From: Tardiphaga sp. P9-11
GTDB lineage: Bacteria > Pseudomonadota > Alphaproteobacteria > Rhizobiales > Xanthobacteraceae
Assembly (NCBI RefSeq): GCF_008329525.1
Contig: NZ_NPKQ01000007.1
Location: forward strand, 62,001-126,000
Direction: 5' to 3'
DNA length: 64,000 bases
The stretch's first letter is position 1; each line of letters opens with the position of its first letter. Shown piece by piece: positions 1 through 64,000 of this stretch. Made by a program: the position numbers and the translations under genes. The notes beneath the pieces were generated by a model. The model saw only the letters and a list, made by a program, of their open reading frames with translations, did not search any database and had not been told where the DNA came from.

Positions 1-2
1 AG

Positions 3-593
3 ATCTCCGGCCACAATGCCTATGGATGGCTGAAGACCGAAGGCGGCGTGCATCGTCTGGTGCGCATCTCGCCTTACGACTCCAATGCCCGTCGTCACAC
101 CTCGTTCTCAAGCGTTGCGATCTTCCCGGTCGTGGACGACAGCATCAAGATCGACATCAACGAGTCCGACGTGCGCGTCGATACGATGCGTTCGGGCGGC
201 GCCGGCGGTCAGCACGTCAACAAGACGGAATCGGCCGTCCGTCTCACGCATATTCCGAGCGGCGTGGCCGTGGTCTGTCAGGCCGGTCGTTCGCAGCACA
301 AGAACAAGGCCCAGGCCTGGGACATGCTGCGCGCGCGACTCTACGAAATCGAGCTCAAGAAGCGCGAAGAGAAGGCCGCAGCCGATCAGGCAGCCAAGAC
401 CGATATCGGCTGGGGCCACCAGATCCGCTCTTACGTGCTGCAGCCCTATCAGATGGTGAAGGATTTGCGCACCGGTGTGCAGACCTCGGACACATCTGGC
501 GTGCTCGATGGTGATCTCGATGAGTTCATGGCCGCGACATTGGCGCAACGCGCCTTCGGCACCTCGCCGGGCGCCATCGACGACGTGGATTGA
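3..593 (+). CDS. prfB: Peptide chain release factor 2 (RF2), C-terminal part
   Basis: RF2 reads UGA and UAA stop codons and triggers hydrolysis of peptidyl-tRNA on the ribosome. The gene enters from the left edge, so only the last 196 codons are visible and the start and any programmed frameshift near codon 25 lie outside. The visible part begins in the conserved [21 protein letters not shown] block and carries the catalytic GGQ loop (Gly-Gly-Gln-His-Val-Asn-Lys, near 200-225), followed by the usual release-factor C-terminus ending in an acidic Asp-Asp-Val-Asp tail. The Trp-Leu-Lys-Thr-Glu spacing and the [21 protein letters not shown] context favour RF2 over RF1. The next gene starts 3 bases after the stop, so the two are probably co-transcribed. 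Confidence 0.96.
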
Positions 594-596
594 GTC

Positions 597-1496
597 ATGC
601 CCCCAGTTTTGCCCCATGTTGCGTTCGTCGGCTTGGGGCGCATGGGGCGCGGCATGGCCGGCCGTTATCTCGACGCTGGCTTCACCACTGCCGTCTGGAA
701 TCGCAGCAAGGCTAAGGCAGAAGACCTGATCGCACGCGGTGCGCGCTGGGCAACCTCGCCGTCGGACGCCGCAGCTGGCGCCGACGCCATCGTTACAATG
801 GTCGCCGACGACGAGGCTTCCCGGGATGTATGGCTTGGCCGCGATGGGGCCGGACAGACGGCGAAGCAGGGCGCATTGGCGATTGAATGTTCGACGGTGT
901 CGCACCAGCATGCACTCGACCTTGCCAAGGCACTGCAAACGCGTGGGCTGATTTATATTGATTGCCCGGTCACCGGCCTGCCGGATGCGGCCGCGAGCGG
1001 CAAGCTCACGCTGCTGGTCGGCGCGGATGCCGCTGATCTGGAAAAGGCCCGGCCGTTCCTGGCGCCGATCGGATCGACAATCCGGCACTTCGGCCCCGTC
1101 GGATCGGGCACGGTCTACAAGCTGATTAATAACCTGATGGGCGCGATCCATATCGCCGGGCTCGCCGAAGGTCTGGCCATCGCAGAACATGCCGGGCTGG
1201 ATATGAAGCTGGTTCTGGAGTCCATCGCGAGTGGCGTCGCGGCAAGCCCACAGGTCCTGCGACATGCGCCGCGCATGGTGACGCGCGATTATTCAGGTGC
1301 ATCCTTCACCGCTGCGCTGCGCCATAAGGATGCGGCCTATGCGGTGAAATTGGCGGAGCAGCTTTTGCAGGCGAGGCCCCTCGTCGGCGCCGCGGCCGTT
1401 GAAGCCTATGAAAAGGCGAAGGCTTTTGCGCCCGACGATGACGAAGCCAAAATGATCGAACTCATCTCGCAACCGAGAGACGGCAGAGCAAGCTAA
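597..1496 (+). CDS. NAD(P)-dependent beta-hydroxyacid dehydrogenase (3-hydroxyisobutyrate dehydrogenase family)
   Basis: A 299-residue cytosolic dehydrogenase that probably oxidises a small beta-hydroxyacid or reduces the matching semialdehyde. The N-terminus has a Rossmann fingerprint (VGLGRMGRGMAG, residues 9-20). The substrate-binding block TGLPDAAASGKLTLLVGG-like lies near residues 125-140, and the family catalytic lysine sits in GTVYKLINNLMG near residue 177. The length is normal for the family. The start lies 3 bases after the prfB stop, without a strong ribosome site, which suggests translational coupling. The exact substrate (3-hydroxyisobutyrate, tartronate semialdehyde, succinic semialdehyde) cannot be read from the sequence. 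Confidence 0.9.
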   Translation: MPPVLPHVAFVGLGRMGRGMAGRYLDAGFTTAVWNRSKAKAEDLIARGARWATSPSDAAAGADAIVTMVADDEASRDVWLGRDGAGQTAKQGALAIECSTVSHQHALDLAKALQTRGLIYIDCPVTGLPDAAASGKLTLLVGADAADLEKARPFLAPIGSTIRHFGPVGSGTVYKLINNLMGAIHIAGLAEGLAIAEHAGLDMKLVLESIASGVAASPQVLRHAPRMVTRDYSGASFTAALRHKDAAYAVKLAEQLLQARPLVGAAAVEAYEKAKAFAPDDDEAKMIELISQPRDGRAS

Positions 1497-1660
1497 GCGC
1501 CTGCCAAAAGTCTGCGGCGTCTTGAAACAGTCGCGTCGCTGCGTGTCCGCTTCCGTTCTTCCTGCCACCCGATATCATCCCTAGGTCGGAACTCAGTGTC
1601 CGGCGCTGGCTTATCCCGATGCCGCATATCGCGGTGTCACGAATTCAATGGGTGTGGGGC

Positions 1661-2044
1661 ATGAAGAAGATCATTCCAATTCTTGCTGTTGGCGTTGCAT
1701 TGATGCTGGGCGGCTGCGGCCGCGATCCCGGACCGGCAGGTCCGAAGGGCGAGACCGGCGCCCAGGGGCCGGCCGGTCCGCAGGGCGCGCAAGGCGTTCA
1801 GGGCATTCCCGGCGCGCAGGGACAGGCGGGTGCACAGGGACCCCAAGGTCCGCAGGGCACGCCCGGCGCCAAGGGTGACAAGGGCGATGCGGCACCGGTC
1901 AGCTTCCGCGCGGTGCAGGCCGATGGCGCGATCAGCTGTGAGGCGACGGAGACGCTGGTGTCCGTTGTCTGCCCGAACGGCGGCGCACCGGACGGCACCA
2001 AGTGCACGACGACGCCAACCGTCGGGCTCTGTCTGAAGAAATAA
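1661..2044 (+). CDS. Collagen-like lipoprotein
   Basis: A 127-residue exported protein. Residues 1-18 form a lipoprotein signal peptide with the lipobox LGGC and lipidated Cys19. Residues 24-77 are 18 uninterrupted Gly-X-Y triplets, many of them GPQ, GAQ, GPA or GPK, so the protein should form a collagen-type triple helix projecting from the membrane. A non-repetitive C-terminal module (78-127) has four cysteines (93, 104, 115, 124) and may be a disulfide-bonded trimerisation or binding head. I chose the ATG at 1661 because the signal peptide begins there; an upstream in-frame ATG at 1619 would bury it. A strong hairpin follows the stop. Function unknown; a surface stalk or adhesin is possible. 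Confidence 0.85.
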
Positions 2045-2045
2045 T

Positions 2046-2073
2046 CGAGCAGCCGACTCGTGTCGGCTGCTCG
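2046..2073. terminator. Hairpin between convergent genes
   Basis: A perfect 12-bp stem (2046-2057 with 2062-2073) and a 4-base loop begin one base after the stop of the collagen-like gene. No T-run follows on the plus strand. The XRE-cupin gene ends from the other side at 2127, so the hairpin may serve both transcripts. Confidence 0.65.
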
Positions 2074-2126
2074 CAAACAGTCCCTCGCTCGCACGTGAGC
2101 GGGGGACTTCAAACGACTGGGGGCTG

Positions 2127-2756
2127 CTAGATCTTGCTGTCGCTGCGTCGCCCGTAACTCGGCGGAGCTGAAATCACGAGATAGTACTCGCACCGGCGCG
2201 AAGTCTTGTTCTCGAACCAGTGCTCGACATCGACCTCGAAATACAGCGAGTCTCCTTCATCCAGAACCGTCTCCGTATCCTTGGTTCTCACGGTGACGCG
2301 TCCATGCGTGGCCAACACGTGTTTGGATGTACCCTGGGGGTAGGCAGGCAGTTTGCCGGTCGATGTTTTCGGGGGCAGGTGGTGCAGAACGACTTCCACC
2401 GCCATGCCGGCCATGACCGGCGACAGCAGGAAGCGCTCGAAGCCCGTCTTTGAATCGCGAAAGATCTGGCGCTGATCCTTGCGCACAACCGCGAAAGCGC
2501 GGCGCGGCGCGTCGTCGTCGCCCATCAGTGTCGAGAACGATGTTTCCAGAGCCAGCGCGATACGCCGCGCGACCCCGATCGTCGGGCTCTTCTCGCCGCG
2601 CTCGACCTTCGACAGCATCGCCCGGCTGACACCGGACTGCTTGGAGAACTGCTCCAGGGTCAGGTTAGCCTGTTCACGCAAGATGCGAACCCGATCGCCG
2701 AATGCGCGACTGACGGGGTCTTCACGAACGACCTTCCGTGTCGCAGGCTTCGCCAT
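2127..2756 (-). CDS. XRE-family regulator with C-terminal cupin domain
   Basis: A 209-residue DNA-binding regulator. Residues 20-77 form a Cro/C1-type helix-turn-helix (RVRILREQANLTLEQFSKQ, then SGVSRAMLSKVERGEKSP). Residues 115-195 are a cupin beta-barrel (VVLHHLPP ... LDEGDSLYFEVDVEHWFEN) expected to bind a small effector. This is the architecture of PuuR-type regulators of amine and amino-acid catabolism. It is divergent from the fumarylacetoacetase-family gene at 2981. The 224-bp gap holds three related palindromes, so it probably regulates itself and that gene. The effector is not deducible. Confidence 0.9.
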   Translation of the reverse strand: MAKPATRKVVREDPVSRAFGDRVRILREQANLTLEQFSKQSGVSRAMLSKVERGEKSPTIGVARRIALALETSFSTLMGDDDAPRRAFAVVRKDQRQIFRDSKTGFERFLLSPVMAGMAVEVVLHHLPPKTSTGKLPAYPQGTSKHVLATHGRVTVRTKDTETVLDEGDSLYFEVDVEHWFENKTSRRCEYYLVISAPPSYGRRSDSKI

Positions 2757-2857
2757 ATCGGGTGATGCTCCATTGCAGTTTGCGGCAATCCGCTGGTGAT
2801 TCCATCTTAGGCGGGGTTGCCCGCCGTGTCACATCCTGCTGCGGCAGATGATCGCGC

Positions 2858-2936
2858 GTGTCTTCTAAAGAATAAACGGCCGGGATGACTATCTTGCGAA
2901 AATCTTCTATCGAAGATAAAGGTGTCTTTGGAAGAC
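2858..2936. promoter_or_regulatory. Three related palindromes in the XRE-cupin / hydrolase divergent region
   Basis: Three inverted repeats share a CTT...AAG core: TTCT-AA-AGAA at 2863-2872, ATCTTC-TATC-GAAGAT at 2902-2917 and GTCTT-TGG-AAGAC at 2924-2936. They lie between the divergent starts at 2756 and 2981, and the last two are 45-80 bases upstream of the hydrolase start. Repeated dyads of this sort are the usual operators of a helix-turn-helix dimer; assigning them to the neighbouring XRE-cupin protein is inference. Confidence 0.5.
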
Positions 2937-2980
2937 GCGGCGATCCATTCGCCGGATAAGCAGATCTATCAGGAGAAAAA

Positions 2981-3850
2981 ATGCACCTAGTTACGTTCCT
3001 GCACGAAGGCCAGCCGACGGTCGGCATCGCAGATCAGGCGCTTTCGCAAGTCTCGCCGCTGCCGCGCGACGTCGCCCCCGATATGATCACGCTGATTGCT
3101 AACTTCGATCGCTTGAAGGGCACGCTTGCCGCTGCTGGTGGCGCGCCGCTCCCCATCGCAAGCGTAGAACTCCTTGCGCCCATTCCGCGCCCGGCGCGCA
3201 ACGTGTTTTGCGTTGGCAAGAACTACCATGAGCACGCCAAGGAATTCGCGGGTAGCGGTTTCGACTCCTCTGCAAAGGAAGTCGTGCCCGAAGCGCCGGT
3301 GATTTTCACCAAGCCATCGAGCACCGTCATCGGTCCCGGCAAGTCGATTCCGAACTATCTCGATCCGACCGACAGCACCGACTACGAAGGTGAGCTGACG
3401 GTAGTCATCGGCCGCGGCGGCCGCGGGATCAAGAAGCAGGACGCGCTGGCGCATGTGTTCGGTTACACGATCATCAATGACGTGACGGCGCGCACGCTGC
3501 AGCACAAGCACCGCCAGTGGTTTATCGGCAAGGGCATCGATGGTTTTTGCCCGATGGGTCCGGCAATCCTGACTGCTGATGAAATGCCCGATCCGACGAA
3601 AATGCGGCTGACGACATCCGTTAACGGCGAACGCCGCCAGGATGCGTCCGTGACCGATCTCATCTTCGACATTCCGACGCTGATCGAGTGTATCTCGGCA
3701 GGGATTACCCTGGAGCCCGGCGATCTGATCGCGACCGGAACGCCGGCTGGCGTCGGGCTTGGCTTCACGCCGCCGCGCTTCCTCAAGAAGGGCGACGTCG
3801 TGACGATCGAGGTCAACGGCATCGGTAAGCTGGAAAACCCGGTCGGCTGA
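2981..3850 (+). CDS. Fumarylacetoacetate hydrolase family protein
   Basis: A 289-residue cytosolic enzyme of the FAH superfamily, whose members hydrolyse, decarboxylate or isomerise 2-oxo acids in aromatic or amino-acid breakdown. Visible hallmarks are FCVGKNYHEHAKE near residue 75, the metal-binding acidic cluster in DYEGELTVVIGRGGR near residue 130, and GDLIATGTPAGVGLG near residue 247. An AGGAG ribosome site sits just upstream of the ATG. The gene is divergent from the XRE-cupin regulator and is followed by a Bug-type binding protein on the same strand after a 155-bp gap containing a hairpin. The substrate is unknown. Confidence 0.9.
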   Translation: MHLVTFLHEGQPTVGIADQALSQVSPLPRDVAPDMITLIANFDRLKGTLAAAGGAPLPIASVELLAPIPRPARNVFCVGKNYHEHAKEFAGSGFDSSAKEVVPEAPVIFTKPSSTVIGPGKSIPNYLDPTDSTDYEGELTVVIGRGGRGIKKQDALAHVFGYTIINDVTARTLQHKHRQWFIGKGIDGFCPMGPAILTADEMPDPTKMRLTTSVNGERRQDASVTDLIFDIPTLIECISAGITLEPGDLIATGTPAGVGLGFTPPRFLKKGDVVTIEVNGIGKLENPVG

Positions 3851-3877
3851 TCGCTGTCGATCAGATCACAATCGAGG

Positions 3878-3903
3878 CGCATGGGGCTTATCTGCCCCAT
3901 GCG
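3878..3903 (+). terminator. Hairpin downstream of the FAH-family gene
   Basis: A perfect 10-bp stem (3878-3887 with 3894-3903) with a 6-base loop lies 28 bases after the hydrolase stop. No long T-run follows, so it may only partly terminate or may protect the upstream mRNA 3' end. Confidence 0.5.
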
Positions 3904-4005
3904 AAAACTCTGCGAGCTTCAATAGCCCCCGCGCCTCTGGGCCGCGCTGTGTTCGTTGATGCACGCATCCGCTGCATCGCCAAATAGAATAAACGGGAGA
4001 TAACC

Positions 4006-4986
4006 ATGAAACGCCGTGATTTCCTTGCGGGCCTTGGCGGCCTGTCGACCCTCGCAGTGACTGGCCAAATTGCAAACGCGCAGGAAGCGTGGCCGAGCAA
4101 GAATATCAGCATGGTCGTGCCGTTTCCGGCAGGCGGGCAGGCGGACATCGCTGCGCGTCCGGTCGCGACTTACATGCAGAAGGTGTTGGGCAAAGCCGTG
4201 ATCATCGACAACCGCAGCGGCGCCGGTGGCTCGCTGGGCAACGCGACCGTGGCACGCGCAGCGCCTGATGGACACACGCTGCTGATGACGTTGTCCTCGC
4301 TGGCGGTGCTGCCGGAGTCGGATCGCATCTATGGTCGCCCGGTCGCCTATGAAGTCGATCAACTGCAACCGGTGGCGCGCGTACTCGCAGATCCGACGCT
4401 GTTCGCCGTCCCGGCCAGCGCGCCTTGGAAAACAATTCAGGAATTCGTGGCGGATGCCAAGGCGCGTCCTGGTGCTATTTCCTACGGCTCGTCGGGCCCG
4501 TTCGGCACGCTCCATGTCTCAATGGAGATGTTTGCCCTCGCGGCGGGCATCCAGATGCTTCACGTTCCGTATCGCGGCGCGGCACCTGCGATCAGCGATC
4601 TCATCGGCGGACAGATCCAGGCGCTGGCTTCTGCGCCCGGAACGCTCAAGCAGCATGTCGACGCCGGTACGCTGCGTGTTCTTGCGAATTTTGGCGGCGA
4701 GCGTCTTGCAGCATTCCCGAACCTGCCGACGTTCAAGGAACTCGGTTATCCCGATGTCGAATTCTACATCTGGGCTGGTCTTTTCGCGCCGAAGGGCATG
4801 CCTGCGCCAGTCGTGACCAAGTTGCGCGACACCATGCGCGATGCGCTGAAAGATCCCGAAGTCACCAAGGTCTTCGAGGCTGCCGGCAACATGCCCGCTT
4901 ATCAGGACTCGGAGGAGTTCGCCGCTTTCGTGGCCAAGGACAGCGAGCGTTTGGTCGCCGTGGCCAAGAAGATCGGCAAGGTTTAA
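4006..4986 (+). CDS. Bug/TctC-family periplasmic solute-binding protein
   Basis: A 326-residue tripartite tricarboxylate transporter receptor. The N-terminus has a twin-arginine-like signal (MKRRDFLAGLGG, cleavage probably after QIANA near residue 25), so it works in the periplasm and binds a small carboxylate. Family marks are the opening WPSKNISMVVPFPAGGQADI and IIDNRSGAGGSLGNATVARAAPDGHTLL. No TctA or TctB membrane partners are in the window, so it is an orphan receptor here, as is common for Bug proteins. Its stop overlaps the stop of the convergent carbamoyltransferase in a shared TTAA at 4983-4986. The ligand is unknown. Confidence 0.92.
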   Translation: MKRRDFLAGLGGLSTLAVTGQIANAQEAWPSKNISMVVPFPAGGQADIAARPVATYMQKVLGKAVIIDNRSGAGGSLGNATVARAAPDGHTLLMTLSSLAVLPESDRIYGRPVAYEVDQLQPVARVLADPTLFAVPASAPWKTIQEFVADAKARPGAISYGSSGPFGTLHVSMEMFALAAGIQMLHVPYRGAAPAISDLIGGQIQALASAPGTLKQHVDAGTLRVLANFGGERLAAFPNLPTFKELGYPDVEFYIWAGLFAPKGMPAPVVTKLRDTMRDALKDPEVTKVFEAAGNMPAYQDSEEFAAFVAKDSERLVAVAKKIGKV

Positions 4987-7040
4987 GCGCGAGACCACTC
5001 GGCCAGCCATGCCGTAAACCGGCCGCTATCGCGGGTGCCGCCATGCCAGGCGGCGGTCACCTGACCGTCGCTCGCGACCATCAACACGACATCGAGACCT
5101 GCGGAGCGTTGCAACGTCTCGATGGCCTGCTGCGGCGTCTGCGCGATCGGGCCGGCGACGTTGAATGAGGTATTCACTGACAACTCGACGCCGATATGGC
5201 GACCGAGCGCCTTGAGATAGGCATGAGTGAGCGGATCGTCCTCGGCACGAACGATCTGGATACGTCCGGTGCCGTCGGCATGGATCACGGCCGGGATTTT
5301 GTCCCGTGCATGTGGCTTCGATTGCGCCGTCAGCACCATGTAATTGTAGGCATTGTAGTCCGCGTCGGACGCTCCCTCCAGCAAATCAAAATACTCACAG
5401 GCCGCCTCAAGCGTCGCCATCGGCGCCAATGGGCGGATGGCTTCGCGATATTTGACGCGCTCATTGAGGCGTTCCCGCGTGCCGGCGTCGCAGGGGTTGG
5501 CGAGGATTGAGCGATGGCCGAGCGCGCGCGGGCCAGTCTCCGCCGCGCCCTGATAGAGCGCGATGATGCCGCTCTGTGCCACCATGAAAGCCATCAGGTC
5601 GGCAATTGCACCACAGCCCTCAGGCGTCGAGATATCGCCGATCATCTGTGTCTTGATGTCTTCAGTCCGCAACGCCGCAGTAATGTCAGTCTGCGTCGGC
5701 GCATCGCCACAATAGAACGCATGCGTCATCGCCGCGCCGCGCGGCGCGCCGATGAGATGTGCAAACATCCAAGCCGCGCCGATGGTCACGCCGGGATCGC
5801 CGGGCGTCGGCGGAATCCACAGATGCAGTCGTTTTGTGCGGCCTTGTGCCTGCGCAAACCATGCCTCGTCGAAATGCTGCAGAAGCCGCATATTTCCGAG
5901 CGCGTTGAGGGCCACGCCGCCGGTAAGCACCAGCCGATGCGCGCCGGTCGTGCGCAGCAGATGATCGACCACGTGTTTCATCGCGTCTTCGAACACGAGC
6001 TGCGTCGCCGCCGCCTTGTCGAGACGGTCCTGCGTATCTGGTCGATGCTGGATGTCCTCGACGCGCAGCACCGCGTCAGGATTCCACAGCTGATCCGGCT
6101 TGAGCGGTTTACCGAGAATCTTGATCAATGCGGACTTGTAAGGCGCCTCGAACGGGTCGCAATACCAGTTGCCCATGGCGCGGTTGAGCTGGATCTCTCC
6201 GTTGGCACCAAAATGCAGCACCTCGCGCAAGCGTGCGTAGTACGGATTGCTGGCGCGATTCATGTCGCCCCAGGCGGCGGCGCCCATATAGCGGCCTTCG
6301 CTGGAGAGCCACGTCCAGCCGCCCTGGGTGGACGAAATCACGCTGTAGAAGGCGCCGAGGGAGTCGAAGACACTGTTGTTACAATATAGCTGCTGCATCT
6401 CGCCGCTCTCGGCGACATAGAGCGAGATCGAGCCCTGATCACCGGTGCCGTCGAGGACGGCGATGGCAACGGGCTCATTGCAGTCATCGAATGGCGACGC
6501 TGCAAATGAGAACCAGGCGTGGTTGTCATGATGCGGCATCATCAGCAGCGGGACACGCGCGGGCAGGCCGAATTGCTTGCGAAGCAGTTTCGGGGTCCGC
6601 GTCATCTGCTCGAGGCGCCGTGCGTCGAAGCTGACGGAGTTCTTGGTGCGGAGCAGCTTCAATCCGTCGGGAAGTTCTTCAACGATGCTTCGCGCCAACG
6701 TGCCCAGCAGATCGGGGTAATCCCAGGTCGTCAGCCATGCATCGATATCGGCGACGTCGCGTCCCATCGCACGCAGCGTGACGCGCATCGCATCGAGTGC
6801 TGCGCGCGGATATTGCGTGGTGTGCTTGTCGCCCGAGAATCGCTCTTCTTCGTTGTTGACGATGAGGCGCGGGCCATTGGCCTGCGTGACTTCGACCAGC
6901 GCCACGCCGGAATTGTGCGTGCCAGGCAATCCGAGACCGGCAAGCAAGACCGTCTCACCGCGCGCAAGCTTGGCGCGGATCTCTGCGATGCGACGGACCG
7001 TGAAATGGGAGTCGTTGGCGTGAAAACCTGCCAGCGTCAT
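4983..7040 (-). CDS. Carbamoyltransferase of the NodU/CmcH family
   Basis: A 685-residue enzyme predicted to transfer a carbamoyl group from carbamoyl phosphate, through a carbamoyl-adenylate, onto a hydroxyl of a sugar or natural product. The N-terminal half is the Kae1-like domain, with histidines in PHHDNHAWFSF and GGVALNALGNMRL around residues 370-385. The C-terminal half is the YrdC-like domain with GPRALGHRSILANP and NTSFNVAGPIAQTP. I chose the ATG at 7040, where homology-like sequence begins, over an in-frame ATG at 7127 that adds a basic, shadow-like extension. No nod, antibiotic or glycan genes are nearby, so the acceptor is unknown. Confidence 0.88.
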   Translation of the reverse strand: MTLAGFHANDSHFTVRRIAEIRAKLARGETVLLAGLGLPGTHNSGVALVEVTQANGPRLIVNNEEERFSGDKHTTQYPRAALDAMRVTLRAMGRDVADIDAWLTTWDYPDLLGTLARSIVEELPDGLKLLRTKNSVSFDARRLEQMTRTPKLLRKQFGLPARVPLLMMPHHDNHAWFSFAASPFDDCNEPVAIAVLDGTGDQGSISLYVAESGEMQQLYCNNSVFDSLGAFYSVISSTQGGWTWLSSEGRYMGAAAWGDMNRASNPYYARLREVLHFGANGEIQLNRAMGNWYCDPFEAPYKSALIKILGKPLKPDQLWNPDAVLRVEDIQHRPDTQDRLDKAAATQLVFEDAMKHVVDHLLRTTGAHRLVLTGGVALNALGNMRLLQHFDEAWFAQAQGRTKRLHLWIPPTPGDPGVTIGAAWMFAHLIGAPRGAAMTHAFYCGDAPTQTDITAALRTEDIKTQMIGDISTPEGCGAIADLMAFMVAQSGIIALYQGAAETGPRALGHRSILANPCDAGTRERLNERVKYREAIRPLAPMATLEAACEYFDLLEGASDADYNAYNYMVLTAQSKPHARDKIPAVIHADGTGRIQIVRAEDDPLTHAYLKALGRHIGVELSVNTSFNVAGPIAQTPQQAIETLQRSAGLDVVLMVASDGQVTAAWHGGTRDSGRFTAWLAEWSRA

Positions 7041-7201
7041 CGCCCAGGTCGCGACCCGTCGTGTGGCGCGGAAACAGAACCGACCGAGACGGGGGAAACG
7101 GGGACCGATGCGTCGGGGGGATTTCAACGGGTTGCCTCGGATTGACGAAGACCCGCTTCAATCACATCAGGGGCAGGGCAACAATGCCCTGCGTGCCGCA
7201 C

Positions 7202-8560
7202 CTAGCCTGCATTCAAGCGCACACCGGCGCGGAGAAATTTCTGCGGATCGACAGCTTCGCCATCTATACGGGTTTCATAGTGCAGATGCGGGCCGGTGGA
7301 GCGACCGGTCGAGCCGACCAGACCGATCACCTGGCCGATTTTGATGGTGTCGCCGACCTTGACGTTGATTGCGGACATATGGCCGTAGCGGGTCGACAAG
7401 CCATTGCCATGGTCGATCTCGACCATGCGGCCGTATCCGCCCGCATAGGCCGCGGAGACGACGCGGCCGTTGGCCGTGGCGCGGATCGGGTCGCCCGTGG
7501 CGCCGCGGAAATCGAGGCCGGTATGCATCGCAGGACGACCGAGGAACGGATCGCTGCGCACGCCGAAGCCCGACGTAAATTCGACTTCGCCGACGACAGG
7601 CTTGCGATAGGGCACCAGCGCCATGGTCCGGTTCAACTTATCCATCTGTGCGCGGGTTACGTGGATGCGATAGAGCTGACGCTCGAACGGATCGGCGCTC
7701 GACGACAGTTTGACCGGCACGAACGGGCCGCCCATGGGCGCGCGTGGTGTGGCGGATTCCAGTTTCGCCATATTGAGCCCGAGGTCCGAGATCGCGCCAC
7801 GCATGCGGCGAACCTTGGAGTCCATGGATTCTTCAGCCGCGGCGAGTGTCGCAATCTGGCGGCTCTCGACCTGATCGAGCGAGGCCTGCAGGCGGCCGAT
7901 CACAGTGTCGACGCCGCCGAGTTTGGCGAATTGGCTCGGTTGCTGGGCGGTGAGAGCAGGGGTGCGGGATTCAAGCCGTGCTTCGCGGTCCGGCGGCGCC
8001 ACAAAGGTTACCGTGTCGCTGATCGGAGACGGCTTGGGGATCGATGTCGTTGGCTCAATCGCGGCGCCACGGGCTGGCGGCTTGCTGATCGAGCCCGTAA
8101 CCGACAGATCGGGCATAGCACCGAGCGCAGAGGCGCGAGACTCCAGTGTCGTCTGACGGCGCATAACCTGATCGAGCTTCTGATCGAACTGCTCCTGATC
8201 CAGCATCTGCCGGCTGGTGGTGCGGTCGATCTTCGAGCGGAGCTCGGCGATGCGATCTTCGTAGGCGTATTGCATATCGGCCTGCCGCGCGATGAGCTTG
8301 GTCAGCACGTCGTCGCGAAAGGCGAAATAGGTCGCTGTAGCTGCAGACCATGCGCCGAGAACGGTTACCGTGCCGACGACGATCCAGAATACCACAGGTC
8401 CGATGCGGACCTGCTTGCCACCGTGAGCGATCGTGTAATCGCTTTGATTGCTCTTGGAGGCTGGCGCCTTGACCGGCCCGACGCGCCGCGCCTGTGGCCG
8501 TCCATGGTCATGTGGGTGGTGCTGAGGGTACTCGGCATATTGGGTAGGACGGTTCGACAT
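7202..8560 (-). CDS. M23-family peptidoglycan peptidase, membrane anchored
   Basis: A 452-residue envelope protein. A short cytoplasmic part rich in His and Pro is followed by one membrane segment (about residues 53-81), a coiled-coil-like periplasmic region (about 85-290) and a C-terminal LytM/M23 domain. The zinc ligands are visible in HTGLDFRG and in HLH near residues 425-427, so the catalytic site looks intact and the enzyme could cut peptide crosslinks. The ATG at 8560 has GGAG five bases upstream, better than the GTG at 8566. The peroxiredoxin gene is upstream on the same strand with an 84-bp gap. EnvC/NlpD-like activators share the fold. Confidence 0.9.
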   Translation of the reverse strand: MSNRPTQYAEYPQHHPHDHGRPQARRVGPVKAPASKSNQSDYTIAHGGKQVRIGPVVFWIVVGTVTVLGAWSAATATYFAFRDDVLTKLIARQADMQYAYEDRIAELRSKIDRTTSRQMLDQEQFDQKLDQVMRRQTTLESRASALGAMPDLSVTGSISKPPARGAAIEPTTSIPKPSPISDTVTFVAPPDREARLESRTPALTAQQPSQFAKLGGVDTVIGRLQASLDQVESRQIATLAAAEESMDSKVRRMRGAISDLGLNMAKLESATPRAPMGGPFVPVKLSSSADPFERQLYRIHVTRAQMDKLNRTMALVPYRKPVVGEVEFTSGFGVRSDPFLGRPAMHTGLDFRGATGDPIRATANGRVVSAAYAGGYGRMVEIDHGNGLSTRYGHMSAINVKVGDTIKIGQVIGLVGSTGRSTGPHLHYETRIDGEAVDPQKFLRAGVRLNAG

Positions 8561-8650
8561 CAGCACTCCGGTGCCAGCCGGAGACTCGTCGGCTAGCTCA
8601 ATGGAGGTGATTTGAGGCCTTCATGGTTAATTTTGAGCGAATGAGGTCGC

Positions 8651-9439
8651 TCAAATCCGACGCGCTTCTTCGAGTACCGCGTCTGCGTGTCCGTCCACTT
8701 TGACGCCGCGCCAGATCTTGGCGACGTTGCCTTTGGCATCGATTAGAACCGTCGTGCGAAGAACGCCTTCAAAGATTTTGCCGTACATCGATTTTTCGCC
8801 CCAGGCGCCATAGGATTTCAGCATTGCCTGCGTGGCGTCCGAGAGCAGCGGGACACCCAGAGCGAACTTGTCGCGGAACGACTCCTGAGCCTTTAACGGA
8901 TCGGCCGAGACGCCCAGTACGGCAGTGCCGGCAGCCTGAAAGTCCGCCGACAAGCGGGTGAAGTCGATGGCTTCCTTGGTGCAGCCGGGCGTGCTGGCGC
9001 GCGGGTAGAAGAAAATCACGAGCTTCTGCCCGGCATAGTCTGACAACGAGACTTCGGTGCCGCCATCGCGCGGCAACTGGAACGCTGGCGCCTTGGCGCC
9101 CTCGGTCGCGAAGGCGGGTGAAGTCGGTGCTATTTTCTCCGGAGCCGGCTTTGGAGCTGCCGTGGGTTCGGCCGCAGGCTTCGCCGCCGCCTTGGGCAGA
9201 GTTTTTACGACAACCGTCTTGGCCGCGACGGTCTTTGCTGCCGGAGCCTTCTTGGCGGCAGCCGGTTTCGACGCTTTGGCCGAGACTTTCGCCGCTGGCT
9301 TGGCTGGCTTTGCCGCCGCGCTCTTCATCGCCACCTTGGCCGGCTTCTTCACGGCCTTTGTTGATGCGGTCTTGGAGGCCTTTTTGGCTACCTTCTTCGC
9401 TGCGGTCTTTGCGGGTTTCTGGCTGGCTTTCTTGGCCAT
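8651..9439 (-). CDS. Bcp/PrxQ-type peroxiredoxin with N-terminal Lys/Ala-rich tail
   Basis: A 262-residue protein. Residues 110-262 form a thioredoxin-fold peroxiredoxin that reduces peroxides; the peroxidatic cysteine is Cys153 in the motif PRASTPGCT. The usual PrxQ resolving cysteine five residues later is Ile158, and no other cysteine exists, so it should act as a one-Cys enzyme needing an outside thiol. Residues 1-105 are a low-complexity tail of AKK, KPA and AAK units, resembling histone H1 or HU-extension tails, and may bind DNA or polyphosphate. Typical Bcp is about 155 residues, so the tail is a real addition. It precedes the M23 gene on the same strand. Confidence 0.9.
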   Translation of the reverse strand: MAKKASQKPAKTAAKKVAKKASKTASTKAVKKPAKVAMKSAAAKPAKPAAKVSAKASKPAAAKKAPAAKTVAAKTVVVKTLPKAAAKPAAEPTAAPKPAPEKIAPTSPAFATEGAKAPAFQLPRDGGTEVSLSDYAGQKLVIFFYPRASTPGCTKEAIDFTRLSADFQAAGTAVLGVSADPLKAQESFRDKFALGVPLLSDATQAMLKSYGAWGEKSMYGKIFEGVLRTTVLIDAKGNVAKIWRGVKVDGHADAVLEEARRI

Positions 9440-9891
9440 GGATGTTCCTTTTCTTCGCGTTCAGCGGATTAATGGGGCGGTGCGGCCGGCGAGGCGCTTG
9501 GCCGCAGTTTCCGGCGTCAACCCAGCGTTCGCGCCCGATGCGTTTCCTGCCACTATACAGATGGCGTGTTTCGAGGGATTCTTGCGCGATATCGCGGACA
9601 TACGCCTTCCTTTCGTCGCTTTCGGCGGCTCAGTGTGATGGCATTGCAAAGATGCACCGGCGATCGGGTGGCGGCACGTTGCGGTGCAAATACGCTGTCC
9701 TCGGAGTATGGTTACAAAGGATTCGACGCAACACACGTTCCGTGCGCCATAAGGGCGCCGCAACGACCGCACGACGAGTTATGATTTAAACCGAGGATTG
9801 GCAGCGATGCCGGCAGATGCGCTCGTCAGATGTCGATGCGCGAAGGGCCGGTGATGATCGTTCTCACACTCAGCGCCAGCACCGAGAGGCA
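9440..9891. other. Intergenic region between divergent peroxiredoxin and AsmA-like genes
   Basis: 452 bases without a convincing gene. Short open frames here have no recognisable domain and no good ribosome sites. Promoters for both neighbours must lie here, but I could not pick out clear boxes. Confidence 0.5.
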
Positions 9892-12800
9892 ATGGCCAGA
9901 AATAAGCCGCCACAAGCGTATCGATCGCGCGCCGATGACCAACCCTCGCAATGGGATGATGCCGATTGGGATCATGAGCATGACGAGGCCGGGCATCACC
10001 GCGCGCGTCGTTTGCTGTCAAAAAAAGAATCGGGCTGGCATCGTTTTGGCGACCGGCTCGTTGCGGTTCGCGACTGGCTGTCCGGCGGTCGATGGGTCAA
10101 GCGGATCGCGGCTGTTCTTGGCATTCTTCTGATCGTCTGTGGTGTGTGCTTCGGCGCTTTGTGGGTCCGGTTGGGCGCGGGCCCGATTAATTTCGACATG
10201 GCCACGCCGTGGCTGGTCGAGGCGATCCAGGACAACATCGGTCAGGGCAACACGGTCGAAGTCGGCGGCACCCAGATCGAACGCGCCGGACGAGTCCGGA
10301 TGGCGGTTCGGATCCGCGATATCGTCGTGCGCGACCGTGATCATGCCGTGGTTGCCAGCGCCCCGAAGGCCGAAGTCCGGCTCTCCGCTGCTGCCATGAT
10401 GATGGGGCGCCTGCGCGCTGAAAGCCTCAACCTCGTTGATGTCGAGCTGGCCGTGCGCATTACGCCGGATGGGCAAGTGACTGTGTCGACCGGCGACAAT
10501 GCCCGCCCGATCGCGACGGGCGTCGCATCGCCACGTACGCCTGGGTCGTGGCTCGGTCCAGCAAAGCAGCCGGAACTGACCTTCCCACGGCAGCCGCAGC
10601 CGCCAGTCGTCCAGGTCCCGCAACCGCCTGCCGACAAGCGTGAGGCACCTACCGGCTTGCTCGCCGGTCTCGATTGGCTCGACAGCCTGACCCTGTCGGG
10701 CCTCGACGGGCAAAATCTCAACGAGATCGGTCTGAAAAACGGCAAGCTGGTGGTTGACGACCAACAGCGCGGCAACAAATGGGCCTTCAACAATATCAGC
10801 CTGACCTTGCGCCGACCGAGCGGCGGCGGCGTCATGATGACGGTGGGCGAAGGCGGCAAGGCGCCATGGACGCTCGGCGTCACGGTCGGCGCGCCATCCA
10901 ACGGTGTTCGCGCGGTCAGCCTGCGTGCCGACAAGGTCCCGACCCGAAATATCCTGCTTACACTGCGCATGAAGGATCTCACTTACAGCGCCGACCTGCC
11001 GGTGACCGGTGAGTTGCGCGGTGAAATCGGGCGCGACGGCCTCCCGACCTATCTCCGCGGCAAGCTCACCGCCGGGGCGGGAAATATCATCGACAATGAC
11101 ACGCCGGACTATCCGATGCCGATTGATCAGGCAGAGGTGAGTGTCGAGTGGGACGCCGGCCGCCGCGTGTTGCTGGCGCCGTTCAAGTTCGTATCCGGCG
11201 AAAACCGCGTCACCTCGCTGGCGCATGTCGAGCCACCCAATGGCGCAACTGACTATTGGCAGGCCGGTATCAGCGGCGGCACTATCGTGCTCGGGGGCGG
11301 CCAGGGCGAAGCGCCGCTGATCTTCAACAGCATCGATATCGGTCTGCGTTTCGATTCCGACAATCGCCGGGTTTTGTTGACGCGCGCCAATATCAGCAAT
11401 GGGGAGATCGGCGTCGCCGGCACCGGCAGCATCGATTATGCGAATGAGCCACGCATGACTCTCGGCTTTGCGGGAACACCGATGTCCGCCTCGGCGCTCA
11501 AGCGGATGTGGCCCATCCTCATCGTGCCGGAAGTGCGTGAATGGGTCATCGAGCGTATTGAGGGTGGGCAACTCCAGAGCATCGAGATTGGGGTCAATTC
11601 GCCCACCAAGAACCTGACACGACGCGGGCCGCCAATTCCTGATGAGGGACTTTCGGTCAAGATCCTCGCCAACGGCGTCGCGTTACGTCCGGTCGACGGC
11701 ATGCCCGTGATCCGTGACGGCGATCTTCGCGCGCGCGTCACAGGGCGCACCGCTACCGTGACCATCGGTCAGGCAAACACCGAGACGGCGGGGGGGCGCA
11801 AGCTCAATCTCAGCGATATCGTGTTTGAAGTTCCGGATATGGCACCGAAGCCATCGCCGGCCCGCGTGCGCTTCAAGCTGGACGGACCGGTGGCGGCCGT
11901 GGCCGATGTCCTCAACTCCAACCGTCTGAGTGAAGTCACCGGCAACATGCTCGACCCGGCGGCCACCAAGGGCAACGTGACCGCGCAGGTCGCCATGGGC
12001 ATGCCCATCCAGCACGAACTGACCAAGGCCGATACGACCTACAACATCACCGCGGATCTGACGGCATTTTCCGCCGACAAGCTGGTGATGAACCAGAAGC
12101 TCGAAGCCAACGCGCTGAAGGTCACTGCGAACAATCAGGGTTATCAGGTCAAGGGTGACGTTAAAATCGGCGGGCAGGCGGCATCGCTCGACTATCGCAA
12201 GCCAGCCGATGGCGATGCTGATGTGCGTCTCAACGCGACGCTCGACGATGCCAGCCGCGCGCGGCTCGGCATGGACCTCGGACCGGCGGTGGTTGGCAAC
12301 CTCCCGATCAAGGTTGTCGGCAAGATCGGCTCCGGGGACCGTGACAGCAAGCTCGGGGTCGACGCCGATCTAACGCCATTGAAGCTCGACAACATTCTGC
12401 CGGGTTGGATGAAGCTCCCCGGCAAGAGTGCTCGCGCTGTCTTCAACGTCGTGAAGAAGGGCGACACAACCCGTCTGGAAGACATCGTCGTTGATGGCGG
12501 TGGGGCTTCGATCAAAGGCTCCGTCGAAGTCGATCAGAGCGGTGACCTCGTCGGTGTGAACTTCCCGATTTATTCGCCGTCCGAGGGCGACAAGACGTCG
12601 TTGAAGGCTGACCGTAGTCCGGATGGTGTATTGAAAGTCACGATGCGGGGCGACGTGTTCGACGGTCGCGGCTTCCTGAAATCGGCGATTTCCGGCAAGG
12701 ATGGGGATCCCAAGAGCAAAACCAAATCGGTCGACTTCGATATTGATGTGAAGCTCGGCGCTGTTGCCGGTTACTACGGCGAGGCGGTTCGCAGCGTCGA

Positions 12801-13536
12801 TGCCAAGATTTCGCGGCGCAACGGTACGATCCAGAAATTCTCCCTGAACGCAAAGCTCGGACGCGATACACCGCTGACGGGCGACATGCGCGGGCGTTCC
12901 CAGGGTGCCGGCCGTGACGTCATTTATATTGAGACCAACGATGCTGGCGCCTTCCTGCGCGCGACCGATACCTATTCCAAGATGACGGGCGGTCAGCTCG
13001 CACTGGCTATGGATCCGCCGTCGTCGGATACCCGCGCCAAGGAAGGCCTGATCAACATCCGCGACTTCAACGTCAAGGGCGAGGCGCAACTGGCCAGTGT
13101 TGCCGGAGGCGGGCAGAACGCGGCGCAGAGCAGTGTCGCGTTCTCCCGATTGCGTGCCGAGTTCACGCGACAGAACGGCCAGCTCACCATTCGGGACGGC
13201 GTCGTCAAGGGCCCGACCGTCGGCGCGACCATCGAAGGCAGTATCGACTACCCCCTCAACCAGGTTCGGATGAGCGGTACCTTTGTGCCAATGTATGGGC
13301 TGAACAACATGTTCGGCCAGATTCCGATCGTCGGACTGTTTCTCGGTGGCGGCAGCAATGAAGGCCTGATCGGCGTCACCTACGAAGTCGTGGGTACGCC
13401 CGGTGCGCCAGTGCTGCGCGTCAATCCGATCTCGGCCATGGCGCCGGGCGTTTTCCGCAAGATTTTCGAGTTCGGTACCGGCAAGCAGAATAATTCGGTC
13501 GAATTCCCGGGAACACCAAACAACAATAGCAACTAA
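9892..13536 (+). CDS. Large AsmA/YhdP-like envelope protein (DUF3971 type)
   Basis: A 1214-residue protein. Residues 1-68 are a charged cytoplasmic tail rich in Asp and His. A single membrane segment at about 71-92 is followed by a very long beta-strand-rich periplasmic part, ending in an AsmA-like C-terminal region (GNLMRM-style repeats, then INPISAMAPGVFRKIFEFG). Such proteins are thought to bridge the periplasm and move phospholipids towards the outer membrane. I chose the ATG at 9892 because AGAGG lies just upstream; an in-frame ATG at 9817 is likely spurious. The family assignment rests on length, topology and the C-terminal block. It stands alone, convergent with the IclR gene. Confidence 0.85.
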   Translation: MARNKPPQAYRSRADDQPSQWDDADWDHEHDEAGHHRARRLLSKKESGWHRFGDRLVAVRDWLSGGRWVKRIAAVLGILLIVCGVCFGALWVRLGAGPINFDMATPWLVEAIQDNIGQGNTVEVGGTQIERAGRVRMAVRIRDIVVRDRDHAVVASAPKAEVRLSAAAMMMGRLRAESLNLVDVELAVRITPDGQVTVSTGDNARPIATGVASPRTPGSWLGPAKQPELTFPRQPQPPVVQVPQPPADKREAPTGLLAGLDWLDSLTLSGLDGQNLNEIGLKNGKLVVDDQQRGNKWAFNNISLTLRRPSGGGVMMTVGEGGKAPWTLGVTVGAPSNGVRAVSLRADKVPTRNILLTLRMKDLTYSADLPVTGELRGEIGRDGLPTYLRGKLTAGAGNIIDNDTPDYPMPIDQAEVSVEWDAGRRVLLAPFKFVSGENRVTSLAHVEPPNGATDYWQAGISGGTIVLGGGQGEAPLIFNSIDIGLRFDSDNRRVLLTRANISNGEIGVAGTGSIDYANEPRMTLGFAGTPMSASALKRMWPILIVPEVREWVIERIEGGQLQSIEIGVNSPTKNLTRRGPPIPDEGLSVKILANGVALRPVDGMPVIRDGDLRARVTGRTATVTIGQANTETAGGRKLNLSDIVFEVPDMAPKPSPARVRFKLDGPVAAVADVLNSNRLSEVTGNMLDPAATKGNVTAQVAMGMPIQHELTKADTTYNITADLTAFSADKLVMNQKLEANALKVTANNQGYQVKGDVKIGGQAASLDYRKPADGDADVRLNATLDDASRARLGMDLGPAVVGNLPIKVVGKIGSGDRDSKLGVDADLTPLKLDNILPGWMKLPGKSARAVFNVVKKGDTTRLEDIVVDGGGASIKGSVEVDQSGDLVGVNFPIYSPSEGDKTSLKADRSPDGVLKVTMRGDVFDGRGFLKSAISGKDGDPKSKTKSVDFDIDVKLGAVAGYYGEAVRSVDAKISRRNGTIQKFSLNAKLGRDTPLTGDMRGRSQGAGRDVIYIETNDAGAFLRATDTYSKMTGGQLALAMDPPSSDTRAKEGLINIRDFNVKGEAQLASVAGGGQNAAQSSVAFSRLRAEFTRQNGQLTIRDGVVKGPTVGATIEGSIDYPLNQVRMSGTFVPMYGLNNMFGQIPIVGLFLGGGSNEGLIGVTYEVVGTPGAPVLRVNPISAMAPGVFRKIFEFGTGKQNNSVEFPGTPNNNSN

Positions 13537-13582
13537 CGACGTTCTGCAGCTTGAGCGCAGTATTCACCGCGTTGCGCGGGGC

Positions 13583-14326
13583 TTAGCTGGACGCGAGCTC
13601 GGACGCGAAGCGCTGCATTAGATTTTGGATGATGGCCGCTGTTTCGGGACGTCGCGTCAGGCAGCGCGATGTCGGACCGGCAACCACCAAGGACAATCGG
13701 CGATGTTGCACCGGCAAGGGCACGGCGACGCCCGCGAGGTCAGCGATATATTCCGATGAACTCTGCTGATAGCCACGCTCGGCCGCCTCTCTGAGTTCGT
13801 TCTCGATTGCTTCTGCCGTTGTCGGCGTGGTGTCGGAGAAGGCTTCGAACTTGATCTTGCGATAGATCGCCTTGCGCTCCTCGGACGAATGCTGCTCGAG
13901 AATGGCGCGCCCCACCGAACTCGCATGGACCGGAACGCGGTCGCCGATCTGGGCGAAGTAGCGCACTGAATGCGCGGACTCGACGACATCCAGAAAGATC
14001 GCAAACGTTCCGGCGAGGGCGGCGATGGCCGTCGTCTCGCCGGTCTGGTCGGCAATCTCGGTGACCAGTACATGGGCCGCGTCCGGGAGCGGCTCCGCAT
14101 CCGCAACAGTGCGGGCGAGGGTGAGCCAGCGAGGGCTGGGATAGTAGCCGTTGCGCGCACGGGGCTCATAGAGCCAGCCCTTTTCGGCGATGGTGCCGAC
14201 GAGATTGAACGTGCTGGAGCGCGGCCAGCCGAGGTCGTCCGAAATTTCGGCCAGTGTCGCGGGGCGTTTGCGCCGGGCGAAATACTCCATCAGTTCCAGG
14301 ACGTTGGCAGCTTGTCTGACCAGCAT
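13583..14326 (-). CDS. IclR-family transcriptional regulator
   Basis: A 247-residue regulator with an N-terminal winged helix-turn-helix (residues 5-60, ANVLELMEYFARRKRPATLAEI then LGWPRSSTFNLVGTI) and a C-terminal IclR effector-binding domain (about 75-245; SSVGRAILE and GVAVPLPV are typical). It probably controls the divergent solute-binding-protein gene at 14562. The ATG at 14326 gives a normal-length protein; an in-frame upstream ATG at 14467 would add 47 unrelated residues running through the operator region. The effector is probably the substrate of that transport and catabolic unit. Confidence 0.9.
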   Translation of the reverse strand: MLVRQAANVLELMEYFARRKRPATLAEISDDLGWPRSSTFNLVGTIAEKGWLYEPRARNGYYPSPRWLTLARTVADAEPLPDAAHVLVTEIADQTGETTAIAALAGTFAIFLDVVESAHSVRYFAQIGDRVPVHASSVGRAILEQHSSEERKAIYRKIKFEAFSDTTPTTAEAIENELREAAERGYQQSSSEYIADLAGVAVPLPVQHRRLSLVVAGPTSRCLTRRPETAAIIQNLMQRFASELASS

Positions 14327-14451
14327 TGAAATTCTCGTTCTTCCATTAGGGCACGCCACGAATGGCGAACTGTCCGCGTTTCCGCATGGTCTGGTTGGCC
14401 TCTGTATCGCTGAAATGGCTTTGAAAGCCATCCACACCGACAGCGCAGGAC

Positions 14452-14490
14452 TTGACTTCAAATTCACGTATAGGTCTTATGAATTCATAA
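14452..14490 (+). promoter_or_regulatory. Candidate promoter overlapped by a perfect palindrome (IclR operator candidate)
   Basis: TTGACT at 14452-14457 is followed 17 bases later by TCTTAT at 14475-14480, a possible -35/-10 pair for the solute-binding-protein gene. A perfect 14-base palindrome, TTATGAATTCATAA (14477-14490), overlaps the -10 end. A protein bound there would block transcription; the divergent IclR protein is the obvious candidate. The -10 match is weak. Confidence 0.45.
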
Positions 14491-14561
14491 ACAAGAATTA
14501 TTCGCGTGCGTGCTGGCGGCCTTGCCGGGGTGAATCGCGGAATTCGTCAGGGGAGGAATAG

Positions 14562-15785
14562 ATGACCATTCGCAATACTCTTGCCGTGTCAGCCTTGGCG
14601 CTGTCGCTCGGGCTGTTGCCCGCGCCGGTGGCTTCAGCGCAGACGCCGGTGAAGCTCGGCGTTCTGGCTGATATGTCCGGCATCTTCTCCGACATTGGCG
14701 GCATGGGCTCGTTCGATGCCACCAAGATGGCTGTCGAGGACTTCAACAAGCTCCCGGGCGCGGACAAGTTCAAAGTCGAAGTGATTCAGGGCGATCCGCA
14801 GAACAAGCCGGACATCGCGCGCAACATTGCTCGCAAGTGGTACGAGACCGAAGGCGTCGATGTTCTCGTGGACATTCCGACCAGCGCCACGTCTCTGGCC
14901 GTCGCGCCGCTGACCGCCGAACTCAACAAGGTCGCGCTGTTCACGGCATCCGGCACATCGGACCTGACCGGCAAGGCTTGCACCCCGAACTCGGTGCACT
15001 GGACCTACGATACCTGGGCGCTGGCGCGCGGCACCGCCGATGCAATGACCAAGGCCGGCGGCAAGAGCTGGTTCTTCCTCACCGTCGACTTCGCGCTTGG
15101 CGCCTCGCTGGAGCGCGATGCCTCCGCCGTGATCAATGCCAATGGCGGTAAGGTGCTCGGTAGCATCAAGCATCCGACAGACTCCAACGATTTCGCGTCC
15201 TATCTGCTGCAGGCGCAGGCATCGAAGGCCGATATCATCGCGCTGGCGAATGCCGGCGGTGACACCATCAAGGCGATCAAGCAGGCGTCTGAATTCGGCA
15301 TCGTGCAGGGCGGCCAGAAACTTGCCGGCATGCTGATGTTCATTTCGGACATTCACTCGCTCGGTCTCAACACAGCGCAGGGCCTGCAGCTCACTGAGGG
15401 CTTCTACTGGGATCTCAACGAGCAAACCCGCACCTTCGGCGAACGTTTTGCCAAACGTAACAACGGCCGCTATCCCAGCATGAACCAGGCCGGCGCCTAT
15501 TCGGCGTCTCTCACCTATCTGAAGGCGGTCGCCAAGGTTGGCTCGCCGAAGGATGGTGCTGCGGTCGTCAAGGCTATCCGCGAGATGGGCACCTTCGACG
15601 ATCCGCTGTTTGGCAAGACCACGCTGCGTGAGGACGGCCGTGTGCTGCACGACATGTATCTGCTGCAGGTCAAGAAGCCGGCTGAGTCGAAGAAGCCGTA
15701 CGATTACTACAACGTGCTGGCGACGATACCGGCCGATACCGCATTCCGTCCGCTCAAAGACGGCGGCTGCCCGCTGATCAAGTAA
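14562..15785 (+). CDS. Branched-chain amino-acid-type ABC transporter substrate-binding protein
   Basis: A 407-residue type I periplasmic binding protein of the LivK/urea/aromatic family. The signal peptide covers about residues 1-27 (cleavage near ASAQ). The mature protein starts with VKLGVLADMSGIFSDIGG and follows the usual two-lobe pattern. GGGGAATAG-type ribosome sequence lies upstream. No permease or ATPase genes are in the window, so the rest of the transporter is elsewhere or lost. Its neighbours are a divergent IclR regulator and a downstream SDR, suggesting uptake of a compound that the SDR then oxidises. The substrate is unknown; aromatic acids are common for this subfamily. Confidence 0.9.
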   Translation: MTIRNTLAVSALALSLGLLPAPVASAQTPVKLGVLADMSGIFSDIGGMGSFDATKMAVEDFNKLPGADKFKVEVIQGDPQNKPDIARNIARKWYETEGVDVLVDIPTSATSLAVAPLTAELNKVALFTASGTSDLTGKACTPNSVHWTYDTWALARGTADAMTKAGGKSWFFLTVDFALGASLERDASAVINANGGKVLGSIKHPTDSNDFASYLLQAQASKADIIALANAGGDTIKAIKQASEFGIVQGGQKLAGMLMFISDIHSLGLNTAQGLQLTEGFYWDLNEQTRTFGERFAKRNNGRYPSMNQAGAYSASLTYLKAVAKVGSPKDGAAVVKAIREMGTFDDPLFGKTTLREDGRVLHDMYLLQVKKPAESKKPYDYYNVLATIPADTAFRPLKDGGCPLIK

Positions 15786-15808
15786 CGGCCGCAAACAACG
15801 AACGTCGG

Positions 15809-15845
15809 GAACGCGCAGATGTCGGTGACCCCGCGCTGCGCGTTC
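15809..15845 (+). terminator. Hairpin between the binding-protein and SDR genes
   Basis: A perfect 10-bp stem (15809-15818 with 15836-15845) with a 17-base loop. No T-run follows. It may reduce read-through from the highly expressed binding-protein gene into the SDR gene. Confidence 0.4.
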
Positions 15846-15885
15846 ATCAATTCTGAACTGCAATTTCGAACCACGGGAAAACAGA

Positions 15886-16656
15886 ATGCGTCTCGCCAAC
15901 AAACTCGCTGCCGTCACCGCCGCTGCATCTGGCATGGGACGCGCCGGCGTCGAATTGTTCCTCAAGGAAGGCGCCAAGGTCGTCGCGATTGACGTCAATG
16001 CTGACGCGCTGGCGCAGCTCAAATCCGACATGAAGAAGCTGGGTTACGAGCTCACCACCATCCAGGCCGATCTGTCGAAGGCCGAACAGATGAAGAGCTC
16101 AATCAACGACGCGGCTGCCGCGCTCGGTGGCATAGATGTCCTGTGGGCCCACGCCGGAACGCCCGGTCCGGCCGGCGTCGAGAATCTCGATCTTGCGGCC
16201 TATGAATTCGCGATGTCGCTTAACATCACCTCCGCCACGCTGGCGGCGGGTGAAGTGATCAAGCATATGCGCAAGCGTGGCGGCGGCTCGGTGATCTTCA
16301 CCTCGTCGGTGTCGGGCATTGTCGGCTCGATGATGAGCCCGATCTACTCGGCAGCGAAGTTCGCGGTCGTCGGCCTCACCAAGTCGCTGGCGCAGACCTT
16401 TGCGCCCGAAGGCGTCCGCGTGAACGTGATCTGCCCTGGCCTGGCCGATACGCCGATGAAGCTCGGCTTCACTGGCCGGTCGGGCGTCGCGGCAGAAGCG
16501 GCGGCCAATGAAGCCAAGCTACTGTCGGCAGTGCCGATGGGCCGTCTCTGCAAGGCGGAGGATGTGGCGCATGCCGCGTTATGGCTCGCGTCCGATGACG
16601 CGTCCTTTGTGACTGGCGTCGCGCTGCCGGTGGATGGCGGTTTTACCGCGCGCTGA
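15886..16656 (+). CDS. SDR-family oxidoreductase
   Basis: A 256-residue short-chain dehydrogenase. The cofactor motif is slightly unusual (TAAASGMGRAG, near residue 10) in place of TGxxxGxG. The catalytic residues are Ser in SSVSGIVGS and Tyr-x-x-x-Lys in YSAAK near residue 155. The C-terminal GVALPVDGGFTAR is typical of classical SDRs. It lies 100 bases after the solute-binding-protein gene on the same strand, and may act on the transported compound. A strong terminator follows. Classical SDRs are too alike to name a substrate. Confidence 0.88.
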   Translation: MRLANKLAAVTAAASGMGRAGVELFLKEGAKVVAIDVNADALAQLKSDMKKLGYELTTIQADLSKAEQMKSSINDAAAALGGIDVLWAHAGTPGPAGVENLDLAAYEFAMSLNITSATLAAGEVIKHMRKRGGGSVIFTSSVSGIVGSMMSPIYSAAKFAVVGLTKSLAQTFAPEGVRVNVICPGLADTPMKLGFTGRSGVAAEAAANEAKLLSAVPMGRLCKAEDVAHAALWLASDDASFVTGVALPVDGGFTAR

Positions 16657-16679
16657 TCTGCGGTCACCGCTAAAATAGA

Positions 16680-16711
16680 GAAGGGCGCGGTTATCGCTGA
16701 CCGCGCCCTTC
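16680..16711. terminator. Strong bidirectional terminator
   Basis: A perfect 12-bp GC-rich stem (16680-16691 with 16700-16711) and an 8-base loop, followed by TTGTTT on the plus strand. It sits between the convergent SDR gene (ends 16656) and chemoreceptor gene (ends 16730). Confidence 0.85.
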
Positions 16712-16729
16712 TTGTTTGATGGGTGTCTC

Positions 16730-18424
16730 TTAGGCGGCGCGCACGCCGGCCAGGAAGGTCGTGACTTCGCCGGACAATTGCTCGGCCTGTCTGGACAGGC
16801 CGGAGGCAGCGTTGAGCACCATGCCCGCAGCGTCGCCGGTCTCGTGCGCGGCGGCCGTGACGCCATCGATATTGGTGGTGACGTCCTGCGTGGCCTGCGC
16901 CGTCTGGGTGACGTTGCGGGCGATTTCTGCCGTAGCCGCACCTTGCTCCTCGATGGCCGAACCAATCGTTGTCGCGATGGCACTGACCTCTTCGATGGTG
17001 GCTGTGATGCCCTGGATAGCGTCGACGGCTTCCTTGGTCGCGCTCTGGATCTGCGCGATACGGGTGCTGATTTCCTTGGTAGCGTCGGCGGTCTGACCGG
17101 CGAGGCTCTTCACTTCGGTGGCCACCACGGCAAAGCCACGGCCGGCGTCGCCGGCGCGGGCGGCTTCGATCGTGGCGTTCAGCGCCAGCAGATTGGTCTG
17201 GCCGGCAATGGTGGAGATCAGTTCGACCACGTGCTCGATCTGCTGTGCGCCATCCGCAAGGGCACGCACAATCGTGTCGGTGCGGCGGGCGCTATCGACG
17301 GCGTGGGTGGTGATCTTGGCCGACTGCGCCATCTGACGCGCGATCTCGGCGATCGACGACGACAGTTCTTCGGCGGCCGCGGCGACCGTCTGCACGCGGG
17401 TACTGGCCTGCGAGGCAGCGGTGCTGACGATGCCGGCCTGGTCGTTGGTGCGGGCGGCGGTGCCGCTCATCGACTGTGCGGTTGCTTCCAGCTCGGTCGA
17501 ACCGGAGGCCATCAGGCCGACCAACTGGCCGACCGAGGAGTCGAAACGATCGGCGAGGGCGATCAGCGCGTCGCGCTTTTCGGCTTCGCTCATTTGCTTC
17601 AACTTGGCCTGCTCGGCTTCGAGGGAGCGAGCGGTCAGCGAGGTCTGACGCAACATTTCCAGCGTTTCGGCCATGCGGCCGATTTCGTCGCCGCGATCGG
17701 TCTCGCCGACATTTTGGTCGAGCGAGCCATTGGCGATCTCATGCATGCGGGCCTGCAGGCGGCGCAGCGCACCGAGAATGTCGCTGGCGATCAGCCAGGA
17801 CAGCAGCGCCATGATTCCGAGCACGCCGGCGCCGAGCGAACCCAGCCGGACCAGCAAAGCGTTCACGTCGGCGTCGAGATCGTCGACATAAAGGCCGGAG
17901 CTGAGCGTGGCGTCCCACGGCGCGAAGTGGCGCGCATAGACCATTTTGGCGGTTGGCTCGGTCTGGCCCGGCCGTGGATAGAGATAATAGGTCATGCCGC
18001 CGGTCGCGCTCTGCTTGCCGGCGTCGATGATCGCCTTCGAGATCAGGATGCCATTGGAGTCTTTGGCGCCCGTATTCTTGTCTTCGAGTTTGGGATTGCC
18101 GGCATTGACGAGGATGACGCCGTCGGGGCGGTAGGCAACGAGATAACCCTGCTTATTGCCGAACGTCATGTTGCGTGCGCGCATACGAAACTGCATCTGG
18201 GCGTCGGCGAGACTGAGTTTCCCGGCCGCTACTTCCTCCTGCAGGCTTTCGGCCATGCCGAGCATCAGGTCGGTCGCCGTGTGAAGCTGTTCCATGCGGT
18301 CTTGCTGCATGCGCTTCTGGCTTAGCGAAGCGGCCACCGCGATGACGGCGCAAATGGACGCGGCGGACACCAACACCATGCTGGTGAGCTTGGTGCGGAT
18401 GGTGAAACGGCTAAGCAGACTCAT
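16730..18424 (-). CDS. Methyl-accepting chemotaxis protein with Cache sensor
   Basis: A 564-residue inner-membrane chemoreceptor. It has membrane segment 1 (about 12-32), a periplasmic single Cache domain (about 40-185, with [17 protein letters not shown] and the [13 protein letters not shown] end), membrane segment 2 (about 196-216), a HAMP domain and a long cytoplasmic signalling coil. The invariant hairpin tip is seen in [19 protein letters not shown]. It has no C-terminal CheR-tether pentapeptide. The ATG at 18424 has AGAGG upstream; an in-frame ATG at 18496 is less likely. Other chemotaxis genes are absent here. The Cache type suggests a small organic acid ligand, but this is not certain. 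Confidence 0.93.
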
Positions 18425-18547
18425 GGCGACCTCTGATCGGTGCAGAACTGGCAAAAAGATACCAGCGAGTCGCTTACCAATCGTGAAAGCTGACAAACTC
18501 AGATAATTTGTTCGCTATGCGAACTGTTGTGTCGAGAGGTTCGGGCG

Positions 18548-19780
18548 CTATTGGCGCAATGCTGGGACGACGAGAAACGGGATCATGCCGATCACAACGC
18601 TGATCAAGGCAAAGGTGAGCAGCGAGTTGTAGCTCTGGGTCCAGTCATGCAGCAGGCCGCCGCTCCAAGAGCCGAGCGCGGCGCCGAGGCCGCTACCGAA
18701 GGTGATGGCGCCATAGATCGTACCGACGCGCTTGCCGCGAAAAATCTTCATGGCGGTCGCTGATAGCAGAGGCCCGCGCGAACCGATCATGCTGCCGAAG
18801 CAGATGACGAAACCGGTGAGCAACGCGTAGTTCGGATACCACTGCAGCAGCCACAACATCACGATGCCCGCGAGCGAGAATGAGTAGCTGATCAGGATGG
18901 AGGGACGCCGACCGATAACGCCGTCGAGCCAACTGACTCCCAGCATACCGAACAGCAGCACCACGCCGCTGAAACCCCAGGCGGTCGCCGCCTGTAGTGG
19001 CGGGAAGCCGACATCGACGAGATAGGCGACGACCTGCGGCGAGATCGCAAACATGCCGATGGCGGTGAAGAAGAAAGTGCCGAACAGCGCCCAGAACGCG
19101 TGATGACGCATGGCGCTGAGCAGCGTCCAGCCCTCTTCGATGATTGTATCGTGCTTCTGCAGCTTATCGAGATGCGGTGATCCCGCGCTGATCGCGCGCC
19201 AGGGCAGGATCATGACCGGTACCAGCAAGACAAGTGCGACGATGCCGAAGGCGCGGTAAGCGCCGCGCCACGCCATATGATCAATCAGGAGCTGAGCCAG
19301 CGGCAACATGACCAGCACGCCCGCGCCGGTCGCGGAATAGAGGATCGACATCGCCGTCGGCAGTCGCTTGCCGAACCAGCGTCCCAGCAGCAGCGCATTT
19401 GGAACGTTGCCGATGCAGGCGACGGCAAAGCCGAAACAAAGGCCGAGGGCGAGCTGGAACTGCCAGAGGTGCTCGGCATAGGCGGTGGCCAGCAGTGAAA
19501 GCCCGAGGACTGTGAGGCCGACGGCGAAGACCGTGCGCGGCCCCGAACGATCAAACAGGCGGCCGATGAGAGGGGATGATAGGCCGACGCAGAGCGCCGT
19601 CAGTGCATAGATCGACACGACTTCGCTGCGGTCCCAGCCGAACGATTGCGATACCGGCAGCAGGAATACTGAAAAGCTTTCCTGCAGCCCACGGCCGAAC
19701 AGGGAAAACGTGAAGCAGAGGCCGAGGACCGACAGGCCAGTGCGTTGGGACGACTTCAAATCCATCTGGCTCTTCTTCAC
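18548..19780 (-). CDS. MFS transporter
   Basis: A 410-residue inner-membrane permease with about 12 hydrophobic segments. The major facilitator motif A-like loop is seen in SPLIGRLFDRSGPRTVF between segments 2 and 3. The N-terminal pattern (FGRGLQESFSVFLLPVSQSFGWDRSEVV) resembles oxalate/formate or monocarboxylate-type members. It lies 69 bases downstream of tyrS on the same strand and could be co-transcribed with it. The substrate is unknown. Confidence 0.88.
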   Translation of the reverse strand: MKKSQMDLKSSQRTGLSVLGLCFTFSLFGRGLQESFSVFLLPVSQSFGWDRSEVVSIYALTALCVGLSSPLIGRLFDRSGPRTVFAVGLTVLGLSLLATAYAEHLWQFQLALGLCFGFAVACIGNVPNALLLGRWFGKRLPTAMSILYSATGAGVLVMLPLAQLLIDHMAWRGAYRAFGIVALVLLVPVMILPWRAISAGSPHLDKLQKHDTIIEEGWTLLSAMRHHAFWALFGTFFFTAIGMFAISPQVVAYLVDVGFPPLQAATAWGFSGVVLLFGMLGVSWLDGVIGRRPSILISYSFSLAGIVMLWLLQWYPNYALLTGFVICFGSMIGSRGPLLSATAMKIFRGKRVGTIYGAITFGSGLGAALGSWSGGLLHDWTQSYNSLLTFALISVVIGMIPFLVVPALRQ

Positions 19781-19849
19781 GGCGTTTGCGACAGCTGCGC
19801 CATGGAGCGCGTTTCGGTCGCCGTGAACAAGTGCGCTGGATGAATGCGG

Positions 19850-21100
19850 CTATGCAGGCTTGAGCAGGATGTGGCGCTTCTTGCCGAGCGAGAGCTTGAT
19901 GACACCTTCCGTCAGCAAAGCTGGCGTCAGCATCATCTTCTCGTCCGTCACCGCAACATCGTTGACGCGCAGACCGCCGCCCTTGATCTGGCGTCGTGCT
20001 TCGCCATTCGATGCGACGAAACCGGCATTGACGAAGGCCGCGAGGACGCCGACGCCCGCGTCAAGTTCGGCGCGCGGAATATTGATAGTCGGCAGGCTCT
20101 CGGCGAGCGCGCCTTCCTCGAAGGTCTTGCGCGCCGTCTCCGCAGCCGCGTTTGCTGCATCGCGGCCGTGTACGACGGCAGTGGCTTCGGTCGCGAGAAT
20201 CTTCTTGGCTTCGTTGATCTCCGATCCGCCGAGCGCAGCGAGCTTGGCGATCTCGTCGAGCGGCAGGCGGGTGAAGACCTTGAGGAAGCGGCCGACATCG
20301 GCGTCTTCGGTATTGCGGAAGTACTGCCAGAAGTCATACGGGCTGAAGAGGTCGCCATTGAGCCAGACAGCCCCCGAGGCCGACTTGCCCATCTTCTCAC
20401 CGGACGATTTGGTCAGCAGCGGCGTGGTCAGCGCGTAAAGCTGCGGCCCGCCCATGCGATGGCTGAGATCGACGCCATTGATGATGTTGCCCCACTGATC
20501 GGAGCCGCCCATCTGCAGCAGCGTGCCGTAGCGACGGTTGAGCTCGACGAAGTCGTAGCCCTGCATGATCATGTAGTTGAATTCGAGGAAGGACAGCGAT
20601 TGGTCGCGGTCGAGGCGCAGCTTTACGCTGTCGAAGGACAGCATGCGGTTAACCGAGAAGTGGCGGCCGACATCGCGCAGGAATTCGACATAGTTCAGCT
20701 TCAGCAGCCAGTCCGCGTTATTGACCATCAGTGCGTCGGTCGGGCCGTCGCCATACGCCAGCATCTTGCCGAAGATCTTCTTGATGCCTTCGATGTTCTC
20801 CGCAATCTTCTCGACTGTCAGCAGCTGCCGCTGGTCGTCGCGGAACGACGGGTCGCCGACCATCGAGGTGCCGCCGCCCATCAGCGTGATCGGCCGATGC
20901 CCGGTCTGCTGAAACCAGTACAGCATGGTCACCGAGATCAGGTTGCCGATATGAAGGCTGGTCGCCGTCGCGTCATAGCCCACATAAGCCGTGACCGGTC
21001 CCTTGCAGCAGGCGGCGTCCAGCGCCTCGGCATCGGAGACCTGATGGATCAGGCCGCGGCTCTGCAGGACGTTGAGGAAATCGGACTTATAGGTGGTCAT
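19850..21100 (-). CDS. tyrS: Tyrosyl-tRNA synthetase
   Basis: A 416-residue class I synthetase that attaches tyrosine to tRNA-Tyr. The HIGH-type motif is HIGN at residues 50-53 and the KMSKS-type motif is KMGKS ([16 protein letters not shown]). The tyrosine-binding region GGSDQWGNI and a C-terminal S4-like RNA-binding domain ([16 protein letters not shown]) are present. Length is normal for the bacterial TyrRS type. It is divergent from anmK with a 148-bp shared upstream region, an arrangement often seen in alphaproteobacteria. Confidence 0.97.
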
Positions 21101-21248
21101 CGGTTTACGGCTCGGTTCGGATAATTTTACGCTGTCTCAATGGATTGGCGGCAAGGTGGAGAGCGTGCTAGCCGCCCCAAAGTGCCTGTGGCATTATAAG
21201 ATTGGGCGCTTCGACACAAGTTTTGACCGGAAATGAGGGCTTTGCCGT

Positions 21249-22367
21249 GTGCCTGATATGCTGACCGCGATCGGACTAATGAGCGGAACCTCGCTGGACG
21301 GGGTCGATGTCGCCCTAATCGAGACCGATGGCGAACGGGTCGGGTCGTTCGGCCCGTCGGGCTACCGGGCTTATAGCGAGCCCGAGCGCGGTGTGTTGAG
21401 GCAGGCATTGACCGAAGCCGTAGGGTTGACGGGGCGCGATATCAGGCCGGGCATTCTGGCCGAGGCGGAGCATGTGGTGACATCGGCTCATGCCGAGGCC
21501 GTCGAGGCGTTTCTGGCTGATCACGGCATCGCACGGGACAGCATCGATATCGTCGGCTTTCATGGCCAGACCGTGCTGCATCGTCCGGGCGATCGGCTCA
21601 CCGTGCAGATTGGCAACGGAGCAGGTCTTGCACGAATGATCAGCCTGCCGGTGATTTACGACCTCCGTGCGGCTGACGTGGCTGCCGGCGGACAGGGAGC
21701 GCCATTCGCGCCAGTCTATCACCGTGCATTGGCGCAGGGGCTGCATCGCGACGGGCCCATTGCCGTGATCAATATCGGCGGCGTGTCCAACGTCACCTAC
21801 ATCGACGGCGATAGTGTGCTGATCGCCTGCGACACCGGCCCGGGCAATGCGCTGCTCGACGATTTCGTGTTGCGCATGACAGGAAAGCCGTTCGATGCGG
21901 ATGGCGCACTGGCGGCGCAGGGCCGTGTTGATGATGAGTGGGTCGCAAATGGGTTGCAGAATCCGTTCTTTGCGGCAGCGCCGCCGAAGTCGCTTGATCG
22001 CAATCACTTCGCTGCATTGCAACTGAGCGATACGACTCCAGCTGATGGTGCAGCGACGCTGACGGCGTTCACCGCTGCGACCATCGCCAGCATTGCGCCG
22101 CTGTTGCCGAAGCCGCCGCGCAGCTGGATCATCACCGGCGGCGGCGCACGCAATCCGACGATGCTGCGCATGCTGCGGGAGCGATTGCCGACCGCTAGCG
22201 TCGAGAGTGCGAATGATCTGGGCTGGTCGGCCGATGCGATGGAAGCGCAGGCCTTCGCGTTCCTGGCGGCGCGCTCGTTTGCGGGCTTGCCGTTGAGCTA
22301 TCCGGCAACGACTGGTGTGCCGGAGCCGATGACGGGCGGTGTAAGAGCGGACTACCTCGCGAGCTAG
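21249..22367 (+). CDS. anmK: Anhydro-N-acetylmuramic acid kinase
   Basis: A 372-residue ASKHA-fold kinase that opens and phosphorylates 1,6-anhydroMurNAc during peptidoglycan recycling, giving MurNAc-6-phosphate. The N-terminal phosphate loop IGLMSGTSLDGVDVALIETD is diagnostic. Further marks are GFHGQTVLHRPG, NIGGVSNVTYI, DTGPGNALLDD and ITGGGARNP. The start is probably GTG at 21249, with GAGGG about 10 bases upstream; ATG at 21258 is a possible alternative and fits homologue starts. A downstream MurQ partner is not present here. Confidence 0.95.
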   Translation: MPDMLTAIGLMSGTSLDGVDVALIETDGERVGSFGPSGYRAYSEPERGVLRQALTEAVGLTGRDIRPGILAEAEHVVTSAHAEAVEAFLADHGIARDSIDIVGFHGQTVLHRPGDRLTVQIGNGAGLARMISLPVIYDLRAADVAAGGQGAPFAPVYHRALAQGLHRDGPIAVINIGGVSNVTYIDGDSVLIACDTGPGNALLDDFVLRMTGKPFDADGALAAQGRVDDEWVANGLQNPFFAAAPPKSLDRNHFAALQLSDTTPADGAATLTAFTAATIASIAPLLPKPPRSWIITGGGARNPTMLRMLRERLPTASVESANDLGWSADAMEAQAFAFLAARSFAGLPLSYPATTGVPEPMTGGVRADYLAS

Positions 22368-22688
22368 TGCGAGGTTCGCCATAGCTACGGCGATTCGACT
22401 CACTCAACCAACGAATCGGGTTGATCGCGAACAATGGCGTCTATGCCGGTGGTAGTCGGCAAGCCGCCGCGGACACAGATGCGTGATGGCATCATTAAGT
22501 CTCGTGATAAATTCGGTACGAAAATGCCGTGGCTTGTCGATTATGTTGCCGAAAGCACACAGCCGGAAAATGATGCTGCGACAATCGACCGCGCGCATTG
22601 TTTCGCAACATGATCTTCCACAACTCTGCCTCATGAATGGCACGCCCGGGGCAATCGCGCGTGCCGATACGATCGGTACGGAGGCGAC
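22368..22688. other. Leader region of the porin gene
   Basis: 321 bases between anmK and the porin gene with no convincing coding sequence. It should hold the porin promoter and leader. A GGAGG ribosome site ends it at about 22680. I did not find clear -35/-10 boxes or a strong dyad. Confidence 0.45.
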
Positions 22689-24215
22689 ATGACCATGATG
22701 AAGCAAATGATCCTTGGCTCGGCAGCGGCGTTGCTGGCTGCGAGCACTGCCCAGGCGGCTGACCTTCCGGTGAAGGCCAAGGCTGTCGAATACGTGAAAA
22801 TCTGCTCGATCTATGGTGCCGGCTTCTACTACATCCCTGGCACCGACACCTGCATCAAGATCGGCGGCGCGATCCGCCTCAACACAACCTTCAACGGCAA
22901 TGCTCAGGACACGCCATACTGGCAGGGCGGCGCCGGCGGCAACAACCTCTGGACCAAGGACAACTTCCTTACCCGCGAGCGTATTACCGCCACCGTCGAT
23001 ACCCGTACCGGAACCGAATACGGCGTTGTTCGTACCTATTCGAGCATCCTGTTCGACTTCACGCAGAACCGTGAATCGATCGCCGGTGGCTTCACGGAAG
23101 TTGACTTCGCGTTCATCCAGTTCGCAGGCTTCACCTTCGGTAAGGCCGTGTCGAGCTTCGATCCGCAGTGGGCGCTCACCAAGCCGTGGATTTCGTCGGG
23201 CGGAATCGCCGGCTCCAACAACTCGACAGGCATTCCGCAGATCGCTTACACAGCGGAATTCGGTAACGGCGTCTCGGGCACGATTTCGCTCGAAAACGCG
23301 TCGGCCTATCGCAATGCTGGCCTCTACAATACCGCGAACTTCATCGTGGCGCCCGGTGCAGGGTCGTTCACGGGTGCCTTTTACGGCAGCAATTCGAACA
23401 CATTCCTCGGCAATGCCACGGGTGGCAACCATATTCCTGATATTGTCGGCAATCTCCGGCTCGATCAGAAATGGGGCTCGCTGCACTTTGCTGCGGCGAT
23501 GCATACCTCGACGCCGGGCTTCTACGGCGCCAACGAATCGACAGGCCACGCCGACGATGCCTACGGCTTCGCGGTCAGCGGCGCGGTTGAATTCAAGGAC
23601 CTGCCCACCGGCTCAGGCGACAGCCTGAAGCTCGAAGCGTCCTACGGCAAGGGCGCCGCCAAGTACATTTTCACAGGCGGCACCATCGATACATCGGGCG
23701 GCGGTCGTTTTGCCAAGTTTGATGGCAATACGGTCGGTTTCGGCTATGTGCTTGACGGCGTGTTCTCTCCGGGTGGCTCGATCCAGTTGAGCGACGCCTG
23801 GGAAGTTAGCGCGTTCTACGAGCACTACTGGAACCCAGCCTGGCGCACCTCGGTGTGGGGCAACTACAGCCACATCTCTTATGGTGATGCTGGCAACGCC
23901 ATGCTCGCGGCAGCGTTCAGCCCTGCGGGCGGTCGCTTGGGATCGAGCAGCGCGACATCGTCGGGTGCTACGGCCGGCAGCCTCTCGGGCACCACCAACA
24001 ACTTCGACTTCGGCATCGCCCAGGTCGGTACTGTAACTTCCTGGACACCGGTCAAAAACCTGACCCTGTCGGCTGAATTCACTTACAGCCGCCTCGATCA
24101 GAGCCTCGACGGCACCTATACCGGCACCGTGTCCGGCAAGCCGGCGAACCAAGCCTATCAGATCAAGGACCAGAACATCTACAGCGGCGCGGTTCAGATC
24201 CTGCGTTCGTTCTGA
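22689..24215 (+). CDS. Porin of the Bradyrhizobium outer-membrane family
   Basis: A 508-residue outer-membrane beta-barrel that lets small hydrophilic molecules cross. Residues 1-23 are a signal peptide ending AQA. The mature protein begins with the family hallmark ADLPVKAKAVEYVKICS, then GAGFYYIPGTDTCIKIGG, with two cysteines in the plug-like N-terminal region. The rest is alternating beta-strand sequence with many Gly, Asn and aromatic residues, ending in a C-terminal Phe (LRSF), as required for barrel assembly. A strong terminator follows. Such porins are usually highly expressed and present in several paralogues. Confidence 0.94.
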   Translation: MTMMKQMILGSAAALLAASTAQAADLPVKAKAVEYVKICSIYGAGFYYIPGTDTCIKIGGAIRLNTTFNGNAQDTPYWQGGAGGNNLWTKDNFLTRERITATVDTRTGTEYGVVRTYSSILFDFTQNRESIAGGFTEVDFAFIQFAGFTFGKAVSSFDPQWALTKPWISSGGIAGSNNSTGIPQIAYTAEFGNGVSGTISLENASAYRNAGLYNTANFIVAPGAGSFTGAFYGSNSNTFLGNATGGNHIPDIVGNLRLDQKWGSLHFAAAMHTSTPGFYGANESTGHADDAYGFAVSGAVEFKDLPTGSGDSLKLEASYGKGAAKYIFTGGTIDTSGGGRFAKFDGNTVGFGYVLDGVFSPGGSIQLSDAWEVSAFYEHYWNPAWRTSVWGNYSHISYGDAGNAMLAAAFSPAGGRLGSSSATSSGATAGSLSGTTNNFDFGIAQVGTVTSWTPVKNLTLSAEFTYSRLDQSLDGTYTGTVSGKPANQAYQIKDQNIYSGAVQILRSF

Positions 24216-24236
24216 TCCGATCAGAACCTGCAACTT

Positions 24237-24270
24237 AAAAGCCCTCGGCCAGATCTGGCCGAGGGCTTTT
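24237..24270 (+). terminator. Terminator of the porin gene
   Basis: A perfect 34-base palindrome (17 + 17) with a GC-rich core, flanked by AAAA on the left and TTTTTGTTT on the right. It has classic intrinsic-terminator form 21 bases after the porin stop, and is symmetrical enough to work from both sides; the convergent hydrolase gene ends at 24313. Confidence 0.92.
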
Positions 24271-24312
24271 TGTTTGGGAGATGAAGCAACCGGCGTGAGC
24301 CGATGGAGGCCC

Positions 24313-24960
24313 TCAGCGCACGTTGGCGAGGCGCATGTCGAGATAGCCGGTCACCGATTCCATCAGCGGTTCGAGCTTGTTGTCGAAGAAGTGGTTCGCG
24401 CCGGGAATGATGTGCTGATCGATCACGATGCCCTTCTGGGTCTTCAGCTTTTCGACCAGCGTGTTGACGTCCTTCGGCGGCACGACAGCGTCCTTCTCGC
24501 CATGCACGATCAGACCCGATGACGGGCAGGGTGCAAGGAACGAGAAGTCATAGAGATTGGCCGGCGGCGCGATCGAGATGAAGCCTTCGACCTCGGGGCG
24601 GCGCATCAGGAGCTGCATGCCGATCCAGGCGCCGAACGAGAAGCCGGCCACCCAGCAGGCGCGGGCTTCGGGATTGATGGTCTGTGCCCAGTCGAGCGCT
24701 GCCGCTGCGTCGGACAGCTCGCCGGTGCCATGATCGAACGAGCCCTGGCTGCGACCGACGCCGCGGAAATTGAAGCGCAGCACCGAGAAGCCGCGATGCA
24801 CGAAGGCGTAATAGCACTGGTAGACGATCTGGTGATTCATCGTACCCGCGAATTGCGGATGCGGATGCAGCACCATGGCGATCGGCGCATTCTTCTGCTT
24901 GGCGGGGTGATAGCGGCCTTCGATACGGCCTGCGGGACCGGTGAAAATGACTTCGGGCAT
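24313..24960 (-). CDS. Alpha/beta hydrolase (dienelactone-hydrolase-like)
   Basis: A 215-residue cytosolic hydrolase. The nucleophile serine lies in the elbow GFSFGAWIG near residue 110, with an acid in HGEKDAVVPP and a histidine in PGANHFFDNKL, so the triad looks complete. LHPHPQFAGTMNHQIV is typical of a conserved proteobacterial group of unknown substrate. The ATG at 24960 has an AAGGA site; upstream in-frame starts would add a basic extension overlapping the divergent region. It is divergent from the suf operon start by 277 bases. Confidence 0.9.
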   Translation of the reverse strand: MPEVIFTGPAGRIEGRYHPAKQKNAPIAMVLHPHPQFAGTMNHQIVYQCYYAFVHRGFSVLRFNFRGVGRSQGSFDHGTGELSDAAAALDWAQTINPEARACWVAGFSFGAWIGMQLLMRRPEVEGFISIAPPANLYDFSFLAPCPSSGLIVHGEKDAVVPPKDVNTLVEKLKTQKGIVIDQHIIPGANHFFDNKLEPLMESVTGYLDMRLANVR

Positions 24961-25237
24961 AGTGATCCTTAGGTCCCGTTCTTGGCGTGACAGCCGGTTT
25001 CGCGCAGAGCTCGGCGAGAATGGCTCGGAGAGGGACCCCTGCGAGAAAAGGGGCGATCGGGCATCGTCACATGAAAGCGGCCGGCGCCGGGTGAAGTTGA
25101 GGCCGCGTTCTACCATGAGCGCAGGGGCGAAAAGCAAGCATATTGAACGCTTCCGCAGCTCTGACGTACGCCGCGATGGGCGCTTTTGGCGGTCAATTGG
25201 GCTAAGAGTGACAGCGCGCAACGTCGGTTGACGTCCA

Positions 25238-26446
25238 ATGTGGCTATCGAGGCTCCAAGCCCTTCAGGGTAAAGCGAAATTGGCTAAAGACCGGATCTAT
25301 CTCGACTGGAATGCGACGACACCGCTTCGCCCCGAGGCGCGGGCGGCGATGGCGGCTGCGTGGGATCTCGTCGGCAACCCGTCGTCGGTCCACGCCGAGG
25401 GCCGTCAGGCCCGTCGTATGGTCGAGGATGCCCGTGTGGCGGTCGCAAGCGCCGTGGGCGCAGATTCGCGGAACGTGGTATTCACCTCAGGCGGAACCGA
25501 AGCCAATGTGTTGGCGCTGACGCCGGGGCTGGTGCGCAAGCCGGGCGTGCCCGTGCGGCGGCTGATCGTCTCTGCGGTGGAGCACGCCTCGGTGCTCGCG
25601 GGCGGTCGTTTCGCCACCGCAGACATTCAAGTCCTAGGCGTGGACCGTGATGGCGTCGTGAGGCCTGACGATTTGCGGACATTGTTGACCAATGGCGAGC
25701 CCGCGCTGGTTTCCGTGATGCTGGCCAATAATGAAACCGGTGCCCTTCAACCGATTCCTGAGCTTGCGGGCATTGTGCATGACGCGGGTGGCTTGCTGCA
25801 TGTCGATGCGGTGCAGGCATTCGGAAAGATATCTATCGATATCAGTCAATTGCAGGTAGATCTTCTATCTATTTCTGCGCATAAGATCGGCGGCCCGAAG
25901 GGTGTTGGTGCGTTGGTCATGGCCAATGGCGTCGCGGGGCTCGACGCACTGCTCCGCGGCGGCGGGCAGGAACTGGGGCGTCGGGCGGGAACCGAGAACG
26001 TGCCAGGAATCGCCGGTTTTGGTGCCGCTGTGATGGCCGCCATGGCGTCGCTGGATGACATGAAGCGGGTCGAAAAGCTGCGTCTGCGGCTTGAGGCGGG
26101 CTTGCGGCAATCCAGCAACGGACTTGTGTTCGCCCAGGATGTGCCGCGTCTGCCCAATACGGTCCTGTTCGGTGCCCCCGGATTGCGCGCCGAGACTGCC
26201 GTGATTGGATTTGATCTCGAAGGTATCGCGGTATCGTCCGGTTCTGCCTGTTCTTCTGGTAAGGTGCAGCCGTCCCACGTGCTGGAAGCCATGGGTTTCG
26301 GGCCGGAGCTGACCCGGGGTGCCGTGCGTCTCAGTCTGGGCTGGTCGACCACCGAAGCGGATGTCGATCGGTGCCTGGAGGCTTGGCGAAAGCTCTCGGG
26401 TACACTACTTAAACATAGCGACGAAACACAGCTTGAACGGTTCTAA
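25238..26446 (+). CDS. Cysteine desulfurase, NifS/IscS class I type, first gene of the suf cluster
   Basis: About 402 residues, a PLP enzyme that removes sulfur from cysteine as a persulfide for Fe-S assembly. The PLP lysine is in SAHKIGGPKG and the active cysteine lies in SSGSACSSGK, the longer-loop class I form. The start is uncertain: ATG at 25238 has no clear ribosome site, while TTG at 25280 directly before AKDRIYLDWNATTP has AGGG about 11 bases upstream and fits homologues. The gene opens the suf operon, which also holds a class II desulfurase (sufS). Confidence 0.9.
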   Translation: MWLSRLQALQGKAKLAKDRIYLDWNATTPLRPEARAAMAAAWDLVGNPSSVHAEGRQARRMVEDARVAVASAVGADSRNVVFTSGGTEANVLALTPGLVRKPGVPVRRLIVSAVEHASVLAGGRFATADIQVLGVDRDGVVRPDDLRTLLTNGEPALVSVMLANNETGALQPIPELAGIVHDAGGLLHVDAVQAFGKISIDISQLQVDLLSISAHKIGGPKGVGALVMANGVAGLDALLRGGGQELGRRAGTENVPGIAGFGAAVMAAMASLDDMKRVEKLRLRLEAGLRQSSNGLVFAQDVPRLPNTVLFGAPGLRAETAVIGFDLEGIAVSSGSACSSGKVQPSHVLEAMGFGPELTRGAVRLSLGWSTTEADVDRCLEAWRKLSGTLLKHSDETQLERF

Positions 26447-26554
26447 GAGGGGTGATTTCCCGGCGGGAACATCGTAAAGAACCCCGACAAGCTTTGAGTT
26501 TCACGTTTCTGGATTGATCCACCGCGGTCCTTGAAACCGCGAGCGGAGGATAAA

Positions 26555-28036
26555 ATGGCTGCCGTACAAGAGACCGTCGATCGGGTTCGCCAGATCGACG
26601 TTGATCAATATCGTTATGGATTCGAGACCATCATCGAATCCGAGAAGGCCCCGAAGGGCCTCTCCGAAGACACCGTACGTTACATCTCCGCCAAGAAAAA
26701 CGAGCCAGCCTGGATGCTGGAATGGCGTCTTGAGGCGTATCGCCGGTGGCTGACCATGGAAGAGCCGAAGTGGGCGCGGGTCGAGTATCCGAAGATCGAC
26801 TTCCAGGATCTCTATTATTATTCCGCACCGAAGCCGAAGAAGACCATCGGCTCGATCGACGAGATCGATCCCGAAATTCTCGAAACCTACAAGAAGCTCG
26901 GCATTCCGCTCCGCGAGATCGAGGCGCTGGAAGGCGTCGTTCGTCCCGAGGGTGAGCGCAGGATCGCCGTCGACGCTGTGTTCGACTCGGTGTCGGTCGC
27001 GACCACGTTCCAGAAGGAGCTCAAGCAGGCCGGCGTCATCTTCATGCCGATCTCGGAAGCCATCCGCGAACATCCCGAACTGGTGAAGCAGTATCTCGGC
27101 ACGGTCGTCCCCACCTCTGATAATTTCTATGCCACGCTGAACTCGGCCGTGTTCTCGGACGGGTCGTTCGTCTATGTGCCGCCGGGTGTTCGCTGCCCGA
27201 TGGAGCTGTCGACCTATTTCCGCATCAACGAACGTAATACCGGCCAGTTCGAGCGCACGCTGATCATCGCCGACAAGGGTGCTTATGTCAGCTATCTCGA
27301 AGGCTGCACCGCGCCGCAGCGCGACGAGAACCAGCTCCATGCGGCCGTCGTCGAGCTGGTCACGCTGGACGACGCCGAGATCAAGTATTCGACGGTGCAG
27401 AACTGGTACCCCGGCAATTCCGAGGGCAAGGGCGGCATCTACAATTTCGTCACCAAGCGCGGCGACTGCCGCGGTGATAACTCCAAGATCTCCTGGACCC
27501 AGGTCGAGACCGGTTCGGCGATCACCTGGAAATATCCGAGCTGCATCCTGCGCGGCGACAATTCGCGCGGCGAGTTCTATTCGATCGCGATTTCGAACGG
27601 CTATCAGCAGGTCGATAGCGGCACCAAGATGATCCATCTCGGCAAGAACACCACGAGCCGGATCATCTCCAAGGGCATCGCTGCCGGCAAGTCGCAGAAC
27701 ACCTATCGTGGCCTTGTCACCGCGCATCGCAAGGCGACGAATGCCCGTAACTTCACGGCCTGTGACTCGCTCCTGATCGGCGATCAGTGCGGCGCGCATA
27801 CAGTGCCGTATATCGAGGCGAAGAATGCCTCGACATTGTTCGAGCATGAAGCCACGACCTCGAAGATCTCCGAGGACGTGCTGTTCTATTGCATCCAGCG
27901 TGGCCTGAGCCAGGAAGAGGCCGTCGGTCTTGTGGTCAATGGTTTCGTGAAGGATGTGCTGCAGCAGCTGCCGATGGAATTCGCAGTGGAAGCGCAGAAG
28001 CTGATTTCGATCTCGCTTGAGGGATCGGTGGGCTAA
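26555..28036 (+). CDS. sufB: Fe-S cluster assembly scaffold SufB
   Basis: A 493-residue component of the SufBC2D scaffold, on which Fe-S clusters are built in the cytosol. Family signatures are visible throughout: [18 protein letters not shown] near residue 45, the beta-helix core, [24 protein letters not shown] near residue 310, and the C-terminal helix [20 protein letters not shown]. The ATG at 26555 has an ideal GGAGGA site; an in-frame TTG at 26531 is not needed. It follows the first desulfurase by 108 bases and precedes sufC by 155 bases, which include a small hairpin. Confidence 0.97.
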
Positions 28037-28103
28037 GTCCCGCCATCGCGGATGCCCGCACGGCGGCGCTTCCGAGATGTCGGCAAAATTGAAAACCATC
28101 CTT

Positions 28104-28131
28104 AGAGGCTCGCCGCGAATGGCGAGCACTC
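28104..28131 (+). other. Hairpin in the sufB-sufC gap
   Basis: A 7-bp stem, GCTCGCC with GGCGAGC (28108-28114, 28121-28127), which can be lengthened by pairing AGAG with CTCT across a small bulge. No T-run follows. It could partly attenuate transcription, set different mRNA stabilities for sufB and sufC, or be an extragenic palindrome. Confidence 0.4.
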
Positions 28132-28191
28132 TAGCCTGAATCCGATTGCGTTCAGGCGAGGGTGACGATGATGATCAAAGGATAGAGACTG

Positions 28192-28950
28192 ATGACCGCA
28201 TTGCTTGAAGTGAAGGACCTGCAGGTTCGTGTCGAGGATCGCGAGATTCTCCATGGGCTGACGATGACCGTAAACGGCGGCGAAGTGCATGCCATCATGG
28301 GACCGAACGGTTCAGGCAAGTCCACGCTCAGCCACGTCATTGCCGGCAAGCCCGGTTATGAAGTGACCGGTGGCGAAATCCTGTTCAAGGGCGAAGACCT
28401 CCTGGAGATGGAGCCCGACGAGCGCGCCGCCAAGGGCGTGTTCCTGGCGTTCCAGTATCCCGTGGAAATTCCCGGTGTGACCACGATGAACTTCCTGCGC
28501 ACCGCGGTGAACGCACAGCGCAAGGCGCGCGGCGAGAGCGAATATCTGGTGCCGGATTTCCTCAGGAAGGTCCGCGAAGTCGCGGCCTCGCTGAACATCC
28601 CGATGGATATGCTGAAGCGCGGCGTCAATGTCGGCTTCTCCGGCGGCGAGAAGAAGCGCAACGAAGTGCTGCAGATGGCGCTGTTCCAGCCGAGCCTGTG
28701 CATCCTCGACGAAATGGACTCCGGTCTTGACATCGACGCGTTGCGCGTTGCTGCCGACGGCGTCAATGCGCTGCGCAGCCCGGATCGCGCCATGGTGGTG
28801 ATCACCCACTACCAGCGCTTGCTGAACTACATCGTGCCAGATCATGTGCATGTGATGTCAAAGGGCCGCGTCGTGAAGAGCGGCGGCAAGGAACTGGCGC
28901 TGGAACTCGAAGAGTCCGGTTACGCGCAGTATGAAGACGCGGCGGCCTGA
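28192..28950 (+). CDS. sufC: Fe-S cluster assembly ATPase SufC
   Basis: A 252-residue ABC-type ATPase that drives conformational change in the SufBC2D complex. It has Walker A GPNGSGKST near residue 40, the ABC signature FSGGEKKRNE near 150, Walker B with the catalytic Glu (CILDEMDSGLDID) and the H-loop VITHYQR. It lacks membrane partners, as expected for SufC. An AAAGGA ribosome site precedes the ATG. It is spaced 11 bases from sufD, consistent with one operon. Confidence 0.97.
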   Translation: MTALLEVKDLQVRVEDREILHGLTMTVNGGEVHAIMGPNGSGKSTLSHVIAGKPGYEVTGGEILFKGEDLLEMEPDERAAKGVFLAFQYPVEIPGVTTMNFLRTAVNAQRKARGESEYLVPDFLRKVREVAASLNIPMDMLKRGVNVGFSGGEKKRNEVLQMALFQPSLCILDEMDSGLDIDALRVAADGVNALRSPDRAMVVITHYQRLLNYIVPDHVHVMSKGRVVKSGGKELALELEESGYAQYEDAAA

Positions 28951-28961
28951 GTGAGACAATC

Positions 28962-30281
28962 ATGAATGTAGCTCTCGCAAAGACGACAACGGGCGCAGTG
29001 CTGGACGGCACATTCGCCGCCGCGCGCGGCCGGTTGCCGGGCGTCGGTACAGTGGCCGAAACGCGCCAGCAGGCGTTCGACGATTTCGCGCGCACGGGTC
29101 TGCCGACCCGGCGCATCGAGGAATGGAAATACACCGACCTGCGCAACCTGCTGCGCGATGTCGCGCCGCTTGCGCCGACGCCGGATCAGGCTGCGCTGGC
29201 ACAGGCTGCCAAGATGGTCGAAACGCTTGGCACAGGCGATACGCAGAAGCTCGTCATCGTGGACGGTGTCTTCGCTGCGGGCCTCTCCGATCTGACGTCG
29301 GGCGGCGGCGTGACCGTGCATGCACTCAGTGCGATGCTCGACGACGCGACCAGTGCGACGCGGGCTGATCTGCTGCGCTCGCGCGTCGCAGATCCGATGA
29401 TCGCACTGAATGCCGCCTTCGCCACCGATGGCGTGCTGGTCGATATCGCCGACGATGCCGCTCCGGCCCGGCCGCTGCACATCGTACATGTCGCGACGCG
29501 CCCGAGCGTGGCGGCATTCACGCGGTCGCTGGTGCGCATCGGCAATCGTGCGCGTGTGACGCTGGTCGAGAGCTTTGTCGCGACAGAGACCGCGAAGGCC
29601 TATCAGGCCCATGACGCTGTCGTGCTCTGGATTGGCGACGATTCCGATCTGCAGCATGTGCGCGTGATGGAAGACGCCGGCGATGCCGCGAATATCGCGA
29701 CGGCCATTGTTACGGTTGGTGCGCGCACCAAGTTCAACACCTTCAGCCTGACCACTGGCGGTGGTGTCAGTCGCTATCAGAGCTTCATCACGATGGCTGG
29801 CGTGGATTCGGAGCTGTCGACCAACAGCGTCCATCTGCTGCGCGACAAGCAGCATGGCGACTGTACCTTCGTGATCGAGCATGCAGCCCCGAATTGCCTC
29901 AGCCGCGAGCTATTCCGCGCTGTGCTCGACGATCGCGCGCATTCGGTGTTCCAGGGCCGCATCAACGTTCATCAGATCGCACAGAAGACTGACGGCAAGA
30001 TGATGTCGCGGGCGCTGCTGCTGTCCGACGAGGCCGAGATCGACAACAAGCCAGAGCTCGAAATCTTCGCTGACGACGTGCAGTGCGGCCATGGCGCGAC
30101 CATCGGCGCGCTGGATGACAGCCTGCTGTTCTATCTGCGGGCTCGCGGCCTGCCGGAGAAGGCAGCGCAGGCGTTGCTGATCCAGGCATTCGTTGGTGAA
30201 GCGATGGAGTCGATCGTGAATGACGATCTGCGCGACGTCGCGATATCGGCCGCGGAGCGCTGGCTGGAGTCGCGCGCATGA
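28962..30281 (+). CDS. sufD: Fe-S cluster assembly protein SufD
   Basis: A 439-residue paralogue of SufB that completes the SufBC2D scaffold and takes part in iron acquisition. The N-terminal helix carries TRRIEEWKYTDLRNLL, and the C-terminal core has the conserved CGHGATIGALDDSLLFYLRARGLPEKAAQALLIQAFVGE block. It overlaps sufS by four bases (ATGA), implying translational coupling. The length fits alphaproteobacterial SufD. Confidence 0.96.
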   Translation: MNVALAKTTTGAVLDGTFAAARGRLPGVGTVAETRQQAFDDFARTGLPTRRIEEWKYTDLRNLLRDVAPLAPTPDQAALAQAAKMVETLGTGDTQKLVIVDGVFAAGLSDLTSGGGVTVHALSAMLDDATSATRADLLRSRVADPMIALNAAFATDGVLVDIADDAAPARPLHIVHVATRPSVAAFTRSLVRIGNRARVTLVESFVATETAKAYQAHDAVVLWIGDDSDLQHVRVMEDAGDAANIATAIVTVGARTKFNTFSLTTGGGVSRYQSFITMAGVDSELSTNSVHLLRDKQHGDCTFVIEHAAPNCLSRELFRAVLDDRAHSVFQGRINVHQIAQKTDGKMMSRALLLSDEAEIDNKPELEIFADDVQCGHGATIGALDDSLLFYLRARGLPEKAAQALLIQAFVGEAMESIVNDDLRDVAISAAERWLESRA

Positions 30282-31525
30282 CATTGCATCCCGCGGTCTC
30301 GAACGGGTCATACGACGTCGCTCGCGTCCGCGAGGATTTTCCGGCGCTCGAGATGAAAGTCTATGGCAAGCCGCTGGTCTATCTCGACAACGCGGCGTCG
30401 GCGCAGAAGCCGTATGCAGTGCTCGACCGCATGACCGAGGCCTACAAGTCCGAATATGCCAATGTGCATCGCGGACTGCATTACCTCGCCAATGCCGCGA
30501 CCGAGGCCTATGAGGGCGCGCGCATCAAGGTGCAGCACTTCCTCAATGCCAAGCGCCCCGAGGAAATCATCTTCACCCGCAATGCCACCGACGCGCTCAA
30601 TGCCGTCGCGGCATCGTGGGGCGGCGAGAACATCAAGCCGGGCGATGAGATCGTGCTCTCGATCATGGAGCACCATTCCAACATCGTACCGTGGCACTTC
30701 CTGCGGGAACGTCAGGGCGCCGTTATCAAATGGGCGCCTGTCGATGACGAAGGCAACTTCCTGATCGACGAGTTCGAGAAGTTGCTGACCGATCGTACCA
30801 AGATCGTCGCCATCACCCAGATGTCCAATGCGCTGGGCACGCTGGTGCCAGTCAAGGACGTGGTGCAGCTCGCGCATGCGCGCGGTATTCCCGTCGTGGT
30901 GGATGGCAGTCAGGCGGCCGTTCACATGCCGATCGACGTGCAGGACATCGACGCCGACTTCTACATCTTCACCGGCCACAAGCTGTACGGACCGACTGGC
31001 ATCGGCGTGCTGTATGGCAAATATGACCGGCTGGTTGCGATGCGACCCTATGCCGGCGGCGGTGAGATGATCCGCGAAGTGGCGAAGGACTGGGTCACCT
31101 ATGGCGATCCGCCGCACAAGTTCGAGGCGGGTACGCCGGCCATCGTCGAGGCCATCGGCCTCGGTGCGGCTATCGATTACGTCAATTCGATCGGCAAAGA
31201 GCGGATTGCCGCCCATGAACACGATCTCCTGACCTATGCGCAGGACCGGCTGCGCGAGATCAATTCGCTGCGCATCATCGGCACCGCCAAGGACAAGGGT
31301 CCGGTGATCTCGTTCGAACTAAAGGGCGCACACGCCCATGACGTGGCGACGGTGATCGACCGGCAGGGCGTCGCTGTCCGCGCTGGAACTCACTGCGTGA
31401 TGCCGCTTCTGGAACGATTCAATGTGACGGCCACGTGCCGTGCATCGTTCGGAATGTATAATACCCGCGAGGAGGTCGACCACCTCGCACAGGCGCTGAT
31501 CAAGGCACGGGAGTTATTTGCATGA
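30278..31525 (+). CDS. sufS: Cysteine desulfurase SufS (class II)
   Basis: A 415-residue PLP-dependent cysteine desulfurase that supplies sulfur to the SufBC2D scaffold. The PLP lysine lies in FTGHKLYGPTGIGVLYG near residue 233. The active cysteine lies in VRAGTHCVMPLLERF, the short-loop class II form; such enzymes usually need a sulfur acceptor such as SufE or SufU, and none is visible here. It overlaps both sufD and the next gene by four bases, so expression is tightly coupled. Confidence 0.97.
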   Translation: MTLHPAVSNGSYDVARVREDFPALEMKVYGKPLVYLDNAASAQKPYAVLDRMTEAYKSEYANVHRGLHYLANAATEAYEGARIKVQHFLNAKRPEEIIFTRNATDALNAVAASWGGENIKPGDEIVLSIMEHHSNIVPWHFLRERQGAVIKWAPVDDEGNFLIDEFEKLLTDRTKIVAITQMSNALGTLVPVKDVVQLAHARGIPVVVDGSQAAVHMPIDVQDIDADFYIFTGHKLYGPTGIGVLYGKYDRLVAMRPYAGGGEMIREVAKDWVTYGDPPHKFEAGTPAIVEAIGLGAAIDYVNSIGKERIAAHEHDLLTYAQDRLREINSLRIIGTAKDKGPVISFELKGAHAHDVATVIDRQGVAVRAGTHCVMPLLERFNVTATCRASFGMYNTREEVDHLAQALIKARELFA

Positions 31526-31923
31526 GTGACATTGCAGAAGCCAAGACGCCGGACGCCAGCCCCGAGGCCGAGAAGTCCGCTCACATGCAGACCACCTCGG
31601 CGCTCGATCCTGCCGAAACCGAACGCCTGGGCACGGAGATCGTCGCCGCGCTGAAGACCGTGTTCGACCCGGAGATCCCGGCTGACATCTACGAGCTCGG
31701 CCTGATCTACAAGGTCGACATCAAGGACGATCGCTCCGTTCAGGTCGAGATGACGCTGACGACGCCAAACTGCCCGGCGGCAGAAGAATTGCCGACTATG
31801 GTGGAGAACGCCGTGGCCAGCGTGCCCGGCGTCGGTCTGGTCAAGGTCGAGATCGTCTGGGAGCCGACCTGGACGCCGGACCGGATGACCGATGAGGCAC
31901 GTCTCGTCCTGAATATGTGGTGA
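31522..31923 (+). CDS. sufT: SufT-like Fe-S maturation protein (DUF59/MIP18 family)
   Basis: A 133-residue cytosolic protein helping to mature Fe-S proteins. A disordered N-terminus (about residues 1-35) is followed by the DUF59 core: VFDPEIPADIYELGLIYKV, the conserved Cys in LTTPNCPAAEELP and the VEIVWEPTWTPDRMTDEARL end. It overlaps sufS by four bases. Its place between sufS and sufA matches other alphaproteobacterial suf operons. Confidence 0.94.
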   Translation: MSDIAEAKTPDASPEAEKSAHMQTTSALDPAETERLGTEIVAALKTVFDPEIPADIYELGLIYKVDIKDDRSVQVEMTLTTPNCPAAEELPTMVENAVASVPGVGLVKVEIVWEPTWTPDRMTDEARLVLNMW

Positions 31924-31931
31924 AGGATGCC

Positions 31932-32345
31932 GTGCCGAAGCTGAACGGTGTTATCGAGACTGCGCTCTACGTCGATGACCTCGATCGCGGACGGGCGTTC
32001 TACCAGGGCGCGCTGGGACTAGAGCCGCTCACAAGTGATTCGCGATTTGTCGCCTACGACGTCGGCGGTCGCAATGTGTTGCTGCTGTTTGGCCGCGGCT
32101 CCACGCTGGAGACGGTTCATCTGCCGGGCGGCACCATCCCGCCGCATGACGGCAGCGGCCCGGTTCATGTGGCCTTCGCCATCGCCGCCGATGAATTACC
32201 GGCCTGGGAACAGCGGCTGGGTGCGTATGATATCGTGATCGAAGGCCGGACCGACTGGCCGGGCGGCGGGCATAGCATCTACTTCCGCGATCCCGACCAG
32301 CATCTGCTGGAGCTGGTGACGCCGGGTGTGTGGACGATCTACTGA
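31932..32345 (+). CDS. VOC-family (glyoxalase/bleomycin-resistance fold) protein
   Basis: About 137 residues, one vicinal-oxygen-chelate domain with two beta-alpha-beta-beta-beta modules. Possible metal ligands are His in PVHVAFAI and Glu in HLLELVTPG, with ETALYVDDLDRGRAFY at the start. I chose GTG at 31932 because AAGGA lies four bases before it; GTG codons at 31917 or 31920 inside the end of sufT are alternatives. It is embedded between sufT and sufA on the same strand. Its link to Fe-S metabolism is unknown; glyoxalase, dioxygenase or fosfomycin-resistance roles cannot be told apart. Confidence 0.85.
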   Translation: MPKLNGVIETALYVDDLDRGRAFYQGALGLEPLTSDSRFVAYDVGGRNVLLLFGRGSTLETVHLPGGTIPPHDGSGPVHVAFAIAADELPAWEQRLGAYDIVIEGRTDWPGGGHSIYFRDPDQHLLELVTPGVWTIY

Positions 32346-32445
32346 CAATCAGCGGAATTCGCGCATGAGGCCTTCTCAGCAAGGATTTCGTTGTTAATTT
32401 AGACGCATGATGGTCGCGACGCGCGGCGAGAGGTGGTGGATTGCC

Positions 32446-32841
32446 ATGAATATCCCCGTACAGGTTGCCAAGCCGAAGCCTCGGCCTCGTCCGCAGGTCA
32501 TGAAGCTGACCGATGCTGCCGCAACGCGGATCCAGCAACTGACGGAGCGTGCCGATTCCGAGATCGTCGGCCTGCGCGTCGGTATCAAAAACGGCGGCTG
32601 CGCCGGCCAGTCCTACACCGTCGAATATGCCCACGACATCAAGCCGACCGACGAAATCGTCGAGGACAAGGGCGTGAAGATCCTGGTCGATCCCAAGGCC
32701 GTGTTGTTCCTGCTCGGCACCGAGATGGACTACAAGACTGACCGCATGCAGGCGCAGTTCGTGTTCAACAACCCGAACCAGATTTCGGCCTGCGGCTGCG
32801 GCGAGTCGGTGCAACTGACGCCGGCGAAGATCGACGGCTGA
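32446..32841 (+). CDS. sufA: A-type Fe-S carrier protein (SufA/IscA/ErpA)
   Basis: A 131-residue cluster-carrier that takes Fe-S units from the scaffold to target enzymes. The three conserved cysteines are visible in GGCAGQSY (near residue 60) and in the C-terminal ACGCGES. A basic proline-rich N-terminal tail (residues 1-18) is a mild extension. The ATG at 32446 has AGAGGTGG upstream; an in-frame ATG at 32407 is less likely. It ends the suf cluster. SufA, IscA and ErpA cannot be separated by eye; sufA follows from the operon. Confidence 0.93.
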   Translation: MNIPVQVAKPKPRPRPQVMKLTDAAATRIQQLTERADSEIVGLRVGIKNGGCAGQSYTVEYAHDIKPTDEIVEDKGVKILVDPKAVLFLLGTEMDYKTDRMQAQFVFNNPNQISACGCGESVQLTPAKIDG

Positions 32842-32866
32842 ATTCAGCCTCCGCATTCTCTGCATG

Positions 32867-32983
32867 TCGTCGCCCGGCTTGACCGGGCGATCCAGTGAAC
32901 GACGGCGCTGATGTTGCGCTTCGTCGCTCTCTCTTAATCGTCGATGTCTACTGGATCACCCGCTTTCGCGGGTGATGACAATT
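32867..32983. repeat. REP-like extragenic element with two hairpins
   Basis: Two small hairpins (GCCCGG-CTTGA-CCGGGC near 32873-32888, and CACCCGC-TTTC-GCGGGTG at 32957-32974) flank a central part, and GATCCAGT (32889-32896) can pair with ACTGGATC (32950-32957). The whole resembles a four-way folded REP/BIME unit. Very similar intergenic sequences are familiar from Nitrobacteraceae genomes, from memory. Only one copy lies in this window. Confidence 0.6.
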
Positions 32984-33027
32984 GAGGATGGCTTTCGCTT
33001 CCCCGCAACCCATCCTACACTTCTGCC

Positions 33028-33495
33028 ATGGACCGCCAATTTCTCTCCGAACTTTTCGCCGGCTTCGGTCCGGTGACCATCCGCCGGATGTTTTCCGGCT
33101 TTGGTATTTCCGCCGATGGCATCAACTTCGCGCTGGTGCTGCGCGGCGCGGTCTATCTGCGCGCCGATGAAAACTCGATCCCGCGTTTTGAGAGCGAAGG
33201 CTCAAAGTGTTTTCAGTATGAGATGCGCGGCAAGCTGCGGATGATTGGATCCTACTGGCAGCTGCCGGAACGGCTCTACGACGATCCCGATGAAGTCACC
33301 GAATGGGCGAGGGTCGCACATGCCGCTGCGATCCGTGCATCGCTGGCGAAGGCAAGCAAGAAGCGGACGGCGAAGAAAGCGACGACCGTGAAGGAGGCCG
33401 CGGCGAAAAAGAAGGCCGCGAAGAAAACTGCGGTCAAGAAGGTCTTCAGCAAGACAGCCAGTAAAGCCGCAAAGAAGCGCAAGTCTTCATCCTGA
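33028..33495 (+). CDS. TfoX/Sxy N-terminal-domain protein with Lys/Ala-rich tail
   Basis: A 155-residue protein. Residues 1-95 match the TfoX N-terminal domain (TIRRMFSGFGISADGINFALVLRG, then CFQYEMRGKLRMIGSYWQLPERL). In some bacteria TfoX proteins act in competence regulation, but stand-alone N-terminal domains mostly have unknown roles. Residues 110-155 are a highly basic AKK/KKA tail like histone H1. The C-terminal TfoX domain is absent. It has no operon partners and is convergent with the diguanylate cyclase gene. The tail suggests nucleic-acid binding; this is inference. Confidence 0.85.
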   Translation: MDRQFLSELFAGFGPVTIRRMFSGFGISADGINFALVLRGAVYLRADENSIPRFESEGSKCFQYEMRGKLRMIGSYWQLPERLYDDPDEVTEWARVAHAAAIRASLAKASKKRTAKKATTVKEAAAKKKAAKKTAVKKVFSKTASKAAKKRKSSS

Positions 33496-33521
33496 GGAGA
33501 CGCGCAAAGACGCGCTCCTCA
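33493..33521. terminator. Hairpin overlapping the TfoX-like stop codon
   Basis: Arms at 33493-33504 and 33511-33521 pair over 11 bases with one bulged A, and the loop is 6 bases. The left arm begins at the stop codon itself. It separates the convergent TfoX-like and diguanylate cyclase genes. No T-run follows, and the sequence looks like a common extragenic palindrome of the family. Confidence 0.5.
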
Positions 33522-33544
33522 TCATGGGGACGGAGTGTGGGGCG

Positions 33545-34612
33545 TCACGCGACCTGGAATTGCAGCTCCGCCGAATATTCCGGATCGACTTCGCAGATCA
33601 CGCGGTTGCGGCCGTTGCGTTTCGCGGCATAGAGACAGGCATCGGCACGGCCGATGAGCGCTTCCATATCGTCGCCGATCTGCAGCATCGAGACGCCGAC
33701 GGAAACCGTGACGCGCCCCAGGATCTCGCCAGTCGATTTTTTCTTCAGCTCCTTTGACATCACGGCGCGGCGGATGTGGTCGGCCACCGTGAGCGCCTGA
33801 CGTAGCGGCGTACTCGGCAGCACTACCGCAAACTCCTCGCCGCCATAGCGCGCGGTGATATCCTGGCCCTTGATGGTCTGCTTCAGCGACTGGCCGACAA
33901 GACGCAATACCTGGTCGCCGGTGAGATGGCCGTAATTGTCGTTGAAGGACTTGAAGTGATCGATGTCGAGCATCAGAAGCGACAACGGTTCGCCGCGCCT
34001 TACCGCGGTATCGATCGCTGCCATCAGCGCACGGTCGAAATATTTGCGGTTGCCGAGCGCGGTGAGGGGGTCGGTCAGGCTCTCGGCGCGGATCGCCTCA
34101 AGGCTTTGTTGCAGCGTGTAGACCTCGCTCTTCGAGGATAGTAGCCGCTCTTCCAGCGCCTTGTTCGTGTCGTGCACTTCACGGGTAGATTTGACGAGCT
34201 TCTCGATCACGGCTTTCACCGCAGCGGGATCGTGCGCGCGCGACAAATCCTTGCTGGCACCATCGAGGCTGGCATTGAAGTTCGTTGTCATGCCTAGCGC
34301 ATCGGTGATTAGCGCCATCACGTCGTCGATCTCGCCGATGACGCGGGCGCCGACCTGATCGATGCGATCGGTGGTGCGAATCTGCGAGAGGTAAGTGTCG
34401 TGGATCTGGTCGAGGTCCGCTTCGGTCAGGCGGCCATTGCGCGCCAGCGTCTCATTGATGACCTTGTTGAGCGCCGAATTATAGCCAGTCGCGTAGACGT
34501 ACCAGATCTCATAGTTGCGCGGGATAGCCGTCTGGCGGAGCGATCGAATTTGACCCAGCGCGACTTCGGCAAATGCCAAAGTGCGTTCTTGTTCGTCCAG
34601 GATGCCGGTCAC
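33545..34612 (-). CDS. Diguanylate cyclase (GGDEF domain)
   Basis: A 355-residue protein. Residues 1-170 are a mainly helical soluble region with no recognised sensor (TAIPRNYEIWYVYATGYNSALNKVINETL is a conserved opening). Residues 178-345 are a GGDEF domain with DPLTALGNRKYFD (181-193), metal-binding DIDHFKSFND and the active motif GGEEF at 257-261, so it should make cyclic di-GMP from GTP. The inhibitory I-site position reads Lys-Gly-Gln-Asp in place of Arg-x-x-Asp, so product feedback may be weak. No membrane segment is seen. It stands alone, convergent with the TfoX-like gene. Confidence 0.93.
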   Translation of the reverse strand: MTGILDEQERTLAFAEVALGQIRSLRQTAIPRNYEIWYVYATGYNSALNKVINETLARNGRLTEADLDQIHDTYLSQIRTTDRIDQVGARVIGEIDDVMALITDALGMTTNFNASLDGASKDLSRAHDPAAVKAVIEKLVKSTREVHDTNKALEERLLSSKSEVYTLQQSLEAIRAESLTDPLTALGNRKYFDRALMAAIDTAVRRGEPLSLLMLDIDHFKSFNDNYGHLTGDQVLRLVGQSLKQTIKGQDITARYGGEEFAVVLPSTPLRQALTVADHIRRAVMSKELKKKSTGEILGRVTVSVGVSMLQIGDDMEALIGRADACLYAAKRNGRNRVICEVDPEYSAELQFQVA

Positions 34613-34732
34613 GTTCTGTGCCCCCGACGGCGGATCTACGCCGTCCTCTGAAATGCGAATTCGTTAAAAATATCGCGCTCAGATTAGGGGACGAGAGTGA
34701 ACGACGAGTAAACGTTCCCGGGGCGATACTAC

Positions 34733-36253
34733 CTATACGCGTGCTCGGACCGGCCGCAACAGAAAGGCCGGCAGGTGAGAATGATCAGCCGGTTCGTTGT
34801 CTTCGCGGCGCGGACGCGGAGCTTCGGCGCGGCCGATGGATGGCGGACGTTGCGCCTGCGGAGCTACTGCTGCAACCGGTGCTGCGAAAGCAGCTTCGGC
34901 GACCTGCGGCTGCGGGCTGCGCTCGCCGCCTTCGGAGCGACCACCTTCACGGTGCGGACCACGCTCACGGCGCGGCTTGCGATCGCGGCCACCTTCACGG
35001 GGCTGATCGTTGCGCCGACCGTCACGGCCGCCGCGCGGATGCTCGGCATTGGCCTCGCGGTTGCCGGTGCGATTGCGCGACTGGCGCGGCGCCTCAGCGG
35101 CTTCGCCTTCGACAGGCTCCGAGACGGCAACGCTGGATTCGATCTTGGGAATGGACTGGCCGATCAGCTTCTCGATCGCCAGCATCGACTTCTGGTCGGC
35201 GGGCGCTACCAGCGAGACCGCGGTGCCGAGGCGACCGGCACGGCCGGTGCGGCCGATGCGATGCACATAGTCGTCGGAGTGATGCGGGACGTCGAAATTG
35301 AAGACGTGACTGACGGCAGGAATATCGAGGCCACGGGCGGCGACGTCAGAAGCTACCAGAATCGGCAGTTCGCCCTTACGGAATTGGTCGAGCGCGGCAA
35401 GTCGGGCCGACTGTTCCATGTCGCCGTGCAGGGCGCCGACGGCGAAGCCATGCTTCTGCAGTGATTTGGCGAGCAACGCGACTTCACGTTTACGATTACA
35501 GAAGATGATTGCGTTTTTGAGATCGACGGCTTCGCGGATCAGGGAGCGGAGCACTTCGCGCTTTTCGTGCGGTTCGCGGCCGACGCTGACCTGCTGCTGG
35601 GTGATGGTGACGGCGGTCGAGGCCGGCTTGGATACTTCGATCTTCACCGGGTTGTGCAGGAAGGTATCGGTGATGCGGCGGATTTCCGGCGGCATGGTCG
35701 CCGTAAAAAAGAGGGTCTGACGGGTGAATGGCACCAGCTTGCAGATGCGTTCGATGTCGGGGATGAAGCCCATGTCCAGCATGCGGTCGGCTTCGTCGAT
35801 GACCAGCAATTCGACGCCGGTGAGAAGCAGTCCGCCGCGCTCGGTATGGTCAAGCAGGCGCCCCGGCGTGGCGATCAAGACGTCAACGCCCCGGGTCAAT
35901 TTGGTATCCTGGTCGCCGAACGAGACGCCGCCGATCAGCAACGCCACGTTGAGTTTCTGGCCGACGCCGTATTTGTCGAACTGCTCTTTGACCTGTGCGG
36001 CCAGTTCGCGGGTTGGTTCGAGAATGAGCGTGCGGGGCATGCGGGCGCGGGCGCGGCCCTTTTCCAGCATGGTCATCATCGGGAGAACGAAGGCAGCGGT
36101 CTTGCCGGTGCCGGTCTGGGCGATGCCGAGCACGTCTTTGCGCGCCAGCACATGAGGAATCGCCTGTTCCTGAATGGGAGTCGGGGTGGTGTAACCGGTG
36201 GCCGCAACGGCGGCGAGAACCTTGTCGGACAAGCCGAGATTGGAGAAGGACAT
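34733..36253 (-). CDS. rhlE: DEAD-box RNA helicase (RhlE type)
   Basis: A 506-residue ATP-dependent RNA helicase acting in ribosome assembly and mRNA turnover. It shows the Q motif (residues 3-28), Walker A AQTGTGKT (45-52), DEAD in LVIDEADRMLDMGF, the FTATMP motif and HRIGRTGRAGR. The C-terminal 120 or so residues are low-complexity, rich in Arg, Gly, Glu and Pro, as in many RhlE proteins. The ATG at 36253 has AGAGG upstream; an ATG at 36301 in frame is unlikely. The long leader suggests post-transcriptional or cold control. CsdA/DeaD is an alternative name. Confidence 0.92.
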   Translation of the reverse strand: MSFSNLGLSDKVLAAVAATGYTTPTPIQEQAIPHVLARKDVLGIAQTGTGKTAAFVLPMMTMLEKGRARARMPRTLILEPTRELAAQVKEQFDKYGVGQKLNVALLIGGVSFGDQDTKLTRGVDVLIATPGRLLDHTERGGLLLTGVELLVIDEADRMLDMGFIPDIERICKLVPFTRQTLFFTATMPPEIRRITDTFLHNPVKIEVSKPASTAVTITQQQVSVGREPHEKREVLRSLIREAVDLKNAIIFCNRKREVALLAKSLQKHGFAVGALHGDMEQSARLAALDQFRKGELPILVASDVAARGLDIPAVSHVFNFDVPHHSDDYVHRIGRTGRAGRLGTAVSLVAPADQKSMLAIEKLIGQSIPKIESSVAVSEPVEGEAAEAPRQSRNRTGNREANAEHPRGGRDGRRNDQPREGGRDRKPRRERGPHREGGRSEGGERSPQPQVAEAAFAAPVAAVAPQAQRPPSIGRAEAPRPRREDNEPADHSHLPAFLLRPVRARV

Positions 36254-36630
36254 TGAGCCTCTGTATGGGGGCATGATCTGATCCGGTATCCGGATGATCA
36301 CCGTTCGGAATCACGCCTCAGGTCGAAACCGCCGCTTGGATTCTCGGGAAATACTGCAGCGCTTATCCCCGGAGCGGCACGCAAACATGCACGGAGACGC
36401 TGGGCGCTGACAGGCGGCTTACTCAAGATATCGCGTTTCGATACCGGGCCGCGTCGAGGCGGAACATAGGCCGGAATCGGCCAAAGTCAATCCGCCACAC
36501 CCTGGAACACCCCAAAAAGCTTAATGTTTTAGCGGAAAAGGGCCCAAAAACCGGGATATTGGCGGGGGCTTGGCGCTCGCCGTGCGGTCGCTACCCGACG
36601 TAACGCGTGACGTCGATGCAGCGCTGACCG
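36254..36630. other. Long leader region of the RNA helicase gene
   Basis: 377 bases between the helicase start and the MFS gene end, with no convincing coding frame. It holds the helicase promoter candidate at 36463-36490 and about 200 bases of likely 5' untranslated leader, with a small inverted repeat ATCCGG-TAT-CCGGAT near 36283-36297. The part near 36500-36630 shows nothing I recognise. Confidence 0.5.
36463..36490 (-). promoter_or_regulatory. Candidate sigma70-type promoter of the helicase gene
   Basis: On the minus strand TTGACT (36485-36490) and TATGTT (36463-36468) are separated by 16 bases. They match five of six and four of six consensus positions. Transcription from here would give a leader of about 200 bases before the ATG at 36253. 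Confidence 0.5.
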
Positions 36631-38007
36631 CTAGTCGACCGGCCTGCGTTCGCGGCCGGGTGGACCGGCAATGGCGATGAGTGCGCCGCTCAGCAATAGC
36701 GCCGTGGAGATCACCGTGAACATCGCAATAGCGCCGTGGCTACCAAGCAACGGCAGCAGCGCGATTGGTACCAGCGCAGATACAATGCGGCCCAGGCCCC
36801 AGGCGCCGGCAGTGGCCGAGGCGCGCAGATGTGTCGGCAGCAGTTCGACCGCATAGAGACTGAGTACGGCGCTGTAGACCGCGCTGGCGAGATTGAACAC
36901 GATGCCCGTGATGATCAGCGGCGTCAGGACCGTACTGACTGCAAAAGTGAGTCCGGTTGCGATCATCGCCGTGGCGCACGCGATCAGCGCCTGCCGTCGC
37001 GGAATGCGATCGACAAAGGCGGACGCCGCCGCGATGCCAATCGAGGGGCCGAACATCGTCAGCCCGGCGAACAGCAGGGATTCGCTGACGTGAAATCCCT
37101 TCTGCACCATCACGGCGGCGCTGAGCAGTGGGAAACCGATCGTGGCCCATGGGCCAAGCACGTAAAGCGCGGCAAGCAGAGCCGTGCGGCGCAGGCTGGT
37201 CCGGTCGCGGGCGAGTGCCCGGAAACCGCTGGATCCCGCGGCTACGGTTTCAGGAGCGGAGGTCACAAGCGGTGATGGCTGACGCGCGGATGCCTCGAAG
37301 CGGCGGCACGCGGCATCAGCCTCGGCGTCGCGTCCGACTGATGCGAGCCAGCGCGGCGATTCCGGCACCAGGAAGAACAACAGCGCCGTCAATGCCGAGC
37401 AGGCGCTGCCAAACAATAACGACCAGCGCCAGCCTTCGATGTCCCATGGCGCGATTGGTGTCAGCCAGCGGATCATCAGGATGATCGCCGGTGCACCGAG
37501 AAAGGCGAGCGCGCCGCACAGCATCATCAAGAGGCCACGCCGTCGGGGCGGTAGTAGGTCCGACAGATAGGCCGACGTCAAAGGCGGATAGCCGCCGATG
37601 GCGAGGCCGGAGATGAAGCGGAAGGCCGTCATGGTTGCGACGTCGCGGCTGGCTGCGACAGCCAGCGAGCTCAGCGCCAGAACGGCGAGCGCGCTTTGCA
37701 GGGCAATCTGGCGGCCATAGCGATCCGCAATCCAGCCGAACACAGGCGCGCCGACAGCGCCGCCGGCAAAAACCGAGGCCAACAACAGCGAGAGTTCGCT
37801 TCGCGAGATGCTGTGGGGCGGTGCGAGGAAGGTGCCGGAAAAGGCATTGCTGAGCGCCACTTCGGCGATATCGGCAAATAATCCGAATGCACAGAGCGCG
37901 AAAATACCAAGGTGCAGCGGAGACACCGGCAGCCGGTCCAGGCGTGCAGCAATAGTCGGCACGGCTGCGCTCGCTGGCGCCCCGTGCGTCCGCACCAGGT
38001 CGTTCAT
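36631..38007 (-). CDS. MFS transporter, sugar/aromatic-acid-porter-like
   Basis: A 458-residue permease with 12 predicted membrane segments. The motif GWIADRYGRQ between segments 2 and 3 and VPESPRWLASVGRDAEADAACRRFE after segment 6 are typical of the sugar-porter and aromatic acid/H+ symporter groups. It lies 117 bases downstream of a TetR-family gene on the same strand, so the two may form one unit with TetR controlling the pump or importer. The direction and substrate are unknown. Confidence 0.88.
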   Translation of the reverse strand: MNDLVRTHGAPASAAVPTIAARLDRLPVSPLHLGIFALCAFGLFADIAEVALSNAFSGTFLAPPHSISRSELSLLLASVFAGGAVGAPVFGWIADRYGRQIALQSALAVLALSSLAVAASRDVATMTAFRFISGLAIGGYPPLTSAYLSDLLPPRRRGLLMMLCGALAFLGAPAIILMIRWLTPIAPWDIEGWRWSLLFGSACSALTALLFFLVPESPRWLASVGRDAEADAACRRFEASARQPSPLVTSAPETVAAGSSGFRALARDRTSLRRTALLAALYVLGPWATIGFPLLSAAVMVQKGFHVSESLLFAGLTMFGPSIGIAAASAFVDRIPRRQALIACATAMIATGLTFAVSTVLTPLIITGIVFNLASAVYSAVLSLYAVELLPTHLRASATAGAWGLGRIVSALVPIALLPLLGSHGAIAMFTVISTALLLSGALIAIAGPPGRERRPVD

Positions 38008-38124
38008 CTGAAGCCCCGCATCTCACAGCGGCAACGCAATGTGCGTTATCCGCAGCCCGCGCGGACCATATGTCGATGGAACTCTATGAGTCGAGAGGGA
38101 GAATATGCGGCGAACCGCAGCCCC

Positions 38125-38739
38125 TCAGATCTGCGTTGGCGCCACCGCGCAGCCATACAGTACCATCTCACAGGTCTGGCGATAGCGCGCCGAGAAGTCA
38201 TTCGCCGCGATCGGAGGGAGCGCCTGATTGACAGCCCGTCCACCATCGGCAAGCGCCTGCGCGATCTGCGCGGCCGTGAAACGGCCGGTCAGGACCAGCA
38301 GCTTGCTGTAATGAAAGTCGATGATCAGCTTTTCCAGCTCGAGCTGAAAGGCAATGGCAGACTCGATCATGAGGTCGCGGCAGCGTCGAAAGGCTTCCGC
38401 ATTGAGTTCGACGGTATGCGGCGAGAAGGTCAGCATGCGGCGCGTTTCGCCATATCTCAGGTCGATGATCGCCGCAAAGATATCGAGTGCGCTGCCGCCG
38501 CTTTCCCGAAGCTTCTGGCCGGCCTCGAGCGCCTGCGCGATCGCCACTAGGTTGCGATGGGCGACCCCGGCACGAAATGCCTCTTCCTTGTTGCTGAAAT
38601 AGTAATAGAGGGCGCGTTGCGTGAAGCCGCATTCTCTGGCGAGGCCAACCATCGACAGACCGGCATAGCCGTGATCGAGGAAAGCCTTGTTGACCCGAAG
38701 CAGCAACTCGTGCCCGGGCGTAATCATCTTCTTTGCCAT
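38125..38739 (-). CDS. TetR-family transcriptional regulator
   Basis: A 204-residue regulator with an N-terminal helix-turn-helix (residues 10-55; DHGYAGLSMVGLARECGFTQRALYYYFSNKEEAF) and a less conserved ligand-binding region. It is upstream of the MFS gene on the same strand, the usual layout of a repressor and its transporter. A candidate promoter lies at 38781-38809. Confidence 0.88.
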   Translation of the reverse strand: MAKKMITPGHELLLRVNKAFLDHGYAGLSMVGLARECGFTQRALYYYFSNKEEAFRAGVAHRNLVAIAQALEAGQKLRESGGSALDIFAAIIDLRYGETRRMLTFSPHTVELNAEAFRRCRDLMIESAIAFQLELEKLIIDFHYSKLLVLTGRFTAAQIAQALADGGRAVNQALPPIAANDFSARYRQTCEMVLYGCAVAPTQI

Positions 38740-38780
38740 TGGTCGTCAGGTATCCAGTCGTAGCAGGCTTCGGGCGGGTG

Positions 38781-38809
38781 ATTAAAACTGCCTGAAATCT
38801 TACAGTCTA
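38781..38809 (-). promoter_or_regulatory. Candidate promoter of the TetR-MFS unit
   Basis: On the minus strand TAGACT (38804-38809) and TTTAAT (38781-38786) are separated by 17 bases, about 40 bases upstream of the TetR start. The -35 box is weak. No clear dyad overlaps it. Confidence 0.4.
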
Positions 38810-39139
38810 AAAAAATCCCATCCTCAAATCGCGAAGCTACGACGGAACGCAAAGCTCCTGAGACGCGCTTCCTGACATGGGTGTGCCTGAAGCAGGAGCA
38901 GCGGTTTGATCAGCTGGCTCCCCGGATTATGGTCCGACGCTTGTAAGTAATATGTCGCTTAGCATAGTTCAGGGCAAACATGTCGAGGATTTGCTCTGCA
39001 TCTTTTATCCACAGGACTTCGTGAGAATGCGCCGTCACCTATCTCGTTGGTACCAGCCGACATGGTCGGCGCATTTCCGTACAAATTTACCGAACCGGGC
39101 CTATCCACTGGCGTTCTTGGACAGGATACCAGCGCTGGA
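38810..39139. other. Intergenic region upstream of the TetR gene
   Basis: About 330 bases between the TetR promoter candidate and the end of the small exported-protein gene. A 66-codon open frame at 38952-39152 lacks a good ribosome site and a recognisable domain, and it overlaps the neighbouring gene's end, so I do not call it. The stretch is more AT-rich than its surroundings. Nothing else recognised. Confidence 0.4.
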
Positions 39140-39448
39140 TCACTTGCCGTAAGTACCAAGTTGCATGCCGAGATTCTGCATGACGAAGGCGTTCATGCGC
39201 AGGTGCACCTCGTTACCGCTCTGTAGACGGGCATCGACCTCATAGGTCGCCGGGTCTACCTGGCGGATCCCGATGATCTGGGTGATATCCAGTACTTCCG
39301 GGGTTGTTTGTGCAGGCTTGACGGCGACCGGAGCGCGCTTCGGTTTGGCGGCGGCAGCCGCGGGCTTCGCCGCGGTGGCGGGGGTCGCATCCTGCGCGAG
39401 CGCCATGGTTGGAAGCAGCAGCGCGGCTGCGAGGATGAGTGATTTCAC
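39140..39448 (-). CDS. Small exported protein, Ala/Lys/Pro-rich N-terminus
   Basis: A 102-residue secreted protein of unknown function. It starts at GTG 39448, with AGGAG eight bases upstream; the open frame continues upstream but has no such site. Residues 1-19 form a signal peptide (cleavage after MALA). An Ala/Pro/Lys-rich linker (20-50) is followed by a compact 50-residue module (LDITQIIGIRQVDPATYEVDARL to the end) that looks beta-stranded. It has no cysteine in the mature part. It is divergent from the caspase-like gene with 231 bases between them. Confidence 0.72.
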   Translation of the reverse strand: MKSLILAAALLLPTMALAQDATPATAAKPAAAAAKPKRAPVAVKPAQTTPEVLDITQIIGIRQVDPATYEVDARLQSGNEVHLRMNAFVMQNLGMQLGTYGK

Positions 39449-39679
39449 GGTGGTCTCCTGATTCTGATTTAGGCTCGGGCTAGCGGAGATTAAGGCGGAA
39501 AATGTGGCAGCGAGGCTGCGATCGGCGGGCAGATAATCTGCCCGAGCAGGCAGGACAAAGTGGGTGGTACCGACTAGCCTTCGGTTTGAACCGGCCACTG
39601 TTCTGCCTCGACCAAGGCAGACAATGGCGCGGTCGAGCCACCATGCAGATACATGCGCTGGCGGGGCGGGGATAGAACA

Positions 39680-41167
39680 ATGCGACGGCTTTTGATCCTG
39701 CTGGCGGCGCTGGCAGCGACAGCACTTTCGGCGGCGCCAGCTTTTGCGGCAAAACGCGTGGCGCTGGTCATTGGCAACAACGATTACCGCAACGTGCCGA
39801 AGCTCCAGAAGGCTGTGAACGACGCTCGCAGCATGGGCGACGCCCTGAAGAATCTTGGCTTCAGTGTCATGGTGGCCGAGAATCAGACCCGGCAGGCCTT
39901 CAGTCAGTCGCTGCTCGCTTTCGATTCGACGATCGAAAAGGGCGACACGGCGTTCTTCTTTTTTGCAGGCCACGGCTTCGAGATCGCCGGCCAGAATTTC
40001 CTGCTTCCGACGGACGTCCCTGCGGCCACCGAGGGCCAGGAAGAACTGGTGCGCGACTCCGCGATCCTAGCCGACCGTATCGTGACGCGGTTGCAGATGC
40101 GCGGCGCGCGGACGTCGATTCTGGTGTTTGATGCTTGTCGCAACAATCCGTTCGAGCGGGCTGGTACCCGCGCGGTGGCGGGCAGCGGCGGCCTCGCACC
40201 GATGACCACGTTGCCGGAAGGTGTGTTCTCGATCTTCTCGGCGGGACCGCGGCAGACCGCGCTGGATCGTCTGTCGAATAACGATACCAATCCGAATTCG
40301 GTGTTCACACGCGCTTTCATCAAGGAGTTGCAGGAGCCGGCGCTGAACCTCGTCCAGGTCGCCCAGCGCACCCGACGTACGGTCAGCGAGATGGCGGATA
40401 CCGTGAAGCACCGCCAGGTACCGGTGTATTTCGACCAGATGGTCGACGATGTTTTCCTCAACGGCCTCGCGGTCAAGCAGGCGGATGCGCGGCCGGCGGA
40501 GCCGCTGCAGCAGGTCGCAGCCCTGCCGCCCGTCAATGTACCGGCGTTGCCTCCGGCCAACGATGCAGTGAACGCCCCGATCGCCAGCTTCTCGCGCCAT
40601 AATGGTGGCTGGACGGTGATGTTCTCGATTGCCGATCCGACGCTCGGCATTTCCTGGCGGATGGGCGAGGCGGGCAATTTCCGCGAGACCGGCTTTATGG
40701 ATACGCTCGATCCGCGCACACGCAAGCGGATGCCGAACCCGTCAATGCAGCTCGACAGCGATGCGCCCGCCGCGACGATCTATCTGCGTTATGTCGATGC
40801 GAATGGTGAAATGCAGGGACCGTTTCCGATCCGCTTCGATCCGGAGGCAGCGCTCGTCCGCGATCAACGCAAGATCCTCGACATGACTGCGTCGAGCTGG
40901 CTGGATCTCGGCCGCAGCAATTCATCGCTGATGTATTACACGCATCTGCAGTCATATCGCTGTGCGATCCGCGAAGTCCGCATCGGTTTCGACAGCACCG
41001 TGCCGGACAAGGTGCTGAAGCTGGCGCCCTGCGATCAGCGCGATCCGATGGCGGTGCCGCATGACGCATCGACCTATATGAGGATCCCCGCGAGCACGAA
41101 GTCGGTTTCGGTCGAACTGACTTTTCGCGACGGCAGCGTGTCGGAAATCAGGAACTTCCGACGATGA
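39680..41167 (+). CDS. Exported caspase-family (peptidase C14) protein
   Basis: A 495-residue protein. A signal peptide (residues 1-23, cleavage near AFA) sends it to the periplasm. Residues 25-250 are a caspase/metacaspase fold opening with RVALVIGNNDYRNVPKLQKAVNDA. The catalytic dyad is His98 in FFFFAGHG and Cys153 in VFDACRNNPF, both present. A Pro/Ala linker near residues 275-300 leads to a C-terminal beta-rich domain of about 190 residues with two cysteines, probably for binding. The ATG at 39680 has GGGGA upstream. It overlaps the next gene by four bases. The protease target is unknown. Confidence 0.9.
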   Translation: MRRLLILLAALAATALSAAPAFAAKRVALVIGNNDYRNVPKLQKAVNDARSMGDALKNLGFSVMVAENQTRQAFSQSLLAFDSTIEKGDTAFFFFAGHGFEIAGQNFLLPTDVPAATEGQEELVRDSAILADRIVTRLQMRGARTSILVFDACRNNPFERAGTRAVAGSGGLAPMTTLPEGVFSIFSAGPRQTALDRLSNNDTNPNSVFTRAFIKELQEPALNLVQVAQRTRRTVSEMADTVKHRQVPVYFDQMVDDVFLNGLAVKQADARPAEPLQQVAALPPVNVPALPPANDAVNAPIASFSRHNGGWTVMFSIADPTLGISWRMGEAGNFRETGFMDTLDPRTRKRMPNPSMQLDSDAPAATIYLRYVDANGEMQGPFPIRFDPEAALVRDQRKILDMTASSWLDLGRSNSSLMYYTHLQSYRCAIREVRIGFDSTVPDKVLKLAPCDQRDPMAVPHDASTYMRIPASTKSVSVELTFRDGSVSEIRNFRR

Positions 41168-41547
41168 CTATGACTACCGATATCAATGACATCAGAGAAC
41201 TTGAAGAACGTCGCCGGACGGCGATGTTGAGATCGGATGTGCCCGAACTCGAAGGCCTCTTTGCCGAACAGCTCGCCTACACGCATTCGAACGGCGAAGT
41301 CGACACGATGGCTGAATATATCGCCAAGCTCGACAATCATTACTACCGTTATCACACGCTGAGTTTTCTGGATCAGGATATCCGCATTGTTGGTCATGCA
41401 GCGCTTGTAACGGGCCGAATGACGGGTGAAGTGACGATTGACGGGCAGTTGAGAAAACTCAACAGCCGAACAACGGTCGTCTGGATCCGTCATGATGATC
41501 GCTGGCAGATGCTGACGTTCCAGAGCACGCCAATTCCGTCGTTCTAG
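41164..41547 (+). CDS. NTF2-like (DUF4440/SnoaL fold) protein
   Basis: A 127-residue cytosolic protein with the cone-shaped NTF2 fold (LEERRRTAMLRSDVPELEGLFAEQLAYTHSNGEVDTMAEYI, then VTGRMTGEVTIDG and TTVVWIRHDDRWQML). Members are enzymes, binding proteins or small-molecule isomerases. It has no signal peptide, although its overlap of four bases (ATGA) with the exported caspase gene indicates coupled translation. Its job is unknown. Confidence 0.85.
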   Translation: MTMTTDINDIRELEERRRTAMLRSDVPELEGLFAEQLAYTHSNGEVDTMAEYIAKLDNHYYRYHTLSFLDQDIRIVGHAALVTGRMTGEVTIDGQLRKLNSRTTVVWIRHDDRWQMLTFQSTPIPSF

Positions 41548-41618
41548 AGACGCTGCGTTTTCGATTGGCGGAAGCCCGCAGCTTCCTTCAAGTTGCCTTT
41601 GGGGCTTGGTAGAAGCGA

Positions 41619-42851
41619 ATGACGACAGGCGCGAACGGGATTATTCTGACCACCCGCTGCTGCATCGTCGGTGGCGGGCCTGCCGGGATGATGCTCGGAT
41701 ATCTTCTTGGCCGCGCCGGAATCGATACGATCGTTCTTGAGAAACACGGCGACTTCTTCCGCGATTTTCGCGGCGACACCGTGCATCCGTCGACGCTGCA
41801 GGTGATGGACGAGCTTGGCCTGATCGACGACTTCCTGAAGATCAAGCACGATCGTATCCAGAAGATGGATGGCTTTTTCGGAACGCATAAGCTGCGCATT
41901 GCGGATATCAGCCGCACCAGCGCGAAATATCCGTTTATCGCCTTCATGCCACAGTGGGATTTCCTCAATTTCCTGCGCGACAAAGCGCAGCGCTATCCGC
42001 ATCTCAAGGTGATGATGAACGCGGAGGCGACCGATCTCATCTGGTCGGGCGAGCAGGTGGTCGGCGTCAAGGCCATCACGGAGCAGGGGCCGGTCGAGAT
42101 CCACGCCGATCTGACCGTGGCCTGCGATGGCCGGCATTCGATCGTGCGGCCGGCGGCGAAGTTGGAGGTCGAAGACATCGGTGCTCCTATGGACATTCTG
42201 TGGTTTCGCGTTGCCAAGGGCCCAGAGACCGAAAGCGTGTTCGCGCGGCTTGAGCCCGGCAAGATGATGGTGACCATCGATCGCGGCGATTACTGGCAAT
42301 GCGCTTATGTAATCGCCAAAGGGCACTATGAGGAGATCAAGGCGCGTGGCCTTGAGGCTTTCCGCGCCGAGACGTCACGGCTGGCGCCGATCCTGAGCGC
42401 GCATATTGGCGACCTGCAAGTTTGGGATGACGTCAAACTGCTGACCGTTGCGATCAATCGGTTGAAACGCTGGACCCGGCCGGGGCTGCTCTGCATCGGC
42501 GATGCCGCACACGCGATGTCACCGGTCGGCGGCGTCGGTGTGAACATCGCGGTGCAGGACGCCGTCGCGACCGCCAACCTGCTGGCGGCGAAGCTGGCGA
42601 AGGGACCGGTGACCGAGGAGGACCTCCGCGCGGTGCGTCGCCGCCGCGAATTCCCGATGCGCGTAACACAGGGCATGCAGGTCGTGATGCAGAACAACAT
42701 TATCAGCCGCGCACTGGCCAAGGGCGGCGAGCCGCTGACGCCGCCGCTGATCATGCGCCTGGTCAGCGCGTTTCCGTCGCTGCAGGGACTGACCGCGCGC
42801 TTCCTGGCTATTGGTGTACGACCAGAACACGTGCAATCGCCGGAAGCATAG
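41619..42851 (+). CDS. FAD-dependent monooxygenase (PHBH fold)
   Basis: A 410-residue flavoprotein of the p-hydroxybenzoate-hydroxylase group. It has the FAD-binding GxGxxG motif (CCIVGGGPAGMMLGYLLGRAG), the DG motif (DLTVACDGRHSIVR near residue 165) and the second FAD motif (LLCIGDAAHAMSPVGGVGVNIAVQDA near residue 290). Such enzymes hydroxylate aromatic or polyketide-like substrates using NAD(P)H and O2. It ends 6 bases from a convergent SDR. The substrate is unknown; the SDRs nearby could act in the same catabolic route. Confidence 0.9.
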   Translation: MTTGANGIILTTRCCIVGGGPAGMMLGYLLGRAGIDTIVLEKHGDFFRDFRGDTVHPSTLQVMDELGLIDDFLKIKHDRIQKMDGFFGTHKLRIADISRTSAKYPFIAFMPQWDFLNFLRDKAQRYPHLKVMMNAEATDLIWSGEQVVGVKAITEQGPVEIHADLTVACDGRHSIVRPAAKLEVEDIGAPMDILWFRVAKGPETESVFARLEPGKMMVTIDRGDYWQCAYVIAKGHYEEIKARGLEAFRAETSRLAPILSAHIGDLQVWDDVKLLTVAINRLKRWTRPGLLCIGDAAHAMSPVGGVGVNIAVQDAVATANLLAAKLAKGPVTEEDLRAVRRRREFPMRVTQGMQVVMQNNIISRALAKGGEPLTPPLIMRLVSAFPSLQGLTARFLAIGVRPEHVQSPEA

Positions 42852-42857
42852 GAGAGG

Positions 42858-43628
42858 CTATCCCTGTACGGAGAAGCCGCCGTCCACGGGGATTGCCGTT
42901 CCGGTGACGAAGTCCGACGCGCGCGACGAAAGGAACACGGCAATGCCCGCAAAATCGCCCGATGCGCCCCAGCGGCCGGCGGGCGTTCGTGCCAGCACTT
43001 TATCGTGCAGACCGTCGACTTCGCGGCGCGCATTCTGTGTCAGTTCGGTATCGATCCAGCCGGGTAGAATGGCGTTGCACTGGATGTTGTGAGGCGCCCA
43101 TGCGACCGCGCAGGAGCGGGTGAACTGGACGATGCCACCTTTGCTGGCGGCATAGGCCGGCGCGAAAGACGCGCCGAAGATCGACAGCATCGAGCCGATA
43201 TTGATGATCTTGCCGCCGCCCGCGGCCTTCATCGCGGGATGCGCCGCTTGCGAACAGACGAAGGCGCTGGTGAGATTGGTCTTGATGACGCTGTCCCATT
43301 CATCGAGCGCGATCTCATGCGGCGGCTTTCGGATGTTGATCCCGGCATTGTTGATGAGGATGTCGATGCGGCCGAGCTCTTTCAGCACGTGCGCAATCAT
43401 GCCATCGACAGCGGCCTTGTCGGTCACGTCGGCCGCAATGGCGATGGCCCTGGCGCCGCTTTCAGTTAGTTCCGCAACGGCATCCCTGGATTTGGTCTGA
43501 TCGCGGCCAACCACAGCGATGGTCGCGCCTGCCTTCGCCAGCCCCCGCGCCATGCCGAGCCCGATGCCGCCATTACCACCGGTGACGATGGCCACTTTGC
43601 CGGAGAGATCGAACAGTCCTGCAGTCAT
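42858..43628 (-). CDS. SDR-family oxidoreductase (2-deoxygluconate dehydrogenase-like)
   Basis: A 256-residue classical short-chain dehydrogenase with TGGNGGIGLG near residue 17, NNAG, the catalytic Ser in IGSMLSIFG and Tyr-x-x-x-Lys in YAASKGG. The C-terminal GTAIPVDGGFSVQG matches the family. It lies 18 bases downstream of a similar SDR on the same strand, so the pair looks like a tandem duplication; both are 256 residues. Substrate unknown. Confidence 0.9.
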   Translation of the reverse strand: MTAGLFDLSGKVAIVTGGNGGIGLGMARGLAKAGATIAVVGRDQTKSRDAVAELTESGARAIAIAADVTDKAAVDGMIAHVLKELGRIDILINNAGINIRKPPHEIALDEWDSVIKTNLTSAFVCSQAAHPAMKAAGGGKIINIGSMLSIFGASFAPAYAASKGGIVQFTRSCAVAWAPHNIQCNAILPGWIDTELTQNARREVDGLHDKVLARTPAGRWGASGDFAGIAVFLSSRASDFVTGTAIPVDGGFSVQG

Positions 43629-43646
43629 GGTGTTATCCTCATTGAA

Positions 43647-44417
43647 TCAGCCTTGAATCGAAAAGCCGCCATCGACGGTGAGGGCGGCTCCGTTCACGAA
43701 ATCCGAAGCTCCGCTGGCCAGAAACACAGCCGCACCCGCAAGATCATCGGGGGTGCCCCAGCGCTGTGCCGGTACGCGCTCGATAATGCGGTCATGCAGT
43801 TCGGGCCGGATTTCCCGGGCGCGTTTGGTCAGATCGGTATCGATCCAGCCCGGCAGGATCGCGTTGGACTGGATGTTGTCCGCAGCCCATGCCGTTGCCA
43901 ATGCGCGGGTGAATTGCAGGATGCCGCCTTTGCTTGATGCGTAGTTCGCCGCGCCGCCGGCGCCGAGCGTGGCCAACACTGAGGCGATATTGATAATCTT
44001 CCCGCGGCCCGCGGCTTTCATCGCCGGGTAGACAGCCTGCGCGCAGATGAAGGGCGCGGTCATGTTAACGTCGATGACCTTCTGCCAGTCGGCCAGAGCC
44101 ATTTCTTCGATCGGTGCGGAAATGCTGATGCCGGCATTGTTGACGAGAATGTCGATGCGGCCAAACGCGTCTAATGTCGCGGCGACCATCTGTGCGACAG
44201 ACTTGGCGTCGGTGACGTCAGCCGTCAGCGCGGGTACGGAATGTCCGGACTTATCGAGTTCGGCTTTTGCCTGAGCGGCATTATCGCTGTTGCGATCGGC
44301 GATCACGAGGGTGGCACCGGCATTCGCCAACCCGCGCGCCATGCCGAGGCCAATGCCGGTATTGCCGCCGGTGACGATAGCCACCCTGCCGGTGAGGTCG
44401 AAGAGATTGCTGGTCAA
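43647..44417 (-). CDS. SDR-family oxidoreductase, tandem paralogue
   Basis: A 256-residue classical short-chain dehydrogenase with TGGNTGIGLG near residue 17, NNAG, and Tyr-x-x-x-Lys in YASSKGG, ending GGFSIQG. By eye it agrees with the downstream SDR at about half of all positions and aligns with it almost without gaps. It is the first gene of the pair. Possible substrates are hydroxy acids, sugars or 3-oxoacyl groups. Confidence 0.9.
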   Translation of the reverse strand: MTSNLFDLTGRVAIVTGGNTGIGLGMARGLANAGATLVIADRNSDNAAQAKAELDKSGHSVPALTADVTDAKSVAQMVAATLDAFGRIDILVNNAGISISAPIEEMALADWQKVIDVNMTAPFICAQAVYPAMKAAGRGKIINIASVLATLGAGGAANYASSKGGILQFTRALATAWAADNIQSNAILPGWIDTDLTKRAREIRPELHDRIIERVPAQRWGTPDDLAGAAVFLASGASDFVNGAALTVDGGFSIQG

Positions 44418-44509
44418 GATATCCGCCCTGCATTGCGTTATTTCCGACGCGTTCTGCGGCGCGTCTGGGGCCGATCATCGCAAGACTGGCGGGAAGATGG
44501 AAGAGGGTG

Positions 44510-44701
44510 TCAGCGCCGTGCGAGCGCCAGTCCTATCAGGCCGGCGCCAAGGGCGGCGAGGGCAGCGCCGTAATAGGCCCACTGTATCTGGCTGATCATG
44601 AAACTGGATTTCGGCCAGTTCACGAGCCCGGTCCCCTGGCCGATCCAGAGGCTGCCGACCAGGAATGCGAGAATGCCGAGAGTGAGGAATGGTGCGCGCA
44701 T
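44510..44701 (-). CDS. Small membrane protein with two membrane segments
   Basis: A 63-residue protein with two hydrophobic helices (about residues 4-22 and 38-58), joined by a short loop with Trp-Pro-Lys, and a basic C-terminus (ALARR). It shares no known domain that I recognise. Clean hydrophobic patterning and an independent position between two SDR genes support a real gene. The role is unknown. Confidence 0.7.
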   Translation of the reverse strand: MRAPFLTLGILAFLVGSLWIGQGTGLVNWPKSSFMISQIQWAYYGAALAALGAGLIGLALARR

Positions 44702-44748
44702 GAGATAGATACGATGAACGGAGCCAAAGGTTTCAATCGCCAGCTATG

Positions 44749-44782
44749 GCGGTGACGAACCAACTCGTTGGTTCATCACCGC
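44749..44782. terminator. Hairpin between the SDR and small membrane-protein genes
   Basis: A 16-bp stem with one mismatch (44749-44764 with 44767-44782) and a 2-base gap at the tip. AGTTTTATT follows on the plus strand. Both flanking genes read on the minus strand; there it lies 22 bases past the SDR stop and has no T-run. Confidence 0.6.
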
Positions 44783-44803
44783 AGTTTTATTCCGGTAGGG
44801 CGA

Positions 44804-45772
44804 TCAGAAGCGCTCGCCAACCATTTCCTCACTCTTGGCCCATAGCGCCTTAGCGCGTTCGGCATCGAGCGCGTAAGCGCGCGCACCTTCGCTGACCGGG
44901 CTGATCAGCCCCTCGGTGATCTCCGAGACGTGGCAGTTCTCGCAATAGCGGCCGCCGATCTCGTCCGCGCTGGCGACCACGCCGGCCCACACCGAAGTCG
45001 CAGCGCCCTGCGGAATAGTCTTCCATCGAAACAGCGGTTTACCCTCGGCAGCGAGTTCGGCATTGATGCCGTCAATCATGGCATCGATCGTGGCGTCGCC
45101 CATGTGGCGGCCGAGTTCTGTCTTGATGCCGCCGGGATGCAGCGCGGTGGCGCGCACGCCACGCGCCCGATGCCGCCGGTCGAACTCGACGGCGAACAGG
45201 ATGTTGGCGGTCTTCGAGCGGCCATAGCCGATGAACGGCTCGTAGGACCCCTTGGTGAAATTGGGATCCTCGAGATCGACGTCGGCAAAACGATGGCCGG
45301 ACGAGGCGACGTTGACCAACCGCGCGGTAGGCGACAGCAGTGACGCGATACGGTTGACCAATACGAAGTGACCGAGATGGTTCGTGCCGAACTGAGTCTC
45401 GAAGCCGTCCACGGTGAGGCCGAATGGCGGCGCCATCACGCCGGCATTGGCGATCACCAGGTCGAACGGGCGGCCCGCCGCGACCAGCGTGTCGGCGCAA
45501 GCGCGGACACTGGCCAGCGAGCCGAGATCAAGTGCGATCAGTTCGAGTCCACCGCCGCCGGTGGCATCGGCGCGCACTTGCGCGGTCGCAGCTTCCGCCT
45601 TGGCGACATCGCGGGCGGCACCGACCACCTGCGCGCCCCGGGCGGCCAGGCTGCGCGCCGTCTCGACGCCGAGCCCAGCTGAGACGCCGGTGACCAGAAT
45701 GCGCTTGCCGCGGAGATCGACGCCAGCAAGCACGTCGTCGGTGGTGGAAGTGGCATTGAAAGGTGAAGCCAT
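44804..45772 (-). CDS. SDR-family oxidoreductase (retinol-dehydrogenase/WW-domain-oxidoreductase-like)
   Basis: A 322-residue extended-type SDR. It shows TGVSAGLGVETARSLAARGA near residue 25, NAGVMAPP, and Tyr-x-x-x-Lys in GYGRSKTANILFAVE near residue 190. The ATG at 45772 has AAGGAG upstream; upstream in-frame starts run through the promoter. It is divergent from a TetR-family gene, with a shared dyad at its -35 box, so TetR probably represses it. The substrate is unknown. Confidence 0.9.
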   Translation of the reverse strand: MASPFNATSTTDDVLAGVDLRGKRILVTGVSAGLGVETARSLAARGAQVVGAARDVAKAEAATAQVRADATGGGGLELIALDLGSLASVRACADTLVAAGRPFDLVIANAGVMAPPFGLTVDGFETQFGTNHLGHFVLVNRIASLLSPTARLVNVASSGHRFADVDLEDPNFTKGSYEPFIGYGRSKTANILFAVEFDRRHRARGVRATALHPGGIKTELGRHMGDATIDAMIDGINAELAAEGKPLFRWKTIPQGAATSVWAGVVASADEIGGRYCENCHVSEITEGLISPVSEGARAYALDAERAKALWAKSEEMVGERF

Positions 45773-45840
45773 AGGGAACTCCTTGTGTTGGGCGCGATGC
45801 GCCTCCGAGCCGATCGAGCCTTGTCGAACCGCGCTTTGAG

Positions 45841-45890
45841 AGTATAAGTGGAGGCCGTCTCCGTTTAAATACGGAGGCTTCCTCCGTTTA
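45841..45890 (-). promoter_or_regulatory. SDR promoter with overlapping TetR-type operator
   Basis: On the minus strand a -35-like TTTAAA (45864-45869) and -10 TATACT (45841-45846) are 17 bases apart. The dyad CTCCGT-N6-ACGGAG (45859-45876) covers the -35 box, and its left arm CTCCGTTTA recurs at 45882-45890. This lies between the divergent SDR and TetR starts, the standard place for a TetR operator controlling both. Confidence 0.55.
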
Positions 45891-45908
45891 TCAAGGGGAG
45901 ACCATAAA

Positions 45909-46505
45909 ATGGCACAGGAGGCCAAACCGAAGGCCGTTCGCGGACCCCGGATCGACGCACAGCGGAACCGTCAGCGGCTGTTGGAAACGGCAAAGGCGAC
46001 GTTCGCCGAAAAGGGCGAAGCGGCCGGTCTCGAGGAAATCGCGCGGCTCGCGGGCGTCGGAATCGGGACGTTATATCGCCACTTCCCGACCCGTGACGCG
46101 CTGGTCGAGGCGGTCTACCGCAACGAGACCCAGCGACTTGCCGAAGCCGCTGCGGAACTTGCGGCCACGCACCCCCCGGTGGAGGCCTTGCGCGCCTGGA
46201 TGCGAATCTTCGTCGATCACATCGCGACCAAGCAATTGATGGCGGGCGTGCTGGGCTCGATCGTCGGCGGTACGTCGGACCTCTATGCGGATGCTGGTGC
46301 GCAAATCAAAACTGCGATGGCCATGCTGGTCGACCGCGCCGTTGCCGATGGCGACATCCGTCTTGATCTCGATCCGCTCGACATGTTGCGGGCGCTGGCC
46401 GGCGTGGCCAATGTCAGTGCCGGCCCGAACTGGGAAGCCAGTGCGAAGCGGCTCGTCGATATCCTGATCGCTGGCGTGCGCACGCCGGGCCGCGAGGGAC
46501 GGTGA
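45909..46505 (+). CDS. TetR-family transcriptional regulator
   Basis: A 198-residue regulator with a helix-turn-helix at residues 25-65 (EKGEAAGLEEIARLAGVGIGTLYRHFPTRDALVEAVY) and a C-terminal effector domain resembling the SbtR-like C-terminal type (LADAGAQIKTAMAMLVDRAVADGDIR). It is divergent from the SDR at 44804-45772 and likely represses both. The effector is unknown. Confidence 0.9.
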   Translation: MAQEAKPKAVRGPRIDAQRNRQRLLETAKATFAEKGEAAGLEEIARLAGVGIGTLYRHFPTRDALVEAVYRNETQRLAEAAAELAATHPPVEALRAWMRIFVDHIATKQLMAGVLGSIVGGTSDLYADAGAQIKTAMAMLVDRAVADGDIRLDLDPLDMLRALAGVANVSAGPNWEASAKRLVDILIAGVRTPGREGR

Positions 46506-46583
46506 CTACGCAGGGAATAAAAGATCGCTCTCGGCACGCGCCCGATGATTTCTGAAGCGTGAGCGCGTCCGAGAAACGAGCTT

Positions 46584-48632
46584 TTAAACGTCCAGCAATT
46601 CCTCGTTGGCGAATTCCGCCTTGTCCGAAATGAAGGCGAAGCGGGCTTCGGCCTTGGTGCCCATCAGGCGCTCAACGGAGTCGGCGGTGCCGTCGCGGTC
46701 TTCCGGCAGCAGCTGCACGCGCAGCAAGGTGCGCCGCGCCGGGTCCATGGTGGTTTCTTTCAGCTGCGCCGGCATCATTTCGCCGAGGCCTTTGAAGCGG
46801 CCGACGTCGACCTTGGCATTGGCGTTGAATTCGCTCTTCAGCAACGCATCCTTGTGTGCGTCATCGCGCGCATAGACCGTCTTGCTGCCATGGGTGAGGC
46901 GGTAGAGCGGTGGGACTGCCAGATAGAGATGCCCTTCATCGATCATCTTTGGCATCTGCCGGTAGAAGAAGGTGATCAGCAGTGAAGCGATGTGGGCGCC
47001 GTCGACATCGGCGTCGGTCATGATGATGATGCGCGAATATCGCAGGTCTTCTTCGCGGTAATGCGCGCCGGTGCCGCAGCCGATTGCCTGCATCAGGTCG
47101 CTGATCTGCGCATTCGCTGTCAGCTTTTCCTTGGTCGCCGAGGCGACGTTGAGGATCTTGCCGCGCAGCGGCAGGATGGCCTGGGTCTTGCGATCGCGTG
47201 CCTGTTTGGCGCTGCCGCCGGCCGAGTCACCCTCGACGATGAACAGCTCGGAGCCTTCGGTTGCCGTGTTGGTGCAGTCGGCCAGTTTGCCGGGCAGGCG
47301 CAGCTTCTTCACCGCAGTCTTGCGCGAGGTTTCCTTTTCGGCGCGGCGGCGCAGACGCTCGTCGGCGCGTTCCAGCACGAATTCGAGTAGCTTGTTGGCC
47401 TGCACGGGATTGCCCGACAGCCAATGGTCGAACGGGTCCTTGATGGCTTGTTCGACGATCTTCTGGGCTTCGGCCGTTGCGAGACGATCCTTGGTCTGGC
47501 CCTGGAATTCCGGCTCACGCACGAACACCGAGAGCATCACGGCGGCGCCGACCATCACGTCTTCCGAAGTGATGGTGCCGGAGCGCTTGCCCTGGCCGAC
47601 GCGTTCGGCGTGGTCCTTCAGGCCGCGCAGCATGGCGCTGCGCATGCCGGCTTCATGGGTGCCGCCGTCGGGCGTCGGCACGGTGTTAGTATAGGACGAC
47701 ATGAAGCCGTCGGCGTCAGCGGTCCAGGCTACAGCCCATTCGCAGGCGCCATGGGCACCGTTGCGGCCTGACTTGCCGGAGAAGATTTCCGGATGCACCA
47801 GCGTATCGGCATGGATCGCCGCAGCGAGATAGTCCTTGAGGCCGCCGGGGAAGTGAAATTCGTCCTCGGCCGGAGTGTCCTCGAGGCCCTTGAGCAGTTC
47901 CGGATCGCACTTCCAGCGGATCTTCACGCCACCGAACAGATAGGCCTTGGAGCGCGCCATCTTGAACAGGCGCTGCGGCTTGAAGGCTGCCTTGGCGCCG
48001 AAGATATCGGTATCCGGCTTGAAGCGCACGCGGGTGCCGCGTCGGTTATGAACCTTGCCGAGATCCTCAAGCTTGCCCTGCGGAATGCCGCGGGCGAACG
48101 TCATCTTGTAGAGCTGCTGGTTGCGCGCAACCTCGACCTCGAGCAGCGAGGAGAGGGCGTTGACCACGGAGACACCGACGCCGTGCAGGCCGCCGGAGGT
48201 TTCATAGACCTTGGAGTCGAATTTGCCGCCGGCATGCAGCGTGCACATGATGACTTCGAGGGCGGACTTCTTCGGATGCTTCGGATGCGGATCGACCGGG
48301 ATGCCGCGGCCGTTATCGGACACCGAGAGGAAGCCGTCGGCGGTCAGTTCCACCTCGATGAAGGTCGCATGGCCAGCCAGCGCCTCGTCCATCGAGTTGT
48401 CGATCACTTCGGCGAAAAGGTGATGCAGCGCCTTTTCGTCGGTACCGCCGATATACATGCCCGGGCGACGCCGCACCGGCTCAAGGCCTTCGAGGACCTC
48501 GATATCGGCCGCCGTGTAGCCGTCCTCGGCAGTGGCGGAGCGGGTGGACGCCTTCGGTGCGGCAGCCGATTTTGGCGCGTTGGCGCCGCCGAAAAGATCA
48601 GCTTTCGCGTTTGATTTCTGTGCCTTGGCCAT
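46584..48632 (-). CDS. parE: DNA topoisomerase IV subunit B
   Basis: A 682-residue ATPase subunit that, with ParC, unlinks daughter chromosomes. A variable Ala/Lys-rich N-terminus (1-40) precedes the GHKL ATPase domain ([55 protein letters not shown]). The transducer domain and TOPRIM domain follow ([35 protein letters not shown]). The spacing [20 protein letters not shown] fits ParE rather than GyrB. The ATG at 48632 lacks a strong ribosome site. It stands alone. Confidence 0.95.
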
Positions 48633-48736
48633 ATGTCTTAAAGTCTTGTCTCGGGTGGCGCCGCGCATGGCGCGGCGAATCGTTGCTGTGACTATGCCAC
48701 GTTCAGGTTGGCAATGTGGCTGCGACCTCGGGGCTA

Positions 48737-49114
48737 TCAGGCGGTGCCTGAGCGCTCGGTGCGTAGCACAATCACGGCGAACAGGGCCATGGCCGCCAGC
48801 ATGATCAGTGAGCCGACGATCGGAATGGCCATATAGGCATGGTTGGCGAGCAAAGTGATGCCGATGCCGACCGGGAACATGATGCCGCCGACGATGTGCA
48901 AGGAGCCCTGGATTTTGGCCAGTAGCGAGCGTCCGGCAGCGGGCATCAGGCGGTAGTACAACCCGAACAGGAACAGCAGCACGCCGCCGACGAGGTTGAG
49001 ATGCGCATGCGCGGGGCTCAGCAGGAAGTCCTGGCGAATGCCCATCACGATGCCGGCAACCATGCCGATCAGCAATACCAGCACACTCACGCACATCATC
49101 GGCGATCCGATCAC
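48737..49114 (-). CDS. Four-helix membrane protein with HAHLN motif
   Basis: A 125-residue inner-membrane protein with four hydrophobic helices (about 7-25, 39-57, 72-90, 96-117). Residues 34-42 (PAHAHLNLV) resemble the haem-ligand helix of cytochrome-oxidase subunit I and NnrS-type proteins, and further histidines sit at 73 and 92. It may bind haem or copper, but is far too short to be an oxidase. It is upstream of parE on the same strand, 104 bases away. The role is unknown. Confidence 0.8.
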   Translation of the reverse strand: MIGSPMMCVSVLVLLIGMVAGIVMGIRQDFLLSPAHAHLNLVGGVLLFLFGLYYRLMPAAGRSLLAKIQGSLHIVGGIMFPVGIGITLLANHAYMAIPIVGSLIMLAAMALFAVIVLRTERSGTA

Positions 49115-49392
49115 CTTCGATCCTTTGAGTTCTTATTTTGACAGCAGGGCGGGAAGTGAGCCGAACGGCGGTACAGAATGGCCATTGGGTAAGCCGGTCT
49201 GACCTTGGACACAGAAGCCGGGAAAAGGTACAAATTTACCGGTGGACGTCCGCACCGCGGCTATCGGCCCTCAGATGATGTTGTGACTTGATGTGATCGG
49301 TGCCGCCGGATTACCTGTCGCGGGCGTTTGAAGGTTAAAGCGGTTCACGGCCGATCAGGCCGGCGCCAGAGCCGTAAAGGAACAATCTCTAT

Positions 49393-49923
49393 ATGGAAGG
49401 CTGGATGCACGGGCTGATCGAATTCGTGCGCCAGAATCAGGTCTGGGCGGCGCCGATCGTTCTGCTGCTGGCCTTCGGTGAATCGCTCGCTTTCATCTCG
49501 TTGCTGCTGCCGGCCTGGGGCGCGCTGGTGGCCATCGGGGCCCTGGTCGGCGCAAGCGGCATCAGCTTCTGGCCTGTGCTGATCGCCGGAGCCGTGGGAG
49601 CGGCGCTCGGCGACTGGCTCTCTTACTGGTTCGGTTTCAAATACAAGGATCATGTGGCCCAGATCTGGCCACTGTCCAAATTTCCCGAGCTGCTTCCGCG
49701 CGGCGAAGCGTTCGTGAAGAAGTGGGGAGTACCCAGCATCTATATAGGCCGCTTCTTCGGTCCATTGCGGGCGTCGGTGCCGCTGGCTGCCGGCATTTTC
49801 GAAATGCCGTATTGGCGCTTTCAGGTTGCCAATTTCACCTCGGCCTTTATCTGGTCGGGCGCGCTTCTCATGTTCGGCGACGGCCTGTCGATGACCGTGG
49901 AATGGCTCTGGAAACTGAAGTAG
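49393..49923 (+). CDS. DedA-family membrane protein
   Basis: A 176-residue inner-membrane protein of the DedA/VTT family, linked to lipid scrambling and membrane-potential upkeep. Hallmarks are FGESLAFISLLLPAWG near residue 30, the GAALGDWLSYWFG helix, KWGVPSIYIGRFFGPLRASVPLAAG and a final hydrophobic helix. It is short compared with the usual 200-220 residues. The start has a weak AAGGAA site. It lies alone upstream of the tandem metallo-hydrolase genes. Confidence 0.9.
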   Translation: MEGWMHGLIEFVRQNQVWAAPIVLLLAFGESLAFISLLLPAWGALVAIGALVGASGISFWPVLIAGAVGAALGDWLSYWFGFKYKDHVAQIWPLSKFPELLPRGEAFVKKWGVPSIYIGRFFGPLRASVPLAAGIFEMPYWRFQVANFTSAFIWSGALLMFGDGLSMTVEWLWKLK

Positions 49924-50086
49924 TCCGGCGGGGGAATAACCGCCGTGTCCGGGTGTTGAACGGGCTGACATGTCGCGGCGTCCGTATGCCGCGGCAACTC
50001 GCAGAAGTCATCATAGGCTGGTAGATACGTCCGCCCGAACCTGCCCGTCTTGCGCATGCCACTAGCTTCAATCGGAGAACTGCATC

Positions 50087-51076
50087 ATGGACCTGTCACG
50101 CCGTCACGCCCTTGCTGGAGCCGCTGCGCTTGCCGCAGCTCCATTGCTCACCACAGGCTCTGCCAAAGCCGCAGCGCCGCCGGCTGACAAGCAAGCGCCG
50201 AGCTTCTATCGCTACAAGGTTGGCGATGCGCAGGTGAATGCGATTTCCGACGGCGCCAGCACCTTTCCACTGGCTGATACTTTCGTGCTCAACGCCAAGA
50301 AGGATGAGGTCAACGCGGCGCTCGACAAGGCCTTCCTGCCGAAGGACAAGATGACCATCCACTTTGCACCGCTGGTCATCAACACGGGGGGCAAGCTGGT
50401 CGTCATCGACACCGGCAATGGTCCCGGCGCGTTCGCGGCGACGAAGGGCAATGTCGGCCAGTTCGCCAGCAACATGGCTGCTGCCGGCATCGACGCCAAG
50501 AATGTCGACATGGTGGTGATCTCGCATTTCCACGGTGACCACGTGAACGGCCTTCTCGCAGCCGACGGCTCGCCGGCGTTTCCGAATGCCGAAGTGCTCG
50601 TGCCCGCCGCTGAGTGGAAGTACTGGAACGACGATGGCGAGATGGCCAAGGCCGCCAATGACCGCATGAAGGGTCTGTTCGCCAGCAACCGCAAGCTCTT
50701 CAACGATGGGCTGAAGAAGAAGGTCACGCCCTATGAGTGGGGCAAGGACGTCGCGCCGGGCCTGCTCGCTGTGGAGTCGATTGGCCACACACCGGGTCAT
50801 ACCTCGTTCGTGCTCTCGTCCGGCAGCGACAAGCTGTTCATTCAGTCCGACGTCACCAACCATCCGTCGCTGTTCGTCGCCAATCCCGGCTGGCACCTGA
50901 TGTTCGATCAGGATCCGGCACAGGCGGAAACAACGCGCCGCAAGGTCTATGACATGCTGGTGGCCGACAAGATGCGGGTGCAGGGCTTCCACTATCCGTT
51001 CCCGGCGAATGGTTTCGTTGAGAAGGATGGCAGTGGTTATCGGCTGGTGCCGGCGCCGTGGAGCCCCGTGATCTAA
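50087..51076 (+). CDS. Exported metallo-beta-lactamase-fold hydrolase (copy 1)
   Basis: A 329-residue MBL-fold protein. A twin-arginine-like signal (SRRHALAG, cleavage near SAKA, residue 28) implies folding with metal before export. The zinc-binding motif is HFHGDHVNG near residue 145, with later ligands in HTPGHTSF and in SDVTNH. The class includes lactonases, arylsulfatases and quorum-quenching AHL lactonases, with INTGGKLVVIDTG upstream. A near-copy follows at 51222. The substrate is unknown. Confidence 0.9.
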   Translation: MDLSRRHALAGAAALAAAPLLTTGSAKAAAPPADKQAPSFYRYKVGDAQVNAISDGASTFPLADTFVLNAKKDEVNAALDKAFLPKDKMTIHFAPLVINTGGKLVVIDTGNGPGAFAATKGNVGQFASNMAAAGIDAKNVDMVVISHFHGDHVNGLLAADGSPAFPNAEVLVPAAEWKYWNDDGEMAKAANDRMKGLFASNRKLFNDGLKKKVTPYEWGKDVAPGLLAVESIGHTPGHTSFVLSSGSDKLFIQSDVTNHPSLFVANPGWHLMFDQDPAQAETTRRKVYDMLVADKMRVQGFHYPFPANGFVEKDGSGYRLVPAPWSPVI

Positions 51077-51094
51077 ACGAAACCCTGACCATTC

Positions 51095-51120
51095 CCGGCC
51101 TGCGCTGCAGCGCAGGCCGG
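51095..51120. terminator. Perfect 26-base palindrome between the tandem hydrolases
   Basis: A fully self-complementary GC-rich 26-mer lies 19 bases after the first hydrolase stop. It can form an 11-bp hairpin with a small tip loop. No T-run follows, so it may be a factor-dependent terminator or an mRNA end protector. It would separate expression of the two copies. Confidence 0.6.
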
Positions 51121-51221
51121 CTACTCCCGCGAAAACCCATCGCCTCCGTCATCGCGTCGTGCCAGTCTCCGTGCCGGAGTCGCGCCAACAGCGACCACAT
51201 TAAGCGATGGGAGAAGACCTC

Positions 51222-52211
51222 ATGCATCTGTCACGACGGCATGTACTGACCGGCGCCGCGGCGCTCGCAGCGACGCCACTGCTTTCTTCTGCTCCGGCAA
51301 AGGCGACAGCGCCACTGGCCGACAAGCAGGCACCGAGTTTCTATCGCTACAAGGTCGGCGACATTCAGGTGAATGCGATATCCGATGGCGCGGCGACGTT
51401 TCCGCTGGCCGACACCTATATCCCCAACGCCAAACGTGATGACATCAACGCCGCACTGGCCAAGGCATTCCTGCCGACAAACCAGATCACGAACTTCTAT
51501 GCGCCGCTGGTGATCAACACCGGCGGCAAGCTTGTGGTGATCGACACCGGCAACGGTCCCGGCGCCTTTGCGGCGACGAAGGGCAATGTCGGTCAGTTCG
51601 CTACCAATATGATGGCGGCGGGGATCGATCCCAGGATGATCGACATGGTCGTGATCTCGCACTTCCACGGCGATCATGTGAATGGCCTGCTGACGGCGGA
51701 CGGCGTGCTGGCATTTCCCAATGCCGAAGTGTTGGTGCCGGCAACTGAGTGGAAGTTCTGGATGGATGATGGCGAAATGAGCCGCGCCACCGGTGATCGC
51801 ATGACGGGCCTGTTCAAGAACAACCGGCGGGTGTTCGAGGCCGGTTTGAAGAAGAAGGTCACGCCCTACGAGTGGGGTAAGGACGTCGCACCGGGGCTGC
51901 TGGCCATCGCCTCGATCGGACATACACCGGGCCATACGTCCTATGTGCTGTCGTCCGGATCGGACAAGCTCTTCATCCAGTCGGACGTCACCAACCATCC
52001 GGCGCTGTTCGCCACCCATCCGGACTGGCAGATCATGTTCGATCAGGACCCGGCGCAGGCCGCGGCCACCCGTCACAAGGTCTATGACATGCTGGTGGCC
52101 GACAGGATGCGGGTGCAGGGCTTTCACTATCCGTTCCCGGCCAACGGTTTCGTCGAGAAGGATGGCAACGGCTACCGCGTGGTGCCGGCGCCGTGGAGCC
52201 CGGTTCTCTGA
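51222..52211 (+). CDS. Exported metallo-beta-lactamase-fold hydrolase (copy 2)
   Basis: A 329-residue paralogue of the preceding hydrolase, aligning with it end to end without gaps and agreeing at roughly four in five positions by eye. It keeps the twin-arginine-like signal (SRRHVLTG), HFHGDHVNG and HTPGHTSY. The ATG at 51222 has GGGAGA upstream and gives the same length as copy 1; ATG at 51207 adds five residues. Differences cluster in the 70-95 and 175-215 regions, which may alter substrate choice. Substrate unknown. Confidence 0.9.
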   Translation: MHLSRRHVLTGAAALAATPLLSSAPAKATAPLADKQAPSFYRYKVGDIQVNAISDGAATFPLADTYIPNAKRDDINAALAKAFLPTNQITNFYAPLVINTGGKLVVIDTGNGPGAFAATKGNVGQFATNMMAAGIDPRMIDMVVISHFHGDHVNGLLTADGVLAFPNAEVLVPATEWKFWMDDGEMSRATGDRMTGLFKNNRRVFEAGLKKKVTPYEWGKDVAPGLLAIASIGHTPGHTSYVLSSGSDKLFIQSDVTNHPALFATHPDWQIMFDQDPAQAAATRHKVYDMLVADRMRVQGFHYPFPANGFVEKDGNGYRVVPAPWSPVL

Positions 52212-52356
52212 GGTCTGTGCTCTGACGATCTTGACGGATCGCGGGCGCGGCCCTATGACCGCGCCCATGATCAACCTTGCGACCAGCATCATCGCCCGCC
52301 GCCGCCGCATTCTCGCGGCAGGTGGAGATATGCGCGCTTAAGCGTTTCGATCTCTC

Positions 52357-52384
52357 ACTGCCGCCGGATCCGGTCCGCGGCAGT
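52357..52384. terminator. Hairpin upstream of the PaiB-like gene
   Basis: An 8-bp stem (52357-52364 with 52377-52384) encloses a 12-base loop that itself contains the palindrome CCGGATCCGG. No T-run. It lies 145 bases after the second hydrolase stop. Confidence 0.35.
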
Positions 52385-52440
52385 CATTCCCCCGAAGCGC
52401 GATCTGATCCGACGGCCCCTCACCAGAGCAGGAGCCCGTC

Positions 52441-53124
52441 ATGTATACGCCGCCCAAATTCCAGCCCGATCGCACCAAAGCTTTGGCGTTCGCCGAGTCG
52501 CGTGGATTCGGCACGGTCTGTTCGTGGAACGGCCGCAAGCCGATCGCCTCGGCACTGCCGTTCTGTCTCGATTATGGCAATGACGGCACGCCGCGTGTGG
52601 CCTTTCACGTGGCGCGGCATAACCCGCTGGTCAAACTGGCTGACGGTGCGTCGCCATGGGTCATGGCCGTGAATGGCGCGGATGCCTATGTCTCGGCCGA
52701 TTGGTATGCCTCGCCGGACCAGGTGCCCACCTGGCTCTATCAGGCCGTGCATCTGACGGGGACAGTGCGGCTGTTGTCCGATGGCGAACTCGGCCCCCAC
52801 CTTGACGCGCTGAGCACAAGGTTCGAAAGCTGGCTCGCGCCCAAGCCGGTCTGGACGTCGGCGAAGATGACGGCCGGACGGCTGGAGGCGATGAAGAAGG
52901 CGATTGTCGGTCTGGTGATGTCGGTGGAAGAGGTTGAAGGCAGCTTCAAACTGAATCAGCACAAGTCCGACGTGGATCACGTGGCTGTCGCGAGCGCGTT
53001 GGGGCAGCAGCCCGATGCCGGCGCGCAGTTGCTGGCCACAGAAATGCAAGCACTGCGTCCGCATTTGTTCGCGGATGATGTGTCACAATTGAATGTTATG
53101 GCGAGTCTCGAAGGAACGATGTGA
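52441..53124 (+). CDS. FMN-binding PaiB-family protein
   Basis: A 227-residue split-barrel flavin-binding protein of the PaiB (negative transcriptional regulator) family. It opens with MYTPPKFQPDRTKALAFAESRGFGTVC, contains FHVARHNPL and SWYASPDQVPTWLYQAVHLTG-like segments, and has KMTAGRLEAMKKAIVGLVMSVE near the C-terminus. Bacillus PaiB affects sporulation and protease genes; the function here is unknown. Its last five codons and stop lie inside a 25-bp block repeated before the second argC gene. The next gene starts inside its stop codon. Confidence 0.9.
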   Translation: MYTPPKFQPDRTKALAFAESRGFGTVCSWNGRKPIASALPFCLDYGNDGTPRVAFHVARHNPLVKLADGASPWVMAVNGADAYVSADWYASPDQVPTWLYQAVHLTGTVRLLSDGELGPHLDALSTRFESWLAPKPVWTSAKMTAGRLEAMKKAIVGLVMSVEEVEGSFKLNQHKSDVDHVAVASALGQQPDAGAQLLATEMQALRPHLFADDVSQLNVMASLEGTM

Positions 53125-53131
53125 TGAGCAC
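53107..53131 (+). repeat. 25-bp repeat, copy 1 (translation-start block)
   Basis: Identical over 25 bases to 54143-54167. It contains AAGGA, the last codons and stop of the PaiB-like gene, and the ATG and first codons (Met-Ser-Thr) of the type 2 argC gene. Confidence 0.9.
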
Positions 53132-54098
53132 TATCCAGGCAAAGGCTGGCGCGGCTGGCGGGATCTCGGCAACGCCCTCCGTATTCGTCGATGGCGCCGC
53201 AGGAACGACCGGGCTCGGCATTCGCGAGCGTCTCGCGCATCAGAGCGTCGTGGCCGTCAAACACATCGACCCCGAGAAGCGCAAGGATCCAGCCGCAAAA
53301 CTGGCGCTGATGGAGGAAGTGGATCTCGTCATCCTGTGCCTGCCGGACGATGCGGCGAAGGAGACTGTCGCGCTGATCGACAGCATGGGGACCAAAGGCC
53401 CCAAGGTGCTCGATGCCTCGACGGCCTATCGGGTTGCGCCCGACTGGGCCTACGGCTTTGCCGAACTGGCGCCGGATCAGGCTGACAAGATCCGCGCTGC
53501 CCGGAAAGTCTCGAACCCGGGCTGTTATCCGACAGGTGCGATCGCGCTGCTGCGGCCGGTGATCGATGCCGGGCTGATGCCGGCGGATTATCCTGTCTCC
53601 ATCAATGCGGTGAGCGGCTATTCCGGCGGCGGCAAATCGATGATCGAAAGTTTTGAGGACGGCACCGCGCCGGCCTTCGAACTCTATGGCCTCGGCTTTG
53701 AGCACAAGCACGTGCCGGAGACGCAACTCTATTCGCATCTCACGCGGCGGCCGATCTTCGTGCCGTCGGTCGGCAATTTCCGACAGGGCATGCTGGTCTC
53801 GATCCCGCTGCATCTCGATGCTCTGCCCGGCAAGCCTGATGCCGCCGACTTCCACGCCGCGTTGGTCAAATGGTACGCCGCGAGCAGCATTGTGTCTGTG
53901 GTGCCGATGGATGCCGCGGCGATCACGCGCGGACGGATTGAGCCTGAAGCGCTCAACGAGACTAACATGCTCGAACTCTATGTGTTTTCCAGCGACAGGC
54001 ATCGCCAAGTGGTTCTCGTCGCCAGGCTCGATAATCTCGGCAAGGGTGCGTCCGGCGCAGCGGTGCAGAACATGCGGCTGATGCTCGGCCTGGATTGA
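53124..54098 (+). CDS. argC: N-acetyl-gamma-glutamyl-phosphate reductase, type 2 (short form)
   Basis: A 324-residue enzyme of arginine synthesis, converting N-acetylglutamyl phosphate to the semialdehyde with NADPH. The cofactor motif is VDGAAGTTGLGIRERL near residue 25 and the catalytic cysteine lies in SNPGCYPTGAIALLRP near residue 136. The later HKHVPET and SIPLHL segments are typical of the short type 2 family. ATG 53124 overlaps the PaiB stop by one base, with AAGGA 8 bases before it. A type 1 argC follows directly, so it may serve another pathway or be redundant. Confidence 0.92.
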   Translation: MSTIQAKAGAAGGISATPSVFVDGAAGTTGLGIRERLAHQSVVAVKHIDPEKRKDPAAKLALMEEVDLVILCLPDDAAKETVALIDSMGTKGPKVLDASTAYRVAPDWAYGFAELAPDQADKIRAARKVSNPGCYPTGAIALLRPVIDAGLMPADYPVSINAVSGYSGGGKSMIESFEDGTAPAFELYGLGFEHKHVPETQLYSHLTRRPIFVPSVGNFRQGMLVSIPLHLDALPGKPDAADFHAALVKWYAASSIVSVVPMDAAAITRGRIEPEALNETNMLELYVFSSDRHRQVVLVARLDNLGKGASGAAVQNMRLMLGLD

Positions 54099-54142
54099 GA
54101 GTAAGGGTGGGCGTCGACCTCGCCCCGCTTTTTGCGACGGCC

Positions 54143-54167
54143 CTCGAAGGAACGATGTGATGAGCAC
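54143..54167 (+). repeat. 25-bp repeat, copy 2 (translation-start block)
   Basis: Identical to 53107-53131. It carries the ribosome site and first codons of the type 1 argC gene. Flanking bases on both sides of the two copies are unrelated. Confidence 0.9.
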
Positions 54168-55218
54168 GAAGAAGAAAATCGGCATTCTCGGCGCGTCTGG
54201 TTACACCGGCGCCGAACTGGTGCGGCTGCTGCTGCGCCATCCCAAGGTCGATCTCGTGCTGCTGACGGCCGACCGGCGCGCCGGGCAGGCGATGGGCGAT
54301 GTGTTCCCGCAATTCGCCCCCTACGAGCTGCCGACGCTGGTCAGCATCGACTCCGTCGATTGGACGACCATCGGCCTCGATCTGGTGTTCTGCGCGCTGC
54401 CGCATGCGACCACGCAGAAGGTGCTGCAGGATCTGCTGGCCAAGGCACCTGAGACCAAGGTGGTGGATCTGTCAGCCGACTTCCGGCTCGAGGACGCAGC
54501 CGCCTATGCGAAGTGGTACGGCCACGAGCATCACGCGCTCGAACTGCAGAAGGAAGCCGTCTACGGCCTCGTCGAGATCTATCGGCGCGATATCAAGAAG
54601 GCGCGCCTGATCGCCAATCCCGGCTGCTACACATCATGCGCGATCCTGCCGCTGGTGCCGTTGTTGAAAGCGCGCGCGATCGAAACCGATGAGATCGTGA
54701 TCGATGCCAAATCGGGCATGACGGGCGCGGGGCGTTCGGCAAAGGAAGAGATGCTGTTCTCCGAAGTGTCCGAAGGCTTCAACGCCTATGGTGTCGGCCA
54801 TCACCGGCACATGGCGGAGCTCGATCAGGAATTTTCAAAGGCTGCGGGCAAGGACGTAGTCGTGAGTTTCACGCCGCATCTGCTGCCGCAGAATCGCGGC
54901 ATCCTCTCGACCATTTATGTGCGGGGGCGGCGGGGCAAGACGGCACAGGACATGCACGACGTACTGGTCAAGCAGTATGAGAAAGAGCCGTTCGTGTACA
55001 TCCTGCCATTCGGCAAGACGCCGCATTCGCGGCATGTGCGCGGCTCCAACATGACCTTCATCGGCGTTGCTGCGGATCGTATCCCGGGCCGTGCGATCAT
55101 CGTCTCGACGCTGGACAACCTGACCAAGGGCGCGTCGGGGCAGGCGGTGCAGAACATGAATCTGGTACTCGGCTTTGCCGAGACGCTGGGCATCGATCAG
55201 CCGGCGATGTTCCCGTAA
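54160..55218 (+). CDS. argC: N-acetyl-gamma-glutamyl-phosphate reductase, type 1
   Basis: A 352-residue arginine-synthesis enzyme with the same reaction as the gene before it. The cofactor motif is GILGASGYTGAELVRLLLRHP (residues 8-28) and the catalytic cysteine is in ANPGCYTSCAILPLVPL near residue 153. FTPHLLPQNRGILST and GSNMTFIGVAADRIPGRAI are typical of the long type 1 form. The ATG at 54160 is 61 bases after the previous stop, with AAGGA 8 bases upstream. This is the better candidate for the main biosynthetic ArgC. Confidence 0.94.
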   Translation: MSTKKKIGILGASGYTGAELVRLLLRHPKVDLVLLTADRRAGQAMGDVFPQFAPYELPTLVSIDSVDWTTIGLDLVFCALPHATTQKVLQDLLAKAPETKVVDLSADFRLEDAAAYAKWYGHEHHALELQKEAVYGLVEIYRRDIKKARLIANPGCYTSCAILPLVPLLKARAIETDEIVIDAKSGMTGAGRSAKEEMLFSEVSEGFNAYGVGHHRHMAELDQEFSKAAGKDVVVSFTPHLLPQNRGILSTIYVRGRRGKTAQDMHDVLVKQYEKEPFVYILPFGKTPHSRHVRGSNMTFIGVAADRIPGRAIIVSTLDNLTKGASGQAVQNMNLVLGFAETLGIDQPAMFP

Positions 55219-55254
55219 AGCAAGTCTTCGTGAGGCGTGATGTCTTCAGCAAGA

Positions 55255-55316
55255 CCGGCGTGGATGGCCGGGACATCTAGCGAAGCAGCGCTTCGCGCTT
55301 TAGCTTGGCCATGACG
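55255..55316. repeat. REP-like extragenic palindrome
   Basis: A 7-bp hairpin, GCGAAGC-AGC-GCTTCGC (55280-55296), is nested between GGATGGCC (55262-55269) and GGCCATGACG (55307-55316), which can pair loosely. It resembles intergenic repeats seen in Bradyrhizobium-type genomes, from memory. It lies 40 bases after the type 1 argC stop. Confidence 0.45.
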
Positions 55317-55533
55317 ATAGATTACGCGGTGAGTGATCTGACTTGTTGATCTCGCTGTGGCTGAAATAGACTCAACGTGTAACTCGCATATCGCTCGCTC
55401 ATGCTGGCTGCGATCACGCGTGAGTGGCATTGACCAGAAACACATCCATAGATAGATTTTTCGGATATTATACTGTCCCGGTCAAATGCGACCGGTCGTC
55501 GTTTATTTGAAAAATCATTTTGGGGGTGCGGGT
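55317..55533 (+). promoter_or_regulatory. Upstream region of the exported unknown gene with a candidate promoter
   Basis: The rest of this 315-base gap has no convincing gene. TTGACC (55430-55435) and TAGATT (55453-55458), 17 bases apart, could drive the gene at 55534. An AT-rich stretch (55448-55473) includes TATACT at 55469-55474. The assignment is tentative. Confidence 0.35.
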
Positions 55534-56268
55534 ATGCGTTATTCTTGGCGTTGGAACGTGTTGCTCGTGATTGTTGCTCTGTTCGGTGCGCCTGCCGAAA
55601 GCTTCGCTCAGATCGGCATCGGAGATGTCATCGGCAATCGGACATTGCGATTGAGCAGCGGCGTCGATCTCGGACTGACAAAGTTCGGCCCGGATCTTGT
55701 CACCGGTTCGGTGACGGCATTCGCGGCGGTCCGCGACATCCAGGCGGTGATGAACACCGTGCTGCCGGTGATCAACAAGCAGATTGTTTGCAAAAACCGC
55801 GATCTATTAGAGGGCGGCGGCAGGCTGCAGAGTATTTCGATCAATGGATCGACGGCGTTGCCGAACGGGCTGGTGCTCTCTACGACGGGAGACTTCGCAG
55901 ATTGCCTCACCGGCTGGGTTGGCGGTCAGGCGCAGATCTCGATTCCCATCCTGATTTCGAACACGGCTCTCTCGGTGAAACTCAGCGTCGGCACCGTCAT
56001 TGTCGGGGATGGTCGCAACGCGTGGCAGCGCAAAATCGCCGCTGTAATTGCGTCGAAGATCGCACCGGTGACCGCTCAGCTCAATGGCTACATCGGGATG
56101 CAACTTTCCGGGCAAGCCCTGCGGCGCCAGGCCGACGCATACAAGCTGAAGATCAATTCCGTTCAATTGGCGGCAGACACCGGAGACCTCATTCTCACAG
56201 TCAAGCTCTCAGGCCAGGCCAAGGTGCAGGAGCTGGATGCGCTATTTGTTGGGACGCCGGGGATCTGA
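55534..56268 (+). CDS. Exported protein of unknown function
   Basis: A 244-residue protein. Residues 1-25 form a signal peptide (cleavage near SFA-Q). The mature part has alternating hydrophobic strands (SGSVTAFAAVRDIQAV, LQSISINGSTALPNGLVLSTTGDF, ISIPILISNTALSVKLSVGTVIV) and a C-terminal segment KINSVQLAADTGDLILTVKLSG, with two cysteines in VCKN and DCLT that could form a disulfide. The pattern recalls lipid-binding tubular or AsmA/DUF4403-like beta proteins, but I do not recognise the family. ATG 55534 has GGGGG upstream. It is more AT-rich upstream than its neighbours. Confidence 0.75.
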   Translation: MRYSWRWNVLLVIVALFGAPAESFAQIGIGDVIGNRTLRLSSGVDLGLTKFGPDLVTGSVTAFAAVRDIQAVMNTVLPVINKQIVCKNRDLLEGGGRLQSISINGSTALPNGLVLSTTGDFADCLTGWVGGQAQISIPILISNTALSVKLSVGTVIVGDGRNAWQRKIAAVIASKIAPVTAQLNGYIGMQLSGQALRRQADAYKLKINSVQLAADTGDLILTVKLSGQAKVQELDALFVGTPGI

Positions 56269-56320
56269 CCAACCAGTCTTGCTGTAGCCCGGCTGAAGGT
56301 ATGGGTGTTAGCCAACAACA

Positions 56321-56350
56321 GAACGGCCCGGACTTTCATCCGGGCCGTTC
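56321..56350. terminator. Terminator between the exported unknown gene and glnII
   Basis: A perfect 12-bp stem (56321-56332 with 56339-56350) and a 6-base loop lie between two convergent genes. ATATTT follows on the plus strand. It probably serves glnII as well. Confidence 0.8.
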
Positions 56351-56372
56351 ATATTTCAGTGCGTCGTGCAGC

Positions 56373-57407
56373 TTACGCGGCGGCCGACTTGGCGGTCGCG
56401 ACTTCCGAAATGGTCTTCAGGATCTGCGAAGCGATGGCGTAGGGGTCGCCCTGCGAATTCGGACGACGGTCTTCCAGATAGCCCTTGTAGTCGTTCTTGA
56501 CGAAGGAGTGCGGGACGCGGATCGATGCGCCGCGGTCCGCGATGCCGTAGCTGAACTTGTTCCACGGAGCCGTTTCGTGCTTGCCGGTCAGACGCTTGTC
56601 GTTGTCCGGGCCGTAAACAGCGATGTGATCCATCAGGTTCTTGTCGAACTGGGCCATCAGGGCTTCGAAGTAGTCCTTGCCGCCGACCGTACGCATATAT
56701 TCGGTCGAGAAGTTGGCGTGCATGCCCGAGCCGTTCCAGTCGGTATCGCCGAGCGGCTTGCAGTGGAATTCGATGTCGATGCCGTACTTCTCCGTCAAAC
56801 GGAGCAGCAGGTAACGCGCGATCCACATTTCGTCAGCGGCCTTCTTGGAGCCCTTGCCGAAGATCTGGAATTCCCACTGGCCCTTCGCCACTTCGGCGTT
56901 GATGCCTTCGTGGTTGATGCCAGCTTCGAGGCAGAGGTCGAGATGTTCTTCGACGATCTCGCGGGCGATCGAGCCGACGTTCTTGAAACCGACGCCGGTG
57001 TAATATGGACCCTGCGGAGCCGGGTAACCGGCTTCGGGGAAGCCGAGCGGACGGCCGTTCTCGTAGAAGAAGTATTCCTGCTCGAAACCGAACCAGGCGC
57101 CGGCATCGTCGAGGACGGTCGCGCGCCGGTTGGTCGCGTGCGGGGTGACGCCATCGGGCATCATGACTTCGCACATCACCAGGGCGCCGTTCTCACGGGC
57201 CGCATCGGGATAGATCGCAACCGGCTTCAGCACGCAATCGGAGCTGTGGCCTTCAGCCTGCATGGTCGACGAACCGTCGAAGCCCCACAGCGGGAGCTGT
57301 TCGAGGGTCGGGAAATCTTCGAATTCCTTGATCTGCGTCTTGCCACGCAGGTTCGGAACCGGCGTGTAACCGTCGAGCCAAATGTACTCGAGCTTATACT
57401 TTGTCAT
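56373..57407 (-). CDS. glnII: Glutamine synthetase type II (eukaryotic-type)
   Basis: A 344-residue cytosolic enzyme that joins ammonia and glutamate to form glutamine. It is the short eukaryotic-like GSII form, recognised by YIWLDGYTPVPNLRGKT at the start, WGFDGSSTMQAEGHSSDCVLKPVA, EQEYFFYENGRPLGFPEAGYPAPQGPYY and the late GIADRGASIRVPHSFVKNDYKGYLEDRRPNS block. It lacks the GSI adenylylation loop, so control must be transcriptional or translational. A sigma54-type promoter lies at 57502-57517, and a divergent GstI-like gene is upstream. GSII beside a GSI elsewhere is usual in rhizobia. Confidence 0.97.
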   Translation of the reverse strand: MTKYKLEYIWLDGYTPVPNLRGKTQIKEFEDFPTLEQLPLWGFDGSSTMQAEGHSSDCVLKPVAIYPDAARENGALVMCEVMMPDGVTPHATNRRATVLDDAGAWFGFEQEYFFYENGRPLGFPEAGYPAPQGPYYTGVGFKNVGSIAREIVEEHLDLCLEAGINHEGINAEVAKGQWEFQIFGKGSKKAADEMWIARYLLLRLTEKYGIDIEFHCKPLGDTDWNGSGMHANFSTEYMRTVGGKDYFEALMAQFDKNLMDHIAVYGPDNDKRLTGKHETAPWNKFSYGIADRGASIRVPHSFVKNDYKGYLEDRRPNSQGDPYAIASQILKTISEVATAKSAAA

Positions 57408-57432
57408 GCGGGTCTCTCATAAGTTGGCGATG

Positions 57433-57451
57433 CGTAGGGCGTGAGCCCTGA
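57433..57451 (-). other. Stem-loop in the glnII mRNA leader
   Basis: In the predicted leader of about 84 bases the mRNA can form AGGGC-TCAC-GCCCT, with weaker extension. It is a possible contact site for translational control by the GstI-like protein, by analogy only. Confidence 0.3.
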
Positions 57452-57501
57452 GCTTGCCGGTGGGCGGATGCAGGATCCACCCCCAGCGGCACAGCTTGTA
57501 A

Positions 57502-57517
57502 AGCACGTAATATGCCA
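57502..57517 (-). promoter_or_regulatory. Sigma54 (-24/-12) promoter of glnII
   Basis: On the minus strand TGGCATATTACGTGCT has GG and GC exactly 10 bases apart, as sigma54-RNA polymerase needs, with TGGCA and TGCT matching consensus. Transcription would start near 57491, giving a leader of about 84 bases. glnII of rhizobia is known to be NtrC/sigma54-controlled. Confidence 0.75.
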
Positions 57518-57764
57518 ATTTGCCGCGGCGCAACCGTCTGCGTCGTAAAAAGGTCATCGGGCGGGGGATACCGACCTGGCATCGCGTAAATCGGGACCGT
57601 CGCCATCTCGAATCGGCGGTATTTTCGCGATTTTCAGCAGCAGAGCGAACGGCGGCTTTGAACGCTCATGCTCAATTCCGATGCACGAGATATTTTCGAG
57701 GAACTTTTCTGCCCTTCAAGCGCTCATTTGACGGTTGAGCCGCCAACCTGTCGCGGCCAAAGCA

Positions 57765-57781
57765 TGCGCGCCAAAGGCGCA
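57765..57781. promoter_or_regulatory. Candidate NtrC-like dyad
   Basis: The 17-base dyad TGCGC-N7-GCGCA has the length and outer bases of an NtrC site (TGCACC-N5-GGTGCA), with two mismatches per arm. It lies between the two sigma54 promoters but only just upstream of the gstI-side one, so the assignment is weak. Another candidate is GCAC-N7-GTGC at 57836-57850. Confidence 0.3.
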
Positions 57782-57782
57782 T

Positions 57783-57798
57783 TGGCACGTCGTGCGCA
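57783..57798 (+). promoter_or_regulatory. Sigma54 (-24/-12) promoter of the gstI-like gene
   Basis: TGGCACGTCGTGCGCA matches the -24 element TGGCACG perfectly and has GC at the right distance (GG-N10-GC). Transcription would start near 57809, giving a leader of about 115 bases to the ATG at 57924. Confidence 0.75.
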
Positions 57799-57923
57799 TA
57801 ATGTCGGCATTCGCCTGCTTTTTAAGGAGCAATCGGCACAAAAGAAGTGCGCCGATGTTACAATCTAGACCTGACGTGAAAAACGCAGAGCGAGAAGCTG
57901 ATCAGGAAGGAAAAGTGAGCGTT

Positions 57924-58121
57924 ATGACGACGAATATCTCACATCAACACACTGCCAAGATCTACCGGTTTCCGGTGGGCGGACGTGCATCGGTCGGCCC
58001 GCGCCGGCTGGACATACGGCCGAGCCAGTTCCGCGTGCAACAGACCGCTCCGGCCGTTGCCGTCGACGGCTGGTATCACGAGGCCGCCATCCAGGACGCC
58101 AAGCGGACCACAGAACACTGA
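57924..58121 (+). CDS. gstI: GstI-like / DUF2735 small protein, putative translational inhibitor of GlnII
   Basis: A 65-residue protein with the DUF2735 pattern: TAKIYRFPVGGR (residues 10-21) and the C-terminal WYHEAAIQDAK (50-60). In Rhizobium leguminosarum the protein GstI of similar size, divergent from glnII, lowers glnII translation. Here the gene is also divergent from glnII and has its own sigma54 promoter, so a brake on GlnII is a strong inference. The start is ATG 57924 or GTG 57915; GGAAGG lies upstream and favours GTG slightly. An intrinsic terminator follows. Confidence 0.82.
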   Translation: MTTNISHQHTAKIYRFPVGGRASVGPRRLDIRPSQFRVQQTAPAVAVDGWYHEAAIQDAKRTTEH

Positions 58122-58174
58122 TGGCGAGCATCAGGCAGAGGCGTCGCGCAGTGCACGGGAGATTTGAAGTGATT

Positions 58175-58204
58175 GAGGGTCGAAACAATGATGTTTCGGC
58201 CCTC
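58175..58204 (+). terminator. Terminator of the gstI-like gene
   Basis: A 12-bp stem with one G-T pair (58175-58186 with 58193-58204) and a 6-base loop, followed by TTGTTAT. It lies 53 bases after the stop and before the convergent glutaminase gene end. Confidence 0.75.
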
Positions 58205-58243
58205 TTGTTATGGGGCGCTGACCAGCGTTCGTAGAGACTTTTG

Positions 58244-59185
58244 TCAGACGCCGAAGATCGACCAGCCCAGTCGTTTCGTGAGTGCTTCGAGGGCGATGCG
58301 GCCGAGATGCGAATTCCCGTGCTGGTCAAGACCCGGCGCCCAGACCGCGATCGACGCTTTGCCGGGCGCCACTGCAATAATGCCGCCGCCGACGCCGCTT
58401 TTGCCGGGCAGGCCGACGCGATAGGCGAATTCGCCGGAACCGTCATAGTGGCCGCACATGAGCATCAGCGCATTGATACGGCGCGCGCGCTCTGAGGACA
58501 CCACCGAGAGGCCGGTCGAGGGATTGCGGCCGGAATAAGCAAGATAGCGCGTCGCCATCGCGAGCTGTCGGCACGACATCGCGATCGCGCAGTGGTGGAA
58601 ATAGACGCCGAGCGTGAAGTCGACGGGGTTTTCGACCACGCCAAACGACTTCATGTAATTGGCCAGCGCGGTGTTGCGAAAGCCGGTGCGTTTCTCGGAC
58701 GCGGCAACCGTCTCATCGATCACGATGGAGCTGTCGCCAGACAGAAACTGCATGAAACGCAGGATTTCGCCGATGGCCTCGCGGGGCTGATGGCCGGACA
58801 GGATGACATCGGTGACGGCGATGGCGCCGGCATTGATGAAGGGGTTGCGCGGCACGCCGCGCTCCCGTTCGAGCTGGACGATGGAGTTGAATGGGTTACC
58901 CGACGGCTCCCGGCCGACATGTTTCCACAGCCGGTCGCCGACCATTCCGAGCGCCAGCGTCAGTGTGAACACTTTCGAGATGCTCTGGATCGAGAACGGC
59001 ACATCGGCATCGCCGCCGGCCGCCACCTGACCATCGGCATCGATCACCACAAGACCGAACTGGTTGGGATCGATGCCGGCCAGTTCAGGAATATAGCTCG
59101 CGACCTCGCCGCGGTCGGTGCGCTGCGCCATCTCGTCAGCAATTTCCTTGACGACGAGATCGAGACTCGGGGCAGCGTGGTTCAT
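58244..59185 (-). CDS. glsA: Glutaminase A
   Basis: A 313-residue serine-dependent glutaminase with a beta-lactamase-like fold, hydrolysing glutamine to glutamate and ammonia. The catalytic Ser-x-x-Lys is Ser68-Ile-Ser-Lys71 in [13 protein letters not shown]. Further family marks are [26 protein letters not shown] and [12 protein letters not shown], which together cover the active site. Length is normal. It is next to the glnII-gstI pair; together they could set the balance between glutamine and glutamate, though no shared promoter is seen. Confidence 0.95.
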
Positions 59186-59210
59186 TGCATCAATCTAGCG
59201 AGAAGGGGCG

Positions 59211-59612
59211 TTAGTACGGAATCCGCAGGATCGCGATGGCGAGCACGGCCTGAGCGAAGAAACCGACAAGGAAGGCCAGCGTGCGGAAGACGGGCAGACC
59301 CAGTGTGTAGACAATCAGATGCACGACGCGCGACCAGAAATAGACGGCACAGGCCAGAACAGTGGTCGGGGTCGAAACATCTGCAGCGTTCAGGATCAAC
59401 ACCAGCGGGGCGAAGACGATGAGGTTCTCGACCGCGTTGTCATGGGCGAACAGCAGCCGGTTGGCCCAATCGGCCAGAGGCTTGTCATTACGCGACGGAT
59501 TGGCCATCGCGCCGGTAACGCCGCGGACCATGATGCGGTTCAGCACATAGGGCACCCAGAGCAGGCCGGTGAGAATCACGGTCAGCGTCAGCCAGAACAA
59601 TTCGCGCGTCAT
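59211..59612 (-). CDS. MAPEG-family membrane protein
   Basis: A 133-residue inner-membrane protein with about four hydrophobic helices and the MAPEG pattern (ANRLLFAHDNAVENLIVFAPLVLI near residue 50, YFWSRVVHLIVYTLGLPVFRTLAFLVGF near residue 95). Eukaryotic members act on glutathione and eicosanoids; bacterial ones are mostly uncharacterised. The ATG at 59612 has AAGGA upstream; the open frame upstream of it is spurious. It lies 25 bases upstream of glsA on the same strand and may be co-transcribed with it. Confidence 0.9.
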   Translation of the reverse strand: MTRELFWLTLTVILTGLLWVPYVLNRIMVRGVTGAMANPSRNDKPLADWANRLLFAHDNAVENLIVFAPLVLILNAADVSTPTTVLACAVYFWSRVVHLIVYTLGLPVFRTLAFLVGFFAQAVLAIAILRIPY

Positions 59613-59760
59613 CCGGGTATCCTTTCGGTCGAAATTTCCGCGGAAAACGCGGAGATGGTCCTGCAAAACACGCACGCCGCAAGTGGGATGCGACGCACGT
59701 TGGCCGAAACCATAGACGTTTGCTGTGACAACGCCAACTGAGCCCGGAGCACGCGAGCCG

Positions 59761-61593
59761 TTATGCCCGCACCCGCACGTAACTACCCGGCGCATCTTCC
59801 AGCGCGGGGTACGCGTCAGTGCCGACAGGGCGGGCAGGGACTTCCTCGCCATCGATGCCGGTCAGCCATTCACGCCAGTTCGGCCACCACGAGCCCGCAT
59901 GTTCCTGCGCGGTCTTCATCCAGTCAGCGAGATCGGTGGCCTTGGTATTCTCGTTGGTCCAGTACTGGTACTTGCCGGAGGCGGGTGGATTGACCACGCC
60001 GGCGATGTGGCCGGAGCCGGACAGCACGTATTTCACCGGGCCGCCGAAGAATTGCGAGCCGTACAGCACCGATTGCGCCGGCGCGATGTGGTCCTCGCGG
60101 GTGGCGAGATTGTAGACGGGCACCTTGACCTTGGAGAGATCGAGCCTTGTGTTGTCGAGGATCATGTTGCCGGTCGAGAGCTTGTTCTCGAGATAGCAGT
60201 TGCGCAGATAGAACGAGTGGTTCGCCGCCGGCATCCGCGTCGCATCGGAATTCCAGTGCAGCAGATCGAAAGCCGAGGGCGGCTTGCCCTTGAGATAGTT
60301 GTTGACCACGTAGGACCAGATCAGGTCGTTGGAGCGCAGCATGTTGAAGGCCATGGCCATCCTGCTGCCTTCCAGCACACCCGCCGCCTGCATATCCTTT
60401 TCCAGCGCCGAGATCTGATCCTCGTCGACAAACACCATGAGGTCGCCGGCATGGGTGAAGTCGACCTGCGCGGCCAGGAAAGTTGCTGATGCCACGCGGA
60501 CGCGGCGCTTCTCGGCCAGCCAGGCCAATGTCGAGGCGAGCAGGGTGCCGCCGACGCAATAGCCGATGGTGTGGACCGTCATTTCGCCCGTGACCTTCTC
60601 GATCACGTCCATCGCGGTCAGCGGACCTTCCTTCATGTAGTCGTCGAACGTCTTGGCACCGAGGCGCTTGTCGGGGTTGACCCAGGAGATCACGAACACC
60701 GAGACGCCCTGATCGACGGCCCACTTGATGAAGGATTTTTCCGGCTTCAGGTCGAGAATGTAGAACTTGTTGATCCAGGGCGGCACGATCAGAAGCGGCG
60801 TGCGCAGCACGTTCTCGGTTGCCGGCTGATACTGGATCAGCTGCATCACCTCGTTCTGGAAAATCACCTTGCCCGGCGTCGTCGCCATGTTGACGCCGAC
60901 TTCGAGATTCTTCGGGTCGGACTGGCGGATGCGGATCGAGCCGTGGCCGGCCTCGATGTCCTCGGCAAGCATCGTCATGCCGCGCATCAGGTTACTGCCG
61001 TTCGACGCGACGGTTTCGCGCAGCACTTCCGGATTGGTCAGCACGAAGTTCGACGGCGCCATCGCATTGGTGATCTGCTGGACGTAGAACTCTGCCTTCT
61101 TGCGGGTATGCGCATCCAGACCTTCGGCATTCTTGACGAGGTCCTGGGCCCATTGCGTGGTCAAGAGATAGGCCTGCATCACGAAATCGAAAAACTGGTT
61201 CGATTTCCATTCAGGATCGCTGAAGCGCTTGTCGCGCGGCAGTGCCTCGATGGCGGGCGAGGCGGCTTCCCCGACCATCCGGCGCATCGCCGATCCCCAG
61301 AGGTCGAGATAGGCCTTGCCGAGCTTCATCTGCAATTCGGCGGCGCGCTTGTCGTCGGACAGCCAGTAATTGGCAACGACGCTGAACGTCTTGATCAGTT
61401 CCGTCAGCTCGTTCGGCGGCTTGTCGACAGTCTCGCCGGTTTGGCGCGGCTGCAGATAGGCGGCCAAAGCCTTGCCGCCATTCTCCATGGCCTTGGCCAT
61501 GTTGAGCGCAAAAGCTTCGGGATTGAACGGTTTGGCGCCCTTGTCGCCCGTCTTGTCGTCAGCAGCTTTAACGTCGGCGGCAACTTCAGTCAT
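59761..61593 (-). CDS. phaC: Class I poly(3-hydroxyalkanoate) synthase
   Basis: A 610-residue enzyme that polymerises 3-hydroxyacyl-CoA into storage polyester granules. The lipase-like box is GYCVGG with the catalytic Cys346. The acid lies in TREDHIAPAQS and the histidine in SGSGHIAGVVNPP. The PWINKFYILDLKPEKSFIKWAVDQG block is a PhaC hallmark. Length is typical of class I PhaC, needing no PhaE or PhaR partner. It stands alone; phaA/phaB are not here. Confidence 0.96.
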   Translation of the reverse strand: MTEVAADVKAADDKTGDKGAKPFNPEAFALNMAKAMENGGKALAAYLQPRQTGETVDKPPNELTELIKTFSVVANYWLSDDKRAAELQMKLGKAYLDLWGSAMRRMVGEAASPAIEALPRDKRFSDPEWKSNQFFDFVMQAYLLTTQWAQDLVKNAEGLDAHTRKKAEFYVQQITNAMAPSNFVLTNPEVLRETVASNGSNLMRGMTMLAEDIEAGHGSIRIRQSDPKNLEVGVNMATTPGKVIFQNEVMQLIQYQPATENVLRTPLLIVPPWINKFYILDLKPEKSFIKWAVDQGVSVFVISWVNPDKRLGAKTFDDYMKEGPLTAMDVIEKVTGEMTVHTIGYCVGGTLLASTLAWLAEKRRVRVASATFLAAQVDFTHAGDLMVFVDEDQISALEKDMQAAGVLEGSRMAMAFNMLRSNDLIWSYVVNNYLKGKPPSAFDLLHWNSDATRMPAANHSFYLRNCYLENKLSTGNMILDNTRLDLSKVKVPVYNLATREDHIAPAQSVLYGSQFFGGPVKYVLSGSGHIAGVVNPPASGKYQYWTNENTKATDLADWMKTAQEHAGSWWPNWREWLTGIDGEEVPARPVGTDAYPALEDAPGSYVRVRA

Positions 61594-61847
61594 GGCGCAA
61601 CAACAGCTTCATTCCAGTCGGGCAACGGAACGTCACCACGCAAATCGATGATGGCACAGTTCGCGGATTGCCGCAGGATTCGATGTGCTGCACCGCGTCA
61701 TATCTTTGGCTTTGGGTCTTGCTTCCGTCATATTGAAGATCCAAGCCTGTAGCTTGTTCTCCCGGCATTAATCCTTTGTGACCAGATTGGTTGGATGGTG
61801 CGTTGCGATAGGGACGAAATCGATTCTAATGCGATGTGGGTTGTGGC
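61594..61847. other. Divergent region between phaC and the small lipoprotein gene
   Basis: 254 bases with no convincing gene. It should contain both promoters. CGTCATAT occurs twice (near 61697 and 61727) as a short direct repeat. No clear -35/-10 pair was picked. Confidence 0.35.
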
Positions 61848-62168
61848 GTGACGCGTAGAGGCTCATTCAGGGCGATCGGTGGTCGCAGCGGGCGAGCGGC
61901 GACAGCTGCCGCCCTGCTGGCGCTGGCGCTTGGCTTGCCCCTTGGCGGCTGCGCCTCGACCATCGCCGACTTGCCCATGGTGGGTACGCCTGCGGGCGCT
62001 CCGGCGCGGCCAGCCGAGGTGGGGACCTATCTGCCGGTTCATGACCTGCCCACGTCCCGCGAAGGCACCGCCATGGCGCCTGCGGACCAGGCCAAGATGC
62101 AGGCGGAATTGACTGCCGCCCGCGACCGCCAGGCCGTCGTACTGCCTGCCAAACCGGCAGCCAAATAG
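61848..62168 (+). CDS. Small lipoprotein of unknown function
   Basis: A 106-residue lipoprotein. A basic start (TRRGSFRAIGGRSGR) and hydrophobic stretch lead to the lipobox LGGC at about residues 32-35. The mature part is proline- and alanine-rich (TIADLPMVGTPAGAPARPAEVGTYLPVHDLP), followed by a short helix with KMQAELTAARDRQ. Similar lipoproteins are common upstream of this aminotransferase in the family, from memory. The start is GTG at 61848 or GTG at 61836. Function unknown. Confidence 0.75.
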   Translation: MTRRGSFRAIGGRSGRAATAAALLALALGLPLGGCASTIADLPMVGTPAGAPARPAEVGTYLPVHDLPTSREGTAMAPADQAKMQAELTAARDRQAVVLPAKPAAK

Positions 62169-62261
62169 TCAAAACTGCCCGTCGTGACTGGTGTCACCGG
62201 GCTTCCGTGATAAAAAGAAACGATTCAACCGCATGCTGAAGCGGTTCTGGAGCCCGATCCC

Positions 62262-63482
62262 ATGGAAGAATTCTACCGCATCCGCCGATTGCCGCCCTAT
62301 GTGTTCGAACAGGTCAACCGGGCCAAGGCCGCCGCGCGGAACGCTGGCGCCGATATCATCGACCTCGGCATGGGCAATCCGGATCTGGCGACCCCGCCGC
62401 ATGTGATCGAGAAGCTCAAGGAAACCCTGGGCAAGCCGCGCACCGACCGCTATTCGGCCTCGAAAGGCATCACCGGACTGCGCAAGGCCCAGGCCGGCTA
62501 TTATGAGCGCCGCTTTGGCGTGAAGCTCAATCCCGACACCCAGGTGGTGGCGACGCTGGGCTCCAAGGAAGGCTTCGCCAACGTCGCCCAGGCCATCACC
62601 GCGCCCGGCGACGTCGTGCTGTGCCCGAATCCGAGCTATCCCATTCACGCTTTCGGCTTCCTGATGGCCGGCGGCGTGATCCGCTCGGTGCCGTCCGAAC
62701 CGACGCCGGATTTCTTCGCCGCCGTCGAGCGCGCCATCATCCATTCGATCCCGAAGCCGATCGCGCTGATCGTCTGCTATCCGTCTAATCCGACGGCGCA
62801 GGTGGCGAGCCTCGATTTCTACAAGGACCTCGTCGCCTTCGCGAAGAAGCACGAGATCTACATCCTCTCGGATCTCGCTTATGCCGAGGTCTATTTCGAC
62901 GACAAGAACCCGCCGCCATCGGTGCTGCAGGTGCCGGGCGCGATCGATGTCACCGTCGAGTTCACCTCGATGTCGAAAACCTTCTCGATGGCCGGCTGGC
63001 GCATGGGCTTTGCGGTCGGCAACGAGCGCATCATTGCCGCGCTGACGCGGGTGAAATCCTATCTCGACTACGGCGCCTTCACGCCAGTTCAGGTCGCGGC
63101 CACTGCTGCATTGAACGGACCTGATGATTGCATCCGCGAGATGCGCGACACCTATCGCAAGCGTCGTGATGCGATGGTGGAGTCGTTCGGTCGCGCCGGC
63201 TGGGACATTCCGCCGCCGTCGGCATCGATGTTCGCCTGGGCGCCGCTGCCGGAGAAATTTCGCGAAGTCGGCAGCATGCAGTTTGCAACGCTCCTCGTTG
63301 AAAAATCCGGCGTGGTTGTGTCTCCCGGCGTCGCCTTCGGCGAGCATGGCGAGGGTTACGTCCGTATCGCGATGGTGGAGAACGAACAGCGCATTCGCCA
63401 GGCTGCCCGCGGCATCCGCCGCTTCCTTGAAAGCGGTCTCGAAACGTTGCACAACGTGGTTCCTATCGCCAACCGGCGATAG
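62262..63482 (+). CDS. Class I/II aminotransferase (AlaC/DAP-aminotransferase-like)
   Basis: A 406-residue PLP enzyme. The PLP lysine is in SMSKTFSMAGWRMGFAVG near residue 240. Other marks are DLGMGNPDLATPP near residue 30, CPNPSYPIHAFG and LIVCYPSNPTAQ. The early MEEFYRIRRLPPYVFEQVNRAKAAARNAGADIIDLG matches the group annotated as alanine transaminase AlaC or LL-diaminopimelate aminotransferase-like. It lies 77 bases before homoserine dehydrogenase on the same strand, fitting a role in aspartate- or alanine-family amino-acid synthesis. The amino donor is not certain. Confidence 0.92.
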   Translation: MEEFYRIRRLPPYVFEQVNRAKAAARNAGADIIDLGMGNPDLATPPHVIEKLKETLGKPRTDRYSASKGITGLRKAQAGYYERRFGVKLNPDTQVVATLGSKEGFANVAQAITAPGDVVLCPNPSYPIHAFGFLMAGGVIRSVPSEPTPDFFAAVERAIIHSIPKPIALIVCYPSNPTAQVASLDFYKDLVAFAKKHEIYILSDLAYAEVYFDDKNPPPSVLQVPGAIDVTVEFTSMSKTFSMAGWRMGFAVGNERIIAALTRVKSYLDYGAFTPVQVAATAALNGPDDCIREMRDTYRKRRDAMVESFGRAGWDIPPPSASMFAWAPLPEKFREVGSMQFATLLVEKSGVVVSPGVAFGEHGEGYVRIAMVENEQRIRQAARGIRRFLESGLETLHNVVPIANRR

Positions 63483-63490
63483 GCGTGATC

Positions 63491-63517
63491 TCCGAAAACC
63501 GGCAACCGGTTTTCGGA
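63491..63517. terminator. Hairpin / extragenic palindrome before hom
   Basis: A perfect 12-bp stem (63491-63502 with 63506-63517) with a 3-base loop lies 9 bases after the aminotransferase stop. No T-run follows. Similar palindromes recur between genes in Bradyrhizobium-type genomes, from memory, so it may be a repeat that also affects mRNA stability. Confidence 0.55.
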
Positions 63518-63559
63518 TCGGTCATCGCTCAACAAGAATTCCGACAGGTCTGAAGCTTA

Positions 63560-64000
63560 ATGGTCGCACCCCTCAAAGTGGGTATCGCGGGACTCGGCAC
63601 CGTTGGTGCCGAAGTCGTCCGTCTCATCGAACAGCAGAACTCGATTTTGGCCGCGCGTTGTGGTCGTGGCGTCAAGGTGGTCGCTGTCACCGCGCGTTCC
63701 AAAACCAAGAAGCGCGGCGTTGATCTGCGTGGCATCGACTGGATGAAGGATCCGCTGGCAGTTGCGCGGCATCCGGACGTCGAGTGCTTCGTCGAATTGA
63801 TGGGCGGTGTCGGCGATCCCGCGCTGTCGTCGATCGAGGCGGCGCTGAGTGCTGGCAAGTCGGTCGTTACCGCGAACAAGGCACTAATCGCCAAGCATGG
63901 CTTGAAGCTCGCGGCATCGGCCGAGAAGCACGGCGGCGCGCTGAATTACGAGGCTGCCGTCGCCGGCGCCATTCCGGTCATCAAGACCATCCGCGAAGGC
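63560..64000 (+). CDS. hom: Homoserine dehydrogenase, N-terminal part
   Basis: An enzyme of threonine and methionine synthesis that reduces aspartate semialdehyde to homoserine. The 147 visible codons show the NAD-binding motif VGIAGLGTVGAEVVRLI (residues 6-22), ELMGGVGDPALSSIEAALSAGKSVVTANKALIA (near residues 75-108) and EAAVAGAIPVIKTIREG at the edge, where the conserved substrate block begins. The gene runs off the right end, so the catalytic and ACT regulatory domains are not visible. The ATG at 63560 is taken because MVAPLKVGIAGLG fits the family. Confidence 0.95.
   Translation, partial: MVAPLKVGIAGLGTVGAEVVRLIEQQNSILAARCGRGVKVVAVTARSKTKKRGVDLRGIDWMKDPLAVARHPDVECFVELMGGVGDPALSSIEAALSAGKSVVTANKALIAKHGLKLAASAEKHGGALNYEAAVAGAIPVIKTIREG

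Follow-up and report, generated by a model that had tools for sequence, protein, structure and literature searches.

The glnII–gstI locus of a Tardiphaga-like bacterium: a conserved sigma54-type element upstream of glnII and probable opposite switching of the two genes

The locus and its distribution

The window, which is the whole 64 000-nucleotide stretch of DNA that was analysed, comes from a Tardiphaga-like bacterium. Its nearest named relative was Tardiphaga robiniae Vaf-07, with a gstI that was 92 % identical, in a search from which the window's own record may have been absent. At the locus, glnII (56373–57407, minus strand) encodes a glutamine synthetase II of 344 aa, with matches to Pfam Gln-synt_N and Gln-synt_C above cutoff and a score of 388 bits against the NCBIfam GlnII model, which is under that model's cutoff of 500. 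Divergent to it lies a small gene, gstI (57924–58121, plus strand), for a protein of 65 aa. The 65 codons given in the preliminary description were confirmed, from the ATG at 57924 to the stop at 58121, and an in-frame GTG at 57915 is a possible alternative start. On the 3′ side of gstI, a stem-loop resembling an intrinsic terminator (58175–58204, plus strand) has 13 pairs followed by a T-containing tail, TTGTTATGGG; a scan of the kilobase on both strands gave 2 terminator-type sites, compared with 0.9 expected. A glutaminase-like ORF, named from its translation, occupies 58244–59185 on the minus strand, convergent to gstI and separated from it by the terminator-like stem-loop, so that genes for making glutamine, for braking its synthesis and perhaps for breaking it down are neighbours. 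No Rfam family matched the window at gathering scores.

The product of the small gene, examined by Pfam as a longer 128-aa ORF, matched DUF2735 (PF10931) at 58.8 bits against a cutoff of 25, and a search of its own genome returned a single match at 59.8 bits, bearing out the domain assignment made earlier. The neighbour of glnII in Rhizobium leguminosarum bv. viciae BIHB 1148 is annotated as glutamine synthetase translation inhibitor GstI (WP_017961548.1). The window protein aligned to this sequence with 32 % identity over 59 residues (BLASTP, E 4e-8), and a 21-sequence profile matched it with an E value of 2.9e-17; residues A11, I13, F16, P17, W50, Y51, H52 and A55 were invariant across the 21 sequences. 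Based upon the profile match, the alignment to annotated R. leguminosarum GstI and the divergent position beside glnII, the gene at 57924–58121 is identified as a DUF2735/GstI orthologue. The two systems share a divergent small gene beside glnII, of 63 residues in R. leguminosarum and 65 in the window, and the A.IY.FP and WYH..A motifs of the protein. They differ in sequence, at the level of identity given above, and in that the function in Tardiphaga is predicted from sequence. R. leguminosarum GstI is reportedly an inhibitor of glnII translation, a result that citing papers ascribe to Spinosa et al. 2000 and Napolitani et al. 2004, and by orthology GstI probably inhibits glnII translation in Tardiphaga as well. 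An AlphaFold model of GstI had a mean pLDDT of 60.8 and a pTM of 0.17, with a sole, C-terminal helix at residues 52–64. No paper on DUF2735 was found in the literature searched, and the available parts of PMC4842269 and PMC5082802 name glnII solely in their reference lists.

The GstI/glnII pair is ordinary and well preserved, and is present in several families of the order. glnII adjoins the small gene in all 51 loci first collected, the window's own among them, and in all 82 further loci, which repeat some genomes of the first 51. Within the family, DUF2735 and glnII were each found in 196/291 genomes and both in 195, from lists compared by eye; the exceptions were G258 (DUF2735 without glnII) and G293 (glnII without DUF2735). 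Across the order, DUF2735 was found in 64/297 genomes, all of which also have glnII, and glnII in 66, with G401 and G511 carrying it without DUF2735. The pair was adjacent and divergent in 61 of these 64 genomes, which upholds the earlier description of a gstI-like gene divergent to glnII, and was split over different contigs in G451, G535 and G571, the last with a DUF2735 match under the family cutoff. These counts, like those below, ignore kinship among genomes. A pattern search found no gstI upstream of two plasmid-borne glnII copies, in R. johnstonii TP25 (L186) and R. leguminosarum ATCC 14479 (L187), and it is possible that these are natural glnII copies without the brake.

Promoter elements of glnII and gstI

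Elements of the −24/−12 type and dyads were scored using weights set by hand, with a maximum −24/−12 score of 14.4. In each locus, gstI was taken to begin at whichever start codon brings its product closest to 65 residues. L017, in which no gstI was parsed, and L020, which is truncated, were left out before regions were scored, and removal of 7 identical regions reduced 131 to 124. L188 (wrong ORF picked) and L186, L187 and L177 (no gstI parsed) were also left out, and six loci were left out of the glnII leader list. A panel of 32 lineage representatives was chosen by hand; some share a genus (two Sinorhizobium, two named Rhizobium; Hansschlegelia, f34 and f34b are all g75), and L105 and L175 are one genome. 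Shuffles preserved base composition only in the scoring tests of the 124 regions, the Bradyrhizobium dyads, the 82 Bradyrhizobium-like loci, and the 32 representatives and 24 further loci. Identities within the genus were taken from a 13-locus alignment, against 11 relatives with the sister, T. robiniae, excluded.

The −24/−12 element of glnII is situated at 57502–57518 on the minus strand, reading TTGGCATATTACGTGCT from 57518 to 57502, with GG-N10-GC present as previously described. The best match on the glnII strand scored at least 12.6 in 122/124 non-identical intergenic regions, the window's own counted and L083 and L148 being the exceptions, at a median distance to the start codon of 107.5 nt across all 124. 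Scores of at least 12.5 were also found in 21/24 further loci from other families. The element shows 91 % identity among the 11 genus relatives, and the GG-N10-GC with TGGCAY and TGC is conserved in relatives. Because of this conservation, the sigma54-type element of glnII is considered real as judged by comparison of sequences, and the earlier proposal of a sigma54 promoter for glnII is well founded. A plain sigma54 consensus with up to 2 mismatches showed no enrichment over the whole window (79 matches compared with 75 expected). In Bradyrhizobium sp. DOA9, the portion of PMC13207237 available lists TGGCACGCGAAATGC in a table as an element of glnII, at −93, and reports that glnII is lowered without RpoN.

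The predicted glnII mRNA leader (57408–57492, minus strand), with a start placed from the −12 element, holds a GAGAG Shine–Dalgarno-like stretch. A 5′ stem-loop (57456–57487, minus strand) was seen in a single-sequence fold, and its stem was kept in the consensus fold of 12 genus leaders; over the whole consensus fold, double changes occurred in 3/12 pairs and the covariation term was weak (−0.61). A conserved leader element near 57433–57451 had been anticipated. The alignment of leaders did not bear this out, as the hairpin there (57436–57449) was absent from the consensus fold and its sequence was common to just 4/12 genus leaders. Within the glnII leader, no RNA target for GstI was identified.

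The preliminary description placed a second sigma54 promoter in front of gstI. Its letters, TTGGCACGTCGTGCGCA at 57782–57798 on the plus strand, are present with the GG-N10-GC spacing as stated, while their role as a sigma54 promoter for gstI is unsupported, as the element is unconserved. The site spans the linker between two inverted repeats, D1 and D2 (57782–57792), and the first bases of D2, and its −12 part falls on TGCGCA, a conserved stretch belonging to D2. It scores 12.8, a value reached in 0.9 % of base-composition shuffles per region, and the sister has TTGGCTCTTCGTGCGCA in this place, with a score of 11.6. The TGGCACG at the site has 29 % identity to the 11 genus relatives, and the 11-bp linker 31 %, compared with an intergenic mean of 52 % and 79–84 % for the flanking repeats. 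None of the other genus loci had a best match on the gstI strand of that score or at that distance. Across the 124 regions, 12.8 was reached on the gstI strand in four, the window among them, at 108–225 nt from gstI (shuffles approximately 1.1), and 12.5 was reached in 4/32 lineage representatives at differing places (108–329 nt) and in 0/24 further loci. These scattered matches are a small excess over shuffles, with none at a shared position in the relatives compared. The sigma54 promoter of gstI was rejected on the linker identity; the earlier call probably rested on a chance match in the linker of a conserved operator. The sequence TGGCATTTGCCTGC, lying further downstream, was likewise rejected as a sigma54 element, as relatives, judged by eye, have a GG-to-GC spacing of 8 or 9 there.

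A sigma70-type promoter of gstI, with a predicted start near 57871, is a plausible but weak proposal. It would use a putative extended −10, TG-T-TACAAT (57856–57864, plus strand; 76 % identity across TACAAT), with a poor −35. A plain sigma70 consensus scan upstream of gstI called no promoter. In the corresponding place, Bradyrhizobium has a sequence that by eye resembles TTGCAT-N17-GATATC.

Candidate NtrC sites between the genes

The intergenic region holds several inverted repeats of the form TGC-N11-GCA, described in the available excerpt of PMC10746234 as a putative NtrC motif present in activated as well as repressed promoters. That excerpt also reports that mobility shift, mutation and footprinting support NtrC binding at this motif upstream of Sinorhizobium meliloti nfeR1. 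For Salmonella, the enhancer sequence is TGCACC(A/T)4TGGTGCA (PMC4987338, in part). Three repeats in the window are exact. D0 (57669–57685), approximately 160 bp upstream of the glnII −24, is kept in 10/13 aligned genus loci. D1 (TGCGCGCCAAAGGCGCA, 57765–57781; 79 % identity) retains the form in 13/13 although its inner bases vary, and D2 (TGCGCATAATGTCGGCA, 57793–57809; 84 % identity), 28 bp from D1, retains it in 9/13. Two further repeats lie nearer to gstI. D2b (TGCTTTTTAAGGAGCA, 57816–57831; 77 % identity) is TGC-N10-GCA here and N11 in some other families, and the dyad-like D3 (GGCACAAAAGAAGTGCG, 57835–57851; 79 % identity) has similar stretches in other families and the strict form in 0/13 genus loci. 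D3 overlaps the place expected for the −35 and spacer of gstI, given a −10 at 57856–57864.

Among the 32 lineage representatives, 33 exact dyads were found 40–170 nt upstream of gstI, compared with 2.7 expected from dinucleotide shuffles. This is the more independent test, as the motif was a published one, although the loci were the same and the 40–170 nt range was picked post hoc. The intergenic regions of these representatives hold 46 exact dyads altogether (9.5 expected), and at least one at 40–170 nt was present in 22/32; the remaining 10/32 had none at that distance, and 6/32 had none anywhere. Dyad pairs were spaced 27–28 bp apart in seven representatives (Tardiphaga, Afipia, Rhodoplanes, Pseudolabrys, Hyphomicrobium, f48 and f2g109), 41–42 bp apart in three (f48, f24g101 and f11) and 20–22 bp apart in three (R. 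leguminosarum, g17 and f44). By the hand-weighted score, which was chosen after viewing the genus alignment, a dyad of at least 12 was found at 45–125 nt from gstI in 16/32 representatives (0.69 expected). The figure was 16 % in 82 Bradyrhizobium-like loci (a set including L031, of another genus, and three MAGs), compared with 3.5 % in shuffles, and in Bradyrhizobium the best dyad was mostly approximately 70–105 bp upstream of the glnII −24. L173 and L174, from one genus of another family, have an identical dyad of the exact form, TGCTTTTTTACTAGGCA, at 77 and 92 nt upstream of gstI, and T-rich stretches resembling it recur in other loci.

R. leguminosarum likewise has a sigma54-type element upstream of glnII and, as in the window, three exact dyads in the intergenic region, with centres 67, 87 and 409 nt upstream of gstI compared with 123, 151 and 247 nt in the window. 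NtrC sites at this R. leguminosarum locus may already be in print, since Spinosa 2000 is among the sources for NtrC-family binding sequences in the part of PMC7240162 available. In the window's own genome, a TGCRC-N7-GYGCA pattern matched 82 sites, compared with 31 for a backward control, and is too degenerate for interpretation. In the upstream regions of glnB and glnK, taken as NtrC controls, the sigma54 match of glnB scored 13.6, the sigma54 and dyad matches of glnK were weak, and the dyads of these controls were unconvincing. A tandem pair of P-II genes (L210, contig C12, 470770–471894) has imperfect best upstream sigma54-type matches, scoring 12.1 and 12.4. Taken together, the dyads are more frequent than chance and are candidate NtrC sites.

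Nitrogen control of the two genes

Expression of this pair has been published for S. meliloti 1021, which has the same arrangement, on pSymB, and the same type of glnII element, and differs in a 61-residue protein and in having one exact dyad and one D3-like stretch. In the available part of PMC8829014, low nitrogen lowers gstI mRNA four-fold, but only where phosphate is sufficient, and raises glnII 28-fold at high phosphate. The part of PMC3596328 available also reports gstI as repressed by low nitrogen and in a glnB glnK mutant. Repression in low nitrogen and in the glnB glnK mutant fits an active NtrC that represses gstI. Low nitrogen still reduced gstI in a glnD mutant, which does not fit this simply, and the nitrogen response of gstI may therefore be independent of the usual PII/NtrC route.

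Based upon these S. meliloti data and the dyads, we favour a reciprocal switch in which NtrC activates glnII and represses gstI, a coherent feed-forward loop to which we assign a probability of roughly 60 %. glnII and gstI probably respond to nitrogen in opposite ways and not jointly. Under nitrogen limitation, phosphorylated NtrC would bind the array between the genes, activate the sigma54 promoter of glnII and block a putative sigma70-type promoter in front of gstI; when nitrogen is plentiful, gstI would be transcribed and its small protein would lower translation of leaky glnII mRNA. A precedent is S. meliloti nfeR1, where a TGC-N11-GCA site lies upstream of an NtrC-repressed sigma70-type promoter (PMC10746234, excerpt). 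However, nfeR1 is an sRNA rather than a protein brake beside its target, and there NtrC represses whatever its phosphorylation, mainly under nitrogen surplus. As this condition is the opposite one, nfeR1 shows that NtrC can repress via such a site and not that starvation triggers repression. Other points against the reciprocal switch are the glnD result, the phosphate dependence, the weak glnK control, the lack of a sigma70 call, the departure of D3 from the strict motif, the dyad-less representatives and the position of the Bradyrhizobium dyads near glnII.

A second possibility is that the array is an enhancer of glnII only, or that some other regulator, for instance NtrX, binds it, with gstI constitutive or otherwise responsive to nitrogen. 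Enhancers are able to act over the distance from the array to glnII, and the glnD and glnK observations fit this explanation, as does the proposal that NtrC-family regulators share similar dyads (PMC7240162, in part). It is, however, at odds with the clustering of exact dyads on the gstI side (33/46 within 40–170 nt of gstI) and with the repression of S. meliloti gstI by low nitrogen and in the glnB glnK mutant, and we regard it as a tentative alternative with perhaps a one-in-four claim. Somewhat less probable is that the DUF2735 protein acts otherwise than on glnII translation, for example on GlnII protein. Low identity to R. leguminosarum GstI over so short an alignment, an uninformative structure prediction and the lack of an identified RNA target in the glnII leader are compatible with this, whereas the profile match, the conserved FP and WYH motifs and the near-strict pairing with glnII make it unlikely.

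The co-induction of enzyme and brake from two NtrC-activated sigma54 promoters, an incoherent feed-forward loop as put forward in the preliminary description, has the high-scoring GG-N10-GC at 57782–57798 in its favour, but this site is unconserved in the genus or elsewhere and shares its −12 part with D2, and low nitrogen represses gstI in S. meliloti (PMC8829014 and PMC3596328, in part), making it very improbable. An incoherent loop requires that the activator induces both the target and its inhibitor. Promoter evidence stands against this, as does expression evidence, from S. meliloti only; with no supported sigma54 promoter for gstI, co-induction is therefore unsupported. There is a slim chance that a new sigma54 promoter arose in the D1–D2 linker of this one Tardiphaga lineage, and that gstI is activated here by the NtrC that would repress the gstI of its relatives. 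If true, a coherent loop would have been rewired in evolution into an incoherent one, a change for which the close sister T. robiniae, with its degraded element, would be a natural control.

In summary, our analysis corrects a promoter call at this locus and favours reciprocal NtrC control of glnII and gstI. The pair extends beyond Rhizobium and Sinorhizobium, as 64/66 sampled genomes of the order with this glnII have the small gene, and the recurrent array of candidate operators between the two genes is directly testable as a two-way NtrC switch.
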